NCBI GenBank assembly: GCA_937889595.1
Contig: CALAOR010000058.1
Span: 1 to 64,000, forward strand
From: an uncultured bacterium
GTDB taxonomy: Bacteria; Oederibacteriota; PGYV01; Palsa-1178
Reading direction: 5' to 3'
DNA length: 64,000 nt
The position numbers and the translations under genes are program-made. The notes beneath the pieces were generated by a model. That model was not told the DNA's origin, did no database searches, and was given only the letters and a program-made list of their open reading frames with translations. Each line of letters opens with the position of its first letter. Position 1 is the stretch's first letter. This document shows positions 1 to 64,000 of this stretch, piece after piece.

Positions 1-3000
1 CGCAGACCGTGACACAGACAGTAACGCAGACGGTAACCCAGACAGTAACGGAAACCGTGACGCAGACGGTAACGGAAACAGTGACGCAGACAGTGACGCA
101 GACAGTGACGCAGACAGTGACGCAGACCGTGACGCAGACCGTGACGCAGACCGTGACGCAGACCGTGACGCAGACCGTAACGCAGACCGTGACACAGACA
201 GTAACGCAGACGGTAACCCAGACAGTAACGGAAACAGTAACGCAGACCGTGACTGAGACAGTCACGCAAACAGTAACTGAAACAGTAACGGAAACCGTAA
301 CGCAGACAGTGACACAGACAGTGACGCAGACTGTAACTGAAACCGTTACACAAACCGTGACACAGACCGTGACGCAGACAGTAACGCAAACGGTAACTCA
401 AACTGTAACACAAACCATAACACAAACAGTAACTCAAACAGTAACACAGACTGTGACCCAGACCGTAACGCAGACCGTGACACAGACCGTAACACAAACA
501 GTAACGCAGACCGTGACTGAGACAGTAACACAAACTGTGACCGAGACAGTCACGCAAACAGTGACTGAAACAGTGACACAGACAGTAACGCAGACGGTAA
601 CTCAAACCGTAACACAGACAGTGACGCAGACGGTTACTCAAACCGTGACACAGACCGTAACACAAACAATAACACAAACAGTAACGCAGACAGTAACACA
701 AACTGTGACTGAGACAGTCACGCAAACAGTGACTGAAACCGTAACGCAAACCGTAACTCAAACCGTAACTCAAACCGTTACCCAGACAGTAACTGAAACC
801 GTAACACAGACCGTAACACAAACAGTCACCCAGACAGTGACTGAAACAATAACACAGACCGTAACCCAGACAGTGACTGAAACAGTGACGCAGACCGTAA
901 CTCAGACTGTGACCCAGACCGTTACACAAACAGTAACTGAAACCGTGACCCAGACCGTTACACAAACAGTAACTGAAACCGTGACACAGACCGTGACCCA
1001 GACCGTTACACAAACAGTAACTGAAACCGTGACACAGACCGTGACCCAGACCGTTACACAAACAGTAACTGAAACCGTGACACAGACCGTGACACAGACC
1101 GTGACACAGACCGTGACACAGACCGTGACGCAGACCGTGACACAGACCGTAACCCAGACAGTAACCCAGACAGTGACACAGACAGTAACGCAGACCGTAA
1201 CTCAAACAGTTACACAAACAGTAACTGAAACAGTAACCCAGACAGTAACTGAAACAGTGACACAGACAGTGACGCAGACTGTAACGCAAACAGTAACTGA
1301 AACCGTAACTCAAACAGTGACCCAGACAGTGACCCAGACAGTGACTGAAACAGTGACGCAAACAGTAACGCAGACAGTAACGCAGACAGTGACCCAGACA
1401 GTAACTGAGACGGTGACACAGACCATGACTCAGACTGTAACGCAGACTGTAACTGAAACAGTAACTCAGACCGTAACACAGACAGTGACACAGACAGTGA
1501 CACAGACAGTGACACAGACAGTAACGGAGACAGTAACCCAGACAGTGACTGAAACAGTGACACAGACCGTAACTCAGACAGTGACTGAAACAGTGACGCA
1601 GACCGTAACTGAGACAGTAACGCAGACTGTAACGCAGACAGTAACGCAGACAGTAACGCAGACAGTAACGCAGACTGTGACACAAACCGTGACACAAACC
1701 GTGACTCAGACAGTAACTGAAACCGTAACACAGACAGTGACCCAGACAGTAACGGAGACCGTAACACAGACAGTAACTGAGACTGTGACGCAGACAGTAA
1801 CCGAGACTGTAACACAAACGGTAACTGAGACTGTGACAGAGACCGTGACAGAAACCGTAACCCAGACAGTAACGCAGACAGTGACCCAGACAGTAACAGA
1901 AACAGTGACACAGACTGTCACTCAAACAGTGACTGAAACGATAACCCAGACAGTAACACAGACTGTGACTGAAACAATAACGCAAACAGTAACTCAAACT
2001 ATAACGGAAACAGTAACGCAAACAGTGACGCAGACAGTAACTGAGACAGTGACGCAGACTGTAACCGAAACAGTTACTCAGACAGTAACAGAGACTGTAA
2101 CCCAGACAGTAACCCAGACAGTAACTGAAACAGTGACACAGACTGTAACTCAGACTGTAACTCAGACAGTGACTGAAACGATAACCGAGACAGTTACCCA
2201 GACAGTAACTGAGACTGTGACGCAGACAGTAACTGAGACTGTGACTGAGACTGTGACACAGACCGTAACTGAAACCGTAACACAAACAGTAACTCAGACA
2301 GTGACTGAAACAATAACGCAAACAGTAACGCAGACAGTGACGCAGACTGTAACTGAAACAGTTACCCAGACAGTAACACAGACAGCAACACAGACTGTGA
2401 CTGAGACAGTGACGCAGACAGTAACCGAGACTGTAACACAAACGGTAACTGAGACTGTGACACAAACCGTGACAGAAACCGTAACGCAGACTGTAACCCA
2501 GACTGTAACTGAAACTGTAACACAGACAGTGACGGAGACAGTGACCCAAACAGTAACTGAGACCGTGACGCAGACCGTAACTGAAACCGTAACTGAAACC
2601 GTAACTGAAACCGTAACTGAAACCGTAACTGAAACCGTAACTGAAACCGTAACTGAAACCGTAACACAGACAGTAACCGAGACCGTAACGCAGACAGTAA
2701 CTGAAACAGTGACCCAGACAGTAACTGAAACCGTAACACAGACAGTAACCGAGACGGTAACCGAGACCGTGACTCAGACAGTAACTGAGACAGTAACGCA
2801 AACTGTGACTGAGACAGTAACGCAGACAGTAACTGAAACGGTGACCCAGACAGTAACTGAAACCGTAACACAGACAGTAACCGAGACAGTAACGCAGACA
2901 GTAACTGAGACAGTAACGCAGACAGTAACTGAGACAGTAACCGAGACCGTGACTGAGACCGTAACGCAGACTGTGACTGAAACAGTGACCCAGACCGTAA

Positions 3001-4462
3001 CTGAAACCGTAACGCAGACAGTAACCGAGACCGTGACTCAGACAGTAACTGAGACAGTAACGCAGACTGTGACTGAAACAGTTACTCAGACAGTAACAGA
3101 GACTGTAACCCAGACAGTAACTGAAACAGTGACCCAGACAGTAACTGAAACTGTGACACAGACAGTAACTGAGACTGTCACAGAGACCATAACTGAGACC
3201 ATAACTGAGACAGTAACGCAGACTATAACCGAAACAGTTACTCAGACAGTAACAGAGACTGTAACACAGACCATAACTGAGACAGTAACGCAGACAGTAA
3301 CAGAAACAGTGACAGAGACTGTCACTCAGACAGTGACTGAAACGATAACCGAGACTGCAACACAGACAGTAACCGAGACTGTAACACAGACAGTAACCGA
3401 GACTGTAACAGAGACTGTGACGGAGACTGTCACAGAGACTGTGACGGAGACTGTCACAGAGACTGTCACAGAGACCATAACCGAGACCGTAACGCAGACA
3501 GTAACAGAGACAGTCACAGAGACTATCACAGAGACTATCACGGAGACTGTGACAGAGACAGTCACAGAGACAGTCACAGAGACAGTCACAGAGACAGTCA
3601 CAGAGACTGTCACACAGACTGTCACTGAAACTGTAACGGAGACTGTAACTGAGACCGTAACCGAGACAGTGACGCAGACAGTAACCGAAACAGTCACCGA
3701 GACTGTCACCGAGACTGTCACCGAGACTGTCACCGAGACTGTCACCGAGACCGTGACAGAAACTGTAACAGAAACAATAACTGAAACAGTAACTGAGACT
3801 ATTACTGAAACCGTGACTGAGACTGTTACTGAAACCGTCACTGAAACCGTGACTGAGACTGTCACTGAGACCGTCACTGAGACCATCACCGAAACAGTAA
3901 CCGAGACAGTAACAGAAACCGTGACAGAGACTATAACGGATACAATAACTGAAACACCGACAGATACAGTGACCGAGACTGTGACTGAGACTGTCACTGA
4001 AACTGTGACAGAAACTGCGACAGAGACAGTAACTGAAACTGTGACCGAGACTGTGACCGAGACTGTGACTGAGACTGTCACTGAAACCGTCACTGAGACC
4101 GTTACCAAAACAGCAACAGAGACCGTGACAGCGACAGTGACCGAGACTGTAACGGATACAATAACTGAAACACCGACAGATACAGTAACCGAGACCGTGA
4201 CTGAGACTGTCACTGAGACCATCACCGAAACAGTAACCGAGACAGTAACAGAAACCGTGACAGAGACCGTAACGGATACAGTAACTGAAACTCCGACAGA
4301 TACAGTAACAGAGACTATAACCGGAACAGTAACATATACTGTTACAGAGACAGTGACGGAAACCATTACTGAAACATCGACAAACACGGTCACGAAAACT
4401 GCAACCGAGACAATTACAGAGACCGTAACCGAGACAATTACGGAAACAATTACGGAAACCGA
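1..4462 (+). repeat. 12-bp in-frame minisatellite encoding about 370 TVTQ/TVTE units
   Basis: The unit is ACN-GTN-ACN-[CG]A[AG], 12 bp, essentially uninterrupted. Synonymous positions vary freely while the protein pattern is kept, so most of the array is old and selected at the protein level. Some blocks are nearly identical at DNA level, such as ACTGAAACCGTA at about 2581-2664, GTGACACAGACC at about 1077-1140 and GTCACCGAGACT at about 3697-3745; these look like recent slippage. Units are mostly Gln type up to about 1700, roughly alternate Gln/Glu to about 3400, and are mostly Glu type after that. Asp, Pro and Ile variants appear after about 3930. The array creates long spurious open frames on the minus strand. 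Confidence 0.97.
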
Positions 4463-5765
4463 TACTCCAACAGTTACCAAAACTGCAACGCCTACAGTAA
4501 CCGTTACTATAACGGATACTGCAACACCTACATTTACAGCAACCGATACACCTACGGTGACAAAGACCAATACACCTACAGTGACCCCGACTGCTACTGC
4601 AACCACTACAAAAACCGTAACGTCTACATACTCTGTGACTGCAACATACACAAACACTAAAACGTCCACGGCAACTTACACGCCGTCAAGCACGCGGACA
4701 AGCACAACGGCGTATACAAATACTGTGACAAGCACATCAACTCCGACGTCTACAAGCACTTCTACTTTCACAACATCCCCGACCTATACCTTGACGCCGA
4801 GCTTCTCAGCGACTGAAACATTTACAAGTACGCCCACGCAGAGTGCGACAATAACACCGACGCCGACGCCGAAATTCGAAATGAAGATAGCTGTTTATAA
4901 TTCAGCGGGAGAAATAGTGAAGGTCATAGCGCTCTCGGCCGCGTATACCATACCTGATAATTTCACGATAACCAACAGCGTATTCAGCCCGGATGACGGA
5001 GGCAAAGCGCAGATAAGCGTGGACCAGACCGTGGTTGAATGGAACGGAACAAACCAGATGAATGCAAGGGTTGAGAACGGCATCTACTATGTAAAGGTGG
5101 AGATAGTGGATCCGTTGGGTTACAGCCACACCATGGTGCAGCAGGTAACAGTCCTGACAAATAGCAGCAAAAAGGAATTCCTGATATATAACAGCGGGGG
5201 AGAGATAATAAAACATATACCCATCAATTATCTGGCTGGAACAGGGTCCACAGTGCTTACTGTAAACAACAGTGTGTTCTCGCCCGGCGACGGAGGAGGA
5301 ACACCCAATTACGCGGAATTTACGTACATGGGCCAGACAATACAGTGGGATGGAACAAATGACAAAGGCGATATAGTAGGAAACGGCGTTTATAGCGCCG
5401 TGCTTGCAACCGTGGATAACAACGCATACAGCGCCGTTGCCGAAACAAGCCTGACAGTAATGCATAATGCCTATGAGGTAATGACAAATATAAGAGTACT
5501 GCCGAACCCTGTAAATAACGCCAATAGCACGGTGATGAAGATAAGATATGATGTTATGAGCGGCACTGTCATAACGGCAAAAGTTTACAATATGGCCGGC
5601 GAACTGGTGAAAACAATGACAGATTATAATAATGCCGGGGAAGTAAAGTGGGACTTAAGTTCTGAAAGACGGATAGCCCCCGGGCTATATGTGGCTGTTA
5701 TCTATGCCCGCACGCAAAGCGGAATGAGCAAGACATCTATAATTAAATTCACAATAATGCGTTAA
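1..5765 (+). CDS. Giant Thr-rich TVTQ/TVTE repeat surface protein with C-terminal FlgD-Ig-like domains (5' end outside window)
   Basis: The reading frame is open from the first base (first whole codon at 3), so the gene begins upstream; the GTG at 9 is only an internal Val codon. At least 1,920 residues are visible. About 1,485 of them are tetrapeptides T-[VI]-T-[QE]. A degenerate Thr/Ser/Pro-rich linker follows (DNA about 4463-4871). Then come three beta-sandwich modules at about residues 1622-1720, 1721-1822 and 1823-1918, counted from base 9. They carry FlgD-Ig hallmarks: YNSAGEIVK, a W-[ND]-G-T-N turn, and G-[IV]-Y near the end; the last has the PNPV and APGLYVAVIYA signatures of C-terminal surface or sorting modules. 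Such ends are typical of secreted, cell-surface or appendage proteins. The repeat arm could form a long extended beta or O-glycosylated stalk, but its function is unknown. The gene ends at a strong terminator. Confidence 0.85.
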   Translation, partial: QTVTQTVTQTVTQTVTETVTQTVTETVTQTVTQTVTQTVTQTVTQTVTQTVTQTVTQTVTQTVTQTVTQTVTQTVTETVTQTVTETVTQTVTETVTETVTQTVTQTVTQTVTETVTQTVTQTVTQTVTQTVTQTVTQTITQTVTQTVTQTVTQTVTQTVTQTVTQTVTQTVTETVTQTVTETVTQTVTETVTQTVTQTVTQTVTQTVTQTVTQTVTQTVTQTITQTVTQTVTQTVTETVTQTVTETVTQTVTQTVTQTVTQTVTETVTQTVTQTVTQTVTETITQTVTQTVTETVTQTVTQTVTQTVTQTVTETVTQTVTQTVTETVTQTVTQTVTQTVTETVTQTVTQTVTQTVTETVTQTVTQTVTQTVTQTVTQTVTQTVTQTVTQTVTQTVTQTVTQTVTQTVTETVTQTVTETVTQTVTQTVTQTVTETVTQTVTQTVTQTVTETVTQTVTQTVTQTVTQTVTETVTQTMTQTVTQTVTETVTQTVTQTVTQTVTQTVTQTVTETVTQTVTETVTQTVTQTVTETVTQTVTETVTQTVTQTVTQTVTQTVTQTVTQTVTQTVTQTVTETVTQTVTQTVTETVTQTVTETVTQTVTETVTQTVTETVTETVTETVTQTVTQTVTQTVTETVTQTVTQTVTETITQTVTQTVTETITQTVTQTITETVTQTVTQTVTETVTQTVTETVTQTVTETVTQTVTQTVTETVTQTVTQTVTQTVTETITETVTQTVTETVTQTVTETVTETVTQTVTETVTQTVTQTVTETITQTVTQTVTQTVTETVTQTVTQTATQTVTETVTQTVTETVTQTVTETVTQTVTETVTQTVTQTVTETVTQTVTETVTQTVTETVTQTVTETVTETVTETVTETVTETVTETVTETVTQTVTETVTQTVTETVTQTVTETVTQTVTETVTETVTQTVTETVTQTVTETVTQTVTETVTQTVTETVTQTVTETVTQTVTETVTQTVTETVTETVTETVTQTVTETVTQTVTETVTQTVTETVTQTVTETVTQTVTETVTQTVTETVTQTVTETVTQTVTETVTQTVTETVTETITETITETVTQTITETVTQTVTETVTQTITETVTQTVTETVTETVTQTVTETITETATQTVTETVTQTVTETVTETVTETVTETVTETVTETVTETITETVTQTVTETVTETITETITETVTETVTETVTETVTETVTETVTQTVTETVTETVTETVTETVTQTVTETVTETVTETVTETVTETVTETVTETVTETITETVTETITETVTETVTETVTETVTETVTETVTETITETVTETVTETVTETITDTITETPTDTVTETVTETVTETVTETATETVTETVTETVTETVTETVTETVTETVTKTATETVTATVTETVTDTITETPTDTVTETVTETVTETITETVTETVTETVTETVTDTVTETPTDTVTETITGTVTYTVTETVTETITETSTNTVTKTATETITETVTETITETITETDTPTVTKTATPTVTVTITDTATPTFTATDTPTVTKTNTPTVTPTATATTTKTVTSTYSVTATYTNTKTSTATYTPSSTRTSTTAYTNTVTSTSTPTSTSTSTFTTSPTYTLTPSFSATETFTSTPTQSATITPTPTPKFEMKIAVYNSAGEIVKVIALSAAYTIPDNFTITNSVFSPDDGGKAQISVDQTVVEWNGTNQMNARVENGIYYVKVEIVDPLGYSHTMVQQVTVLTNSSKKEFLIYNSGGEIIKHIPINYLAGTGSTVLTVNNSVFSPGDGGGTPNYAEFTYMGQTIQWDGTNDKGDIVGNGVYSAVLATVDNNAYSAVAETSLTVMHNAYEVMTNIRVLPNPVNNANSTVMKIRYDVMSGTVITAKVYNMAGELVKTMTDYNNAGEVKWDLSSERRIAPGLYVAVIYARTQSGMSKTSIIKFTIMR

Positions 5766-5790
5766 TACTTTTTTGGGGAATTAGCACGGG

Positions 5791-5826
5791 CCAAGGACAC
5801 GGTTGCTAACCGTGTCCTTGGCTTTT
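5791..5826 (+). terminator. Rho-independent terminator after the giant repeat gene
   Basis: A perfect 14-bp stem (CCAAGGACACGGTT with its complement, 5791-5804 and 5808-5821) has a 3-nt loop and is followed by CTTTTT. It lies 25 bp after the stop codon. The stretch from here to 5904 holds only a small GTAGAA/GTAGAG-type simple repeat near 5846-5870. Confidence 0.9.
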
Positions 5827-5904
5827 TAAGGTCAAAATATTCAGAGAGTAGAAAGTAGAGAGTAGAAGATCAAAACATTCAATAAGAAAAAATCGAGGCA
5901 ATGA

Positions 5905-7038
5905 TTGAAAAAAACAATGGTTGATGATATCCAGGAAGGCGAAATAGCCGCGCTTGACGTATATGACAACTGCGGCAATGAACTCATAAAGAAAGGCGCA
6001 ATTCTTAAGGCGTCCCTGAAAACAAGCTTAAAAAAGGCGGGGATATATTTTTTGTATTCGGATGATAATGAAGGCTCCGTGCATACCGTCTATAAACTAA
6101 AAACCCTGGCAGAACTCCTTCAAGTCATGAAATGTTTCATTGCTTCAAACGGCGAAAACGCGGAAATATTAAAAAAATACGGCAAGGAAGAGATAAAAAG
6201 GTTCTTATCGGCTTCGAACGAAACAGGCAATAAGATAGCATACGGTCACATATTCCGTTATTTTGCCACTGAGATGGTTTCTTCACTTAATGAAAATAAA
6301 AAGCAGGTATATGATTTTCAGGACTACAGAACCATTGAAACTTACCCGGAATATCATATTGTCAATGCCGCGTGCATTACGGGAGTGCTGGCGCATAATA
6401 TGGGGCTTAAAGATGAAGAAAAAGTCGATGCCATAACAGGCGCGCTGTTATGCGATATTAAAATGAACCAGTATAAATTCATAGGCGAAAACAGGGAGTT
6501 AACGGGAACGGAAAAGGAAGAAATGAGGCAGCATCCGCTTTTAAGTTTTGATATGGCCAGGAAAATATACGGGATCCCCGCAAGGGCCGCGCTTATCGCG
6601 CTGCAGCACCACGAACGGTATGACAAAGGCGGTTACCCAAAGGGTATTGGAGGGAATGATATCGGCGTTCTGGGTAAAATAGCGGCAATTGCCGATGTCT
6701 ATGACGCTTTGACAAGTTCAAGACCGTTCAGGAAGGTTTACACCCCGTCTGACGCCTGGCATTGCATAGATTCAAACATTGGAATACTTTTTGATCCTGC
6801 GGTTGCTGAAGAATTTAAACGTTCCATTCCTGAATATTTCCCGGGAGATATTGTGGAGGTAAAAGACGGTGATAAAGCAATAGTGCTTGAGAATTGTTAC
6901 GGGAAGCCGCAATCGCCTTCCATAAAAATAATTGAAAAAAAAGACAAAAGTGCTATAATCTCATGCAGCGTTAAGACCCAAACTATAGTAAAAACACTGG
7001 AATCAATACGTCAAAAGGAGCAGCAATGGGAAGAATAA
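5905..7038 (+). CDS. Degenerate HD-GYP domain protein
   Basis: This 377-residue protein has a beta-rich N-terminal region (about 1-60) and an HD-GYP-type domain (about 145-300). HD-GYP enzymes normally hydrolyse cyclic di-GMP using a metal centre. Visible elements are H151, H210, H235-H236-E237, the GYP loop (GGYPKG, 242-247) and DVYDAL (264-269). The defining HD pair reads C183-D184 inside LLCDIKM instead of LLHDIGK, so a key metal-binding His is missing and catalysis is doubtful. The start is TTG at 5905, with CGAGG 6 nt upstream; the in-frame ATG at 5917 is too far from it. The 3' end overlaps parA by 13 nt, so the two are probably co-translated. The protein may be a binding or regulatory pseudo-enzyme. 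Confidence 0.8.
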   Translation: MKKTMVDDIQEGEIAALDVYDNCGNELIKKGAILKASLKTSLKKAGIYFLYSDDNEGSVHTVYKLKTLAELLQVMKCFIASNGENAEILKKYGKEEIKRFLSASNETGNKIAYGHIFRYFATEMVSSLNENKKQVYDFQDYRTIETYPEYHIVNAACITGVLAHNMGLKDEEKVDAITGALLCDIKMNQYKFIGENRELTGTEKEEMRQHPLLSFDMARKIYGIPARAALIALQHHERYDKGGYPKGIGGNDIGVLGKIAAIADVYDALTSSRPFRKVYTPSDAWHCIDSNIGILFDPAVAEEFKRSIPEYFPGDIVEVKDGDKAIVLENCYGKPQSPSIKIIEKKDKSAIISCSVKTQTIVKTLESIRQKEQQWEE

Positions 7039-7817
7039 TATCCGTCGCGAACCAGAAGGGCGGGGTAGGCAAAACCACGACCACTGTAAATACAGCCAGC
7101 GCCATAGCGGCGCGGGGGAAAAAAGTGTTGATAGTGGACATAGACCCGCAGGGAAACTCAACGCTTGGGCTCGGGTTCGATAAGGAAGTGGAAACGGAAA
7201 ATATATATAACCTGCTCATAGGGGATATGCCTGTCAGGAGCGTCATAAAAAAGACAGCGGTTGAAAATCTCGATATAATCCCGTCAAACATAGACCTGAC
7301 CGGCGCTGAAGTTGAACTCGTTAATGAAGAAGAAAGGGAAACAAGGCTGAAAAAAGGGCTTGACCAGGTTAAAGACGAATACGATTACATTTTCATAGAC
7401 TCGCCCCCTTCACTGGGGCTTTTGACGCTTAATTCGCTTGTAGCGTCCGACTCGGTAATGATACCCATGCAATGTGAATTCTATGCCCTGGACGGTTTAG
7501 GGCAGCTATTGGAGACCATAGGGGCCGTAAAAAAATCCCTTAATCCGGACCTCGTAATAGAAGGGGTTGTGATTACCATGTTTGACTCCAGGACAAGCCT
7601 TTCTTTGCAGGTTGTGGAAGAGGTAAAGAAAAAGTTCAAACATAAGGTATATGACACGGTAATACCGAGAAATGTCAGGCTTTCAGAGGCCCCGAGTTTC
7701 GGGCAGCCCATAGACGTGTATGACATGCATTCAAAGGGAGCAAAAGCTTATGACAATCTGGCTGCGGAAATAACAGGCATAAAAGAAGCGCGCAAAAGCG
7801 CTGCGGGAAAGGGGTAA
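7026..7817 (+). CDS. parA: Chromosome-partitioning ATPase ParA (Soj)
   Basis: This 263-residue MinD/ParA-family ATPase acts with ParB to move newly copied origin regions apart. The deviant Walker A motif KGGVGKTT (11-18) contains both signature lysines. The Walker A' region DIDPQGN lies at 38-44, and FIDSPPSLGLLTLN corresponds to Walker B and the switch. The length fits chromosomal Soj-type ParA, without the N-terminal DNA-binding extension of plasmid type Ia proteins. The start ATG lies inside the end of the HD-GYP gene, with AAGGAGCAGC just upstream. parB follows after 6 bp. No canonical parS site (GTTTCACGTGAAAC-like) was seen nearby. Confidence 0.96.
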   Translation: MGRIISVANQKGGVGKTTTTVNTASAIAARGKKVLIVDIDPQGNSTLGLGFDKEVETENIYNLLIGDMPVRSVIKKTAVENLDIIPSNIDLTGAEVELVNEEERETRLKKGLDQVKDEYDYIFIDSPPSLGLLTLNSLVASDSVMIPMQCEFYALDGLGQLLETIGAVKKSLNPDLVIEGVVITMFDSRTSLSLQVVEEVKKKFKHKVYDTVIPRNVRLSEAPSFGQPIDVYDMHSKGAKAYDNLAAEITGIKEARKSAAGKG

Positions 7818-7823
7818 TACAAC

Positions 7824-8672
7824 ATGGCAAGACAGGCATTGGGAAAAGGGCTCGAGGCATTGATCCCGGGTTCAAGGTCAAAAGCATCATCAGCGCCGGT
7901 AAGAGGCTCTTTGGAAATCAGCATAAATGACATAAGGGCAAATCCCAACCAGCCAAGAAAAAGGTTCGCTCCTGAAAAACTCGAGGAGCTGATAAAGTCG
8001 GTAAAATCCAGGGGCGTCATAGAACCCCTGATAGTAAAAGAAACGGGAAACAAATACGAACTCATAGCCGGTGAAAGGCGTTTTATAGCGGCCCAGCGCG
8101 CCGGTTTAAAAGTTGTGCCGGTAATAATAAAAAATGTATCACCGGCGGAACAGCTTGAAATTGGTTTGATAGAGAATATAATGAGGCAGGATTTGAACCC
8201 TGTTGAAGAAGCATTTGCCTTTAAAAACCTGATGGAAAGCTATAAGTGCACGCAGGAAGAACTTTCCGACAGGATAGGAATAAACAGGGCAAATGTGGCA
8301 AACATCATAAGGGTGCTGAAATTGCCTGCCGAGATACAACAGTATATAATAAATGAAGAACTCTCTTTAGGCCACGCAAAGGTGCTTTTAGGTGTGGAAG
8401 ACAGGGTGAAACAACGCCAGTTGGCCGACCAGACGGTAAGAAAAGGCCTGTCTGTCAGGGACTTAGAAGGCATATTGGAAAAATCCCCGTCAAAAAAGTC
8501 GGGCGCAAAACAGCAGGCTTCGGCTGAAATGAAAAGCATTGAGAATAAAATGAAACTCCATTTCGGGACCAAAGTCAGCATAAAAGGCAGCTATAAAAAA
8601 GGCACAATAGTGATTGAATATTATAATTCCGAGGATTTTGAAAGAATTACGGAGATAATGAGGATAAAATAG
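7824..8672 (+). CDS. parB: Chromosome-partitioning protein ParB (Spo0J)
   Basis: This 282-residue protein binds parS and nucleotides and loads onto DNA as a clamp. It opens with the conserved ParA-interacting sequence MARQALGKGLEALIP. The CTP-binding region contains GERRF (83-87) and the ENIMRQDLNPVEEA box (117-130). A helix-turn-helix (LSDRIGINRANVANIIRVLKL, about 147-167) follows, then a linker and a C-terminal dimerisation domain. Length is typical. It is the last gene of the HD-GYP-parA-parB operon; a repeat-rich intergenic region begins right after its stop. Confidence 0.96.
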   Translation: MARQALGKGLEALIPGSRSKASSAPVRGSLEISINDIRANPNQPRKRFAPEKLEELIKSVKSRGVIEPLIVKETGNKYELIAGERRFIAAQRAGLKVVPVIIKNVSPAEQLEIGLIENIMRQDLNPVEEAFAFKNLMESYKCTQEELSDRIGINRANVANIIRVLKLPAEIQQYIINEELSLGHAKVLLGVEDRVKQRQLADQTVRKGLSVRDLEGILEKSPSKKSGAKQQASAEMKSIENKMKLHFGTKVSIKGSYKKGTIVIEYYNSEDFERITEIMRIK

Positions 8673-8675
8673 GAA

Positions 8676-8752
8676 GCATGCCATGTACCTGAGCTAATGC
8701 GAACCGTGTCATGTACCTGAGCTACTGCGAATGGTACATGATGGTACATGGC
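8676..8752 (+). repeat. 77-bp repeat, copy 1 (direct repeat of 9608-9684)
   Basis: It matches 9608-9684 in the same orientation with 2 mismatches in 77. Internally it has a 28-bp tandem duplication beginning CATGTACCTGAGCTA, then two GGTACATG motifs complementary to the CATGTACC starts, so it can fold. It begins 4 bp after the parB stop. Rest of 8673-9011: a long inverted repeat and a terminator, listed separately; no gene seen. Confidence 0.9.
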
Positions 8753-8810
8753 GGTTTATGTTGCTAGGTGCGAATATTGGATACTGTCGGAAAAGGCGGT
8801 TATGATAGGG

Positions 8811-8912
8811 CGTGTCCGGCGCAGGTCAAATTTTTCTATGGATTGGCCGCCCGGTATTATAAGGGTTTTAGTGGCGCCAGGCCATAGAAAAATTTGACCT
8901 GCACCGGACACG
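8811..8912. repeat. 31-bp inverted repeat with 40-bp loop
   Basis: The left arm 8811-8841 (starting CGTGTCCGG) and right arm 8882-8912 (ending CCGGACACG) are complementary at 30 of 31 positions. The single difference would be a G-U pair in one transcript. No transposase is present. It could be a MITE remnant or a structural RNA hairpin; there is no T-run suited to termination. Confidence 0.85.
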
Positions 8913-8966
8913 AAAGAAAACACATCGTTATTTAAGGATTCCAATACAGTGTCAACGGTTATAAAT

Positions 8967-8999
8967 AAAAAAAGCCAGCAAAGCGCCGGCTTTTTTATT
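8967..8999 (-). terminator. Terminator of the minus-strand membrane-protein gene
   Basis: A GC hairpin (GCCAGC...GCGCCGGC, one mismatch) is flanked by A-rich sequence on the left and TTTTTT on the right, so it can work on both strands. It lies 13 bp past the stop of the leftward gene at 9012 and probably also insulates parB. Confidence 0.8.
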
Positions 9000-9011
9000 T
9001 ATTCTTTTTAT

Positions 9012-9446
9012 TTATTTTTTAACGGGTTTAACGGGTGCGTTTGACGCTTTTTGCACTTCCGCTGACAGCTGCGCAACCCACGCGTTATACTCAGGGGTTA
9101 TTTCAGTCAGTCTCTGCCGGGATTTCTTTACCCACTCTGATTCCGGAGGGGTAAAAAGGTCCACCACGGTCTGGTACTCAACATAAGCATTCTTAAGGGC
9201 GTTATCTTCCATGAGCATTTCATATTCAATATCAGTTATTTCTTTTTTCTTGAGTTTATTGTCATAGTACTGTTTCTTGGTGTCAGGAGCCCTGTAAAAA
9301 TTAAGGAATTTTTCTCCTTCGTTATACTCGCGCTGGGCACGCCTTACCACTTCAAATCGAGCCATGAAGTAGGCGATGACTAATGTAAGCACCACAAGGC
9401 CCGCTATGATCAGGGCGTCGTTAAGTTTGTTCTTTTTTTCTTCCAT
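9012..9446 (-). CDS. Small single-pass membrane protein of unknown function
   Basis: The 144-residue product is not a family I recognise. A charged N-terminus (MEEKKNKLND) precedes one transmembrane segment (about 11-29). Then comes a charged, mostly helical region with Tyr-rich stretches, and a Lys/Pro tail (PVKPVKK). Topology is probably N-in with the helical part outside the membrane. AGGAGGT lies 10 bp upstream of the ATG on the minus strand, so translation is likely real. It is the only leftward gene in the first 32 kb and sits between two 77-bp direct repeats, which suggests a separately acquired or mobile segment. Confidence 0.65.
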   Translation of the reverse strand: MEEKKNKLNDALIIAGLVVLTLVIAYFMARFEVVRRAQREYNEGEKFLNFYRAPDTKKQYYDNKLKKKEITDIEYEMLMEDNALKNAYVEYQTVVDLFTPPESEWVKKSRQRLTEITPEYNAWVAQLSAEVQKASNAPVKPVKK

Positions 9447-9540
9447 TGCCGAAAACCTCCTGAGTATTTAATAAATGAATTATAAAATGAAATAAAAGCT
9501 TTGTCAATTGATAAAGAACACGAAATCCAGTTATTTGACG

Positions 9541-9568
9541 TTGACACCGGCGTATTTATAAGTAAAAT
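9541..9568 (+). promoter_or_regulatory. Possible sigma-70-type promoter upstream of recX
   Basis: TTGACA (9541-9546), a 16-bp spacer and TAAAAT (9563-9568) point rightward. The transcript would run through the second 77-bp repeat before recX. The remainder of 9447-9797 holds no gene that I can support. Confidence 0.4.
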
Positions 9569-9607
9569 GTGTTGTGTGCAGATGCTGCCGATGAGACTGC
9601 TGGAAAA

Positions 9608-9684
9608 GCATGTCATGCACCTGAGCTAATGCGAACCGTGTCATGTACCTGAGCTACTGCGAATGGTACATGATGGTACATGGC
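9608..9684 (+). repeat. 77-bp repeat, copy 2
   Basis: Direct copy of 8676-8752 (75 of 77 identical), offset by 932 bp. Together the two copies bracket the long inverted repeat, the terminator and the leftward membrane-protein gene. Confidence 0.9.
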
Positions 9685-9797
9685 CTTGATGACAGGTTTA
9701 AAGGAAATCCTCATATTTTCAAGGTTTTCCGGTATTGTCATATATTTACTACTCAGGATAGGCTGTACACTAATCGTTATATAATAAGGAGGGAGAT

Positions 9798-10274
9798 ATG
9801 GCAGGATTAAAGCAAAAACCCATTGATTTTGCGTTTAAGATGCTGGCAATCAGGGATTATGGCGAGGCAGAACTGCGGGCAAAAATGGAAGCCAAGGGAT
9901 ATGCATTGGCTGATTTAGACCCGGCAATAGGGGCCTTAAAGCAAAAGAATTTTTTAAATGACCGTGTGTATATAGGAAAAATAATTGAAAAATATACACT
10001 TAAGTCGCCTTCTGGCAAAGCATTTATAAAGAATTTCTTTGAGCAAAAAGGCATTAAAAAGGAACAGTATGAGGCCGTTTTGGACCAGGTAAACGAACGG
10101 ACTACCGCAAAACTGGCTTTTCAGATGAAGTTCAAGCCAATTAAAAAAACGGAAAATCCTTCAAAAATAAGGCAAAAAGCCGCCAATTATTTGCAAACAA
10201 AAGGTTTTGATTATGATATAATTGTTGAAATATTGAACGAAGAAATTAAAGGAGATATTGACTATGAACAGTAA
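9798..10274 (+). CDS. recX: RecX-family regulatory protein
   Basis: The 158-residue product resembles RecX, which binds RecA filaments and limits recombinase activity. It shows the three-helix repeats of the family: a first repeat with the Leu/Arg pattern DFAFKMLAIRDYGEAEL, a middle repeat with KNFLNDRVYIGKIIEKY, and a third ending in QTKGFDYDIIVEIL. Length is in the usual range. AAGGAGGG precedes the ATG. It overlaps alaS by 11 nt; recX next to alaS is a common arrangement in other bacteria. recA is not in the window. Confidence 0.85.
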   Translation: MAGLKQKPIDFAFKMLAIRDYGEAELRAKMEAKGYALADLDPAIGALKQKNFLNDRVYIGKIIEKYTLKSPSGKAFIKNFFEQKGIKKEQYEAVLDQVNERTTAKLAFQMKFKPIKKTENPSKIRQKAANYLQTKGFDYDIIVEILNEEIKGDIDYEQ

Positions 10275-12882
10275 TGAACTGAGAAAATTATATCTGCAGT
10301 TTTTTGCGGAGCGCGGGCACGTCGTAAGGCCTTCGTCTTCGCTTATTCCCGAGGACGCATCCCTGCTTTTTACCGTCGCCGGGATGGTGCCTTTTAAGAA
10401 CTACTTTCTTTCAAAGGTTCCGCTGATATTTACCAGGGCTGCTTCTTCCCAGAAATGCATCAGGACAAATGACATAGACAATGTAGGCCGGACGCGCAGG
10501 CACCATACTTTTTTTGAGATGCTCGGAAATTTCTCTTTTGGCGACTACTTCAAGGAAGATACCATCAAATGGGCATGGGAATTCCTGACCGAAGTTGTGA
10601 AAATACCGAAAGAAAGGCTGTACGTGACCGTATACCTTGATGACAATGAAGCGTATGACATCTGGAATAAAAAAATGAAAATACCGGCTGACAGGATATT
10701 TAAGCTCGGGAAAGAAACTAATTTTTGGGAAATGGGGGCGGTGGGGCCGTGCGGCTACTGCAGCGAGATTTATTTTGATTTTGAGGGCGGGAAAAAAGGC
10801 GCTGTAACGGGCGAAGACATAGAAAAAAATGACGACAGGTTCCTTGAAGTGTGGAACCTCGTATTTACACAGTTTGATAAACGCGCGGACGGGACCCTCG
10901 GCGACTTAAAGCAGAAGAACATCGACACGGGAATGGGCCTTGAAAGGCTGGCAGCCGTGTCGCAGGGAGTTTTTTCAAATTTTGAAACGGACCTTTTCAT
11001 GCCCATAATACATGACGTGGCTGAAAAGGCCGGGACACCCTATGGCAAAGACCCGAAAACGGACATTTCTTTGCGTGTGGTTGCCGACCACGCAAGGGCT
11101 GTTACTTTTTTGATAGGCGACGGCGTTCTTCCTTCAAATGAAGGCCGCGGTTATGTGCTGCGCAGGCTAATCCGCAGGGCAGTGCGTCACGGGCGAATGC
11201 TCGGATTTAAGGAAACATTCCTGTACAAAGTGGTTCCCGTAGTGCTTCATATGATGGGCGACGCTTATCCCGAGACGGCGCAAAGAAAAGATTACATTAC
11301 GCAGATAATAAAACTGGAAGAAGAAAAATTCCAGGAAACCATGGATAAAGGCCTGGAAATACTCAACCAGGAAATAGAGACCCTAAAGAAAAATAACGTA
11401 AATATACTGCGGGGTGAAGCAGCATTTAAACTTTATGACACTTTCGGTTTCCCGATAGAAATAACCGAGGAAATACTGAAAGAACACCAGATGTCCCCTG
11501 ATAAGGAAAAATTCAGGGCGTGCATGGAAGCCCAGAGGGAAGCCGCGAAAAAAGCATGGAAGGGAATGAGTGTTGACGCCCAGGCCGTGCCCGAAGAAAT
11601 AATTAGAAATATTACCGCGACCAGGTTCACTGGATACGCGGGGTTTGCAGAGGAAAACTGCAAAGTGATCGCAATAATAAAAGCAGGGAAAAAGACAGCT
11701 TCTGCCGCTTCCGGGGAGGAAGTTTCAATTATTCTTGATAAAACCTCTTTTTATGGCGAAGGCGGGGGCCAGATGGGCGATAAGGGATTGATAACCGAGC
11801 AGGGTATGGAACTGGAAGTAATTGACACTCAAAAAACAGATGACAGGTATATACACATGGTAAAAGTTACAAAGGGCGCCGTAAAGGAAGGCGACCTTGT
11901 AAAAACAACCGTGGATATTGACAAGCGTTCCGCGATCATGAAAAACCATACGGCAACGCACCTGTTGCAGGCAGCTTTGAGGAATATCCTGGGATTACAC
12001 GTGGAGCAGGCAGGTTCTTATGTCGGCGATGACAGGCTCAGGTTTGATTTTACCCACTATGCGGCTTTAACGGAGCAGGAAGTCAGGTCCGTTGAAAAAA
12101 TGGTGAATAAGTGGGTGCAGGAAAGCGTGCCCGTAGATGTTGAGGTCATGAGCGTTGACGAGGCAAAAAACACCGGGGCAATGGCGCTTTTTGAGGAAAA
12201 ATACAAGGGTGAAGTCAGGGTGGTGTCCGTAGGGCACATTTCCAAGGAATTATGCGCCGGAACGCACCTGCATAATATAGGCGAGACAGGGCTGTTTAAA
12301 ATAGTATCATCCGCGTCCACTGCCGCGGGCATACGCAGGATAGAGGCCGTAACCGGGGAAGCTTCATATGCGCTGGTTTTGGAGAATGAAAACACCATAA
12401 AAGAATTAAAGGCGGTTTTTAAGACAAACGACAACGCGGAGCTCAAAGACAAGGTCAATAAAATGATCAAGGAATTCAAGGAGCTTGACAAAAAGGTAAA
12501 TGAGGTAAAAAAGGCCGGCATGATGAAGAATGTCGAGGAATATATATCAGCCGCGAAAGAAATACACGGCGTAAAAGTCATCACAATCAGGTTTGCCAAC
12601 GCGGACAAAGAAGCTGTGCGACAGCTCGGCGACGTGCTCCGTGAAAAAGTAAAGAAGGCTGTTATAGTCATAGCCAGCACGGCCGGGGATAAAATAAGTT
12701 TTTTGGCAATGGTCACGGATGACATAACGGATAAATATGATGCGTCAAAGATAGTAAAACGCGCGGCCGCCATATGCGGCGGAGGCGGAGGTGGAAAAAA
12801 GAACATGGCCGAAGCCGGAGGACATGATGTATCAAAGATAGATGAGGCTTTGGAAGAAGTGGAAAAGGCAGTTAGAGGATAA
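10264..12882 (+). CDS. alaS: Alanyl-tRNA synthetase
   Basis: This 872-residue class II synthetase charges tRNA-Ala. The catalytic core has motif 1 around residues 1-60 and the motif 2 region KCIRTNDIDNVG...HHTFFEMLGNF. The editing domain carries the zinc ligands H562-x3-H566 (HTATH) and C664-x3-H668 (CAGTH). A C-Ala/DHHA1 region ends in a glycine run (GGGGGGKKNMAEAGG). I chose ATG 10264 because GGAG at 10251-10254 is 9 nt away; the upstream TTG at 10258 would leave only 3 nt. Overlap with recX suggests coupling. ruvX follows after 2 bp. Confidence 0.97.
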   Translation: MNSNELRKLYLQFFAERGHVVRPSSSLIPEDASLLFTVAGMVPFKNYFLSKVPLIFTRAASSQKCIRTNDIDNVGRTRRHHTFFEMLGNFSFGDYFKEDTIKWAWEFLTEVVKIPKERLYVTVYLDDNEAYDIWNKKMKIPADRIFKLGKETNFWEMGAVGPCGYCSEIYFDFEGGKKGAVTGEDIEKNDDRFLEVWNLVFTQFDKRADGTLGDLKQKNIDTGMGLERLAAVSQGVFSNFETDLFMPIIHDVAEKAGTPYGKDPKTDISLRVVADHARAVTFLIGDGVLPSNEGRGYVLRRLIRRAVRHGRMLGFKETFLYKVVPVVLHMMGDAYPETAQRKDYITQIIKLEEEKFQETMDKGLEILNQEIETLKKNNVNILRGEAAFKLYDTFGFPIEITEEILKEHQMSPDKEKFRACMEAQREAAKKAWKGMSVDAQAVPEEIIRNITATRFTGYAGFAEENCKVIAIIKAGKKTASAASGEEVSIILDKTSFYGEGGGQMGDKGLITEQGMELEVIDTQKTDDRYIHMVKVTKGAVKEGDLVKTTVDIDKRSAIMKNHTATHLLQAALRNILGLHVEQAGSYVGDDRLRFDFTHYAALTEQEVRSVEKMVNKWVQESVPVDVEVMSVDEAKNTGAMALFEEKYKGEVRVVSVGHISKELCAGTHLHNIGETGLFKIVSSASTAAGIRRIEAVTGEASYALVLENENTIKELKAVFKTNDNAELKDKVNKMIKEFKELDKKVNEVKKAGMMKNVEEYISAAKEIHGVKVITIRFANADKEAVRQLGDVLREKVKKAVIVIASTAGDKISFLAMVTDDITDKYDASKIVKRAAAICGGGGGGKKNMAEAGGHDVSKIDEALEEVEKAVRG

Positions 12883-12884
12883 AA

Positions 12885-13304
12885 ATGAGGATAATTTGTT
12901 TCGACCCGGGCACGGTGAGGATAGGCGTTTCGATCAGTGATGAAACCGAATACCTGGCGCGCCCGATCGGAAATATAAAAAATAACGAACGCCTGGACAG
13001 ACAGCTGAAGGAACTCGGGGAAAAAAATGATTTTGGCAAAATCATAGTAGGCGAGCCTTTTAACATGGACGGGACGAGGAATCCCAAAAACACATTTGTC
13101 GGGCAGCTGGTTGAAAGACTGAAAATCGTATTCCCGGACATGGAAATAATAATGTGGGACGAGCGCTTATCCAGCTGGGAGGCAAACAACCTGATGCTTG
13201 AGGCGGATCTAAGCAGAAAAAAAAGAAAAAAGAAAGTCGATGCTTTGGCAGCCGTACTCATACTTCAGAACTACCTGGACAGGGCCCGTGAAAGGAAAAA
13301 ATGA
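12885..13304 (+). CDS. ruvX: Putative pre-16S rRNA / Holliday-junction nuclease RuvX (YqgF)
   Basis: This 139-residue RNase H-fold nuclease is of the YqgF family, implicated in 16S rRNA 5'-end maturation and in Holliday-junction resolution. Acidic active-site positions are visible: D7 in CFDPGTVRIGV, E57 in VGEPFNMDG, and D119 in KVDALAA. The family box DERLSS is at 92-97. Length is normal. It follows alaS by 2 bp and its TGA overlaps the mltG ATG by 4 nt (ATGA). The alaS-ruvX-mltG order is common in bacteria. Confidence 0.93.
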   Translation: MRIICFDPGTVRIGVSISDETEYLARPIGNIKNNERLDRQLKELGEKNDFGKIIVGEPFNMDGTRNPKNTFVGQLVERLKIVFPDMEIIMWDERLSSWEANNLMLEADLSRKKRKKKVDALAAVLILQNYLDRARERKK

Positions 13305-14356
13305 TAGATAAAAATATTGCTCCGGTTAAAAAAATGACGATCAGGGACCTGTCGGTGATAGTTTCCATAGCCGCATGTTCCGTGGTTTTCAGCATTTTTA
13401 TGTCAGCTTTTATGCCTGTTTTGGCGGCGGATAAGCAGCCGAAATTAATAAACATCAATTACGGCACTGGATTAAAAAAGATAGCAAACATTCTTAAGTC
13501 TGAAGGCGTGATCAGGAGCAGTTTTGCTTTTGAACTATATGCCGTGGTGACAATGTCCAATAAAAAATTCCAGGCGGGCGAGTATGAATTCTCATTTCCG
13601 CTGTCTGCGGCGGATATTTCCGGCAAACTCGTAAAAGGGGATGTAAAGAAACATAAAGTCGTGGTTCCTGAAGGCTCGGATATAAGCGACATTGACAGGA
13701 TTTTCGCGGTTTCAGGCATGCTTATAACCGGGGATATAACCGCTTTGGCTGCGGATAAGATATTCCTTAAATCCATAGGGATAGCAACAATATCAGCGGA
13801 AGGTTTGCTGTTCCCCGACACTTATTACATAATACGTGGAGAAACGCCGGCAAAGGTTATGAAGACCATGTACGCGCGTTTTATACAGAAATCAGTCATT
13901 GATATAAACCGCGTTTATGACATACAGGGATACAGGGCAACAGGTTATAAAGTCCTAATCATGGCATCTATAATAGAAAAGGAATCGCGTCTGGCCGCCG
14001 AGCGGCCCATGGTTTCCTCGGTATTTTATAACAGGTTAAAGTCGCCCGAGACATATCAAAAAAGGCTTGAATCATGCGCCACGGTAAGGTATGCGCTTAA
14101 TAAAAGAACGGGAAGTATAACCTATAAGGATATAAAGGTTGAAAATCCTTACAACACTTACATCAGGATCGGGTTGCCTCCCGGGCCCATATGTAATCCC
14201 GGGATTGAAAGCATGGCGGCCGCTTTAAACCCCGCAATTACCAAATACAGGTATTTTGTACTTTATGAAAACGGGGAACACACATTTTCGGAGACTTTAG
14301 AGCAGCATAACAGGGCAAAGATCGCAAATAAAATGATAAGGCAGGATCAGGAGTGA
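13301..14356 (+). CDS. mltG: Endolytic murein transglycosylase MltG (YceG-like)
   Basis: This 351-residue protein cuts nascent glycan strands and so sets their length. An N-terminal membrane anchor (about 18-40) leads to a LysM-like region and a catalytic YceG domain. The catalytic-glutamate region reads MASIIEKESRLAAERP (221-236), followed by VFYNRL and the conserved YNTY...GLPPGPICNPG segment. It is translationally coupled to ruvX at its start and to the next gene at its end. Confidence 0.95.
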   Translation: MIDKNIAPVKKMTIRDLSVIVSIAACSVVFSIFMSAFMPVLAADKQPKLININYGTGLKKIANILKSEGVIRSSFAFELYAVVTMSNKKFQAGEYEFSFPLSAADISGKLVKGDVKKHKVVVPEGSDISDIDRIFAVSGMLITGDITALAADKIFLKSIGIATISAEGLLFPDTYYIIRGETPAKVMKTMYARFIQKSVIDINRVYDIQGYRATGYKVLIMASIIEKESRLAAERPMVSSVFYNRLKSPETYQKRLESCATVRYALNKRTGSITYKDIKVENPYNTYIRIGLPPGPICNPGIESMAAALNPAITKYRYFVLYENGEHTFSETLEQHNRAKIANKMIRQDQE

Positions 14357-15387
14357 AAAAATTATTGCTACTTATGGCAATGGTCATTTCCAGCCATACG
14401 GCGGTTTCAGCCCTGACTTATTGCGACATGGCGGGGGACTCCCTGGAAGCCTGGAAAATACAGGCTGAGTATAAGGAAAAGTATTTCGCAAACGACGCAT
14501 TTTACCTTAATGGCAATATTACACAGGAAATAATGCTGAGCGGCATGGATCAGGATTTCCTGGTCCGTGTGGGCCTGCCTAAAGGCTATTTTGCGTCTTT
14601 GGACGCGAATTATGTGTTCCAAAATCTGGCGGCGCTGTATGACTACAATACTGTGCAGACCATTACATTGCTTGCAGGCAAACGGCTGGACATAGGGCCC
14701 GGCATTCTTTTGGGGATCAAATTCCCGTTAGGGACAAAACTGGCGGGCAATCCTTTGCTTATAAACAGGGATGATATGTATGACATTATGGCGGGTTTAT
14801 ATCAAAAGGGCTCCCTGGGGCCCGTCAAGTATTCAATGCAGGCTCTTATGGAACAGCCTATCAGGCAGACCTATTACCAGGGATACGCGGATTTATCCGC
14901 GTCGCTTGGTTTCAATTTTTATAATGTCCCTGAAAAACAGGTTATTGACATACTCGCGGAGATCCATTATTCCGGCATACTAAGGGGGCCGCAGGATGTC
15001 CAGATAGGACCGGTTTTTCCCGAAGAACTGCAGAGAATACCGGGAAATTCCTATATGCTGACAATAATACCACAGGCAGTGGTGACGTTTTACAATGATT
15101 TCAGTTTTGTGCTTGGCGCGGAAATATTGGTGAATGCCGACAACTGGAATTTAAATAAAATCGGCGAACCCAGGTATGTCATAAAGGCAAATTATGTGTT
15201 AAACAGTTCGCACAGGCCAGCCGCCGTATCCGGGTCAGGCATGCCTTCAAGTATGACTTCAACATCAACGGCAGGAATGCCTTCAAGTATGACTTCAACA
15301 TCAACGGCAGGTATGCCTTCAAACATAACTTCAACATCCGGAACGGGTTTGCCTTCAAATATAACTCCAACATACGGAACAAAGTAA
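14353..15387 (+). CDS. Predicted outer-membrane beta-barrel protein with Ser/Thr repeat tail
   Basis: The 344-residue product has a signal peptide (MKKLLLLMAMVISSHTAVSA, cleavage after about 20). Alternating hydrophobic/aromatic strands over about 25-290 are typical of a small beta-barrel. The family is not recognised. The C-terminus (296-344) is four copies of a 12-residue GMPSSMTSTSTA-type repeat, so the barrel is not terminal. The GTG start overlaps the mltG TGA (GTGA), with AGGATCAGGAG as the ribosome site. Coupling to mltG suggests an envelope role, but the function is unknown. Confidence 0.7.
   Translation: MKKLLLLMAMVISSHTAVSALTYCDMAGDSLEAWKIQAEYKEKYFANDAFYLNGNITQEIMLSGMDQDFLVRVGLPKGYFASLDANYVFQNLAALYDYNTVQTITLLAGKRLDIGPGILLGIKFPLGTKLAGNPLLINRDDMYDIMAGLYQKGSLGPVKYSMQALMEQPIRQTYYQGYADLSASLGFNFYNVPEKQVIDILAEIHYSGILRGPQDVQIGPVFPEELQRIPGNSYMLTIIPQAVVTFYNDFSFVLGAEILVNADNWNLNKIGEPRYVIKANYVLNSSHRPAAVSGSGMPSSMTSTSTAGMPSSMTSTSTAGMPSNITSTSGTGLPSNITPTYGTK
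15238..15381 (+). repeat. Four 36-bp in-frame tandem repeats
   Basis: Units run 15238-15273, 15274-15309, 15310-15345 and 15346-15381. The first two are nearly identical; the last two diverge (NITSTSGT, NITPTYGT). They encode the Ser/Thr/Met/Pro tail of the barrel-like protein and end one codon before the stop. Confidence 0.95.
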
Positions 15388-15428
15388 AAAAATCGCGCAT
15401 AACGTCGTAATAAAAGGATCGGTGAAAA

Positions 15429-17495
15429 ATGAATAATAATCAGGGCAGGATCGTAAGCAAAGAGGAGATAGTGGAACTTATTAAAAATGAAGGAAGATCC
15501 CTTGATGTAAAAACCATAATGCACAGGTTAAAACTGGGCAATTCAGCCAGGGGAACCGTAAAGCAGATCCTTAAAAAACTCAGCAAGCAGGGGACCATAA
15601 ACAAGGACCGCAAAAAGTTTTCCAATGAGAAGATAACAAAGACTGTAACGGGAAAGATAGACCTGAGGAATGATTACGGGTTCCTTGCAATGCCCGACGG
15701 CAACGATATTTTTGTTGGCAGAAGCAGCGCTGAAGACCTTTTGCCGGGCGATATCATCGAGGTTTATCCCCATGTAAGCAGGGCCGGGGGCATAGAAGGT
15801 GAGCTTAAAACCATAGTAAAACGCACGGAGTCGCCTGTAATGTGCAGGGTAAGAAAATTCGGGAATGAGGTTTTCGCCGTACTTACCTTTAAGCCCGGGC
15901 CCATAATCAAGATAAGGAAACCGTCGGAGGCTCTCGGAGAGGGCGACCTGGTGCTGGTCAGGGTTGATTATGACAGCGGCAAACTTTTTGGAGAAGTTGT
16001 AGCGCACCTATACGATAAAAGCGACATGAAACTGTACATGCAGTTCATACTCGCGAGAAATGAAATAAGGCAGGACTTCCCGGACGAGGTATTATCCGAG
16101 GCCGCGGCTATCGGGCTGGATACTTCCGATCTGGGCGACAGGCTGGATTTAAGGGATGAAGTAATCATAACGGTGGACCCCAAGGACGCTAAAGATTTTG
16201 ACGATGCGATTTCCATAGAAAAAAATGCCGGAAAATACCGCCTCGGGGTCCATATTGCGGATGTTACGCATTACATGAAAGAAGGCTCGGCGCTGGATGC
16301 GGAAGCGTCCTTAAGGGGAACAAGCGTATATTTGCCCGGGTCTGTAATTCCGATGCAGCCTGAAAAACTGTCCAATGACATATGTTCGCTGCGCGAGGGC
16401 GTGGACAGGATGACTTTCTCGATTTTCATGAACATGGACGGCAACGGCGTCATAGAAGACTATGAAATAAAGGAAAGTGTGATAAAAAACCACAAGCGTT
16501 TCACATATGAGGAAGTGGACGACGTATTAAAAGGCGCGGACTGCCCCGATGCGGAAGTAAAAAAAGCGCTGTTCCTGATGAATGAACTGAAGGAAAAGTT
16601 AAAGGAAAACTTCAGGTTGGGCGGGAACATAGATTTTGACCTGGGGGAACCTGTATTTGTATATAATGACGATGGGAGCGTGGCCAATATAGTCAGGAAA
16701 GAGTCCCTGGACTCCCATAAGCTTATAGAATACTTCATGATATCGGCAAATGTATGCGCGGCTGATTTTATTACCCGCAAATCAAAGTTCGGCATGTTCC
16801 GCGTGCATGAAAAACCCTTCCAGAAGGATATTGACGAATTCAACGCGTACATGAGGGGTATGGGTATTGACGTTTCCCTGAAAAAAGGTACAAATAAGGA
16901 ATTCCAGCAGGTGCTGGAAAAGGTAAAAAATTCGGAAAAGAAAAACCTTGTGCAGAAAAAACTCCTGCGTTCAATGAAACTTGCCAGGTATTCCGAGAGA
17001 AATCTCGGCCACTTCGGGCTCGGGCTGGAAAAATACACGCATTTTACCTCCCCAATCAGGCGTTATGCCGACGTCCTGGTGCACAGGCTGATAAAACATT
17101 TTCAGGGCGTAGAGGCCATGAAAGATACGGATAAAGTTTATTTAAAGCAGGCAGCTGATAATATATCGGACAATGAAGAACGGGCCGAAAAGGCGGAAAA
17201 TGACTCTTTCAGGCTTTTCTGCCTGGATTTTTTAAAGGACAGGGTTGGCGATGTTTTTGAAGCGATAGTATCCAGGGTCACAAAAAACGGGTTTGTCATG
17301 GAGCTTGCCGAGTATCCGGTGGAAGGTTTCGTGAATTATGATGCGCTTGAAGAATATTATGTATTTGACCAGTACAGGCAGGCGGCAATCGCGAAAAGAT
17401 CAAAAAAAATAATTAAAACAGGCGATAATTTTTCTGTTATAATAGTCAGGATAGACCTTGAATCATTAAAACTTGAACTGGAGCCGGAAAAATGA
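15429..17495 (+). CDS. rnr: Ribonuclease R
   Basis: This 688-residue 3'-5' exoribonuclease of the RNB family degrades structured RNA. In order it has an N-terminal winged-helix-like region (1-65), cold-shock domains (about 70-230), the RNB catalytic domain and a C-terminal S1 domain (about 600-688). The metal-binding signature DPKDAKDFDDA (250-260) keeps its aspartates. The family box TSPIRRYADVLVHR follows in the RNB domain. AAGGATCGGTG precedes the ATG. The gene overlaps the next one by 4 nt (ATGA). Confidence 0.96.
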   Translation: MNNNQGRIVSKEEIVELIKNEGRSLDVKTIMHRLKLGNSARGTVKQILKKLSKQGTINKDRKKFSNEKITKTVTGKIDLRNDYGFLAMPDGNDIFVGRSSAEDLLPGDIIEVYPHVSRAGGIEGELKTIVKRTESPVMCRVRKFGNEVFAVLTFKPGPIIKIRKPSEALGEGDLVLVRVDYDSGKLFGEVVAHLYDKSDMKLYMQFILARNEIRQDFPDEVLSEAAAIGLDTSDLGDRLDLRDEVIITVDPKDAKDFDDAISIEKNAGKYRLGVHIADVTHYMKEGSALDAEASLRGTSVYLPGSVIPMQPEKLSNDICSLREGVDRMTFSIFMNMDGNGVIEDYEIKESVIKNHKRFTYEEVDDVLKGADCPDAEVKKALFLMNELKEKLKENFRLGGNIDFDLGEPVFVYNDDGSVANIVRKESLDSHKLIEYFMISANVCAADFITRKSKFGMFRVHEKPFQKDIDEFNAYMRGMGIDVSLKKGTNKEFQQVLEKVKNSEKKNLVQKKLLRSMKLARYSERNLGHFGLGLEKYTHFTSPIRRYADVLVHRLIKHFQGVEAMKDTDKVYLKQAADNISDNEERAEKAENDSFRLFCLDFLKDRVGDVFEAIVSRVTKNGFVMELAEYPVEGFVNYDALEEYYVFDQYRQAAIAKRSKKIIKTGDNFSVIIVRIDLESLKLELEPEK

Positions 17496-18883
17496 AAAAA
17501 GTCATGTTGGCGTTTGTTTTAGCCCTTTTTCCTACCATAAGCGCGGCTTCTTCAGCCGGGGTTACATCGGTTTTTGACATAGGAACTTCTGTCAGGGCGC
17601 AGTCAATGGGCGGCGCTTTTTCCGCTGTTTCAGGCGACTCTGCCGGTGTTTATTTTAACCCGGCATTGCTTGATACAGTTGAAAAAATAGAAATTCAGGC
17701 TGCTTACATGCCGCTTTTTTTCGATACCACATATAATTACCTGTGTTCCGCCGTTCCCACCCTCGACATAGGAGCATTCGGATTTTCAGCGGCTATGTTC
17801 AATACTGATAAGATATCATTCAGGGACTCTTCGGGGATAAAAACCGGGGACTCTTCGCAGTTCATAATGGAGCTCATAGCGGGATGGGGGATGTTTTTGA
17901 TCGGCAATGACCTTTCAGTGGGGCTTAACATCAAGCTGGACTATCACAATATAGCCCGGTACGCCAATGCCATGACCTATGGCATGGATTTAGGCGCCTA
18001 TTACCGGGCGATTAATGATAAAGATCAGATACTGGCAGCGGCGCTTGTCCTGAAAAACACCTTGGAGCCGGATTTCAAATTAAGCGGCACAAATGACTCC
18101 ATACCAAGGCAGCTGATTGCGGGGGCATCGTATGAAAGGATTTTAACCGGGGATATAACAGGCGCCGTTAACCTGGACGTGATCATCCCGGTCGGGACTG
18201 ATTTTGACCTTAAAGCCGGGATGGAATTCATATTTTTTAAAATGGTCGCAATAAGGGCAGGTTACAGCACGTATGGAATTATGTCCGCGGGCGCGGGGCT
18301 GACGCTGTTTGATTCAATAACGCTTGATTACGGGATATTTATGACGGAACTTGACACTCAAAACAGGTTCGCCCTTAAGTATGCTTTCGGCGACAATGTG
18401 GCGGATTTAAGGAAAAGAAAAGAGGAAATTGAAGAACAGAAGATTGAAAAGATGGCGAAAGTGATGGCCGCAAAACAATTGGAGCAGCTGCGCGGCAATA
18501 TAGATAAAATGAAGGATAAAGAAAGGTTTAAAGCGCTTCATTACTCAAAGGGGCTTGAAGCATATTTTGACGCCGACTTAAAGATGTCGCTTGCGGAGTT
18601 TCAGACAGTGTATGATATTGACAGTGAATACATGAGTGTTACCTATTATACTTCCTATATAAAAGGTTTAATGGCCAGGACAAAACAGGGCGCATACAGC
18701 GATGACGTGGTAAATTTATACAGGGATGGCGTTAGTTTGTATTTGAAGCAGGATTACAAGGGCGCCAAGGAAAAATGGGAAAGCATACTCAAGATCGACC
18801 CATACAACAAGCTCGCCATAGAAAACCTGAAAGAAGTAAATTCCCTGCTGCGCGAACTTGAAGGCTTTAAGGAGGGCAAATAG
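17492..18883 (+). CDS. PorV/FadL-like outer-membrane barrel protein with coiled coil and TPR tail
   Basis: The 463-residue protein has a signal peptide (1-19) and a PorV/UPF0164-type barrel. The tell-tale N-terminal motif is RAQSMGGAFSAVSGDSAG followed by YFNPALLD. A charged coiled coil covers about 305-350 (RKRKEEIEEQKIEKMAKVMA). A TPR-like region follows (about 350-455: SLAEFQTVYDID, YKGAKEKWESILKIDPYNKLA). A barrel joined to a TPR module could link outer-membrane export or assembly to periplasmic partners; the exact role is unknown. The ATG overlaps the rnr stop, and the TAG stop shares a base with the next GTG start. Confidence 0.75.
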   Translation: MKKVMLAFVLALFPTISAASSAGVTSVFDIGTSVRAQSMGGAFSAVSGDSAGVYFNPALLDTVEKIEIQAAYMPLFFDTTYNYLCSAVPTLDIGAFGFSAAMFNTDKISFRDSSGIKTGDSSQFIMELIAGWGMFLIGNDLSVGLNIKLDYHNIARYANAMTYGMDLGAYYRAINDKDQILAAALVLKNTLEPDFKLSGTNDSIPRQLIAGASYERILTGDITGAVNLDVIIPVGTDFDLKAGMEFIFFKMVAIRAGYSTYGIMSAGAGLTLFDSITLDYGIFMTELDTQNRFALKYAFGDNVADLRKRKEEIEEQKIEKMAKVMAAKQLEQLRGNIDKMKDKERFKALHYSKGLEAYFDADLKMSLAEFQTVYDIDSEYMSVTYYTSYIKGLMARTKQGAYSDDVVNLYRDGVSLYLKQDYKGAKEKWESILKIDPYNKLAIENLKEVNSLLRELEGFKEGK

Positions 18884-21210
18884 TGTCTTTTTTCTCAAAT
18901 AAGCTGCTGAAAGAGGAAAAGTTTGTCCTCCCCGCGCAGAAACAGTATGTTTCTGAAATAAAAGAAAAGATAACCTCGCTTTGCAGGGAATACAACTTTA
19001 ACTACAAGGACGTGAACAACCTCCTGATCGTGCTTGACGAGGCGTGTTCCAACATAATTAGGCACGCCTACAAGGACAAACCCGAGGGCGGGGACATTAC
19101 TTTTGAGATCAAGGTTATGGAAAAAGGCATTTACATCACATTAATTGACACAGGGAGAGGTTTTAACTGGAAAAACTTCCATACCCCGGACCTTAACCAT
19201 TACGTGGACATAGGAAAAAAGGGCGGGCTTGGAGTATGGATAATAAGGAAGCTTACCGATAAAAGCGATTATAAAACAACCGAACGCGGCAATGAACTCA
19301 CCCTGGTCAAGTACCATTCAAAAAAATCACTTTTAAACCTGGTTTTGGGAATGATAACGTCGTCAAAGGGAATAAAGGAACGCTTTGTCGTGGCTACGAC
19401 TATTTTTATCCTGCTTTTAGTCGCCGGGACATATTTTTACTTTATCCGGCATGAGCAGGAAAGCCTGCGCAATAAATTCCTGGCCTATACCGGGGACATA
19501 GCGAGAAGCCTGTCTGATTCAAGCAGGGAAAGAATAATCAATAACAACTACCTGTCATTGATACAGATTTTAAAGGAAATAAAAAGTAATAATGAAAATA
19601 TAGACGAGGTTTTTGTGATAAATACGGAAGGCAAGATTATCGCGCATAATGACGCCCAGAAATTGTACACGGATTACAACCGTAGCGACAGGAACTGCGT
19701 GGTTGTGCCTGCGATCAACGGAATTCTCGTCATGAAATGCACCTACGGCAAATCATACAGGTATGACATTGCATATTCCATAGCATTTCAGGGCATTGAC
19801 ATGGGCGAGGTTCATGTATATGTGACCAAAAACGGCATAGACAGGGTTATGGCGGGCAAAGCCATAAATCTCATATTTGCCATAGTGCTTATATTCCTGA
19901 TATCCGCGGCTGGCATATACATGCTGCTCGGTCTCATCATAACACCCCTGCAAAGGCTCAGGGAAGGCGCGCTTGCCATAGGTGAAGGAAGGCTTGACCA
20001 CCGCATAGAGCTTGAAGGAGAGGATGAATTTTCCCAGATAGCGAATGCGTTCAATGATATGGCAAATAAGTTCAAAGGGGCGCAGGCATCGCTCGTTGAG
20101 CAGGAAAAGATGCAGAAAGAGATCGCGGTTGCCAAGGAAATACAGCAGACCCTCCTGCCAAAGAACATTCCGGACACCGAGGGGTTTGACATCGCTGCGC
20201 TTTACAGGTCGGCAAAAGAAGTCGGCGGGGATTATTATGACGTGATCAAGGTCGCGCCCCGTTTAATCGGCGTCATTGTGGCGGACGTATCGGGAAAGGG
20301 CATTCCGGGCTCGCTGGTTATGACCATAACCAGGACAGTGGCTCGGCTGGTTGCCATCAAAAATAAATCCGCGAAAAGCGTAATGGTTAAGGTCAATAAT
20401 TTCGTAAAGGAAGACATGAAAAAAGGCATGTTTGTGACGGCGTTTTACCTTGTTTTAAATTCATTCACGCGCAGAATCAACTTCGCGAGCGCCGGCCACG
20501 ACCCGCTCATATTGTACAGGGCCAAAGAAGAAAAAATCTATTACATTAAACCGAAAGGATTTCCCCTCGGCATAACACTGCCTGATGAGGCGCTTTTCAA
20601 GAAAATAATGGTTGAGGAAAGCCTGAAACTCCAGAAAGACGATCTTATAGTGGTATATACGGACGGCGTGACCGAGGCCATGAACGGCAGGCGCGAGCAG
20701 TGGGGGGAAAAACGTTTTGTGGATTTCATAAAGGCCAACGGTAGGTTAACTTCCAAAGAGTTCATAGACAAGCTCAATAACGAGCTTAAGGAATTTACCC
20801 AGGGGTATCCCCAGAACGACGACATAACCATAGTCGTCATAAAGGAAAAGAAGACGGGCGCGGACATGCTGCGCAGTATGGACAGGCAGATAACCATGAT
20901 GAAGAAAAAGAAAATGAAGATAAAAGATATAGAAAAGGAGCTCGGAATAGACGTTGAAGTCTTCAAAAAAATGAAAAAGCAGGGATCCAAAATAAAGGAA
21001 GAAATGCGGTTCTTTACGTTTGAACAGAAAAAAGAGCTAATGAAGCTGGTTGTGGCGGAGCCGATGCTGAGCGTGTCAAAATACGCGGAAAAATTGTCCT
21101 TAAAATACAAAATGCAGATAACCGTGGAACTCGTTATAAATGAGTTAAAAAGGGGAAATCTAGTAAGCGCGGAAAAAAGAAAAACTTACGCCAGGGAAAG
21201 AACAAAATAG
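18883..21210 (+). CDS. RsbW-like kinase domain fused to membrane sensor, HAMP and RsbU/SpoIIE-type phosphatase
   Basis: The 775-residue protein joins both halves of a partner-switching module. Residues 1-145 are an anti-sigma-factor-type HATPase with N box DEACSNIIRH (52-61), DTGRGF (89-94) and GGLGVWIIRKL (113-123). Transmembrane segments at about 168-187 and 308-332 enclose a periplasmic Cache-like sensor. A HAMP domain (about 332-385) and coiled coil lead to a PP2C/SpoIIE phosphatase (about 410-645) with EVGGDYYD (426-433), ADVSGKG (457-463), YTDGVTE (592-598) and NDDITIVV near 635-642. A Lys-rich helical, possibly winged-helix region ends it (660-775). GTG start with AAGGAGGG. No STAS-domain antagonist or sigma factor is adjacent, so the partner is elsewhere. 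Confidence 0.85.
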   Translation: MSFFSNKLLKEEKFVLPAQKQYVSEIKEKITSLCREYNFNYKDVNNLLIVLDEACSNIIRHAYKDKPEGGDITFEIKVMEKGIYITLIDTGRGFNWKNFHTPDLNHYVDIGKKGGLGVWIIRKLTDKSDYKTTERGNELTLVKYHSKKSLLNLVLGMITSSKGIKERFVVATTIFILLLVAGTYFYFIRHEQESLRNKFLAYTGDIARSLSDSSRERIINNNYLSLIQILKEIKSNNENIDEVFVINTEGKIIAHNDAQKLYTDYNRSDRNCVVVPAINGILVMKCTYGKSYRYDIAYSIAFQGIDMGEVHVYVTKNGIDRVMAGKAINLIFAIVLIFLISAAGIYMLLGLIITPLQRLREGALAIGEGRLDHRIELEGEDEFSQIANAFNDMANKFKGAQASLVEQEKMQKEIAVAKEIQQTLLPKNIPDTEGFDIAALYRSAKEVGGDYYDVIKVAPRLIGVIVADVSGKGIPGSLVMTITRTVARLVAIKNKSAKSVMVKVNNFVKEDMKKGMFVTAFYLVLNSFTRRINFASAGHDPLILYRAKEEKIYYIKPKGFPLGITLPDEALFKKIMVEESLKLQKDDLIVVYTDGVTEAMNGRREQWGEKRFVDFIKANGRLTSKEFIDKLNNELKEFTQGYPQNDDITIVVIKEKKTGADMLRSMDRQITMMKKKKMKIKDIEKELGIDVEVFKKMKKQGSKIKEEMRFFTFEQKKELMKLVVAEPMLSVSKYAEKLSLKYKMQITVELVINELKRGNLVSAEKRKTYARERTK

Positions 21211-21218
21211 GAGGAGCA

Positions 21219-22469
21219 ATGTTCCTAAAGCTTTTTTATAACGCGGCCAATGAAAAAAAAGTGCTGGGGCGCCTTGATAAGATGAATAGTTTCAGCCTTG
21301 AAGCCGCGCCTTCAATTGTGTCCATAATTAAAGACGTGGAAAAAAATGGCGACAAAGCCGTAAATAAATACACAAAAAAGTTTGATGATGTAGTTGTTAC
21401 GCAGCTGAAGGTCCCGGCAAAAACCATCAAAGCCGCGTACGCGAAGGTGGACCGCAGATTTTTTAAATCCGTTTCAATGGCGATAAAAAATATAGAAAAG
21501 TTCCACTCGATGCAGAGGAAAAACATAAAAGATTATATTTTTAAGAATAAAGGATATACCATACGGCAGAAATACCTGCCGCTTGATTCGGCAGGCATAT
21601 ATATACCCGGCGGACAGGCGCCGCTTTTCTCAACACTGCTTATGGCGGGCATCCCGGCAAAGATCGCGGGTGTAAAAAGGATCGTTGTCGTATCCCCGCC
21701 AAGATATGACGGGGATGTGGGGCCGTATATACTTGTGGCTGCGGACATGATAGGCATTAACGAGGTTTACAGGGCGGGCGGGGCGCAGGCAATAGCGGCT
21801 TTGGCATACGGAACAGAGTCGATCAAAAGAACCGACAAGATCGTCGGGCCCGGCAACATATACTCCACGATGGCAAAAAAATACTTATTCGGTAAAATAG
21901 GGATCGATTCCTTAAACGGGCCGTCAGAAGTGACCATAATCGCGGACAACACAGCGGATCATATGTTCATCACATACGACCTTTTGGCCCAGGCCGAACA
22001 CGTAAACGGACACTCGCTTCTTATTACGGACTCCAAAGGGCTGGCGGACAAAGTCGAAGCAGAGGTGAAAAAATCAGGTGTAAAGTCCGGCATAACCGTG
22101 ATAATCGTGAAAAACATGTCAGACGCCGTGAAGCTGGCCAATTACAAGGCTCCCGAGCATTTGACGGTCGCGGCAAGGAACAGCGGCGAAATAATAAAAA
22201 AGATAACGAACGCCCCGGCAATATTTGAGGGCAATTACTCGCCTGTTGCTTTCGGTGACTATATGGCGGGCTCCAATCATATACTGCCGACTAACGGAAC
22301 CGCCAGGTTCTTCTCCGGGTTGTCCGTACTGGACTTTTTAAAGCATACGCATATCGTAAAATGCACAAAAAAAGGCATCGGGGTATTTGGAAGGGATGCG
22401 GAAGTGCTTGCCGAGCTGGAAACACTTGTAAACCATAAGAAATCCATAATGGCCAGGAGGGATTCATGA
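21219..22469 (+). CDS. hisD: Histidinol dehydrogenase
   Basis: This 416-residue enzyme carries out the last two oxidations of histidine synthesis (histidinol to histidine, NAD and zinc dependent). Conserved segments include YIPGGQAPLFSTLLMAGIPA, KIVGPGNIYSTMAKKYLFG, the ligand region LLAQAEHVNGHSLL and the PTNGTARFFSGLSV block near the C-terminus. AGGAGGAGC lies right before the ATG. It opens the hisDCBHAF run. hisG and hisE are not in the window. Confidence 0.97.
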   Translation: MFLKLFYNAANEKKVLGRLDKMNSFSLEAAPSIVSIIKDVEKNGDKAVNKYTKKFDDVVVTQLKVPAKTIKAAYAKVDRRFFKSVSMAIKNIEKFHSMQRKNIKDYIFKNKGYTIRQKYLPLDSAGIYIPGGQAPLFSTLLMAGIPAKIAGVKRIVVVSPPRYDGDVGPYILVAADMIGINEVYRAGGAQAIAALAYGTESIKRTDKIVGPGNIYSTMAKKYLFGKIGIDSLNGPSEVTIIADNTADHMFITYDLLAQAEHVNGHSLLITDSKGLADKVEAEVKKSGVKSGITVIIVKNMSDAVKLANYKAPEHLTVAARNSGEIIKKITNAPAIFEGNYSPVAFGDYMAGSNHILPTNGTARFFSGLSVLDFLKHTHIVKCTKKGIGVFGRDAEVLAELETLVNHKKSIMARRDS

Positions 22470-23506
22470 ATATACTTTCCCTTCAGCGCTCCACCGTCAG
22501 GGAACTTAAACCGTATGACCCTGAACTTTTGGCGGCATACAAATACAAAGTTGACGCCAATGAAAACGGGTATGACATACCTGTTGCAATAAGAAAGAAA
22601 ATACTGAAAGAAATCGCAAAAATAAAATTTAACCGTTATCCCGACCCGGGTTCAGTCAAGTTAAGGTCAATATTGGCGGATAAAAACAGGATAGACCCGG
22701 GATGCATAGTAATAGGCAACGGTTCCGATGAACTCATACATTATCTTCTTCAGGCTTTTACGGACAAAAATGATAAAATAGTGGCGCCGGACCCGTCTTT
22801 TGACATGTATAGGATACTGGCCCTTGCTAACGGGGCAAAACCCGTGATAGTGCCGCTCGATGATAATTTTGACCTGGATGAAACCGCCGTGATCAGGGCG
22901 GCAAAGGGGGCAAAATTCATATTCCTGGCATATCCGAACAACCCCACGGGTAATTGCTTTTCAGACGATAAAATGCTCCGCGTAATAAGGTCGGCCGGAT
23001 GCTTTGTTGTCATTGATGAGGCATATTTTGAATTTTCGGGTAAAACATACTTAAACCTGCTTGCAACGCAGAAAAATCTCATAATCTTAAGGACTTTTTC
23101 AAAAGCATATTCGCTCGCGTCCATGAGGGTCGGCTACATGATGGCTGCCCCGGAAATAATAAGCGTGATAAATAAAGTAAGGCTTCCTTATAATATGAAC
23201 GCGGTGTCGCAGGTTTGCGCCGAATTGACGGCTCAAACCGACATCGCGCCCGTGGTCAAAAAAATACTTTATGAAAGGGAAAAACTTTATTCATCGCTTT
23301 ATAAAGAATACCTTGTGGTAAAGAGCGACGCAAATTTCCTGATGATCAAAGTATGCGACGGGAAACAGGCAAAGAAATTATTTGAAAAAAAAGGTATTTC
23401 AATTAGAATGTTTAAGGACGGCAGGCTGAAAGATTTTTTAAGGCTTACTATAGGCACCCCTGAAGAAAACAGGGCTGCCTTGGAAATACTCAAACGGGGT
23501 GTTTAA
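22466..23506 (+). CDS. hisC: Histidinol-phosphate aminotransferase
   Basis: This 346-residue class I/II PLP aminotransferase converts imidazole-acetol phosphate to histidinol phosphate. It has NGSDELI, the YPNNPTGN cofactor-binding loop, DEAYFEF, and the PLP-lysine region RTFSKAYSLASMRVGYM. It overlaps hisD by 4 nt (ATGA) and directly abuts hisB (TAA-ATG). A second HisC-like gene at 51894 sits in an aromatic operon, so this copy is the likely histidine enzyme. Confidence 0.95.
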   Translation: MNILSLQRSTVRELKPYDPELLAAYKYKVDANENGYDIPVAIRKKILKEIAKIKFNRYPDPGSVKLRSILADKNRIDPGCIVIGNGSDELIHYLLQAFTDKNDKIVAPDPSFDMYRILALANGAKPVIVPLDDNFDLDETAVIRAAKGAKFIFLAYPNNPTGNCFSDDKMLRVIRSAGCFVVIDEAYFEFSGKTYLNLLATQKNLIILRTFSKAYSLASMRVGYMMAAPEIISVINKVRLPYNMNAVSQVCAELTAQTDIAPVVKKILYEREKLYSSLYKEYLVVKSDANFLMIKVCDGKQAKKLFEKKGISIRMFKDGRLKDFLRLTIGTPEENRAALEILKRGV

Positions 23507-24091
23507 ATGAAAAAACCAAGGAAAGCGGAAATGAAAAGAAACACAAAGGAAACCGATATAGTGTTCGGCATGAATCTTGACGGGAAAGGCGTTTATTCCG
23601 TCAAAACCAACGAACCGTTCATGACGCACATGCTGGAACAGCTGTCAAAGCACAGCGGCATAGACATGGTGATCGCGGCAAAAGGCGACACCCAGATAGA
23701 CGCGCATCACCTGACAGAGGACCTGGGTATAACTTTGGGGCAGGTTATGGCAAAGGCACTGGGCGATAAAAAAGGCATAAGGCGTTTTGGGTCGGCAGGC
23801 GTGCTTGATGAAGCGCTGGTAAGGGTGGTAATGGACCTGTCTGGAAGGACATACCTCGACTATAATGTGAAGCTGTCCGTAAAAAAAATCGGGACCTTTG
23901 ACACGGAACTTGTGGAAGAGTTTTTTAACGGTTTTACCCGGGGCGGCAACGTCACGCTTCACATAGACCAGCTAAAGGGAAGGAACACACACCACATACT
24001 TGAAGCCGTATTTAAGGGATTTGCGCTCGCGTTAAAGGAAGCAATAGCGATAACCGGGAAAAACCTGCCGAGCACAAAAGGAACGCTTTAA
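23507..24091 (+). CDS. hisB: Imidazoleglycerol-phosphate dehydratase
   Basis: This 194-residue monofunctional IGPD removes water from imidazole glycerol phosphate using a di-manganese centre. The His-rich signatures are DAHHLTEDLGITLG in the first half and NTHHILEAVFKGFALAL in the second; the motif MLEQLSKHSG is also present. There is no phosphatase domain, unlike the enterobacterial fusion. It begins directly after the hisC stop; hisH follows after 29 bp. Confidence 0.96.
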   Translation: MKKPRKAEMKRNTKETDIVFGMNLDGKGVYSVKTNEPFMTHMLEQLSKHSGIDMVIAAKGDTQIDAHHLTEDLGITLGQVMAKALGDKKGIRRFGSAGVLDEALVRVVMDLSGRTYLDYNVKLSVKKIGTFDTELVEEFFNGFTRGGNVTLHIDQLKGRNTHHILEAVFKGFALALKEAIAITGKNLPSTKGTL

Positions 24092-24120
24092 ACGTAGGTA
24101 AATAATAACAAGGCGGGATA

Positions 24121-24756
24121 ATGAACAAAATAGCGGTGATAGATTACGGCATGGGCAACCTGCACAGCGTGATGAAGGCCCTGCAGTACGAAAAAGTGGC
24201 GGCAATCCTTACTGATAAGCCGGAAACGATAAGGAAATGCAGCGGGATAATCCTGCCCGGGGTCGGCGCTTTTCCCGACGCGATGGCTGAAATTAAAAAA
24301 AGAAAACTTTTGGAAGTCCTGACAGGGGAAGTAGAAGGCGGCAAGCCGATACTTGGCATATGCCTTGGCATGCAGCTGCTGTTTTCCTGTTCTTCGGAAT
24401 TCGGGACGCACAAAGGCCTTGGGTTTATCCCGGGGAAGGTAGTCAGGTTCGACCGCAAAATGAAGGTCCCGCACATGGGGTGGAACAGCGCGGAGACCGC
24501 GAAAAAAGAGTCAAAAATACTCAAATCAATAAAAAACGGCCAGTATTTTTATTTTGTCCATTCATATTACTGCGTGCCGTCGGATAAAAAAGCCGTATTG
24601 ACAAAAACGCAGTATGGTAATACTATCTTTACTTCGGCTGTGGAACTCGGCAATGTGTTCGGTTTCCAGTTCCACCCGGAAAAGAGCAGCGAGAAGGCAA
24701 TGGTGGTCTATAAAAACTTTTTTGAGATCTGTAATGGAAGAACGGCGGAGCATTAG
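24121..24756 (+). CDS. hisH: Imidazole glycerol phosphate synthase, glutaminase subunit
   Basis: This 211-residue class I glutamine amidotransferase supplies ammonia to HisF. Nucleophile C81 lies in GICLGMQLLF, and the His-Glu pair is H185 and E187 in QFHPEKS. The N-terminal IDYGMGNLHSV and GVGAFPDAM motifs are typical of HisH. AAGGCGGG precedes the ATG. hisA follows after 44 bp. Confidence 0.96.
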   Translation: MNKIAVIDYGMGNLHSVMKALQYEKVAAILTDKPETIRKCSGIILPGVGAFPDAMAEIKKRKLLEVLTGEVEGGKPILGICLGMQLLFSCSSEFGTHKGLGFIPGKVVRFDRKMKVPHMGWNSAETAKKESKILKSIKNGQYFYFVHSYYCVPSDKKAVLTKTQYGNTIFTSAVELGNVFGFQFHPEKSSEKAMVVYKNFFEICNGRTAEH

Positions 24757-24800
24757 AGGCAAGAGACTGGAGTAGGGCACAAACTTTAGGGGAGATCACA

Positions 24801-25535
24801 ATGCAAATAATTCCTGCAATTGATGTGAGAAAAGGCAAGTGTGTAAGATTAATCCAGGGGGATGTGCGCGATGAAACCGTGTACTCCAAAGAACCCGTGG
24901 AAATGGCAAAACTCTGGCAGGTAAAAGGAGCAAGGCTCATACACGTGGTTGACTTGGACGGCGCCCTGACAGGATCGCCTAAGAACATGGAAATCATAAT
25001 GAAAATAGTAAAGGCCCTTCGCGTAAAAATAGAGGTTGGCGGAGGATTACGCAACGAAGAGGACATAAAAAAGTATGTGAAAGCTGATGTAAAAAGGGTT
25101 ATATTATCCACCTCGGCCATTGCACAGGATGGTTTTTTGGAATCCATGATTGAAAAATACAAGGATAAGATAGTGGTCGGTGTGGACGCCAAAGACGGTT
25201 ATATAGCGGTCAAAGGATGGAAAGACGTCACGGAAATCAAGGTAATACCTTTCTTAAAGGAACTTGAAAAAAAAGGTGTTAAGACCATTATATACACGGA
25301 CATAAACAGGGACGGGGTTTTAAAAGGCCCGAACATAAAAGGCATAGTTAAAGTCTTAAAACACACCCGCATGCGGGTGATCGTATCCGGCGGCATAACT
25401 AACCTGAAAAATATAGAAAGAGTGATCGAGCTTGACAAAAAGTACGGAAATATAGAGGGTATTATCATAGGAAAAGCCCTTTACACCGGGGATATTGACT
25501 TAAAAGAAGCCATAAAGCTGGCCAAGGACGTATAA
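24801..25535 (+). CDS. hisA: ProFAR isomerase (phosphoribosylformimino-AICAR-P isomerase)
   Basis: This 244-residue TIM barrel performs the Amadori-type isomerisation before HisFH. It begins MQIIPAIDVRKGKCVRL, with the catalytic Asp at position 8. The first phosphate loop reads EVGGGLRNEEDI. The second half has YTDINRDGVLKGPN and the second phosphate loop VSGGITNL. GGGGAGATCACA precedes the ATG. hisF follows after 3 bp. Confidence 0.96.
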   Translation: MQIIPAIDVRKGKCVRLIQGDVRDETVYSKEPVEMAKLWQVKGARLIHVVDLDGALTGSPKNMEIIMKIVKALRVKIEVGGGLRNEEDIKKYVKADVKRVILSTSAIAQDGFLESMIEKYKDKIVVGVDAKDGYIAVKGWKDVTEIKVIPFLKELEKKGVKTIIYTDINRDGVLKGPNIKGIVKVLKHTRMRVIVSGGITNLKNIERVIELDKKYGNIEGIIIGKALYTGDIDLKEAIKLAKDV

Positions 25536-25538
25536 TAA

Positions 25539-26297
25539 ATGCTGACCAAAAGGATAATCCCGTGCCTGGATGTGGATAAGGGCAGGGTTGTAAAAGGGAT
25601 AAAATTTTTAAATCTTATAGACGCGGGCGACCCTGTGGAAGCCGCGTATGAGTATAACCTGGCCGGAGCCGATGAAGTGGTTTTCCTCGATATTACCGCA
25701 TCCCATGAAAAAAGAAAAACAATCATTGATGTCATACGCAAAACAGCGGAAAAGGTTTTCATACCACTGACCGTAGGCGGCGGCATACGCGAAGTGGCTG
25801 ACATGGAAGAGATCCTGAAAAATGGGGCAGACAAGATATCGGTAAACACGGCAGCCGTTTATAACCCGGAGTTAATTAAAAACGGCGCAAAAAAATTCGG
25901 CAGTCAGTGTATAGTTTTGGCCGTTGACGCGAAAAGAAAACCCAAAGGCGGCTGGGAAGTCTACACCCACGGCGGCAGGACAGCCACGGGAATAGATGTC
26001 ATTAAGTGGGTCAAAAAAGCCGAAAGCCTTGGAGCAGGGGAGATCCTGCTCACGTCCATGGACGCGGACGGCACAAAAGCAGGTTATGATATAGAACTTA
26101 ACAGGGCGGTCTCAGACGCGGTAAGGGTGCCGATAATAGCCTCAGGCGGCGCAGGCGGCCCCGAACATATGTATGAGGTCTTAAAAGAAGGCAAAGCCGA
26201 CGCTGTGCTGGCGGCAAGCATATTTCATTATAAGGAATACACGGTAAGGTCGGTTAAACAGTACCTGGCGAAAAAAGGGATACCGGTAAGGCTGTGA
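25539..26297 (+). CDS. hisF: Imidazole glycerol phosphate synthase, cyclase subunit
   Basis: This 252-residue TIM barrel uses HisH-derived ammonia to form imidazole glycerol phosphate and AICAR. It has [20 protein letters not shown] with the catalytic Asp at 11, the second catalytic Asp in [10 protein letters not shown], and phosphate loops TVGGGIRE and [22 protein letters not shown] is a strong family motif. It is the last gene of the packed rightward run from 9798; a 152-bp gap with a promoter follows. Confidence 0.97.
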
Positions 26298-26335
26298 AAT
26301 CCGGCCTGTCGCTATTTCCAGCCTGCATTAAATCG

Positions 26336-26364
26336 TTGACTTTTCGTACTTATAAGATTATATA
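26336..26364 (+). promoter_or_regulatory. Probable promoter of the peroxiredoxin gene
   Basis: TTGACT (26336-26341), a 17-bp spacer and TATATA (26359-26364) point rightward, 85 bp before the ATG. Confidence 0.6.
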
Positions 26365-26449
26365 TATGTATGCACATTAATGGCGATAATCTTAAATCAA
26401 CATACTAAAATAAACAAAGCGGCCATTAAATCAATTTAAGGAGGATTTT

Positions 26450-26974
26450 ATGAAAAAAGCCGTGGTTTTTGTTTTTATTGTTTTATTTGTATTGACCTGC
26501 AGTCTGGCCGCAGCTGCATTGCTTAAGGTAGGGGATAAGGCGCCTGATTTTTCTCTTAAGGACCAGAATGGTAAGATCGTCAAACTCTCAAATTTCGCGG
26601 CAGAAAACAAAAGCAACGTTGTTCTTTATTTTTACCCGAAGGATTTTACAAGCGGCTGCACCGCAGAGGCGTGTTCTTTCAGGGACAACTACGCTGCTTT
26701 CATAAAAAAAGGCGCGGTTATCATAGGTGTCAGTTTTGACAGCGACGAGTCTCATGTCAAATTCGCCAAGGTAAACAAGCTCCCGTATTCGCTTATATCA
26801 GATCCAAAGGGCGTACTCGGCAAAAAATACGGGGTGCCAAAATTCATGGGTATCATGTCGGACAGGGTCACGTTTGTCATAGATAAAAAAGGCGTGATAA
26901 AGTATGTGTTCCAGTCGGTAAAAGACGCGACAAAGCACGTGGAAAATGCGTTAAAAGAGCTGGATAAGCTGTAA
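26450..26974 (+). CDS. Exported peroxiredoxin of the PrxQ/Bcp type
   Basis: The 174-residue thiol peroxidase has an N-terminal signal peptide (1-23). The thioredoxin-fold body contains APDFSLKDQNGK, YFYPKDFTSGCTAEACSFRD and a late Arg in SDRVTFVIDKKG. Peroxidatic C70 and resolving C75, five residues apart, are the atypical 2-Cys pattern of PrxQ. The signal peptide places it outside the cytoplasm, unlike most Bcp proteins. AAGGAGGA precedes the ATG. It splits hisI from the other his genes and has its own promoter. Confidence 0.9.
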   Translation: MKKAVVFVFIVLFVLTCSLAAAALLKVGDKAPDFSLKDQNGKIVKLSNFAAENKSNVVLYFYPKDFTSGCTAEACSFRDNYAAFIKKGAVIIGVSFDSDESHVKFAKVNKLPYSLISDPKGVLGKKYGVPKFMGIMSDRVTFVIDKKGVIKYVFQSVKDATKHVENALKELDKL

Positions 26975-27004
26975 GGTCAAAGTCTGTTAAAATTAATATA
27001 CTGT

Positions 27005-27199
27005 AGAGCGGCTGCTTGCTGCCGCTCATCGTTGTTTTAACCCCGGTTATACAAGCCAGCGCCTGAGCGGCAGCAAGCAGCCGCTCTACGTTGTTTTAAC
27101 CCCGGTTATACAAGCCAGCGTCTGAGCGGCAGCAAGCAGCCGCTCTACGTTATTTTAACCCCGGTTATACAAGCCAGCGCCTGAGCGGCAGCAAGCAGC
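27005..27199. repeat. 59-bp palindromic tandem repeat, 3.3 copies
   Basis: Units at 27005-27063, 27064-27122 and 27123-27181, with a partial one at 27182-27199. Each has a palindrome with GAGCGGC/GCCGCTC arms and then TTTTAACCCCGGTTATACAA. In copy 1 the palindrome loop is inverted relative to the others. The hairpins may also end the peroxiredoxin transcript. Confidence 0.93.
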
Positions 27200-27273
27200 G
27201 TCATACCTTTTTACCTTTGACTTTTACCCGTTTTCGTTTATCATATATAAAACCCATTATTAAAGGAGTTCTC

Positions 27274-27669
27274 ATGGAAAAGTTTGACATAGAAAAGGTG
27301 AAATTCGACGAAAAAGGCCTTTGCGCGGCTATTGCACAGGACTATAAAACAGGCGAGATATTGATGATCGCCTGGATGAACAAAGAATCCATTAAATTAA
27401 CCCTGGAAAAACGCAAGGCCCACTACTGGTCGCGCTCCAGGCAGAAACTTTGGTTTAAGGGCGAAGAGTCGGGAAATACCCAGGAAGTGAAAAATATCTA
27501 CATAGATTGCGACAACGACGCCATACTTATGAAAGTGGACCAGATTGGCGGGGCCGCGTGCCATACGGGGTATAAGTCGTGTTTTTATACGGAAATATTG
27601 AACGACGGGTCGCTTGAAATCAAGGGCCAGAGGGTGTTTGACCCGAAGGAAGTTTATAAGAAGAAGTAA
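27274..27669 (+). CDS. hisI: Phosphoribosyl-AMP cyclohydrolase
   Basis: This 131-residue zinc enzyme opens the purine ring of PR-AMP. It shows the conserved [11 protein letters not shown] and [18 protein letters not shown] segments, and the metal-binding DCDNDAIL and [14 protein letters not shown] motifs. ATG 27274 is preceded by AAGGAG at 27263-27268; a TTG at 27217 in the same frame has no support. There is no HisE domain fused. It lies apart from the main his run and 39 bp before trpE. Confidence 0.96.
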
Positions 27670-27708
27670 TTAAGCCAAAAGTTAAGGATAAATAAGGATG
27701 GAAGGCAT

Positions 27709-29190
27709 ATGATAAAACCCGAACTAAATGAAGTCCTGCAACTGTCAAAGAGCTATAACGTCATCCCCGTTTACGGCGAGACACTGGCCGACCTTGAGAC
27801 GCCGCTTTCCGCATATATGAAGATCGACGACCCGGAAAACTCCTTCCTTCTTGAGTCGATCGAAGGCGGCGAGAAAACAGCAAGGTATTCATTTTTAAGC
27901 AGGGAACCTTATGAAATATTTTCCTACAGGGACGGCGCCATAACAAGGGAGGCGGGCGGGAAAAAAAAGGTCATCAGGACAAAGGATCCATTTAGTGTCC
28001 TGAAAGGTGTTTTTGCCGGGTTTAAAACCGCTCCCGTGAAAGGCATACCTGCGTTTACAGGCGGCGCGGTGGGGTATATCGGGTATGACGTTATTAAGCT
28101 TTATGAAAAAGTCCCGCATGAAAACAAGATCGATACGCTGGGCTGGCCCGATATTTATCTCATGTTCAACGACGTTTTAATGGTCTTTGACCATGTTTAT
28201 CATAAGATCCAGGTCGTAAATAACATATTCATCAATGAAAAAGATTCCGCGGCAATAATAAGGGCCAAATACAATAAAGCCGTGATAAAGATCAATGGCA
28301 TAATTGCCGGGCTGCGCAGGCCGCTGAAACTGAAAAAAACAGCGCCTGTGAAAATAGGGAAGATAAAGCATATGTACGCCCCGCATGAGTTTAAGGAAAT
28401 GGTCAGGAAGACAGTTGCCCTTATAAAACACGGCGAAGCCATACAGGCGGTCCCTTCACAGAGGTTCACCGCTTCTTTTTCCGGCCCCCCGATAAACCTT
28501 TACCGGAGCCTGCGTACGGTCAATCCGTCGCCGTACATGCATTTTCTGAACATGAAAGACAAATTTATAATAGGCGCATCGCCCGAACTTATGGTAAGGG
28601 TGGACAAAGGGGAAGCGGAAGTAAGGCCGATCGCCGGTACCCGCAAAAGGGGAAAGACGGACGAAGAAGACAAAAAACTTGAGAAAGAACTGCTCGCGAA
28701 CGTAAAAGAGCGCGCAGAGCATGTCATGCTGGTTGACCTGGGCAGGAACGACCTCGGCAGGGTATGCACGACCGGGTCGGTAAAAGTAAAGGACCTGATG
28801 GTCGTTGAGCGCTACTCGCATGTCATGCACATTGTGTCAAGCGTCGTTGGAAAGCTGAAACCCGGCGTGGACGCCTTTGATGTTTTTAAAAGCACGTTCC
28901 CGGCAGGCACGGTTTCGGGAGCGCCAAAGGTCAGGGCCATGCAGATAATAGATGAGATGGAAAAATACAAGCGCGGGCCGTATTCCGGGGCCGTGGGCAT
29001 AATAAGTTTTACCGGCGCCATGGAGACCTGTATTTCCATAAGGACCATATATTTGAGCAACGGACAAATAACCATGCAGGCGGGCGGCGGTGTGGTGGCT
29101 GACTCAAAGCCGGAATTTGAATACCAGGAAACGCTGAGCAAGGCAAGAGCGGTGTTTGAGGCGGCAAAAAGGGCCGGAAATATAAGCTGA
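27709..29190 (+). CDS. trpE: Anthranilate synthase component I
   Basis: This 493-residue chorismate-utilising enzyme forms anthranilate with TrpG. The tryptophan-feedback motif LLES (47-50) marks it as TrpE rather than PabB. Catalytic-domain segments include AIQAVPSQRF, ASPELMVRV, RPIAGTRKRG, AEHVMLVDLGRNDLGRV, FPAGTVSGAPKVRAM and YSGAVG. Ribosome site GGAAGG precedes the ATG. trpG follows after 23 bp. The other trp genes are not in the window. Confidence 0.96.
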   Translation: MIKPELNEVLQLSKSYNVIPVYGETLADLETPLSAYMKIDDPENSFLLESIEGGEKTARYSFLSREPYEIFSYRDGAITREAGGKKKVIRTKDPFSVLKGVFAGFKTAPVKGIPAFTGGAVGYIGYDVIKLYEKVPHENKIDTLGWPDIYLMFNDVLMVFDHVYHKIQVVNNIFINEKDSAAIIRAKYNKAVIKINGIIAGLRRPLKLKKTAPVKIGKIKHMYAPHEFKEMVRKTVALIKHGEAIQAVPSQRFTASFSGPPINLYRSLRTVNPSPYMHFLNMKDKFIIGASPELMVRVDKGEAEVRPIAGTRKRGKTDEEDKKLEKELLANVKERAEHVMLVDLGRNDLGRVCTTGSVKVKDLMVVERYSHVMHIVSSVVGKLKPGVDAFDVFKSTFPAGTVSGAPKVRAMQIIDEMEKYKRGPYSGAVGIISFTGAMETCISIRTIYLSNGQITMQAGGGVVADSKPEFEYQETLSKARAVFEAAKRAGNIS

Positions 29191-29213
29191 TAACATGATA
29201 AAAAGGAGCTTCA

Positions 29214-29780
29214 ATGAAGGTTTTAGTGATCGACAACTACGACTCATTTACCTATAATATTGTGCAGTATTTAGGGGAAACGGCTTCCGATATTACGGTG
29301 GTCAAAAATGACGGGATTACAATAGAAGAAATAAGGGCTTTCCAGCCGTCTAATATAGTGATATCACCGGGGCCGTCATGGCCGGAAAATGCGGGTATAT
29401 CAAAACAGGTCATTTTAAGCTTTATGAAAGAAATACCCATTCTCGGCGTGTGCCTTGGACATCAGTGCATGATAGAGGCGCTTGGCGGGAAAATAAAGGT
29501 AAATTACAGGATAATGCACGGCAAGGTTTCACCCGTATATCATGACGGAAAAGGCGTGTACAGGGGCATAAAAAACCCTTTTACAGCAACAAGGTATCAT
29601 TCGCTTGTAGGGGAAAAAAAGACGCTGCCTAAGGACCTGATAATTTCTTCGTGGACGAAAGAGGGCGAAATAATGGGCGTAAGGCACAAAAGATACCCCA
29701 TGGAAGGCGTACAGTTCCACCCGGAATCTATTTTAACCGAGGACGGGAAAAAACTTATAAGGAATTTCCTAAAAAAATGA
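29214..29780 (+). CDS. trpG: Anthranilate synthase component II (glutaminase)
   Basis: This 188-residue class I amidotransferase delivers ammonia to TrpE. Catalytic C80 lies in GVCLGHQCM, with H169 and E171 in QFHPES. IDNYDSFTYNIVQYLGE and SPGPSWPENAGIS are family motifs. Like other TrpG/PabA proteins it could also serve folate synthesis. Its TGA overlaps the next ATG (ATGA), coupling it to an outer-membrane-type gene. Confidence 0.95.
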   Translation: MKVLVIDNYDSFTYNIVQYLGETASDITVVKNDGITIEEIRAFQPSNIVISPGPSWPENAGISKQVILSFMKEIPILGVCLGHQCMIEALGGKIKVNYRIMHGKVSPVYHDGKGVYRGIKNPFTATRYHSLVGEKKTLPKDLIISSWTKEGEIMGVRHKRYPMEGVQFHPESILTEDGKKLIRNFLKK

Positions 29781-31447
29781 AAAAAATAATTTTAGCCTTC
29801 GCGTTCATGGTATTATGCGCGCCGTTTATTGGCGCGGAAGCAACCAAGTCATCCCCGGCCGGAATTACAGCCACCGCAACTGCCTCGCCCGCAGTACAAC
29901 CTGCCGCTGTAACCATTACAGCCGCGCCAAATATGGCGGCTCCGGGTGTTATAGGTGGAGCCCTGACAGCGACTGCAGCGGCGCTGACTTCAACCGCTGC
30001 GGCTTTGACTTCAACTGCAACGGCTTTGACTTCAACGGCGGCCGGCAAAGTTACAATTACAGCTGACGCGGCAGCGTCCACAATACCCGCAGTTGTGGAT
30101 CTAAGCCCGGCGATTATAAATTTTGAAACCACTGCAAAGGACGGGATCAAGCTTTCCTGGGCCCCGAAACAGAAGGATAATGTTTACTATAATGTCTACA
30201 GGTCGCAGGCAGCCGATTATTTAAAGATCAACAAAGATGCTTTTTTAACATCCGTATACACGGATTCCGATGTTTTGACATCCACTGTCTATTATTATAA
30301 AGTTGAAGCGACGGACACAAGCAAAAATGCCTACATGTCAAAGACGCAGTCCGCGAAGTCGGCTGACCTTACAATGCCGCAGGTCCCTGCCGGCATGAAG
30401 GCTTTTCAGGACATTCAAAGCGTTACTTTAAAATGGTCGCAGGCCGGACAGGGTTCTTTCCCGGTCTCGGGTTACAATTTTTACAGGGGCAAAACACCGG
30501 AGGAAAGCGCTTTCCTGAAATTTGTGCCTTTTTCAAAGGCATACTATTCTGATGAAGAAGTGGAACCGGGCCTGCGGTATTATTATAAGATGGATGCGAT
30601 CGATATAAAAGGCAATGAATCAAAAATGACGGATACGGTATCTGCCGTGCCATACCCGAGACCGCGCACAAATTTATGCCTGATGCCGACGGCGTACAGG
30701 AATAATATTTTTGACAATAACGGGCTTAACGTGGACATGGGATTTACTTATTACATAGGAACGATAGCCGGCGAGCATAATATTGCCGAGTTAAAAAAGG
30801 CGGATACGTTCTCAAAAATAGGCGTATGGCTATTATCCCTGGATGCCAAATGGACCTTCTTCAATGAAGGCGCCGGCTGGTGGCCGTCGCTGGGCGCGGG
30901 ACTGATGTATTCCATGCTGTTACAGGACAACATAGGCGGTTCGACTTCGACACAGAATGCGGCGAACGGCGGCGGGGTAAACTTAGGCACAAAAGACAGT
31001 GTGCTTGGACAGCAAAGCCTTTACTTAACTGCCGCAAAGGACGTGGCGCTGGATACCACTATGTACGCGGGTTATACACAAGGGTTCAGGTTTTATAAAG
31101 GAGATAAGGCAAAAGGTGCGGCAGGATATTTGACATACATAGTGAGCTCAATAATCGGGGAGAGTAATCCAAATGATTCCAGGGCTTCGGATACTTCGGC
31201 GCCGGTCTGGAACTCTTATTACTTCGGATTATCTAGGGACATATTTAAAAAAATCGGCGTAAAACTTGAATTAACCGTGCCGCCCGGCCTGAACAAAAAC
31301 GCGTTTTTGCCGAACACATACATTATAAACACCCATATAGACAGGCTTTTTAACTTTGACATTGCATACATCCACTATGACGGCGGATACGCGTGGATGG
31401 GTTATTATAACCTGAGGTTCTCGATATACCCGAGCCCGTACAAATAA
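29777..31447 (+). CDS. Secreted FN3-domain protein with predicted C-terminal beta-barrel
   Basis: This 556-residue protein was not assigned to a family. It has a signal peptide (1-19) and an Ala/Thr-rich linker (about 22-105) with 7-residue AALTSTA repeats. Two fibronectin type III-like domains follow (about 112-200, with VYYNVYRSQ and YYYKVEATD; about 205-300, with YNFYRGKTPEE and YYYKMDAIDIKG). The last 250 residues are aromatic alternating strands, as in an outer-membrane barrel. I chose ATG 29777, which overlaps the trpG stop and gives a proper signal peptide; the upstream in-frame ATG at 29651 lies inside trpG and would bury it. Its role is unknown. Confidence 0.7.
   Translation: MKKIILAFAFMVLCAPFIGAEATKSSPAGITATATASPAVQPAAVTITAAPNMAAPGVIGGALTATAAALTSTAAALTSTATALTSTAAGKVTITADAAASTIPAVVDLSPAIINFETTAKDGIKLSWAPKQKDNVYYNVYRSQAADYLKINKDAFLTSVYTDSDVLTSTVYYYKVEATDTSKNAYMSKTQSAKSADLTMPQVPAGMKAFQDIQSVTLKWSQAGQGSFPVSGYNFYRGKTPEESAFLKFVPFSKAYYSDEEVEPGLRYYYKMDAIDIKGNESKMTDTVSAVPYPRPRTNLCLMPTAYRNNIFDNNGLNVDMGFTYYIGTIAGEHNIAELKKADTFSKIGVWLLSLDAKWTFFNEGAGWWPSLGAGLMYSMLLQDNIGGSTSTQNAANGGGVNLGTKDSVLGQQSLYLTAAKDVALDTTMYAGYTQGFRFYKGDKAKGAAGYLTYIVSSIIGESNPNDSRASDTSAPVWNSYYFGLSRDIFKKIGVKLELTVPPGLNKNAFLPNTYIINTHIDRLFNFDIAYIHYDGGYAWMGYYNLRFSIYPSPYK
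29957..30040 (+). repeat. Four 21-bp in-frame repeats encoding AALTSTA-type units
   Basis: Units start at 29957 (diverged), 29978, 29999 and 30020, with the shared core GCTTTGACTTCAAC. They form part of the Ala/Thr-rich linker of the FN3 protein. Confidence 0.9.
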
Positions 31448-31456
31448 AAACAAATT

Positions 31457-31537
31457 ACAAATTACCAATTACTAATTAAGGCGGTTAGCGACGCGCCGCG
31501 CAGTCGTTTTGGGTTCAATTAGTAATTAGTAATTCGT
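31457..31537. repeat. AT-rich inverted repeat
   Basis: Arms 31457-31477 and 31517-31537 are complementary at 19 of 21 positions and consist of AATTA(C/G)-type units. The right side continues with more TAATTAGTAATT units to about 31549. It fills most of the gap after the FN3 protein and could act as a hairpin in the transcript. Confidence 0.8.
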
Positions 31538-31564
31538 AATTAGTAATTGCCTTAAGGAGCCCTT

Positions 31565-32326
31565 ATGAACTGCCCTCACTGCGGAGCACATATAGACGGA
31601 AATCCCGACAATTGTCCTTTATGCGGCGCGTATATTGACAGGCAGGGATTATATGCCGGGTTTATAAAAAAGGGCGAAGAAGCTCTCGGTACACCCGATT
31701 ATGACAAGGCCATGGACTACTATCAAAAAGCATTGGACACAGGGTACCCTCCAGCCGCTGACATATACATCAAATACGGAAATGCGTATGACAAGAAAAA
31801 CGACAAACAGGCTGCGGGCATGTACTTAAAGGCACTTGCTTTTGATTTTTATAATGAGCATGTTCACACCCTGCTTATAGCATTTTACGATAAGTACAAC
31901 CGCCTGAATGACCTGAAAAAATGGTATGAAAAAAGCAGGGGCACTGCCGGCAATGAATTCATTGATAAGGAGATTAAAGTCATAGACAGCATAATTACTT
32001 TCAGGCAGAACGCGGCTTCAAAGCCCTTGCCTGGCGATGAGGCAAAGCAAAAACAGGTTGAAAGAGCCATTCACAGGCTGGGCGGGTGGTTCAAGGATTA
32101 TATAATGATGAATATAGTTTTCGGAATTGTTATCGTACTGATGGGCATCGGCATTGCGGCAGGCCTGATCTTTAAGCTTAATTTTATAATAATATTCGCG
32201 ATCATAGGCTTTTTCCTTTTGGCAAGCATTGCGGTGGTCATATTTTTAAGGCGGAAAAAAATAAGGGAAATTAAAAAGAACGCCGTAAAAATCGAGGATA
32301 TTTACAGAGAATTCAAGAAGCCGTAG
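31565..32326 (+). CDS. Zinc-ribbon, TPR and membrane-anchored protein
   Basis: The 253-residue protein starts with a zinc ribbon: CPHC at 3-6 and CPLC at 18-21. TPR-like repeats follow (about 30-130: YDKAMDYYQKALDTGYP, KQAAGMYLKALAFDFYN). Two hydrophobic segments lie at about 180-200 and 204-226 (MMNIVFGIVIVLMGIGIAAG; FIIIFAIIGFFLLASIAVVI), with a basic tail RRKKIREIKKN. It is therefore a cytoplasm-facing scaffold or sensor on the membrane. No specific function can be assigned. AAGGAGCCC precedes the ATG. It converges on the cvpA-like gene. Confidence 0.65.
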   Translation: MNCPHCGAHIDGNPDNCPLCGAYIDRQGLYAGFIKKGEEALGTPDYDKAMDYYQKALDTGYPPAADIYIKYGNAYDKKNDKQAAGMYLKALAFDFYNEHVHTLLIAFYDKYNRLNDLKKWYEKSRGTAGNEFIDKEIKVIDSIITFRQNAASKPLPGDEAKQKQVERAIHRLGGWFKDYIMMNIVFGIVIVLMGIGIAAGLIFKLNFIIIFAIIGFFLLASIAVVIFLRRKKIREIKKNAVKIEDIYREFKKP

Positions 32327-32345
32327 AGGAGGCCCGGGGAAAAGG

Positions 32346-32846
32346 TTATTTCAGGATCTTCTTGACCATATCCAGGTGTTTTAAGACCGGTATTTTAAAA
32401 AGAAAACCAATATATGTTTTTAAGTAGGGGAAAAGGAACGATTTTGCGGTATCTTTCGCAAAGTTTATTTTTCCAAACCCGGCCGCCTTGTCAAATATAA
32501 AGTAAACCGGGATCAAGAGAAGCGTGATGAGAATAGCGGCCCCGAATATCCTGTCAATGAAAGCCATATTAAAAAAGTCAAAGAACCTGGACAAAAACAC
32601 GCCTATGAAAACAAGTATGCTGCTCGCAATAAGGAATACTATGACGTATGAAATAAGAAACCTTTTTGATTCTGTCGGGATATATTTGACGAGGCCGAGG
32701 GCAAAAAAGTGATAACTGGTATTTGCAACAAAGATGCCTGCAAGAAAGGCGACCGGTATAACCACCATGAGCACGCCCCGCAGCTTCCAGCCTATGGAAA
32801 AACCTATTATTATTGTAATAATCAGTACTATGTCTATGTAGTTCAT
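32346..32846 (-). CDS. CvpA-family membrane protein
   Basis: The 166-residue protein has about four transmembrane segments and the CvpA pattern: MNYIDIVLIITIIIGFSIGW at the N-terminus, then a Gly-rich helix and a conserved FDRIFG-like turn seen here as FIDRIFGAAI. CvpA is needed for colicin V production in E. coli and affects envelope homeostasis; the biochemical role is unsettled. Translation signal GGGTGAG lies before the ATG on the minus strand. It is divergent from the pur operon, 280 bp away; cvpA and purine genes are also neighbours in E. coli (cvpA-purF), though here on opposite strands. Confidence 0.75.
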   Translation of the reverse strand: MNYIDIVLIITIIIGFSIGWKLRGVLMVVIPVAFLAGIFVANTSYHFFALGLVKYIPTESKRFLISYVIVFLIASSILVFIGVFLSRFFDFFNMAFIDRIFGAAILITLLLIPVYFIFDKAAGFGKINFAKDTAKSFLFPYLKTYIGFLFKIPVLKHLDMVKKILK

Positions 32847-33013
32847 CGCTCACCCGTTGTTTGGTTTTATAAATAATAACATAATTGGGCAATAATATCA
32901 CCTAAAAAAAGCGTCCTTGAACGTATTTTCAGGCGCGTAAGGCATGCCTGGGTCTTTGTCCGGGCGCGTACTGTCCTTATGAGGGACTTAAATAATACCC
33001 GGGCCAAATACTC

Positions 33014-33027
33014 CGCAGCATGCTGCG
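33014..33027. promoter_or_regulatory. 14-bp perfect palindrome upstream of purS promoter
   Basis: CGCAGCATGCTGCG lies about 30 bp upstream of the -35 box. It could be an operator or part of a repeat hairpin. The rest of 32847-33126 is promoter and unassigned sequence. Confidence 0.35.
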
Positions 33028-33057
33028 AAACGGTTTATTTTGCGCAAAAAAATATCC

Positions 33058-33085
33058 TTGTAAAATCCCCCTTTTCTTATATAAT
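33058..33085 (+). promoter_or_regulatory. Promoter of the purSQLF operon
   Basis: TTGTAA (33058-33063), a 16-bp spacer and TATAAT (33080-33085) lie about 40 bp before the purS ATG. The leader is too short for a purine riboswitch. Confidence 0.65.
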
Positions 33086-33126
33086 ATTTTTGTCATTTTC
33101 AAAACTTAACCAGAGGTGAAAAGGTC

Positions 33127-33366
33127 ATGGCCAAGGTAAAGATATATGTCACGTTAAAAGACGGAGTTTTGGACCCTCAGGGAAAGACGGTGCAGTTCGC
33201 ACTCGATAAAATGGGTTACAAAAATATAGACAGCGTAAAAATGGGCAAGTATATAGAAATAGACACGAAAAATGACGGTAAAGACCTGAAAAAAGAGATA
33301 GACGAAATATGCGACAAGCTTCTGGCAAACCCTAATATCGAAAAGTACACGTTTACGATTGAATAG
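33127..33366 (+). CDS. purS: FGAM synthase subunit PurS
   Basis: This 79-residue protein bridges PurL and PurQ in the three-part formylglycinamidine ribonucleotide synthase. It matches the family: KVKIYVTLKDGVLDPQGKTV at the start and KLLANPNIEKYTFTIE at the end. AGAGGTG precedes the ATG. Presence of purS fits the small PurL at 34186. Confidence 0.95.
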   Translation: MAKVKIYVTLKDGVLDPQGKTVQFALDKMGYKNIDSVKMGKYIEIDTKNDGKDLKKEIDEICDKLLANPNIEKYTFTIE

Positions 33367-33378
33367 CTTGGACCAAAG

Positions 33379-33425
33379 CTCAAAGCCCAAGTGAGGGACA
33401 GACCTGCTTTCACCGGGGCTTTGAG
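33379..33425 (+). other. Hairpin between purS and purQ
   Basis: A 10-bp perfect stem (CTCAAAGCCC at 33379-33388, GGGCTTTGAG at 33416-33425) with a 27-nt loop is followed by TTTTG. It may be a weak terminator or mRNA processing site that sets the purS:purQLF ratio. Confidence 0.5.
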
Positions 33426-33466
33426 TTTTGATTACAGACCACTTAAACCACTTTAGGAGCGATGCA

Positions 33467-34171
33467 ATGGTAAAATTCGGAGTAGTTGTTTTTCCCGGGT
33501 CCAACTGTGATAAAGACTGCCTTTGGGCAATTAAAGACATCACCGGAGAAAAGGCCGATTTCGTATGGCACGAATCAAAGGATATAATGAAATATGATGT
33601 TATAGTGCTGCCGGGCGGGTTTTCATACGGCGATTACCTGCGGACGGGCGCTATCGCCAGGTTCTCAAAGGTCATGTACGCTGTACAGAAATTCGCGGTA
33701 AAGAAGAATAAGATGGTCGTAGGCATATGCAATGGTTTTCAGATACTTCTTGAGGCGGGGCTCCTGCCCGGCGCCATGCTCGTGAATAAGAACCTTAAAT
33801 TCATAAGCAAGTTTATCCATCTGAGCGTGGAAAATAATAAAACAGCCTATACAAACAAGTGTGTTAAGGGGCAGGTATTGCGGGTCCCGATCGCACACGG
33901 CGAAGGCAATTATTTCTGTGATGAAAAGACGCTTAATTCCCTTATTGAAAACGACCAGGTTGTTTTCCGGTATTGCGACGGACAGGGGAAAATAAATGTT
34001 GATTCAAACCCGAACGGTTCGCTGTATAATATCGCCGGGATAATGAACAAAAAAGGCAATGTAATGGGCATGATGCCCCACCCTGAGCGCGCCATGTCGG
34101 CCAGGCTGGGTTCCGTCGACGGCAACCTGGTTTTTCAATCGATAGTTAATCACGTAAAAAAGTACTTATAA
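33467..34171 (+). CDS. purQ: FGAM synthase glutaminase subunit PurQ
   Basis: This 234-residue class I amidotransferase supplies ammonia to PurL. It has [26 protein letters not shown], nucleophile C88 in [14 protein letters not shown], and the terminal [12 protein letters not shown] 33467 has TAGGAG upstream and gives the typical N-terminus; an in-frame start at 33428 lies in the hairpin tail. purL follows after 14 bp. Confidence 0.96.
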
Positions 34172-34185
34172 AGGAGCTATAACGT

Positions 34186-36459
34186 ATGTCCAAATACAAC
34201 AAGGCAAATGACCTCGAAATAACTGATGAATTAATAAAGGAACACGGGCTTAAACCCGGAGAGTATAAGAACATACTGACCATACTCGGCCGCAAACCCA
34301 CCTTTGTGGAGCTGGGCATATTCTCGGCCATGTGGTCCGAGCACTGCAGTTACAAACATTCAAAACCAACCCTGAAAAAATTCCCCCATAAAGGAAAATT
34401 CGTGATACAGGGACCGGGCGAAAACGCGGGCATCATAGATACCGGCACCGACCTTGCCGTGGCTTTTAAGATAGAATCGCACAATCATCCGTCTGCCGTG
34501 GAGCCGTTCCAGGGCGCGGCAACCGGGGTCGGAGGGATACTGCGCGACATATTTACCATGGGCGCGAGGCCGGTTGCGGGGCTTGACTCCCTGCGTTTTG
34601 GAAATCCTGAAAGCATGAACACACAGAGGCTTATGTCCGGGGTTGTAAAAGGCATAGCGTTTTACGGCAACTGCATGGGCGTGCCGACCGTCGCGGGCGA
34701 GACGGTATTTGAAGATTCATACGAGGATAACTGCCTGGTTAACGCCATGACCATAGGCATCGTGGAAAAGAAAAAAATAATCAAGGCCAAAGCATCGGGC
34801 CTGGGCAACTCGGTCATGTATATAGGCGCGCTGACCGGCAGGGATGGGATACACGGGGCCACATTTGCCTCCGCCGAACTGTCCGAAGAAACGGCTGAGA
34901 ACAGGTCGTCCGTCCAGGTCGCTGACCCGTTCATGGAAAAGCTGCTTTTAGAAGCTACGCTGGAACTCATTGATAAAAAAATAATGGTTGGCATACAGGA
35001 CATGGGCGCGGCTGGGCTTACCTCATCCTCCACTGAAATGGCATTTAGGGGAGGCGTGGGCATAGAACTTGACATGGATAAGGTGCCAAAACGCGAAAAG
35101 GGAATGAATGCCTATGAGATCATGCTTTCCGAGTCGCAGGAGAGGATGCTTTTAGTCGCAAAAAAAGGCAGGGAAAAACAGGTGGAAAAGATACTGAATA
35201 AATGGGGCCTGCACGCGAGCGTCATAGGCAAGGTCATCAAAAAGCCCAATGTCATTATAATCGAAAAAGGCGTTGTTGTGGCCGATATACCGGTTTATCC
35301 TTTGACTGATTCCAATCACCCGCTTTTCCCTTTGAAAAAACAAAAAGGCGTAAAACCTGCGTACTTAAAGGACATTGACATAGAGCTCGACGATGTCCGG
35401 ATACCTGAGGACCTTGAAGCGGTGCTGAAAAAACTTATGGCGTGCCCGAATATAGCATCAAAGTCAAATATCTGGGAACAGTACGACCACATGGTGCAGA
35501 CTAATACCGTGATACTGCCGGGTTCCGACGCGGCTGTCATAGACGTAAAAGACAGGGACTTCATGATATCCACGGCAGTTGACTGCAACGGCAGGTATGT
35601 GTACCTGGACCCTTTCAAAGGCGGAAAAATAGCCATGGCCGAGTCGGCCAGGAATGTTTCCTGCAGCGGGGCCGAGCCTGTGGCATTTACAAACTGCTTA
35701 AACTTCGGCAACCCCGAGGACCCGGAAATATTCTGGCAGTTTGAAAAAGCGGTTGAGGGCATGTGCGACGCGGCAAAAGCCTTAAAGACGCCTGTTATTT
35801 CCGGCAACGTGAGTTTTTATAATGAAGGCCCCGGCGGCGCCATATACCCGACGCCGGTCGTGGGCATGGTTGGATATATTACAGGAAAGGAAAAGAGGTA
35901 CGCGAAGCAGTATTTTAAGGATAATAATGACGTCATAGTCCTGCTCGGACAGACCAAGAACGAGATAGGCGCGTCGGAATACCTGAAAGTGGTGCATGGC
36001 ATCATAAAAGGGCCGGTGCCCGACATAGACATGAAAAAGGAAATAGCCGTGCAGAAGACATGCAGGCAGGGTATAAAAAAAGGCATCATAAAGTCCGCGC
36101 ATGATACGAGCAAAGGCGGGCTGGCAGTGGCTTTGGCCGAGTGCTGCATCACAGGCACGCTGCACGGGGACAAGCCGATAGGCGCTTTCATAGAACTTCA
36201 GTCCGACCTGCGCCTGGACGCACTTTTGTTCGGCGAGACACAGTCCAGGATAATCGTGACCGTGGACAGGGCAAACCTTCCCGCATTACGGAAAATAGCC
36301 GCAAAAAACAGGATCGCGGCTTCGGAAATAGGAAAAACCGGGGGCAACAGGCTCATGATAAACACGGATTGGGCATCAAAGAAAAACTGCGAGAAAATAA
36401 ATATTCTGCTCGACGAGCTGATCGAACTCTGGAGCAAGGGAGTCAATAAATATGTTTAA
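34186..36459 (+). CDS. purL: FGAM synthase subunit PurL (small type)
   Basis: This 757-residue ATP-dependent synthase converts FGAR to FGAM using ammonia from PurQ. The size is that of the small PurL that needs PurS and PurQ. Conserved blocks include [61 protein letters not shown] and [23 protein letters not shown] precedes the ATG. It overlaps purF by 8 nt. Confidence 0.97.
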
Positions 36460-37885
36460 TGATAACGACAAGATAAAGGAAGCCTGCGGCGTATTCGGCA
36501 TATTCGGGCACCCGGAAGCGTCCACGCTGACTTACCTCGGGTTATACGCGCTTCAGCACAGGGGCCAGGAGTCGGCCGGTATAGTCACCATGGACGAGAA
36601 CGGGAAGGCCCATGACAAGATAGAGATGGGGATAGTAGCCGACATATTTAACGAGAAAGAACTTCAGCGTTTGCCCGGACCCATGGCCATAGGCCATGTG
36701 CGTTACTCCACCACGGGTTCGTCAAACCTGGAAAATGCCCAGCCCGTGAGGATAAACTACATAAACGGCCCGCTTGCCGTGGCGCATAACGGAAATCTTG
36801 TCAATGCCGATGAGATAAAGCGGACTTTGGAAGAGCGCGGTTCCATTTTCAAATCAACCATAGACAGCGAAGTTCTGGTGCACCTGATCGCCATGTATAA
36901 TAAGATGGATTTTATTGACGCTGTAAAAGAGTCCTTAAGCAGGTTAAAGGGCGCTTTTTCATTTGTTATCATGAACAAGGATTATCTTATTGCGGCAAGG
37001 GACCCGAACGGTTTTAGGCCGCTGGAAATAGGAAAAGTCGGCGACGCGTATGTAGTGGCGTCGGAAACCTGCGCTTTTGACTTGGTATCCGCCGAGCACA
37101 TAGGCACGGTTGAGCCGGGCGAGATAGTTATATTTTCAAAGGACTCGCTCTCAGGCAAGCCTGTCATGCAGTCTATAAAGTACGCCGACCGCTTAAGGAG
37201 CGCCATGTGCGTTTTTGAATTCATATATTTTGCCAGGCCGGACAGCTACATATTCGGCAGGACGGTAAATGACGTAAGGCGCGGGCTGGGAACACAGCTT
37301 GCTCTGGAATCCCACGTGGACGCGGATGTTGTGATACCCGTGCCCGACTCGGGCGTATCGGCCGCCATAGGTTATGCCGAAGGCTCCGGCGTCAAGTATG
37401 ACATGGGCCTTATAAGGAACCACTATATAGGAAGGACCTTCATAGAACCCACCCAGTCCATCAGGGATTTCGGGGTAAAGATAAAGCTTAACCCGGTCAA
37501 AGGCATCATCAAGGACAAGAGGGTGGTGGTGGTGGATGATTCCATAGTGCGGGGAACCACAAGCAGGAAGATAATCAAGATGATAAGGAACGCGGGCGCG
37601 AAAGAGATCCATTACAGGATATCTTCGCCGCCCATACTGAACCCATGTTTTTACGGCATGGATTTCCCGACCAAATCGGAACTCATAGCCACGAGCCATA
37701 CCTCTGAGGAAATAAAAAAATACCTGAGGGTTGATTCCCTGGCGTACCTGTCCATGGAAGGCCTGGTCAAGGCCGTGGGCGGCAGGAAAGAAAAATACTG
37801 CATGGCCTGCTTTGACGGCGATTATCCCGTGGATTTCAAGGACAGCCAGACAAAGCTCATGTTTGAGCAGGATAAGAAGTGCTGA
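36452..37885 (+). CDS. purF: Amidophosphoribosyltransferase
   Basis: This 477-residue enzyme starts de novo purine synthesis from PRPP and glutamine. An 11-residue propeptide precedes catalytic C12 ([11 protein letters not shown]). The Ntn glutaminase half has [11 protein letters not shown] and [11 protein letters not shown]; the PRTase half has the PRPP loop [17 protein letters not shown]. Cysteines in AMCVFEF, NPCFYG and YCMAC match the four [4Fe-4S] ligands of the Bacillus-type enzyme, so this is the oxygen-sensitive iron-sulfur form. A 396-bp non-coding region follows. Confidence 0.96.
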
Positions 37886-37950
37886 AGTAAGGGCAAAAAC
37901 CTGCTGGCTCGGTCAATGTCTTATGGTTCATGGCCCAATTAAACGTTCTA

Positions 37951-38103
37951 TGTAGACGCAACCTTGACTTCGGCTGAGCTCAGTCGAAGCCCAAGTTGCG
38001 GATTTTGTTCTAACGTTGTTTTGTTTAACCCCATCTCATTCAAAGGCCGCAACCCTATAGTCCGTATAAACAAAGTGATACGGATAAAGGTTGCGCCTAC
38101 ACA
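37951..38103. repeat. Composite palindromic element, copy 1 (upstream of kdpF)
   Basis: The element starts TGTAGACGCAACC and ends GGTTGCGCCTACACA, so its ends are inverted. Inside are two hairpins: 37951-38002, whose core is a CTTCGACTGAGCTCAG-type palindrome, and 38045-38103 with CCGCAACCCTATAGTCCGTA. It shares its plan with 42191-42335. The rest of 37886-38281 is promoter and unassigned sequence. Confidence 0.88.
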
Positions 38104-38221
38104 ATCAACAAACCCACCTTCCTTCAAATTTTATTTACGGTATTTTATTTGTCCCTGAATTTTTTGGGTTCTATTGGGTCATGGGCCAAACAGCGGTTAA
38201 AAGAATTGACGCTAATTTGAC

Positions 38222-38249
38222 TTGTCTATCCCGCCTTTTGGGGTATATT
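38222..38249 (+). promoter_or_regulatory. Possible kdp promoter
   Basis: TTGTCT (38222-38227), a 16-bp spacer and TATATT (38244-38249) lie 33 bp before kdpF. An overlapping TTGACT (38217-38222) is spaced too far. The KdpE-binding site was not identified. Confidence 0.45.
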
Positions 38250-38281
38250 TGGTATAACAAATAAATCAAAGGAGAAAACGC

Positions 38282-38359
38282 ATGTGGACAGTTGCTTTGG
38301 TAGTGTTCATAGGGTTGTTCATTTATCTGCTGGTTTCATTTTTTAAAATTAAAGAATAG
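38282..38359 (+). CDS. kdpF: KdpF small membrane subunit
   Basis: This is a 25-residue single-helix peptide, MWTVALVVFIG then LFIYLLVSFF and a basic/acidic tail KIKE. KdpF stabilises the KdpABC complex in other bacteria. AAAGGAG lies 7 nt upstream of the ATG. The stop is 9 bp before kdpA, and AGGAG for kdpA overlaps the stop. Size, position and hydrophobicity all fit kdpF. Confidence 0.9.
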   Translation: MWTVALVVFIGLFIYLLVSFFKIKE

Positions 38360-38368
38360 GAGAATATC

Positions 38369-40084
38369 ATGGATATTAAGGTTATCGCGGAAGTATTATT
38401 TTTTTTGGTGCTGGTATTGCTGGTTGCAAAACCCATGGGAAATTTCATGTACCTTGTTTTTGACGGGAAACGTAATTTTCTTTCCCCTGTTATGGAACCC
38501 GTGGAAAAGTTCATATACAAGGTGAGCGGGGTTAAGGATTCGGGGCAGGGCTGGGCCGAGTACGCTTTGTCGGTTATAGCGTTTAACATCCTTGGATTAA
38601 TCGTGCTGTTCGCCATTATGATGTTTCAGCAGTTTTTGCCTTTAAACCCGCAGGGGTTAAAGGCGCCGGAGTGGCGGCTGGCTTTAAATACGGCAATATC
38701 TTTTGTAACAAACACCAACTGGCAGGCATATACGCCCGAGAGCACAGTGAGTTATTTTACCCAGATGGTGGGCTTGGCCGTGCAGAACTTTGTGTCCGCC
38801 GCATCGGGTATAGCCGTATCGCTGGCGCTTATCAGGGGGCTTGTCAGGAAACAGACAAGGGACCTCGGGAATTTCTGGGTTGATCTGACCAGAAGCTGCC
38901 TGTATGTGCTGCTCCCGATCGCGATAATATCGGCATTATTTCTGGTATGGCAGGGCGTGCCGCAGAATTTTTCCGGATACACGCATGCAGTTACGGTAGA
39001 GGGCGCTAAACAGGTCATCGGCCAGGGCACGGTTGCGTCACAGGAGGCCATAAAGGAACTTGGGACAAATGGAGGCGGATTCTTTAACGCCAATTCCGCA
39101 CATCCTTACGAAAATCCGACGCCGCTTTCAAATATACTGGAAATGCTGCTTATAATTCTCATCCCAGCGGGTTTGATATTCACCTTCGGGAAATTTGTGC
39201 ACGATATCAAGCAGGGCCGCGCGCTTTTCTACGCGGTTTTTATCACATTCGCGATCTTTATAGCGGGTGCGGTTTACTACGAAACCGCGCCAAACCCGGC
39301 GTTTGCAAAGGGTGCGGCAGTAACCAACATATCGGCCAAGGACATCCCGAGCGAGGGCAAAGAGACCAGGTTTTTTGGCGGAGCCTCTCCGATATTCTCT
39401 GTAGTCACGACAGTCACGTCCTGCGGGGCCGTAAACAATATGCATGACAGCAATATGCCCATGACAGGGTTCATCGAGCTTTTTGACATGCAGCTCGGGG
39501 AACTTATTTTCGGGGGTGTGGGGTCGGGAATGTACACCCTGTTGTTATTCGCCCTTATTACGGTATTTTTGGCAGGGCTAATGATTGGAAGGACACCGGA
39601 ATACTTGGGAAAGAAGATAGGGCCCACCGAGATCAAGCTAACGGCCGCAGCATCGCTTTTTTCGGGCATCATGATGCTCGTCGTTTCCGCAATAGCTGTA
39701 TATGTGCCGGGTGCGGCTGCTTCGACAATGGGTTCTGTGCCGCACGGATTTTCACAGATGCTGTACGCCGCAACCTCAACCGCGGGCAATAACGGTTCGG
39801 CTTTCGCGGGGTTTAACGCGAACACCGGCTTTTGGAACCTTATTTTAGGGTTAAATATGTTCGTAGCCAGGTTCGTTCCGATGATATTGGTGCTTATGCT
39901 CGCGGGCAGGTTTGCGGCCAAAAATGTCACCCCGGTTTCGGTCGGCACGCTTCCCACAAATGACGCGTTATTCGCTTTCATGCTTGTGATGGTCATACTT
40001 CTTGTCGGCGGGCTTACGTTCCTGCCCGCGCTCTCCATGGGCCCCATAGCGGACCACATGGCACTTTTCAGCGGCATACGCTAA
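38369..40084 (+). CDS. kdpA: Potassium-transporting ATPase subunit KdpA
   Basis: This 571-residue channel-like subunit selects and passes K+. About ten transmembrane helices and four selectivity-filter-like loops are visible: TNTNWQAYTPES, TNGGGFFNANSAHPYENP, TSCGAVNNMHDS and TSTAGNNGSAFAGF. Start preceded by AGGAG. It couples closely to kdpF and kdpB. Confidence 0.97.
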   Translation: MDIKVIAEVLFFLVLVLLVAKPMGNFMYLVFDGKRNFLSPVMEPVEKFIYKVSGVKDSGQGWAEYALSVIAFNILGLIVLFAIMMFQQFLPLNPQGLKAPEWRLALNTAISFVTNTNWQAYTPESTVSYFTQMVGLAVQNFVSAASGIAVSLALIRGLVRKQTRDLGNFWVDLTRSCLYVLLPIAIISALFLVWQGVPQNFSGYTHAVTVEGAKQVIGQGTVASQEAIKELGTNGGGFFNANSAHPYENPTPLSNILEMLLIILIPAGLIFTFGKFVHDIKQGRALFYAVFITFAIFIAGAVYYETAPNPAFAKGAAVTNISAKDIPSEGKETRFFGGASPIFSVVTTVTSCGAVNNMHDSNMPMTGFIELFDMQLGELIFGGVGSGMYTLLLFALITVFLAGLMIGRTPEYLGKKIGPTEIKLTAAASLFSGIMMLVVSAIAVYVPGAAASTMGSVPHGFSQMLYAATSTAGNNGSAFAGFNANTGFWNLILGLNMFVARFVPMILVLMLAGRFAAKNVTPVSVGTLPTNDALFAFMLVMVILLVGGLTFLPALSMGPIADHMALFSGIR

Positions 40085-40087
40085 AGG

Positions 40088-42175
40088 ATGGATAAAAAAA
40101 TGGATAATAAACAGGAAAATAAGCAGGACAAAAAACAGATGAACTCACTTGTAATCAGGGAAGCATTGTTGAATTGTTTGATGAAACTTAAGCCGTCTGA
40201 CATGGTAAAGAACCCGGTCATGTTCTGCGTTTACATCGGGGCATTCCTGACCACGGCTTATTTTGTATACACTGCGGCTTCAACCGGCGGGAAAACAATG
40301 GATTTCTTTACCTTGCATATATCGGTTTGGTTGTGGCTGACCGTGATATTCTCGAATTTCGCGGAAGCCCTTGCCGAAAGCAGGGGTAAAGCCACGGCTG
40401 ATACCCTTAAAAAGATGAAAAAGGATATATTTGCGAAAAAGACCGAGTCAAAAGATTCGACGCAGTTTACCATGGTTCCCGCTTCGTCACTCAGGAAAGG
40501 CGATTTGTGTATCGCCGGACCGGGTGATCTGATAGCCGGGGATGGTGAGATTGTTAAGGGTATAGCCAGCGTTGACGAGTCGGCTGTGACCGGGGAGAGC
40601 GCCCCTGTCATCAGGGAAGCGGGAGCGGATCGTTCCAGCGTCATAGGCGGCACCAGGGTGTTGTCAGATATGATAGTATACGCCATTACTTCCAATCCTG
40701 GCGAGAGCTTCCTGGATAAGATGATAGAGCTTGTTGAAGGCGCTGTCCGGAAAAAAACACCGAACGAAGTGGCGCTTAATATCTTATTGACTGCACTGAC
40801 ATTGTTATTCCTGCTTGTCACTGCTACAATGCAGCCGTACGCGACTTTTATGAAACAGTCATTCAACATAACATGGCTTGTTGCGCTTTTTGTTGCCCTT
40901 GCCCCCACGACCATTGGCGCGCTTTTGTCGGCCATAGGCATCGCGGGGATGAACAGGCTGCTTAGGATTAATGTTCTGGCTTTTTCTGGCAGATCAGTCG
41001 AGGCGGCCGGCGATGTGGATACGGTGCTGCTTGACAAAACCGGCACAATAACTCTTGGCAACAGGCAGGCGGATAAATTTCTTCCTGTAAAGGGAGTGAC
41101 CGAAGAAGAACTCGCGCTTGCGGCCCAGTTCTCGTCGCTTTCAGACGACACTCCGGAAGGCAGGTCAGTCGTGGTTCTTGCCAAACGCAGGTTCAATATA
41201 CGGCAGCATGAATTCGGCGCGGCTGATAAGGTCAACTTCATTCCGTTCTCGGCAAACTCGCGCATGAGCGGTATTGACATGAACGGCGAGAAGATAATGA
41301 AGGGCGCGGCAGAATCCATGGTGGAATTCGTCAAAACGCTTGATAAAAACTGTGTCATTCCCGAGGACCTGCATTCGCTGGTTGAATCAGTGGCCCTTAA
41401 AGGCTCCACGCCGCTTGTTGTATCCAGAAACGCAAAACTGCTCGGCGTGATAGAGCTTAAAGACATACTCAAAGGCGGCATTAAAGAGAGGCTATTACAG
41501 CTTAATCTGATGGGCATAAAAAGCGTCATGATCACTGGAGACAATCCCGTGACAGCCGCGTCTATCGCCGCGGAAGCGGGCGTAAATGACTTCCTTTCAA
41601 ACGCCAAGCCCGAGACCAAGCTCGCCCTGATAAAGAAATACCAGGACGAGGGCCATATGGTCGCCATGATAGGCGACGGCACGAACGACGCCCCAGCGCT
41701 TGCGCAGGCAGATGTCGGCATAGCCATGAATACCGGCACAGCCGCGGCCAGGGAAGCCGGAAACATGCTTGACCTGGATTCCAATCCGACAAAGGTCATT
41801 GAAGTGGTCGAGGTCGGGAAACAGATACTTATCACGCGCGGTTCGCTTACGACGTTTTCGATAGCCAATGATGTCGCGAAATACTTTGCGATAATCCCGG
41901 CCATGCTTTCCGGAATGTTTCCCGGCATGGCTGCGCTGAATATAATGAGGCTGGCATCTCCGTCAAGTTCCATATTGTCGGCCATTATTTTCAACGCCAT
42001 AGTCATCCCGGCGCTTATACCGCTGGCGTTAAGGGGAGTGCCGTATAAGGCGCAGTCGGCGGCAAAACTAATCAGGACAAATATCCTGATATACGGCCTG
42101 GGCGGCGTTATCCTGCCGTTCATAGGCATAAAGCTGATAGACATGATCGTTGTGGCGCTTGGACTGGCGCATTAA
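40088..42175 (+). CDS. kdpB: Potassium-transporting P-type ATPase subunit KdpB
   Basis: This 695-residue ATPase energises KdpA. Phosphorylated D316 lies in DKTGTIT. The actuator loop SAVTGES and the hinge [18 protein letters not shown] are intact. Seven or so transmembrane helices frame them. The start could also be the in-frame ATG at 40100, which is better spaced from AAAGGA; both leave a Lys/Gln-rich cytoplasmic N-terminus. A 145-bp repeat element separates it from kdpC. Confidence 0.97.
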
Positions 42176-42190
42176 AAATTATTTTTAGAT

Positions 42191-42335
42191 TGTGTAGGTG
42201 CAACCTTTATCCGTAACGCTTTGCTTATACGGACTATAGGGTTGCGGATCTTGTATGAATGGCGGTTTTTCCGCGTTAAGACTGAGGCCGCAACCCTATT
42301 GTCCGTAGAATACGGATAAAGGTTGCGCCTACACA
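42191..42335. repeat. Composite palindromic element, copy 2 (between kdpB and kdpC)
   Basis: Starts TGTGTAGGTGCAACC and ends GGTTGCGCCTACACA (inverted ends). The left hairpin (42191-42250) has TTTATCCGT...ACGGACTATAGGGTTGCGG; the right one (42287-42335) is a near inverse, with CCGCAACCCTATTGTCCGTA. Related to 37951-38103. Confidence 0.88.
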
Positions 42336-42358
42336 GACAAAATAAAAGGAGAAACAAA

Positions 42359-42928
42359 ATGAAACAGATAATAAAAACTTCACTGATAATGTTTGTCATC
42401 CTCACCGTCATAACCGGGATATTGTATCCGGTCGCGGTATGGGCGGCGGCAAAAGTTTTATTCCCGTTCCAGGCAGAAGGCAGCCTTGTTAAAAAAGGCG
42501 CCGAAGTTACCGGAAGCGTCCTTATCGCCCAGGATTTCCAGAAACCGGAATATTTCCACCCCAGGCCGTCGGCAGTGTCTTATGACGCGGCCAATTCGGG
42601 AGGGTCAAATATTGCGGCTTCCAACCCGGACCTGGCAAAGGCTGTTCTTGACAGGGCTGACAAGGAGAAAAAAATGAATCCCCTTAACACCGGACTCATT
42701 CCCATGGATATGCTTACGACATCGTCAAGCGGACTGGATCCCGAGATAACCATAAAAGCCGCGCAGTGGCAGACAAAACGCGTGGCGGCCGCGAGGGGAT
42801 TGGATGAAAAGACAGTTCTTGAAGCTGTTTATAAGCTTAAAGAGGGGGCATTATTGGGTTTTATCGGGCCGGACAGGGTAAACGTCCTAAAACTCAACCT
42901 GTATCTTGACACGGTTAAGGCTAAATAA
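42359..42928 (+). CDS. kdpC: Potassium-transporting ATPase subunit KdpC
   Basis: This 189-residue subunit holds one N-terminal membrane helix (about 10-30) and a periplasmic domain, and supports KdpB assembly. Family segments are ILYPVAVWAAAKVLFP, YFHPRPSAVSYDAANSGGSN and LTTSSSGLDPEI. ATG 42359 has AAAAGGAG upstream; an in-frame start at 42323 lies within the repeat element. Confidence 0.96.
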   Translation: MKQIIKTSLIMFVILTVITGILYPVAVWAAAKVLFPFQAEGSLVKKGAEVTGSVLIAQDFQKPEYFHPRPSAVSYDAANSGGSNIAASNPDLAKAVLDRADKEKKMNPLNTGLIPMDMLTTSSSGLDPEITIKAAQWQTKRVAAARGLDEKTVLEAVYKLKEGALLGFIGPDRVNVLKLNLYLDTVKAK

Positions 42929-42963
42929 GTCAAAGAAATACAGACTAAAATGGAGGTAAAGAA

Positions 42964-43722
42964 ATGATTAAAGACGCGGTAAAAAAAATGATCCTGTTTT
43001 TTGTAATGGCGCTGGCTTTGACTGGAAGTTTGTTGATGGCAACACCGTCTTCTGTATACTGGACGCCATGCACGACCTATTTCCAGCCTTTCATGAAGGG
43101 GCACATAGGTTACGACACTTATGTCAGGGATATCAACATGCTGCCGGTGGATTACGGATTCACGGTTGGGGTGCTGCCTTTTAAGGAAGTCCAGGCGGAA
43201 GTGGGTTATGACGCCTTGCTGCCGTCGGGGCTTGGTGTTTCAACTAAAACCGAGCATTACGTCAACGCCAAGATCGGCTGGAGCGAAAATGCCCTGATGC
43301 CTGTAGGTTTCGCTGCGGGTATATTCAACGCCGGTTTTGTCAAGGATGTCACTGATTACAACATTTTATACGCGGTTATCCAGAGGACTTTTGATAATAT
43401 CGGGACATTCGCGGTTGGCGGATACACCGGCAACAAGAAACTTCTTGTCAATGAGAGCGGAAACCCTGACAATAACGGCTACATGTTAGCGTACACATCG
43501 CCTCAGTTCAGCAAATTTATTGTTGCCGTGGATTATTTCAGCGGCAAAAATACGATGTCGGCAGTCGGCGGCGGCGTATACATATACTTCGCTGATAATG
43601 TCACACTTCTTACAGGGCCAGTTTTCCCGCTAGCGAAAACTTTTGTCGGCGGAAGCAATATGACATGGACCGTGCAGCTTGACATTGACTTTGACATTCT
43701 GCCGCAGCCCGCGGCAAAATAA
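42964..43722 (+). CDS. Predicted outer-membrane beta-barrel protein in the kdp cluster
   Basis: The 252-residue product has a signal peptide (about 1-26, ending LTGSLLMA). It then shows repeated 8-10-residue alternating strands with many Gly, Tyr and Phe (for example YGFTVGVLPF, YVNAKIGW, FAVGGYTGN, GGGVYIYFAD), fitting a small barrel. No family recognised. GGAGG precedes the ATG. Its place between kdpC and the kdp kinase suggests a K+-conducting or sensing pore induced with the pump; this is inferred from context only. Confidence 0.65.
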   Translation: MIKDAVKKMILFFVMALALTGSLLMATPSSVYWTPCTTYFQPFMKGHIGYDTYVRDINMLPVDYGFTVGVLPFKEVQAEVGYDALLPSGLGVSTKTEHYVNAKIGWSENALMPVGFAAGIFNAGFVKDVTDYNILYAVIQRTFDNIGTFAVGGYTGNKKLLVNESGNPDNNGYMLAYTSPQFSKFIVAVDYFSGKNTMSAVGGGVYIYFADNVTLLTGPVFPLAKTFVGGSNMTWTVQLDIDFDILPQPAAK

Positions 43723-43779
43723 AATCAATCCCAAAGTATGATATAATGAAAACATGAAGAAAATAAAGGGTTTGAAATA

Positions 43780-45279
43780 GTGTTAAGACAGCAGGGTATA
43801 AAGGCTTTGCCATATATCATAAGCGCGGTCATGGTGGGAACCGTGACCGTCTTGTGCCTGTTACTCAACGGCCATATTGACCCGGCGAATTTTGCCGTCA
43901 TCTATATATTGGCCGTTGTTTTGAGCGCGGTATGGTGGGGGATGTGGCCGTCCATATTCACATCGATCCTCGGGGTGCTGGCGTTTGATTTTTTCTTTGT
44001 CCATCCCCTGTTAACATTTGCCGTAAGTGATTTAAGCTACATATATATTTTTGCCGGATACCTTGTCGTGGGCATAGTTGTGAGCCTTGTGGCGTCCAGG
44101 GCCAGGGAACAGGCCAGACAGGCGCAGGGTCGCGAGCAGAGGACACTTGTGCTATACAGGTTAAGCAGGGAACTTGCGGCGAGCGACTCCATTGAAGAGG
44201 TCGCCGCAGCTATAAAAAAAAATACCGGAGAGCTCCTTGAGTGCTCCACGGCCATATACACCGGTCGTTCAAATGAGCTTTTTTTGACTGCCGCTGACGC
44301 TGATTTTCCGGTTGACGAGCACGAACGCGCTGTTGCCACATGGGTTTTGGTCAACGGTTCCGCGGCCGGGGCTTTGACGCGAACTCTTGCCGCCTCGAAG
44401 GGGTTGTACGTGCCGCTGAAGACCGTCCAGGGAACCATAGGCGTACTGGGGCTTTACAAGTGGGATAACGGGGTTTATGATATGGAAATGATAGAGGCTC
44501 TCTCCAGCCAGTCAAGCGTCGCGCTTCAGCGCGCCATCCTCGCGGAGGAGGCCAGGCTGGCCGACAGGGCAAAAGAAAACAACAGGCTTCAGGCAGTGCT
44601 GCTTAATTCCATTTCGCACGACCTGCGAACTCCGCTGGTTTCCATCACCGGCGCCTTAAGCACGTTAAAACAGGATTTTGACTCCATGGACCCCGAGGTG
44701 CGTTCCGAAATGCTGGAAACCGCGCATGAGGAATCGCTGCACTTAAACAGGCTTGTAGGCAACCTGCTCGATATAACCCGGGTTGAATCAGGGACCCTGA
44801 AAATAAATATCAAACCCTGCGATCTCCGTGATGTCATAGGTTCGTCTTTGCGGGTATTGAAGGACAGGATGGAAAACAGGAAAGCCGTTGTTGACATATC
44901 GGAGGGTATATTTGAAGTGCCCATGGATTTTGTCCTGATGATGAGGGTCTTTATGAACCTCATAGACAATGCGGTAAAATATTCCGCGACTGAATCGGTA
45001 ATAAAAATATCAGCGGCGATTTCAGGCGAAAATGTTCTTATAAAAGTCGTCGATAACGGATTCGGCATACCGGCCAAGGACCTTGAACGCATATTTGACA
45101 AGTTTTACCGGGCCGAAAAACCCAGGCAGGTGGCGGGAAGCGGCCTTGGCTTGTCTATTTGCCGTGGGATAGTTGAGGCCCACCATGGCAGGATATGGGC
45201 CCAAAACAATCCGGCCGGAGGCGCGTCGATATGCATGGAACTTCCGGCATATATAAAGGAAGAAAAACATGGAAAATAA
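43780..45279 (+). CDS. KdpD C-terminal-type sensor histidine kinase (DUF4118-GAF-HisKA-HATPase)
   Basis: The 499-residue kinase corresponds to the second half of KdpD. A four-helix DUF4118 membrane region lies at about 10-115, with the family motif FDFFFVHP. A GAF-like domain (about 125-250) follows. The phosphoacceptor is H280 in SISHDLRTPL. The ATPase has the N box FMNLIDNAVKYS and GSGLGLSICRGIVEAH. It lacks the N-terminal KdpD and Usp domains, which are in the gene at 45970. The GTG start overlaps the stop of an 8-codon frame (43754-43780). It overlaps kdpE by 11 nt. Confidence 0.88.
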   Translation: MLRQQGIKALPYIISAVMVGTVTVLCLLLNGHIDPANFAVIYILAVVLSAVWWGMWPSIFTSILGVLAFDFFFVHPLLTFAVSDLSYIYIFAGYLVVGIVVSLVASRAREQARQAQGREQRTLVLYRLSRELAASDSIEEVAAAIKKNTGELLECSTAIYTGRSNELFLTAADADFPVDEHERAVATWVLVNGSAAGALTRTLAASKGLYVPLKTVQGTIGVLGLYKWDNGVYDMEMIEALSSQSSVALQRAILAEEARLADRAKENNRLQAVLLNSISHDLRTPLVSITGALSTLKQDFDSMDPEVRSEMLETAHEESLHLNRLVGNLLDITRVESGTLKINIKPCDLRDVIGSSLRVLKDRMENRKAVVDISEGIFEVPMDFVLMMRVFMNLIDNAVKYSATESVIKISAAISGENVLIKVVDNGFGIPAKDLERIFDKFYRAEKPRQVAGSGLGLSICRGIVEAHHGRIWAQNNPAGGASICMELPAYIKEEKHGK

Positions 45280-45970
45280 GCCGGGGTTAAGCGTGCTTGT
45301 GGTGGATGATGAACGGACCATAAGGTCTTTTTTAAAGGCAACCCTTAAGTCAAAAGGGTATTCGGTAAGCGAGGCAAAAGACGGCGCGACAGCCAATGAA
45401 CTTACCGCAAGTTTAAACCCGGACCTGGTCATTCTTGACCTTGGGCTGCCGGACATGGACGGATTGGATGTGTTAAAAAATATAAGAAAAGCATCCAATG
45501 TGCCTGTCATAATACTTTCTGTAAGGGACGATGAGTCGGATAAGATAGCGGCGCTTGATATGGGCGCGGACGATTACCTGACAAAACCTTTTGACGCGGG
45601 CGAGCTTCTGGCAAGGATAAGGTCCGTGCTGAGGAGAATACAGCCGGGAACGGCTGATACAGTTTATAAAACCGGAAAGCTGACAATGGATACCGCAAGG
45701 CACCAGGTCACGATAGGAAAGGAACCTGTAAAGCTTACGCCGATGGAATATGATTTTTTAAAAATGCTTGTTATATCAGGCGGCAGGGTTGTCACACATA
45801 AGAGGATACTGAAAGATATCTGGAACAGGGATGAAGAAACAGACGACGCGATGCATCTTTTAAGGGTGACTGTGAGTAATATACGCAATAAGATCGAACC
45901 GGACCCGAACAGGCCGGTTTATATCACCACGGAGCCGGGCATAGGTTACAGGCTCTCCGAGGAGGAATAA
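45269..45970 (+). CDS. kdpE: KdpE-type response regulator
   Basis: This 233-residue OmpR-family regulator has a receiver domain with D57 as phosphoacceptor (VILDLGLPDMDG), the acidic pair VVDDE and the K of TKPFDAGEL. The winged-helix DNA-binding domain (about 130-230) ends in TTEPGIGYRL, typical of KdpE. Located between the two KdpD pieces, overlapping the first by 11 nt and sharing TAATG with the second. It likely controls the kdp promoter. Confidence 0.92.
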   Translation: MENKPGLSVLVVDDERTIRSFLKATLKSKGYSVSEAKDGATANELTASLNPDLVILDLGLPDMDGLDVLKNIRKASNVPVIILSVRDDESDKIAALDMGADDYLTKPFDAGELLARIRSVLRRIQPGTADTVYKTGKLTMDTARHQVTIGKEPVKLTPMEYDFLKMLVISGGRVVTHKRILKDIWNRDEETDDAMHLLRVTVSNIRNKIEPDPNRPVYITTEPGIGYRLSEEE

Positions 45971-48030
45971 TGGGTGTTGATGACGAAGTTTTAAAACCAG
46001 ACCCGCAGGCGCTATTGAACGAACTTAAAATGGAAAGCGGTTCAAAAGCAAAATTGAAAATATTCCTTGGGTACGCCCCGGGCGTGGGCAAGACCTATTC
46101 CATGCTCGAACAGGCGCGCTCATTAAAGGCCCGCGGGATCGATGTGGTTGTGGGCGTGGTAGAGACCCATAAGAGGGCTGATACAGCAGCTCTTCTGGAA
46201 GGCCTTGAGGTCCTGCCGCTTAAGGAAATAAATTACAAGGGAGTTGTACTAAAGGAATTTGACCTGGAATCGGCTTTGAAGAGGGCGCCAAAAGTAATTT
46301 TAATTGATGAACTGGCGCATTCAAACGCACCGGGTTTTACGCATTTAAAACGGTACCAGGATGTCGAGGACCTTATCACCAACGGTATAGACGTATATAC
46401 CACCGTGAACATACAGCATTTTGAAAGCGTTAACGATGTGGTTGCGGGGGTGACCGGGGTCAAGGTGCAGGAAACCGTGCCTGACAGCATGCTTGATGAA
46501 GCCGGTGAAGTTGAGATTGTCGATATTCCCATAGAAGAACTGCATCTGAGGTTGAAGGAAGGAAAAGTATATATACCCGAGCAGGCAAAAAAAGCTGTTG
46601 AGCAGTACTTCAAAAGGTCGAACCTGCTTGCCCTGCGCGAGATAACCCTGCGAAGGGTCGCGACAAAACTTGACACCGAACTTGTGAATTACATGAAAGC
46701 CAAGGCAATTATGGGGCCATGGCCGGTAACGGACCGCCTTCTTGTCTGTGTATCGCCGTCGCCTTTTTCAAGGCAGCTCATCCGCAAAGCCTATCAACTG
46801 GCGGAATCCACAAAAGCGGAGTGGTATGCTCTTTATGTAGAATCGGTTTCGCAGCTGAACTTGGACGATACCACAAGGGCAAAGTTGGCCGAGACGCTCG
46901 AATTCGCAGAGGAGCTCGGGGCCAAGGTGCGGACAATCTCCGGAAGCGACGTCGCCGAAGAAGTGCTTAAATTCTCCGAAAGCGAGAAGATCACAAAAAT
47001 AATGATGGGCAAGCCGCCTAAAAAATTCATGGCGGATATGTTCAATCTGTCGCCGGCGTCCAAGATAATCAACTCAAAAAAAGAGATAGACATATACCTG
47101 ATAGAACCAAAGTTTGAGGATAATGAAAAAGAACCAGGGACAGGCAAAGCACAGGTCAGGCAGGGCTTTAAGGTTTTGGATTATTTTTACAGCCTGCTGA
47201 CCCTAATTCCCGTGCTTGCCGTCGGATTTGTCCTGAACAAGGTGTTTAATATCGGCGGTTTTTCCACAATATTCTCGGTATCCGTCGTGTCAAGCGCCTA
47301 TTTGTTCGGCATGGGGCCGGCTATATTCGTGTCTGTGTTGAGTGTGTTATTTTATGACTTTTTATTTGTCAAACCCTATTATTCGCTGACCATTACAAAT
47401 CCGGAATATGCGGTTGAATTGATCATATTCCTTGCGGTTTCCTTTGCGATGGCCGAATTGACACGGCTGTTCAGGCGGCAAAAAGAGGCGTTAAGAATAA
47501 GGCTGGAAAACATACGAACGCTCGAGCAGATGGGAAGGGAACTGCTTGGGGTGCCTTCCATCGAGTCTGTCATGGAATCAACGGTTGAAAATAAGAACAG
47601 TGAGATAATAGAAACGATACAGCTGATAAATGTCGACATACTGGAACAAGTTGCCGGGATAGTTTCGGCTTATTTAAGCAGGGTGCTGAAAGAACCGAAC
47701 ATGGTCATATTCAAGGACCGTGACAACAAACTTAAAGTCTGGGCCCATTCCGTGGAAAGCGCTCTGATGTCACAGAACGATCATGCCATCGCCAACTGGG
47801 TATATGAAAAGGGAGAACCCGCTGGGCTTGGGTCCAGGACACTGGTAGCCTCGGAATATGTTTTTTTTCCAATGACGGCAAAAAGCGGCACAACCGGGGT
47901 TATTGCCATGAAAACGGACCTTTCGATTATGCTTCCGCAGGACAGGTACTTTATAACCGCAATAGCCAACTTTGCCGCCATTGCTGCGGAAAAGTGCGTG
48001 AAGTTGATGGGTAAAAAGAATCCCGATTAA
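45970..48030 (+). CDS. KdpD N-terminal-type sensor (KdpD-Usp-DUF4118-GAF) without kinase domain
   Basis: The 686-residue protein starts with the KdpD ATP-binding domain: Walker A GYAPGVGKT (34-42) and the B region VILIDELAHSNAPG (109-122). A universal-stress-protein domain follows (about 250-370) with SPS (262-264), 20 residues, then WYALY (285-289), similar to the c-di-AMP motif reported for S. aureus KdpD. A DUF4118 membrane region lies at about 395-500 and a GAF-like region at about 520-680. It then stops: no HisKA or HATPase. It presumably regulates the kinase encoded at 43780. Starts TAATG on kdpE. Confidence 0.85.
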   Translation: MGVDDEVLKPDPQALLNELKMESGSKAKLKIFLGYAPGVGKTYSMLEQARSLKARGIDVVVGVVETHKRADTAALLEGLEVLPLKEINYKGVVLKEFDLESALKRAPKVILIDELAHSNAPGFTHLKRYQDVEDLITNGIDVYTTVNIQHFESVNDVVAGVTGVKVQETVPDSMLDEAGEVEIVDIPIEELHLRLKEGKVYIPEQAKKAVEQYFKRSNLLALREITLRRVATKLDTELVNYMKAKAIMGPWPVTDRLLVCVSPSPFSRQLIRKAYQLAESTKAEWYALYVESVSQLNLDDTTRAKLAETLEFAEELGAKVRTISGSDVAEEVLKFSESEKITKIMMGKPPKKFMADMFNLSPASKIINSKKEIDIYLIEPKFEDNEKEPGTGKAQVRQGFKVLDYFYSLLTLIPVLAVGFVLNKVFNIGGFSTIFSVSVVSSAYLFGMGPAIFVSVLSVLFYDFLFVKPYYSLTITNPEYAVELIIFLAVSFAMAELTRLFRRQKEALRIRLENIRTLEQMGRELLGVPSIESVMESTVENKNSEIIETIQLINVDILEQVAGIVSAYLSRVLKEPNMVIFKDRDNKLKVWAHSVESALMSQNDHAIANWVYEKGEPAGLGSRTLVASEYVFFPMTAKSGTTGVIAMKTDLSIMLPQDRYFITAIANFAAIAAEKCVKLMGKKNPD

Positions 48031-48068
48031 ATTAATAAATTGCTGAGAGTGCAGTAGGAGGCAATATC

Positions 48069-49040
48069 ATGATGATCAAGGCAGGAATCAGGGAGTTTTT
48101 ATGGATGGCTGCGGGCGGCGTTGTATTTGCCGTGATTACCGTCATTGTGCTGCATTTTCAGACAGGGCAGAGTCCTGCTGAAAAAATATCGTCTAAGGTA
48201 TTGCGGTCGGACCTCGTGTCCGGCATGAGGTTGACCCTGACCTCGTCCTCTGAAGCGGAAAAAAGCGCTGTTTTGGCCGTTACAGACGAGGATTCGCGGA
48301 CTTTTGCGGATCAATCGCGCAAGGCCGCCGGGGAAGTGGAGCAGGAGCGGGTGAAATTGGGGGAACTCCTGACAGCGGGCGGAACCGGGAAAGAAAAAGA
48401 TCTTTTTGCCCGATTCTCTGCGGCATTCATCGAATTGCGGCGTATCGACGGGATTTTGCTGGACCTGGCTGTAAAGAATACAAATTTGAAAGCTTATAGT
48501 CTTGCCTTTGGTCCGGCTGCCGAAAAGTTAAAGGAAATGAACACCAGCATTTCCAGGCTTGTGGAGAAAAGCGCCGGTTCTCCGGATTCGGAAAAAATCG
48601 CGTTGTATGCTTTTGGCGCGCAGACCGCGGCGCTGCGCATACAGGCTCTCCTTGCGCCTCACATCGCGGAAGAAAGCGGCAAAAAAATGGATGATATGGA
48701 AGCGTTGATGGCAAGGGAAGACTTGCAGGTAAAAAAAGATTTTGCAGGCCTTAGTATAATCCCTAAATTAAAGGGGGATCCGGATATTGAAACTGCGAAA
48801 TCTGATTATGAGTTATTCGGCGGCATTAGGATACAGATCCTCGCGCTTTCCCGGGAAAATACGAATGTCCGCTCTCTTGCAATGTCCCTTGGACAAAAAC
48901 GCAGGGTGTTTTTTATGTGTCAGGATATATTATCAACCCTTCAGCAGGCAATCCAGGAAGAGCCTATCCCCGGTGTAAACGGCGGTCTGCTTTTGAATCC
49001 CCGTTCCCTTGAGCCTGCAAAAAATGCAATAAAGAATTAG
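48069..49040 (+). CDS. Membrane-anchored four-helix-bundle, chemoreceptor-sensor-like protein
   Basis: The 323-residue protein has one transmembrane helix near the N-terminus (about 11-31) and then a long, Cys-poor helical region with heptad-like patterns, like the periplasmic ligand-binding part of methyl-accepting proteins. It carries no HAMP, methylation or kinase output domain. Family assignment is tentative. AGGAGG lies 8 nt before the ATG. It follows the KdpD sensor piece by 38 bp and may be an extracytoplasmic accessory of the K+ sensor. Confidence 0.55.
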   Translation: MMIKAGIREFLWMAAGGVVFAVITVIVLHFQTGQSPAEKISSKVLRSDLVSGMRLTLTSSSEAEKSAVLAVTDEDSRTFADQSRKAAGEVEQERVKLGELLTAGGTGKEKDLFARFSAAFIELRRIDGILLDLAVKNTNLKAYSLAFGPAAEKLKEMNTSISRLVEKSAGSPDSEKIALYAFGAQTAALRIQALLAPHIAEESGKKMDDMEALMAREDLQVKKDFAGLSIIPKLKGDPDIETAKSDYELFGGIRIQILALSRENTNVRSLAMSLGQKRRVFFMCQDILSTLQQAIQEEPIPGVNGGLLLNPRSLEPAKNAIKN

Positions 49041-49110
49041 TGATAATATGCAGCGTTGGATAAAAAATATGTACAGACCTTTAATGCTATTTTCAAGACT
49101 TACAATTCTC

Positions 49111-49138
49111 TTGCTTTTTGCATGTTTTCCTATATAAT
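49111..49138 (+). promoter_or_regulatory. Promoter upstream of the KimA-type transporter
   Basis: TTGCTT (49111-49116), a 16-bp spacer and TATAAT (49133-49138). The predicted leader to the ATG is about 200 nt. Confidence 0.55.
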
Positions 49139-49237
49139 CTTCAAATTGCATCAAGGATACTTTGAAGTATACGGCTGTTATTAGACGGCTCTATATAGGA
49201 CAAAAATTATAAAAGCATACAAAGATAAGGCACTGCG

Positions 49238-49269
49238 GGCAGGTATGGCCGCGGGCTTTCAGACCTGCC
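49238..49269 (+). other. Hairpin in the leader of the KimA-type gene
   Basis: GGCAGGT (49238-49244) pairs with ACCTGCC (49263-49269) around an 18-nt GC-rich loop. I looked for a c-di-AMP (ydaO-type) riboswitch because kimA genes often carry one; the conserved core was not recognisable. Nothing else was seen in 49041-49343. Confidence 0.4.
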
Positions 49270-49343
49270 GGCGAAAAGCAGTAAAATCCCCCAATAATCA
49301 TATTTTTTATCGGCATAACTTTATTTGATTTAATAGGAGAAAC

Positions 49344-51335
49344 ATGGAGAACCACAAGGGTTTATTCGGGAAAACAAAGGAATTTTTTATCGGCGGCGCA
49401 AGAAGCGTGCGCGATCCGAAAATATTCCACCAGATCTCATTAATCGCGCTTTTAGCCTGGATAGGGCTGGGAGCCGACGGTATGACCTCGTCGTGCTATG
49501 GGCCGGAAGAATCGTTTTTGACCCTTGGCGCCCATTATGCACTCGGCATATTCGTGGCATTGGCCACAATGATAACGATATTTGTGGTAAGCGCCAGCTA
49601 TTCACAGTTGATAGAACTTTTCCCGGCGGGCGGCGGCGGCTATCTGGTGGCGAGCAAACTGCTCTCCCCGGAGCTTGGCGTTATCTCGGGATCCGCCCTT
49701 ATCATCGATTATGTGCTGACTATTAGCCTTTCAATAGCCTCGGGAGCAGATGCTCTCTTTTCCTTTTTACCGGTACATTTCCAGGTTTATAAGTTCTGGG
49801 TCGCCATTGGCGGGGTTTTGCTGCTGATGATAATGAACTTAAGGGGGGTTAAGGAATCCATAGCTGTTATATCCCCGATATTTATAGTTTTTGTCGTCAC
49901 CCACCTTATCATAATCATGTATTCATTTTTTGTCAATGCCGGGAACGCCCATGTGGTGGTTACCCAGACGGTAATGGATATCAAGTCGACGGCTTCAGTG
50001 CTCGGAATCGGCGGGATGATGGTCCTTATGCTGAAGGCCTATTCCATGGGAGCCGGTACTTTCACCGGGATAGAAGCTGTTTCCAACGGCGTCAATATAT
50101 TCGCCGAGCCAAAGGTGAAAAATGCGAAAAAAACCATGCTATACATGGCATCGTCGCTGACTTTTCTTGTGGTGGGAATAACCGTTTCATATGTCCTTTA
50201 TAAGGTGACCCCGCAGGCTGGCAGGACGCTTAACGCGGTCCTGTTTGAGACCGTGGTCAAAGGATGGGGTTCTTTCGGTTCGGTTTTTGTCCAGATAACC
50301 CTGGTATCCGAAGCCGCGCTGCTTTTCGTGGCGGCCCAGACCGGGTTCATAGACGGACCCAGGGTCATCGCGAACATGGCCAAGGACCATTGGATGCCGT
50401 CAAGGTTCGCGCTTTTATCGGACAGGCTAGTGGCAAAAAACGGTATATTTATCATGAGCCTGGCGGCCATTTGCACGTTGTTTATTTCCAAAGGGTCGGT
50501 AAAATACATGGTTGTACTGTATTCGATAAACGTTTTCATAACTTTTTCACTGTCGCAGCTCGGCATGGTTATACACTGGTGGCAGGCAGATAAAAAAGAG
50601 AAGAACCGCAAGAGAAAGCTTCTTGTCAACGCCGTGGGTTTTGTAATGACGGCATTTATCCTTGTGGTGGTCACCGCCGTAAAGCTTAAAGAAGGCGGCT
50701 GGATCACGGTGGTTATCACGTCGGGGCTGGTGTTCCTTTGTTTCTATATCAAAAAGCATTATAATGCGACTGGCAAGCAACTGCTGAAGCTGGATTCGCT
50801 GATAGAAGCCGCGGCAACATACTCGCCGGAGATACTCGATGAAAAGAAAAAGATAAAAGACCCGGCATACGACCCGTCCGGAAAGACAGCGGTTGTTTTT
50901 GTGAACGGATTTAACGGCCTGGGCATGCATACGGCTCTAAGCGTGGTAAGGCTGTTTGGGAACACGTTTAAGAACTTTATCTTCGCGCAAATAGGCGTTA
51001 TCGACACGGGCAATTTCAAGGGCACGGATGAGGTTGACAAACTGCAGACATTTATTACGGGCGAAGTCAATTCTTATGTGGACTTTTTCAAGGGAAACGG
51101 CTTCTACGCCGAGGGGTATACCTCAATAGGGACCGAAGTCGTGGAGGAAGCGAACAAGATAGTCCCGAAGATCAGGGACAAGTATTCCGAACCCATATTC
51201 TTCGGCGGCCAGCTGGTTTTTAAGGAAGATACTTTCATGAACAATATGCTTCACAACTATATTGTATTCCAGATGCAGCAATCGTTTTATCACCAGGGGA
51301 TAACCTTCGTGATACTGCCGATACGGGTGTACTAA
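49344..51335 (+). CDS. kimA: KimA-type potassium importer (APC superfamily)
   Basis: The 663-residue transporter has about 12 transmembrane helices (30-485) and a long cytoplasmic C-terminal domain (about 490-663). The N-terminal LAWIGLGADGMTSSCYGPEE region, the FPAGGGGYLVASKLLSP loop and GAGTFTGIEAVSNG match KimA/KUP-like K+ importers. KimA imports K+ with protons in Bacillus. Closely following the kdp cluster, it is a second uptake route in the same island but has its own promoter. TAGGAG precedes the ATG. An amino-acid permease is a less likely alternative. Confidence 0.82.
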   Translation: MENHKGLFGKTKEFFIGGARSVRDPKIFHQISLIALLAWIGLGADGMTSSCYGPEESFLTLGAHYALGIFVALATMITIFVVSASYSQLIELFPAGGGGYLVASKLLSPELGVISGSALIIDYVLTISLSIASGADALFSFLPVHFQVYKFWVAIGGVLLLMIMNLRGVKESIAVISPIFIVFVVTHLIIIMYSFFVNAGNAHVVVTQTVMDIKSTASVLGIGGMMVLMLKAYSMGAGTFTGIEAVSNGVNIFAEPKVKNAKKTMLYMASSLTFLVVGITVSYVLYKVTPQAGRTLNAVLFETVVKGWGSFGSVFVQITLVSEAALLFVAAQTGFIDGPRVIANMAKDHWMPSRFALLSDRLVAKNGIFIMSLAAICTLFISKGSVKYMVVLYSINVFITFSLSQLGMVIHWWQADKKEKNRKRKLLVNAVGFVMTAFILVVVTAVKLKEGGWITVVITSGLVFLCFYIKKHYNATGKQLLKLDSLIEAAATYSPEILDEKKKIKDPAYDPSGKTAVVFVNGFNGLGMHTALSVVRLFGNTFKNFIFAQIGVIDTGNFKGTDEVDKLQTFITGEVNSYVDFFKGNGFYAEGYTSIGTEVVEEANKIVPKIRDKYSEPIFFGGQLVFKEDTFMNNMLHNYIVFQMQQSFYHQGITFVILPIRVY

Positions 51336-51377
51336 AGGCCGGGCCATCCCTTTAATATAATTCCCTCCAAACTTCAC

Positions 51378-51556
51378 GTTGATCAAATCTCGATTTTCGA
51401 TTCTCAAACCCGTGCAAATAGAGTAAAAAGGTTTGGTTAGATTCTTTTGTATTTTAGTTTTTAGCATCGTCTTGAAAAACAAGGCAAAAAATCTAACCAG
51501 GCGTATCCTATAAGCACTGTGCATGTTCGAGAATCGAAAATCGAGATTTGATCAAC
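51378..51556. repeat. Nested inverted-repeat element (MITE-like)
   Basis: Outer arms 51378-51405 and 51529-51556 form a perfect 28-bp inverted repeat (GTTGATCAAATCTCG...). Inner arms 51434-51443 and 51490-51499 (TGGTTAGATT) form a second. No protein is encoded. It lies in the 558-bp gap between kimA and the aromatic operon; the sequence from 51557 to 51732 shows nothing recognisable. Confidence 0.92.
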
Positions 51557-51732
51557 CCGCCTTCGCAAATACACTCCGGCGTGCGAGCCGAAGGTTTGGA
51601 CGCTATTATATATAAAAACTTAGCGGGTTTTATTTCCAAACTATTTTATCCCGCATGACAAAACCCAATAATACCCTTTACTTTAAAGGCGTTTTTTTCT
51701 ATGGGCAAAACGGCCGAAGATTATGTTTTTTA

Positions 51733-51761
51733 TTGAAAGTACCGTGGAATAAGGTTATAAT
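51733..51761 (+). promoter_or_regulatory. Promoter of the hisC2-aroF-tyrA-aroA-plsC-ispH-S1-rex operon
   Basis: TTGAAA (51733-51738), exactly 17 bp, then TATAAT (51756-51761). The start point would be near 51768. Confidence 0.75.
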
Positions 51762-51768
51762 GAACTTC

Positions 51769-51789
51769 CTTGTGAAATGGTTTCACAAG
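51769..51789. promoter_or_regulatory. Rex-operator-like palindrome over the transcription start
   Basis: Two perfect 9-bp arms flank TGG; the core is TTGTGAAATGGTTTCACAA. Firmicute Rex sites read TTGTGAA-4 bp-TTCACAA; here the spacer is 5. It starts 7 bp after the -10 box, where a repressor would block transcription, and rex is the last gene of this operon. Confidence 0.6.
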
Positions 51790-51845
51790 CCCGGCTAATT
51801 GCAGCGGGATATACCGTTTGAAATGACTAAAACGGCTATTTAAAA

Positions 51846-51868
51846 CCCGAGGCACATAAAAACTCGGG
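51846..51868 (+). other. Leader hairpin before the aminotransferase gene
   Basis: CCCGAG (51846-51851) pairs with CTCGGG (51863-51868), 25 bp before the ATG. No T-run follows, so it is not a classical terminator. Confidence 0.4.
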
Positions 51869-51893
51869 ATTATGATTGTGGGAGTTTTGAACG

Positions 51894-52976
51894 ATGAATA
51901 AGTTCGCGGATGTGGCAAAGAAAAGCGTCATGAATATCAAGCCTTATGTGCCGGGAAAACCCATAGAAGAAGTGCAGCGTGAACACGGGATTAAGGACGT
52001 CATTAAACTTGCTTCCAATGAAAACCCGTTAGGGCCTTCCAAATTGGCTGTTAAAGCCATGGAGAAGAAATTAAGGTCCGTCAATCTCTATCCTGAAAGC
52101 GGCGCTTACTACTTAAGGCGCGCTCTCGCAAAACACCTTAAGATCAGGGAAAGCATGCTGGTATTCGGCAACGGTTCCAATGAGCTCCTGAACCTGATAG
52201 CCGAAGCTTTTGTCGAACCCGGGGATGAAGTGATGTTCTCGGCCCTGTCTTTTGTTGTTTACCCGATCGCCGCAGACACTGTCGGCGGCATTGCCATACA
52301 GATCCCGCACAAGGACTTCAGGCACGATATTGACGGGTTTATAAAGCGCCTTTCCCATAAAACCAAGCTTGTATATTTATGCAACCCGAACAATCCGACG
52401 GGGACAATTATCACAAAGGAAGAATTTGAAAAGTTCATGTCCGCAGTCGGCCTGAAAACCATCGTGGCGCTTGATGAGGCGTATTTTGAATATGTGCAGG
52501 ATAAGAACTATCCGGACGGGATTAAATACCTGGCAAAATATCCCAATCTGGTTGTTTTGCGGACTTTTTCAAAAATATACGGGCTGGCCGGCATCAGGAT
52601 AGGTTATGCGGCCGCAGACCCGGATATCATAGAAATAATCGAACGCGTCCGTCCGCCTTTTAACGCGAATATGATCGCCCAGGCAGCCGGCGAAGCCGCG
52701 CTTCGGGACAGGGAACACTTAAAAAATACGGTCAAGACAAACAATGAAGGAAAAAAATACCTGTGCTCGGAGTTTAAAAAACTGGGTATGGAATTTGTCC
52801 GGTCGCACGCGAATTTCATATTTGTGAAGTTTAAGGCGAATTCAAAGGTGGTCTTTGAGGCGCTGCTTAAGAAAGGCGTGATAATCAGGCCGCAGTTTGA
52901 TTCGTTCGCGAGGATAACCATCGGGACGATGGAAGAAAACAAAAAATTGGCAAAAGCCCTGAAAGCTGTATTATAG
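51894..52976 (+). CDS. hisC: HisC-family aminotransferase, probably aromatic
   Basis: This 360-residue PLP enzyme is of the histidinol-phosphate aminotransferase family: LASNENPLGPS, NGSNELLNLIAEAF, YLCNPNNPTGT, DEAYFEYV, and the PLP-lysine region RTFSKIYGLAGIRIGY. It is about 14 residues longer than the copy at 22466. Sitting ahead of DAHP synthase and tyrA, it probably transaminates prephenate or phenylpyruvates in aromatic amino-acid synthesis; HisC homologues do this in other bacteria. Dual use is possible. Confidence 0.88.
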   Translation: MNKFADVAKKSVMNIKPYVPGKPIEEVQREHGIKDVIKLASNENPLGPSKLAVKAMEKKLRSVNLYPESGAYYLRRALAKHLKIRESMLVFGNGSNELLNLIAEAFVEPGDEVMFSALSFVVYPIAADTVGGIAIQIPHKDFRHDIDGFIKRLSHKTKLVYLCNPNNPTGTIITKEEFEKFMSAVGLKTIVALDEAYFEYVQDKNYPDGIKYLAKYPNLVVLRTFSKIYGLAGIRIGYAAADPDIIEIIERVRPPFNANMIAQAAGEAALRDREHLKNTVKTNNEGKKYLCSEFKKLGMEFVRSHANFIFVKFKANSKVVFEALLKKGVIIRPQFDSFARITIGTMEENKKLAKALKAVL

Positions 52977-53018
52977 CAGGGATAAATTATTGATCAATAA
53001 AAACACGGAGGTTTGGAA

Positions 53019-54032
53019 ATGATCATTGTGATGAAGCCGAAAGCGTCAAAAAAGCAGGTGGACCATGTGTGCGCGAAGATCAAGGAATATAAACTCCTGC
53101 CGCATATTTCAAAAGGCAAGGAAACCACGATCATCGGGATCATAGGCGATGAACGCATACTCCAGGGTGTCCCTTTTGAGGGGTTTTCCGGCGTTGAGAA
53201 AGTAATGCAGATATTAAAACCGTATAAACTTGCCAGCCGTGATTTCAAGAAAGAAAATTCAATTGTCAAATGCGGCAACGTTGAATTCGGCGGCGTAAAA
53301 GTTGTCATGATAGCCGGTCCGTGCTCGGTTGAGAACCGCAAGCAGATCTTAACCACGGCAAAAGCCATAAAAGAAGCCGGCGCGCACATGCTGCGCGGGG
53401 GCGCTTTCAAGCCGAGGACCTCGCCCTATGCTTTTCAGGGGCTTGGGGAAGAAGGCTTAAAAATGCTTGCCGAGGCCAGGGATACGTACGGCCTGCCTGT
53501 TGTCACCGAGGTGCTTGATACAAGGCATGTGGCGCTTATCAATAAATACGCGGATATGTTCCAGATAGGCGCAAGAAATATGCAGAATTTTGAGCTTTTA
53601 AAGGAAGTCGGCAAAACGCAAAAACCCGTGCTTTTAAAAAGGGGTATGATGTCGACTGTGGCGGAGTGGCTGATGTCGGCCGAGTACATACTCGCGAACG
53701 GGAACATGAACGTTGTCATGTGTGAACGCGGCATCAGGACCTTTGAAACTGCCACAAGAAATACGCTGGATCTATCCTCGGTGCCTTTGGTCAAAGGCCT
53801 GACGCATCTGCCGGTCGCGGTTGACCCGACCCACGGTACAGGCAAAAAATCGCTTATCATGCCCATGTCAAGGGCGGCTGTCGCGGCAGGCGCCGACGCA
53901 GTGCTCATAGAAGTTCACCCTAACCCCGAGGAAGCGTTGTCCGACGGCGACCAGTCGCTGGTACCCGCGGAATACAGGGAACTGGTGAAAGAGACTGAGA
54001 AGATAGCAAAAGCCGTCGGAAGGACGATATAA
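53019..54032 (+). CDS. aroF: 3-Deoxy-7-phosphoheptulonate (DAHP) synthase, type I-beta
   Basis: This 337-residue enzyme condenses PEP and erythrose 4-phosphate, the first shikimate step. A ferredoxin-like regulatory domain (1-70, starting MIIVMKPKASKKQV) precedes the TIM barrel with AGPCSVE, MLRGGAFKPRTSPYAFQG, FQIGARNMQNFELL, LKRGMMSTVAEWL and DPTHGTGKKS. The N-terminal domain is the site of aromatic feedback in related enzymes. ATG 53019 is chosen over TTG 53013, which overlaps the GGAGG ribosome site. Confidence 0.95.
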   Translation: MIIVMKPKASKKQVDHVCAKIKEYKLLPHISKGKETTIIGIIGDERILQGVPFEGFSGVEKVMQILKPYKLASRDFKKENSIVKCGNVEFGGVKVVMIAGPCSVENRKQILTTAKAIKEAGAHMLRGGAFKPRTSPYAFQGLGEEGLKMLAEARDTYGLPVVTEVLDTRHVALINKYADMFQIGARNMQNFELLKEVGKTQKPVLLKRGMMSTVAEWLMSAEYILANGNMNVVMCERGIRTFETATRNTLDLSSVPLVKGLTHLPVAVDPTHGTGKKSLIMPMSRAAVAAGADAVLIEVHPNPEEALSDGDQSLVPAEYRELVKETEKIAKAVGRTI

Positions 54033-54045
54033 AGAATGGAGTTTT

Positions 54046-54897
54046 ATGAAAATGATGTTTAAAAAAGTGACCATAGTCGGCATGGGGTTGATGGGCGGAA
54101 GTTTGGGGCTGTCCCTGCTTGACAAAAAGATAGCGGAGCGCGTAACCGGGCTCGGACGGAACTTAAAGCGGCTCCATATTGCCAAATCAAAGGGCGCGGC
54201 AACGGACGTAACCACGGATCATAAAACCGGCATAACAGGCGCCGGACTGGTTGTCATATCGCTTCCCGTTATGATGATACCGCAGGCCTTTATGGATATT
54301 AAACCGTATCTTTCAAAGAATACCATAGTGACGGATATGGGCAGCGTTAAGGGCGCCATAGCGGATAAGATCGGGCTTTTTGACACTGGCCGGAATTTTG
54401 TGGGGTCGCACCCCATGGTCGGTTCGGAAAAAGCCGGCATTGAGAACATGAAAGAGGGGCTTTATGACAAAGGCGCCTGCATAGTGACGCCCGGCGCGCA
54501 GACGGATAAAAAAAAGGCAGCCGCGGTTATAAGGCTGTGGAAAACGCTCGGCATGCGCGTGAGCACCATGACGCCTTTGGAACACGACAAGTGCATTGCC
54601 GGGATCAGTCATTTTCCGCACCTGGCCGCATTTGCCATGGTAGTATCGCATGAAAAAGAAATACTTGAGAATAAAGACATCATAGGCCCGGGATTTAAGG
54701 ATGCAACCAGGATCGCCGCTTCAAATGAGGCGCTGTGGGCGGAAATAATCCTGATGAACAAAGCCGAGATACTGAGGAACGTGGACGCGTATGTAAAGCA
54801 GCTTGCTTTTCTTTCCTATATGATAGATAAAAGCAAAATTTCAGATCTGAAGGAATATATTAAAAAGTCAAGGATCTTAAGGGAGTCAATTAAATGA
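54046..54897 (+). CDS. tyrA: Prephenate dehydrogenase
   Basis: This 283-residue NAD(P)-dependent enzyme leads to tyrosine. A Rossmann motif (VTIVGMGLMGGSLGLSL) opens the protein; conserved VTDMGSVKG, SHPMVGSEKAGIENM and ISHFPHLAAFAM follow. No ACT or chorismate-mutase domain is attached. A 4-nt ATGA overlap joins it to aroA. Arogenate could be the actual substrate. Confidence 0.93.
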   Translation: MKMMFKKVTIVGMGLMGGSLGLSLLDKKIAERVTGLGRNLKRLHIAKSKGAATDVTTDHKTGITGAGLVVISLPVMMIPQAFMDIKPYLSKNTIVTDMGSVKGAIADKIGLFDTGRNFVGSHPMVGSEKAGIENMKEGLYDKGACIVTPGAQTDKKKAAAVIRLWKTLGMRVSTMTPLEHDKCIAGISHFPHLAAFAMVVSHEKEILENKDIIGPGFKDATRIAASNEALWAEIILMNKAEILRNVDAYVKQLAFLSYMIDKSKISDLKEYIKKSRILRESIK

Positions 54898-56183
54898 AAA
54901 AGATGCATGTAGGACCTGCGAAAAACTGCAGGAAAACAGTAATTGTACAGGGCGACAAGTCAATATCACACAGGGCCATAATTATGGGAAGCATGGCCCA
55001 TGGCACTACCGTGGTAACAAATTTTCTGGAAGCCGAAGACACATTAAACACAATAAAAGTTTACCGTGCGCTCGGCGTTAAAATAGAGAAGATAAAGGAT
55101 AAGTATTACGTTTACGGCAGGGGCGCCGGGTCCTTAAGGCAGTCACACGAGACTTTGGATGTCGGCAATTCAGGCACCAACATAAGGCTGACCACGGGCG
55201 TTCTCGCCGCTAAAAATTTCACCTCAATAATTACAGGTGACTCCCAGATAGTAAAAAGGCCCATGACCAGGGTTATGGAACCGCTTGCTCTCATGGGCGC
55301 GAAGTTTGAAAGCAACCAGGGCAAAGCCCCGATCATCATACACGGAGGCACGCTTAAGGGCATAGATTATAAAATGCCCATGGCAAGCGCGCAGGTAAAA
55401 TCAGCTGTGCTGCTGGCGGCACTCGGCGCCAGGGGAAAGACCGTCATAAAAGAACCCGTGGTATCGCGCGACCATACCGAGCGTATGCTGGAGTATTTCG
55501 GCGCCCCCATCACCCGGTCAAAGGGGATAATAACCATAAAACCGGGGAAAGAAATGAAGGCAAAGCCCGTGTTCGTGCCGGGCGACATATCATCGGCGGC
55601 TTATTTTATTATAGCCGGGCTTATGATGAAAAATTCCATAATAAAGGTCAGGAATGTGGGCCTGAACCCGACACGCACCGGGCTCATAGAAGTCATGAAA
55701 AAAATGGGCGGCAGGATCAGGGTCACCGGATTGAAAAATAAAAATAACGAGCCTGTCGGTGATATCATAGCCGTAACATCAAAGCTTAAAGGCATAACCA
55801 TAGGCGGCGCCATGATACCGAAGCTTATCGATGAGATACCTGTCATAGCTGTTGCCGCGGCATTCGCAACGGGCAGGACGATAATCCGCGACGCGAAAGA
55901 ACTGCGGTACAAGGAAACGGACAGGATAGAGACCATAATAAAGAATTTAAAGAGGATAGGCATCAAAGTGGATGAGGCGCCGGACGGCATGGTCATATAC
56001 GGGAACAACGGCTCGCCTTTCAAGTACGCGGACATAGATTCATTCTCGGACCACAGGATCGCCATGGCGTTTTCCGTTGCCGCCTTGTCCGGTGAAAACG
56101 GGCTTTTGATAAAAGACGTGGAGTGCGTGAACACTTCTTTTCCGGATTTTTTCGACATAATGAAGAAAATATCGGTGAAATAA
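54894..56183 (+). CDS. aroA: EPSP synthase (3-phosphoshikimate 1-carboxyvinyltransferase)
   Basis: This 429-residue enzyme attaches enolpyruvate from PEP to shikimate 3-phosphate. It has GDKSISHRAIIMGS (20-33), LDVGNSGTNIRL, the ASAQVKSAVLLA block, ELRYKETDRI and DSFSDHRIAMAF. The N-terminal NSGT and KETDR motifs are intact. Overlaps: ATGA with tyrA, TAATG with plsC. Confidence 0.97.
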   Translation: MKKMHVGPAKNCRKTVIVQGDKSISHRAIIMGSMAHGTTVVTNFLEAEDTLNTIKVYRALGVKIEKIKDKYYVYGRGAGSLRQSHETLDVGNSGTNIRLTTGVLAAKNFTSIITGDSQIVKRPMTRVMEPLALMGAKFESNQGKAPIIIHGGTLKGIDYKMPMASAQVKSAVLLAALGARGKTVIKEPVVSRDHTERMLEYFGAPITRSKGIITIKPGKEMKAKPVFVPGDISSAAYFIIAGLMMKNSIIKVRNVGLNPTRTGLIEVMKKMGGRIRVTGLKNKNNEPVGDIIAVTSKLKGITIGGAMIPKLIDEIPVIAVAAAFATGRTIIRDAKELRYKETDRIETIIKNLKRIGIKVDEAPDGMVIYGNNGSPFKYADIDSFSDHRIAMAFSVAALSGENGLLIKDVECVNTSFPDFFDIMKKISVK

Positions 56184-56866
56184 TGAAGCTTGTGGAAAAA
56201 ATAGACCTGTTTTTCTTTGTCGTAGTGCATAATTTTTCCAAGTTGTTCATGTGGATATTTTTCAGGCTGGTTTATTTTACCGAGATAATCGACTCGAAAA
56301 ACGTCCCGTCAACCGGCGGCTTTATCGCGGCCCTGAATCATTCAAGTTTTTTTGACCCGCCGCTCATCGGGATATCCACGTGGCGCAGGATGTTCCGTTT
56401 CATGGCGCGCGACACGCTGTTCAGGTTCCCCGTGTGGGGGTCGCTCCTTCATTATCTCGGGGCCATACCGATAAAACGGGCGTCAGTTGACAGGAATGCG
56501 TGGGACAAGGTCATATCCACCGTGCAATCCGGGCATATAGTGAGCCTTTTTCCGGAAGGAACCAGGACACTGGACGGGGAGATACATGAAGGCAAGGCGG
56601 GAACAGGCATGCTTGTTTACAAATCAAAGTGCCGTGTAATACCCGTATACATAAACGGGAGCTTTAAGGCATGGAAAAAAGCAAGCCTGTTGCCGCTGCC
56701 GTTTATAAAGATGGACCTGATCTTCGGCGAGCCGCTGTCGTTTGAAGAGCAGTTCAAAAAGGAAGAAAAAAAGGAAACGTACATAGAGATAACCGCGATA
56801 ATAATGGCTGAAATAAAAAAGCTGAAGGAAAAATATCTGTTAACGCACGGAAAAAAAATAAAATGA
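56183..56866 (+). CDS. plsC: 1-Acyl-glycerol-3-phosphate acyltransferase (PlsC family)
   Basis: The 227-residue membrane enzyme makes phosphatidic acid. The catalytic HX4D motif is NHSSFFD (H53, D58), and FPEGTR (123-128) binds the glycerol phosphate. A hydrophobic N-terminal helix (about 8-33) anchors it. ATG 56183 shares TAATG with aroA; a frame start at 56123 lies inside aroA and is not needed. Neighbours plsC-ispH-S1 form a widely conserved block, but cmk, which normally precedes plsC, is missing. Confidence 0.93.
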   Translation: MKLVEKIDLFFFVVVHNFSKLFMWIFFRLVYFTEIIDSKNVPSTGGFIAALNHSSFFDPPLIGISTWRRMFRFMARDTLFRFPVWGSLLHYLGAIPIKRASVDRNAWDKVISTVQSGHIVSLFPEGTRTLDGEIHEGKAGTGMLVYKSKCRVIPVYINGSFKAWKKASLLPLPFIKMDLIFGEPLSFEEQFKKEEKKETYIEITAIIMAEIKKLKEKYLLTHGKKIK

Positions 56867-57729
56867 AAGTGTCGCTGGCTGAAGGCTCGGGTTTTTGTTT
56901 CGGGGTGGAGAGGGCCATGGATATGGCGTATAAATACGCCAAAGAAAAAAAAGGGAAGGAACTTTATTCTTTCCATGAAATAATCCACAACCCGCAGGAA
57001 GTTTTAAGGCTGGAAAAAGCCGGGGCAAAGCACGTGGATTCGATTGCCGCTGTTAAGAAGGGCTCTTCGGTCATTGTCAGCACGCACGGTATCACGCAAA
57101 AAGAGGAAGAGCTGTTGCGTGATAAATGCGCAAGCGTGCTTGACACCACGTGCCCGTATGTAAAGAAAATACACCGGATAGTGAAAAAGCTGACAGCCGA
57201 GAATTACAGGGTCGTCATAGCGGGCGACGCCGAGCACCTTGAGGTAAAAAGCATACTCGGTTACACGGCGGGCAACGGCGTCGTGGTAAGCTCGGTAAAA
57301 GAGATAAACAGCCTGGACATGAAGGAAAAAACAGGGATTGTTTCGCAGACGACGCAGAATGCCGGGACATATAATGCAATAATAAACGGCATACTTGAAA
57401 AGGCTTTTTTAAACAGGTGTGCCGAGGTGCGCGTTTTTAATACCATATGCGACGCGACAAAGAACAGGCAGAAAGCCACTTTGGAGCTCGCGAAAAAGTC
57501 GGATATCATGGTCATAGTGGGCGGGAAGAACAGCGCAAATACCAGGAGGCTGTTTGAAATAAGCGCCGGAATACTTAAAGATGTGTACCATGTGGAAGGC
57601 GCAAAAGAACTGAAAAAAAGCTGGTTTAAGGGAAAGAAAAGCGCCGGGGTCAGCGCGGGAGCATCCACGCCGGCCGGTTTGATAGATGAAGTTGTAATGA
57701 AAATCAGGAAAATTGGAGACGACAAATGA
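56863..57729 (+). CDS. ispH: HMBPP reductase
   Basis: This 288-residue [4Fe-4S] enzyme makes IPP and DMAPP in the last step of the MEP pathway. Cluster ligands C12 (GFCFGVERA), C97 (LDTTCPYVKK) and C196 (NTICDATKNRQ) are present, as are STHG and SAGASTPAGLID. The electron donor is unknown. It overlaps plsC and the S1 gene by 4 nt each. Confidence 0.97.
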   Translation: MKVSLAEGSGFCFGVERAMDMAYKYAKEKKGKELYSFHEIIHNPQEVLRLEKAGAKHVDSIAAVKKGSSVIVSTHGITQKEEELLRDKCASVLDTTCPYVKKIHRIVKKLTAENYRVVIAGDAEHLEVKSILGYTAGNGVVVSSVKEINSLDMKEKTGIVSQTTQNAGTYNAIINGILEKAFLNRCAEVRVFNTICDATKNRQKATLELAKKSDIMVIVGGKNSANTRRLFEISAGILKDVYHVEGAKELKKSWFKGKKSAGVSAGASTPAGLIDEVVMKIRKIGDDK

Positions 57730-59333
57730 TCAGAGACGGCATGATAATAAAAGGAAAAGTACTGCGCAAGAGCGACGGGGACATATTTGTAAATATTAAT
57801 TACAAGTCGGAAGGGGTCATACCGAAAGAGGAAACCTCCAAATACGCCTATTACGATTCTATAAGCGAGGGCGATGACATAGATGTCCATGTAAAAAGGA
57901 TGGAAACACAGGACGGCTTTGTGCTGCTTTCCAAAATAATCGCGGATAAGAAGATAGTGTTTGGAAAAGTAAAGAACGCGTTCAAGGACGGCGGTTTCAT
58001 AGAAGGATCCGTCACCAAGGCGGTCAAAGGCGGTTTTATAATAGATTTTGGGGCAAATGTCACTGCTTTTCTTCCCATGTCGCATTCAAAAGCGTACGGG
58101 GAGGATATCGTGGGAAAAAAACTGCCGCTTAAGATCATACAGCTTGACGAGGAGAAAAGGAACGTGGTTGTCTCATATAAGGAATACATGACCGAAAAGG
58201 AAAAAACCGAAAGTGAGACTGTGGCGAGGGTTTATGCGTTAAATGAAAAAACAACCGTCACGGTGGCACAGGTGCTGCCTGACGGGATAGAAGTTGAAAA
58301 AGAGTCGATAAAAGCATTCATACCTTTCGCGGAGCTTTCATGGAAAACCGGGTCAAGCCCGGAAGAGGAAGGCTTCAAGGAAGGAGAGACCCTGGACGTG
58401 CTGGTTGTTTCCAATGAAAAAGGCAGGGTGGTCTTAAGCGCAAAGAGGCTCAGGGAGAACCCGTTCAAGTCGTTTATGGATAATTACAAGCCCGGCGACA
58501 GGCTTGATGTCCGCGTTAATGAAATATTCCCGGAAGGCATGACCGTATCCGTAAGTGACGGCCTGGAAGGGTTTGTCCCGGCCGGGGAGTTTTCATACTT
58601 CCGCAGGATAAAGGACGCGTCAGCCGTGTATAAAAAAGGAGATCCGCTCAAGGCGTGCGTCCTGAAAATCGACGAGGCAAAGAACAGGGTCATACTCAGC
58701 GTAAAACGCCTGGAAAAGAACCCGTGGAACTCGATGGAAGAGCGGTATCCGGTAGGGTCCAGGGTTTTCGGGATAGTCAGGACCCTGGTTGAAGGCGAAG
58801 GGGCCGTGATAGAACTTGAAGAAAATATTGACGCTTTTCTGCACGCGTCAAACATATCCTGGAACCCTTTTAGCAGCCTGTCCGAGGTGCTGGTTACCGG
58901 AGAGAAAAAGGAACTGAAGATAATGGAAGTTGACAAGTCAAAATACACGATAATGCTCGGCTTAAAGCAGCTGCATGCATCGCCGTGGGCGCTTTTTACA
59001 TCCAGGTTCAAGGAAGGCGCGTATATTGACGCGAAAATAACCGAGATCGACGACAATTCGGTGACTGTCCTTCTGGCCGAGGGCGTGACCTCGAAGATAG
59101 GCATCCGGAACAAGGCAAAGCTGAGGAATCAAAAAGGCGACGTAATAAAAGTAAAGATCAACAAGATCGAAAAAGACGCGAAAAAAGTAATGCTCCTGGC
59201 CAAGGACCTGGAAGCCACGGAGGAACAAAAACAGATAGACGACTACATGAAATCCCACGACCATAATACTTTCAAGCTCAATGATATAATTAATTTTGGA
59301 AATGTGAACAAGGAGGATGAAAATGCCAAATAA
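57726..59333 (+). CDS. rpsA: Ribosomal protein S1-like protein with six S1 domains
   Basis: The 535-residue RNA-binding protein has S1 folds at about 6-70, 78-150, 170-245, 255-325, 340-410 and 425-495. Linkers carry the S1 signature, as in NPFKSFMDNYKPGDR, NPWNSMEERYPVGSR and SPWALFTSRFKEG. The second domain is best conserved (GSVTKAVKGGFIIDFG...AFLPMSH). S1 recruits mRNA to the ribosome. The sixth domain and the acidic tail diverge. It overlaps rex by 11 nt. Confidence 0.88.
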   Translation: MIRDGMIIKGKVLRKSDGDIFVNINYKSEGVIPKEETSKYAYYDSISEGDDIDVHVKRMETQDGFVLLSKIIADKKIVFGKVKNAFKDGGFIEGSVTKAVKGGFIIDFGANVTAFLPMSHSKAYGEDIVGKKLPLKIIQLDEEKRNVVVSYKEYMTEKEKTESETVARVYALNEKTTVTVAQVLPDGIEVEKESIKAFIPFAELSWKTGSSPEEEGFKEGETLDVLVVSNEKGRVVLSAKRLRENPFKSFMDNYKPGDRLDVRVNEIFPEGMTVSVSDGLEGFVPAGEFSYFRRIKDASAVYKKGDPLKACVLKIDEAKNRVILSVKRLEKNPWNSMEERYPVGSRVFGIVRTLVEGEGAVIELEENIDAFLHASNISWNPFSSLSEVLVTGEKKELKIMEVDKSKYTIMLGLKQLHASPWALFTSRFKEGAYIDAKITEIDDNSVTVLLAEGVTSKIGIRNKAKLRNQKGDVIKVKINKIEKDAKKVMLLAKDLEATEEQKQIDDYMKSHDHNTFKLNDIINFGNVNKEDENAK

Positions 59334-59955
59334 TAGGATACCCCTGCCTACCGTAAACAGGTTGTCACTGTATTTGAAATGTTTTTCCGAACTTGCTTCA
59401 TCCGGCACCGAGTATGCTTCATCGGACCAGATCGCCCGGAGCATCGGGCTGAACCCGGCGCAGGTCAGGAAGGACCTCGCGTATTTCGGGAAGTTCGGCC
59501 GCCGCGGCTTCGGTTATCATGTCGAGCAGCTCAAAGAACACATATCAAAGATACTCGGCACGCACAAACAGTGGCGACTCGCCGTGGTGGGCACGGGCAA
59601 CCTGGGCCGCGCCCTTTTGATGTACCCGGGCTTCCAGGCAAGGGGGTTCAAGATAATCGCGGGTTTTGACGTGGACCCGGCAAAAGTCGGATGGGAACTG
59701 GACGGCGCGAGGATATATCACATGGATGAGATCGAGAAGGTAATAAAAAAGGAAAAAATAGACATAGTTGTCATCACAACCCCGAAAGATTCGCTCGATG
59801 CGGTCATGGCAAGGCTTAAGGAAACGGACATAAAAGGCGTGTTGAATTTCGCGGGAAAGCATTTAAAGGATGAAAAAATCATTGTAAGAAATGTGGATGT
59901 GGCGCTGGAACTCGAACAGCTCACTTTTTTCCTCACAAATAAAAATATAGAATGA
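59323..59955 (+). CDS. rex: Redox-sensing transcriptional repressor Rex
   Basis: This 210-residue protein senses NADH/NAD+ and represses respiratory and fermentation genes. A winged helix (about 1-75: NPAQVRKDLAYFGKFGRRGFGY) precedes a Rossmann domain with GTGNLG (90-95) and a domain-swap C-terminal helix (LELEQLTFFL). ATG 59323 lies 6 nt after AGGAGG; the ATG at 59317 abuts the site and is unlikely. It is last in the operon that carries a Rex-like operator at its promoter. Confidence 0.96.
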   Translation: MPNNRIPLPTVNRLSLYLKCFSELASSGTEYASSDQIARSIGLNPAQVRKDLAYFGKFGRRGFGYHVEQLKEHISKILGTHKQWRLAVVGTGNLGRALLMYPGFQARGFKIIAGFDVDPAKVGWELDGARIYHMDEIEKVIKKEKIDIVVITTPKDSLDAVMARLKETDIKGVLNFAGKHLKDEKIIVRNVDVALELEQLTFFLTNKNIE

Positions 59956-59972
59956 ACAACGGGAGATAACAA

Positions 59973-61892
59973 ATGGGCGCCATAAAGATAATCCTGAACG
60001 GGAAAGATATAGAGGTTGAAAAAGGCAAAAGAGCCTCCGATATCCTCAAGGAGGCCGGTGTCGACCTTACGGGGGCGCTGGTTGTAAAAGTCGGGGAAAA
60101 ACTGTTTGACATGGGCGCGCCTTTAAACGAGGGCGGCGCCATGAAAGTCATCACTTTTAATGACGCGGAAGGCAAACAGGTTTTTTGGCACTCCACATCC
60201 CACCTTATGGCCGCGGCGGTTAAGAACTTATACCCTGAGACAAAAGTAACCATAGGTCCGTCCATAGACGAGGGTTTTTATTATGATTTTGACAGGGATA
60301 AATCGTTTACAGAGGATGATCTGCTTAAAATAGAGGAAGAAATGAAAAATATCATAAAGCTCAATCCCGCGCTTAAACGCACCGAGGTAACAAAGGCGGA
60401 AGCTGTTAAAATGTTCACTGATATGGGCGAGAACTACAAGGTTGAGATAATCGAGGGTATTGACGCGCCCACGGTCGGTTTGTACGCCCTGGATAAATTC
60501 ACTGACCTGTGCCGCGGGCCGCATATCGGCCTGGTAAAGAAGATCAAAGCTTTTAAGCTGACAAAGATATCAGGCGCATACTGGCGCGCAAATGAAAAAA
60601 ACAAAATGCTTCAGCGCGTGTACGGGATATCTTTTCCCGAGCAGAAAATGCTTGACGATTATTTTACGGTGCAAGAGGAAGCAAAACAGCGCGACCACAG
60701 GAAGATCGGGAAGGAACTCGGGCTTTTTTCCACCCATGAGGAATTCGGGCCCGGGCTGATATACTGGCACCCCAAGGGCGCGATAATCAGGAAAGAGATT
60801 GAGGACTTCTGGAGGAACGAGCATTTAAAACGCGGATATGACCTGCTGTTTACGCCCCATGTCGCAAAAATCGACCTGTGGAACACCTCGGGACATACTG
60901 GTTTTTACAAGGATTCCATGTATCCTTCCATGGTTATGGACGAGCAGGAGTATCTTGTAAAACCCATGAACTGCCCGTTTCATATACTTATCTACCAGAC
61001 ATCCATGCGGAGCTACCGCGACCTGCCTTTGAGATGGGCCGAGTTGGGGACGGTTTACAGGTATGAAAAGTCGGGGACTTTGCACGGACTGATGCGCGTG
61101 CGGGGCTTTACCCAGGACGACGCGCACATATTCCTGCGCGAGGACCAGCTGGATGAAGAACTTGACAAACTCATAGAGATCATACATTTCATACTTAAAA
61201 CTTTCGGATTTGAGGGCTTTGAGGTTTTCTTAAGCACGCGGCCGAAAGAGTTCATAGGCGAGATAAAAGCCTGGGATATATCGGAAGCGGCTTTAAGGCG
61301 CACCCTTGAAAAAGCCGGCTTAAAGTACAGCGTGGATGAGGGCGGCGGCGCTTTTTACGGGCCCAAGATAGACATAAAAATAAAAGACGCACTGAACAGG
61401 ACCTGGCAGTGCTCGACCATACAGGTTGATTTTAACCTGCCGCAGAGGTTTGACGTTAACTACATAGGCAAAGACGGAAAGGAACAGAGGGTGGTCATGA
61501 TACACCGCGCCTTGTTCGGTTCGCTTGAAAGATTTTTCGGGGTTCTCATAGAGCATTACAAAGGAGCTTTCCCGGTCTGGCTCTCCCCTATCCAGACGGC
61601 AGTGCTTACACTGACGGACCGCTCCTCGCAGATAGCGGGCGGCCTGGTTGAAAAACTCAAAGAAGCCGGCATAAGGGCCAAGCTTGATGATGATAACGAG
61701 AAAATAGGCGCGAAGATCAGGACTGCGACAATGGATAAGATACCGTACATGCTGATAATAGGCGATAAGGAAGTGGAAAACAATACGGTGTCGGTCCGCA
61801 AACGCACAGGCGAAGAAACAAAGGACGTTAAGCTGGAGGATTTTATAGCCATGGTGAAGGGGAAGATCGCGTCGAAGGACCTGAGTATATAA
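59973..61892 (+). CDS. thrS: Threonyl-tRNA synthetase
   Basis: This 639-residue class II enzyme charges tRNA-Thr. In order: TGS domain (about 1-62), editing domain with FWHSTSHLMAAAV (zinc-type HxxxH), catalytic core with MNCPFHILIY (Cys zinc ligand), RVRGFTQDDAHIF and MIHRALFGSLERFFGVLIEHY, and the anticodon domain (about 540-639). GGGAGATAACA precedes the ATG. It lies 17 bp after rex. No T-box leader is present. Confidence 0.97.
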   Translation: MGAIKIILNGKDIEVEKGKRASDILKEAGVDLTGALVVKVGEKLFDMGAPLNEGGAMKVITFNDAEGKQVFWHSTSHLMAAAVKNLYPETKVTIGPSIDEGFYYDFDRDKSFTEDDLLKIEEEMKNIIKLNPALKRTEVTKAEAVKMFTDMGENYKVEIIEGIDAPTVGLYALDKFTDLCRGPHIGLVKKIKAFKLTKISGAYWRANEKNKMLQRVYGISFPEQKMLDDYFTVQEEAKQRDHRKIGKELGLFSTHEEFGPGLIYWHPKGAIIRKEIEDFWRNEHLKRGYDLLFTPHVAKIDLWNTSGHTGFYKDSMYPSMVMDEQEYLVKPMNCPFHILIYQTSMRSYRDLPLRWAELGTVYRYEKSGTLHGLMRVRGFTQDDAHIFLREDQLDEELDKLIEIIHFILKTFGFEGFEVFLSTRPKEFIGEIKAWDISEAALRRTLEKAGLKYSVDEGGGAFYGPKIDIKIKDALNRTWQCSTIQVDFNLPQRFDVNYIGKDGKEQRVVMIHRALFGSLERFFGVLIEHYKGAFPVWLSPIQTAVLTLTDRSSQIAGGLVEKLKEAGIRAKLDDDNEKIGAKIRTATMDKIPYMLIIGDKEVENNTVSVRKRTGEETKDVKLEDFIAMVKGKIASKDLSI

Positions 61893-61929
61893 ACGGAATC
61901 CGCGATCCAAAATATCGGAAAGGAACATT

Positions 61930-63276
61930 TTGGCAAAAACAAAGACCTTATTCAGCTGTTCAAACTGCGGCGCGTCGTCGCCCAAATGGCTGGGTCGCTG
62001 CCCGGTATGCAGTGAGTTTAACACATACATCGAAGAAACCGTAATTGAGAGGAAAAAGTCCGGTGAATACCGAGGTTTTGACGAGACTAGGATGAGCGCG
62101 CTTGCCGACATAAACGTAAAGAACGAACAGCGCATTAAAACCGGCATGGAAGAGATCGACCGTGTATTTGGCGGCGGCATTGTCAAAGGTTCTCTTGTTT
62201 TGATGGGCGGGGAACCGGGCGTGGGGAAATCCACGCTGGCGCTCTCCATAGCCGATAAAGTGGCTCTGGCCGGGAATAAGGTCATGTATTTTTCCGGTGA
62301 AGAGTCTTTGGAGCAGATAAAGCTGCGGGCCGACAGGACGGGCGTTAAGGCCGAAAAGCTCATACTTGTGGTCGAGACAGGCATAGAAAAGATAACTTCG
62401 ATCATGGAAAAGGAAAAGCCGGCCCTTGCGGTCATAGATTCCATACAGACCACTTTCAAGGAGGACCTGGATTCGGTCGCGGGCAGCGTAAACCAGGTAA
62501 AGGAAAGCTGCGCCCAGCTCATGTACGCGGCAAAGAAAAGCGGCATTCCCATAATAATCATAGGCCACGTGACAAAGGACGGGAACATAGCGGGGCCCAA
62601 GATGCTGGAACATATGGTTGACGCGGTCATGTATTTTGAAGCGGAAAAATATTACCAGTTTAAGATACTCAGGGCCGTGAAGAACAGGTTCGGTTCCACC
62701 AATGAGATAGGGATATTTGAAATGACGAACGAAGGCATAAAGGAAGTAAAAAGCCCTTCAAAGATGCTCCTGGACAGCTTAAAAGACAATAAGGTCGGGT
62801 CAAGCATAGTGACGGTCATGGAAGGCACGAGGCCGCTGCTGCTTGAGATACAGGCGTTAACGGCAAGGCGCAACTACGGCATACCGCAGAGGACCGTGAC
62901 AGGCATAGATTACAACAGGTTCCTGATAGTCCTTGCCATACTTGAAAAGAAACTGGAACTGCACCTGGAAAACCAGGATATATTCATAAATGTGGCGGGC
63001 GGCATTAAAATAATGGAAACAGCCTGCGACCTGGGCGTCGCTGCCGCGATTTATTCAAGCTACAAGGAAAGCCCTGTGTCGACCAAAATGGCGTACATAG
63101 GCGAACTGGGCCTGGACGGCGAAGTAAGGCCCGTCCAGTTCATAGACCAGCGTGTCATGGAAGCCGAAAGGCTGGGTTTTACCGCGTGCGTAATACCGGC
63201 AAGGAGCGCGGCTGTCAAGACAACCATGGAAGTGGTGAAAATAGGCAACGTAAGCGAACTGAAGAAGTTGATATAA
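61930..63276 (+). CDS. radA: DNA repair protein RadA
   Basis: This 448-residue RecA-like ATPase drives branch migration in recombination. The zinc finger uses C10, C13, C24 and C27 (CSNCG...GRCPVC). Walker A is GEPGVGKST (94-102), and the RadA-specific VKNRFG motif follows. The C-terminal Lon-like domain has NVAGGIKI and GELGLDGEVRPV. The start is TTG 61930 with AAAGGAAC; no ATG serves better. disA, often next to radA in Firmicutes, is absent here. Confidence 0.96.
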   Translation: MAKTKTLFSCSNCGASSPKWLGRCPVCSEFNTYIEETVIERKKSGEYRGFDETRMSALADINVKNEQRIKTGMEEIDRVFGGGIVKGSLVLMGGEPGVGKSTLALSIADKVALAGNKVMYFSGEESLEQIKLRADRTGVKAEKLILVVETGIEKITSIMEKEKPALAVIDSIQTTFKEDLDSVAGSVNQVKESCAQLMYAAKKSGIPIIIIGHVTKDGNIAGPKMLEHMVDAVMYFEAEKYYQFKILRAVKNRFGSTNEIGIFEMTNEGIKEVKSPSKMLLDSLKDNKVGSSIVTVMEGTRPLLLEIQALTARRNYGIPQRTVTGIDYNRFLIVLAILEKKLELHLENQDIFINVAGGIKIMETACDLGVAAAIYSSYKESPVSTKMAYIGELGLDGEVRPVQFIDQRVMEAERLGFTACVIPARSAAVKTTMEVVKIGNVSELKKLI

Positions 63277-63358
63277 TTTTAGGAAGCGTTGTCATTGTTT
63301 GCAATGATGACAGTATCATTCAAGGAATCAAATAAACTATAAAAGGAGGTGAAAACAA

Positions 63359-64000
63359 ATGACAAATGCAACAATGTTAGCATCTGTAGTATCATCGGTG
63401 TTAGCCGTTATTTTCTTAATAATTATCATAGCCCAGTTCATAATTTATAACGGGAAAATTAAGAAAATGAACCTGTCAAAGAAGCTGGTAGACACCAGCG
63501 TCATCATTGACGGCAGGATTAACGACATCTGTGAATCAGGTTTCATGGAAGGACAGCTCATAGTGCCGCGCTTTGTACTGCAGGAACTGCAGTTCATAGC
63601 CGACTCATCCGACCACATGAAAAGGAACAAAGGAAGAAGGGGCCTGGACCTCTTAAACGCCCTGAAAAAGAATCCCGGGATCTCCATCGAGATCATGGAC
63701 AGGGATTATAAGGAAATCAGGGCCGTGGACGAGAAGCTCGTGGCCATGGCAAAGGACCTCGGCGCTAAAATACTGACTAATGATTTTAACCTTAATAAGA
63801 TCGCCGAGATACAGGGAGTAAAGGTTTTAAACATCAATGACCTTTCCAACTCCATCAAGCCGACCTTTCTTCCGGGAGAGAGCATCTCCGTCAAGATCGT
63901 CAAGGAAGGAAAGGAAAAAGAGCAGGGGATCGCCTACTTAAACGACGGGACCATGATAGTGGTGGACGGGGCCAGGAAGATGATGAACAAAAAGGTTGAA
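63359..64000 (+). CDS. YacL-like PIN/TRAM-domain membrane protein (3' end outside window)
   Basis: The first 214 codons are visible and run off the window with no stop. One transmembrane helix (about 7-29) is followed by a PIN nuclease domain (LVDTSVIIDGRI with two Asp, then FVLQELQFIAD and ILTNDFNLNKIA) and the start of a TRAM domain (about 175 on: PGESISVKIVKEGKE). This resembles the C-terminal half of Bacillus YacL, with fewer membrane helices. AAAGGAGGTG is an excellent ribosome site 6 nt before the ATG. It follows radA, as yacL follows radA-disA in Firmicutes. Confidence 0.88.
   Translation, partial: MTNATMLASVVSSVLAVIFLIIIIAQFIIYNGKIKKMNLSKKLVDTSVIIDGRINDICESGFMEGQLIVPRFVLQELQFIADSSDHMKRNKGRRGLDLLNALKKNPGISIEIMDRDYKEIRAVDEKLVAMAKDLGAKILTNDFNLNKIAEIQGVKVLNINDLSNSIKPTFLPGESISVKIVKEGKEKEQGIAYLNDGTMIVVDGARKMMNKKVE

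Follow-up and report, generated by a model that had tools for sequence, protein, structure and literature searches.

A predicted type IX-exported giant protein with threonine at every second residue, conserved beside parAB in an order of an uncultured bacterial phylum

The window analyzed here, bases 1-64000 of contig C58 in a 3.42-Mb, 99% complete MAG, opens inside a gene whose product is probably a giant surface protein, secreted by a type IX system and built around a flexible, extended threonine stalk that is conserved in order-level relatives. The host is an uncultured bacterium of the Goldbacteria/FCPU426 group; one study groups FCPU426 with Goldbacteria, some of which degrade cellulose (PMC7031533). 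The 5' end of the gene as seen is base 1 of the contig, making the 385 tetrads counted here a lower bound. Features of the gene and its immediate neighborhood are collected in Table 1; no tRNAs were found in the 64-kb window.

Table 1. Array gene and adjacent features (positions within the window)
Feature	Position	Strand	Remarks
3'-terminal part of giant array gene	1..5765 (ORF 3..5765)	+	1920 codons present, ~206 kDa; 5' open
385 unbroken T-x-T-x tetrads, mainly TVTQ/TVTE	6..4625	+	
Array zones: Gln-rich to ~1700; Q/E alternating ~1700-3400; Glu-rich >3400; mixed after ~3900		+	
Degenerate Thr/Ser/Pro-rich linker from array to folded domains	4626..4874	+	
FlgD-Ig-like domains	4875..5501	+	conserved "VYNSAGE" and "WDGTND"-like motifs; PF13860 best stretch 5028-5102; all-beta model
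Predicted T9SS type A sorting domain, C-terminal	5502..5762	+	TIGR04183 stretch 5502-5729, 30.4 bits, cut-off 23
Terminator-like inverted repeat, then TTTTT	5789..5826	+	CCAAGGACACGGTT-GC-TAACCGTGTCCTTGG-CTTTTT, directly 3' of array gene; by eye
HD-domain protein, ParA, ParB cluster (syntenic marker)	5905..8672	+	3' of orthologous array gene in 8 other genomes

The threonine array

Thr occupies every second position over residues 2-1543: all 771 of these codons begin AC, with zero exceptions, and at none of them is Thr replaced by Ser. The giant array proposed in an earlier, sequence-only reading is therefore real, its tetrads unbroken, and that reading's figure of about 370 tetrapeptides to nt 4462 was roughly right, if slightly short of the 385 that run to nt 4625. 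Most of the tetrads are TVTQ (176) or TVTE (151), with smaller numbers of TITE (20) and TITQ (6), and there is almost no Pro in this stretch of more than 1540 residues of strict Thr alternation.

The Gln-to-Glu gradient described in the same reading is borne out (Spearman rho 0.54 for Glu against position, P ~1e-28), with 113 Q and 29 E before nt 1700, 69 and 72 between 1700 and 3400, and 3 and 73 thereafter. The rough TVTQ-TVTE alternation that it claimed for the middle zone is also found, the two residues switching 106 times there against 70.5 +/- 6.0 in shuffled sequences (a count reached in 0 of 5000 shuffles), as is the rise in negative charge toward the C-terminus: net charge per 100 residues goes from -5 through -13 to -19.

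The assembled part of the array is more than a single unit stuttered over and over, since its 385 12-mers include 141 distinct ones and no exact in-phase repeat is longer than 104 bases. The 771 Thr codons show zero heterozygosity at positions 1 and 2 and 0.72 at position 3 (maximum 0.75), and third-base identity is 0.43 between adjacent units versus 0.37 between shuffled ones. That so many alternate codons all specify Thr, with third bases near random, indicates that selection acts on the protein; because third bases are near saturation and adjacent units barely more alike than shuffled ones, the array is old relative to synonymous drift, its Thr pattern having been kept by selection. Judged by its codons, the Thr array is under strong protein-level constraint.

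One alternative is that the array arose neutrally by replication slippage, or is an artefact of repeat assembly, with no function of its own. The locally identical runs, and the fact that arrays break contigs in 9 of 9 genomes with the gene, would fit such an origin; near-saturated third bases with zero Thr lost, adjacent units barely more alike at those bases than shuffled ones, and the in-frame arrays of differing units that nine species, each assembled independently, have at this locus would not, making it very improbable and already largely refuted. What the broken contigs do make untrustworthy is the copy number, which may have been collapsed by assembly. Some contig ends overlap exactly (C43-C69 by 39 bases, C66-C34 by 42 bases and, in the relative G039, C11-C13 by 32 bases); between the start of C58 and five candidate contig ends there was no exact overlap.

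Another possibility is that the DNA itself matters, as an array of chromosome-organizing or protein-binding sites near parAB. Its position beside ParA/ParB is conserved across the order, but the 12-mers differ, synonymous sites are scrambled while amino acids are preserved, and many similar arrays lie on other contigs, so that this idea is exceedingly unlikely. A scan of the window for parS-like sites, allowing up to 3 mismatches, found none. With the Thr pattern kept while synonymous sites drifted, neither a DNA-level role nor a fresh slippage product fits.

Two candidate features of the array region were rejected: a DUF445 (PF04286) match at 1206-4205 (113 bits) is scattered across four pure-repeat stretches, of which the best aligns to profile positions 76-339 of 368, and was judged a low-complexity artefact; and a 933-aa minus-strand ORF is no more than the repeat's mirror frame. 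The likely DUF445 false positive could mislead automatic annotation.

Orthologues at the parAB locus

Queries with the C-terminal 300 aa and with ParA located a syntenic orthologue 5' of the HD/ParA/ParB cluster in eight order-level relatives, with C-terminal identities to the window protein of 81% (G044), 64% (G042) and 45-48% (G041, G040, G039, G038, G037, G035). A complete orthologue was sought, and in 8 of 8 the gene is cut at a contig end, running off inside the TxTx array as it does in the window. The presence of the same gene in the same place in these relatives suggests a conserved, very long exported stalk, and probably not an assembly artefact. An FAD-linked oxidase-like ORF (named by eye) lies 5' of the HD gene in G042 and G043.

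The array units themselves vary, from T[VIAM]TE in G039-G041 and T[IV]T[EQ] in G037/G038 to TVT[PQE] in G035 and mixed units in G042/G044, and Pro takes up 13-23% of x positions in the arrays of G035, G044 and G042. At these loci, the rule that orthologues share is Thr at every second residue, and the exact TVTQ/TVTE unit and its gradient are local. Of the strict TVTQ/TVTE pattern put forward earlier, the alternating Thr has thus proved strict; the exact unit has not stood as a functional principle, since orthologues swap the other residues.

Predicted form of the array

With Pro filling as many as 23% of x positions in arrays of orthologues, a strict helix or sheet is disfavored and an extended flexible chain favored; from array composition and the Pro-rich orthologues, we infer a stalk that is both flexible and extended. 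The sequence-only reading had envisaged a long beta fiber with an all-Thr face, and had mentioned ice or mineral binding. An ordered fiber or stacked sheet of this kind, perhaps with affinity for ice, mineral or a crystalline polymer, would agree with the strict two-residue period, the beta-branched residues, Chou-Fasman values of 1.19 for beta versus 1.00 for alpha, and the eight-residue period that Q/E alternation gives to the middle zone. It is nevertheless improbable: regular sheet or helix tolerates Pro poorly at the levels seen in the three Pro-rich orthologues, the sole fold prediction gave a helix among models that disagree, and no relative has a solved structure, only two PDB sequences matching, both apparently through composition (8zvk_A was rejected on this ground). 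The units of known TxT ice-binding repeats are longer and include turns. The proposed fold prediction of array units was run, with AlphaFold2 in single-sequence mode on a 120-residue segment, and its best model was a 118-residue helix; the five models, scored 93, 88, 85, 32 and 30, contradict each other and were not relied on. The all-Thr-face fiber and the binding of ice or mineral by the array are both unsupported.

Related arrays within and beyond the host genome

The window protein is one member of a large TxTx family. About 20 further TxTx-array proteins are encoded in the host genome, for example on C57 (L010), C16 (L016), C59 (L012), C69 (L009), C34 (L011) and C21 (L013). In L010, similar globular domains of roughly 115-120 aa have TVTQ arrays between them, and a signal-peptide-like N-terminus (by eye) followed by a globular region and then an array is present in L010, L012, L013, L015, L018, L022, L023 and L026; no Pfam domains were found in nine paralogue N-terminal regions. 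In another TxTx protein, L080 of G039 (contig C10), the N-terminal region is marginal against CBM_3 cellulose binding (22.1 bits, cut-off 22.4), and it has a short motif region in common with L023 of the host genome.

Across the phylum, runs of TxTx with 12 Thr were detected in 34 of 45 genomes, from 23 of 28 genera; none turned up in families f7-f9 of this set. The specific pattern TVT[QE]x5 has 432 matches in the host genome and 1-7 in 4 of 44 other phylum genomes; within the phylum, long TVT[QE] runs are nearly confined to the host genome. Among 84,980 species genomes (from which the host's own may be left out), TVT[QE]x6 matched three contigs, two from the host phylum, with match positions corresponding to G042 and G033, and one from another MAG, where the match is a short TVTE linker; none of the viral contigs had TVT[QE] runs. 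The search of related genomes for T-V-T-[QE] arrays that the sequence-only reading had suggested therefore finds the exact unit rare and general TxTx arrays widespread, and a literature search found no described family with the exact TVTQ/TVTE unit, as that reading had supposed. In MAG bin66 (L029:86-1960), a TVTE linker of about eight units follows a signal-peptide-like N-terminus, with L,D-transpeptidase-like features by eye.

C-terminal domains and export

The FlgD-Ig-like C-terminal domains named in the sequence-only reading are confirmed by the FlgD_ig match, and the predicted C-terminal structure is all-beta (pLDDT 82, pTM 0.41). Foldseek matches of this model (generic adhesin Ig-like tandems, latent PorU and giant adhesins, all with low TM-scores) were not used for family assignment. 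The sorting-domain match is to TIGR04183 (Table 1), the Pfam models CHU_C and Por_Secre_tail staying below their cut-offs in the window protein. TIGR04183 is also passed by 9 of 10 scanned C-terminal regions of paralogues and orthologues; the orthologues L054 and L072 score 24.9 and 25.7, and L009:691-987, at 20.4, is below the cut-off.

Candidate components of the export machinery are encoded elsewhere in the host genome. A full-size, single-copy SprA/Sov-like protein of 2131 aa on C76 (L095:1759-8154) matches TIGR04189 with an E value of 5.5e-55 (186.4 bits, cut-off 200) and has relatives in 13 of 14 genomes of the order. The PorV family (NF033709) has 40 matches in the host genome, the best at 182.5 bits (cut-off 90), and none above cut-off in 14 control genomes. 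The PorU model NF033707 has no match over cut-off, nearly all the listed ones falling on its C-terminal sorting tail; one ORF (L099:616-4302, on C10) contains Peptidase_C25 and Propeptide_C25 followed by a TRTRT-type Thr array, a TxTx tail. The GldL motor model TIGR03513 matched in 0 of 14 genomes, the control genomes being silent as well. With SprA and PorU below cut-off and GldL silent, these matches fall short of a full T9SS and make a divergent T9SS-like export route likely. The surface or secreted location suspected earlier is strengthened by the sorting domain above cut-off, the T9SS-like components and the signal-peptide-like N-termini of paralogues.

Two further observations concern these genes. 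The ORF just 3' of the SprA-like gene ends in a sorting-domain-like tail (by eye), and the PorV family is much expanded, with 10-66 matches in each of 21 genomes, many of them within larger open frames.

Discussion

In the explanation that we consider probable, the array protein would pass through Sec by means of a predicted N-terminal signal peptide, encoded in the part that lies beyond the contig end in all nine genomes. Its C-terminal domain would be recognized by a divergent type IX secretion machine, and it would be exported via the SprA-like pore and then either stay attached to the surface or be released from it. As a long, hydrophilic, mostly extended flexible stalk (at most ~0.5 micrometer for the part seen, if fully extended), the Thr array would hold a putative N-terminal domain at a distance from the cell. 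Polarity and charge would be tuned by the x residues and by the balance of Gln to Glu, which would be free to drift between species, with Thr positions fixed.

Parts of this design have counterparts in known systems. Thr/Pro-rich linkers of secreted glycoside hydrolases and other surface proteins are likewise low-complexity, Thr-rich spacers between folded extracellular domains, but they typically span from tens of residues to a few hundred and are Pro/Ser-rich, unlike the nearly Pro-free and strictly alternating array. We know of no counterpart of the TxTx array among T9SS cargo. SprB of Flavobacterium, a giant adhesin, is comparable as a very large T9SS-exported surface protein, such export being predicted for the window protein; its repeats differ. 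Gliding, in which SprB has a role in Flavobacterium (PMC8986121), is not known from the host phylum. Like type A cargo of the Bacteroidota T9SS (TIGR04183), the window protein has Ig-like domains before a sorting domain that scores above cut-off, and its genome encodes an SprA-like translocon and PorV family; unlike that cargo, it belongs to a host outside the Bacteroidota, to which T9SS is restricted according to several published accounts (PMC7463736, PMC5445135), with a silent GldL model and SprA just below cut-off. The array protein is unusual in its scale and its strict alternating Thr, and ordinary as a secreted modular protein with a low-complexity spacer.

Animal mucins and yeast flocculins, which have Thr/Ser tandem-repeat regions, resemble the putative stalk in being long, Thr-dense and extracellular; the window array differs in its strict T-x alternation and in being bacterial. 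A tentative refinement of the stalk explanation, not exclusive of it, is that Thr is kept for O-glycosylation, giving a stiff, hydrated, protease-resistant brush. Thr alone is invariant while its neighbors vary freely, none has been lost in 771 positions, and the sorting domain would place the protein at the surface. On the other side, D-[ST]-[ALIVMT], the motif for O-glycosylation in Bacteroidota, occurs only rarely in the array, and Ser, also a common O-glycan acceptor, never stands in for Thr. Broader still, and to be entertained as a speculative possibility, is a phylum-wide class of type IX-exported stalks in which Thr recurs at every second residue over lengths reaching 1000 residues or more: in effect a mucin or polymer brush of prokaryotes, possibly dense in O-glycans, with its own conserved locus beside parAB.

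For the stalk protein itself, the finding is of a highly monotonous bacterial protein sequence under strong protein-level constraint, at a position conserved across an order. Because TxTx arrays break assemblies, such proteins are systematically shortened in MAGs. The protein points to type IX-like secretion beyond the Bacteroidota and offers a testable cargo for it; the phylum concerned is uncultured and has members that degrade cellulose (PMC7031533). If the Thr rule reflects glycosylation, these stalks would be a bacterial counterpart of mucins.
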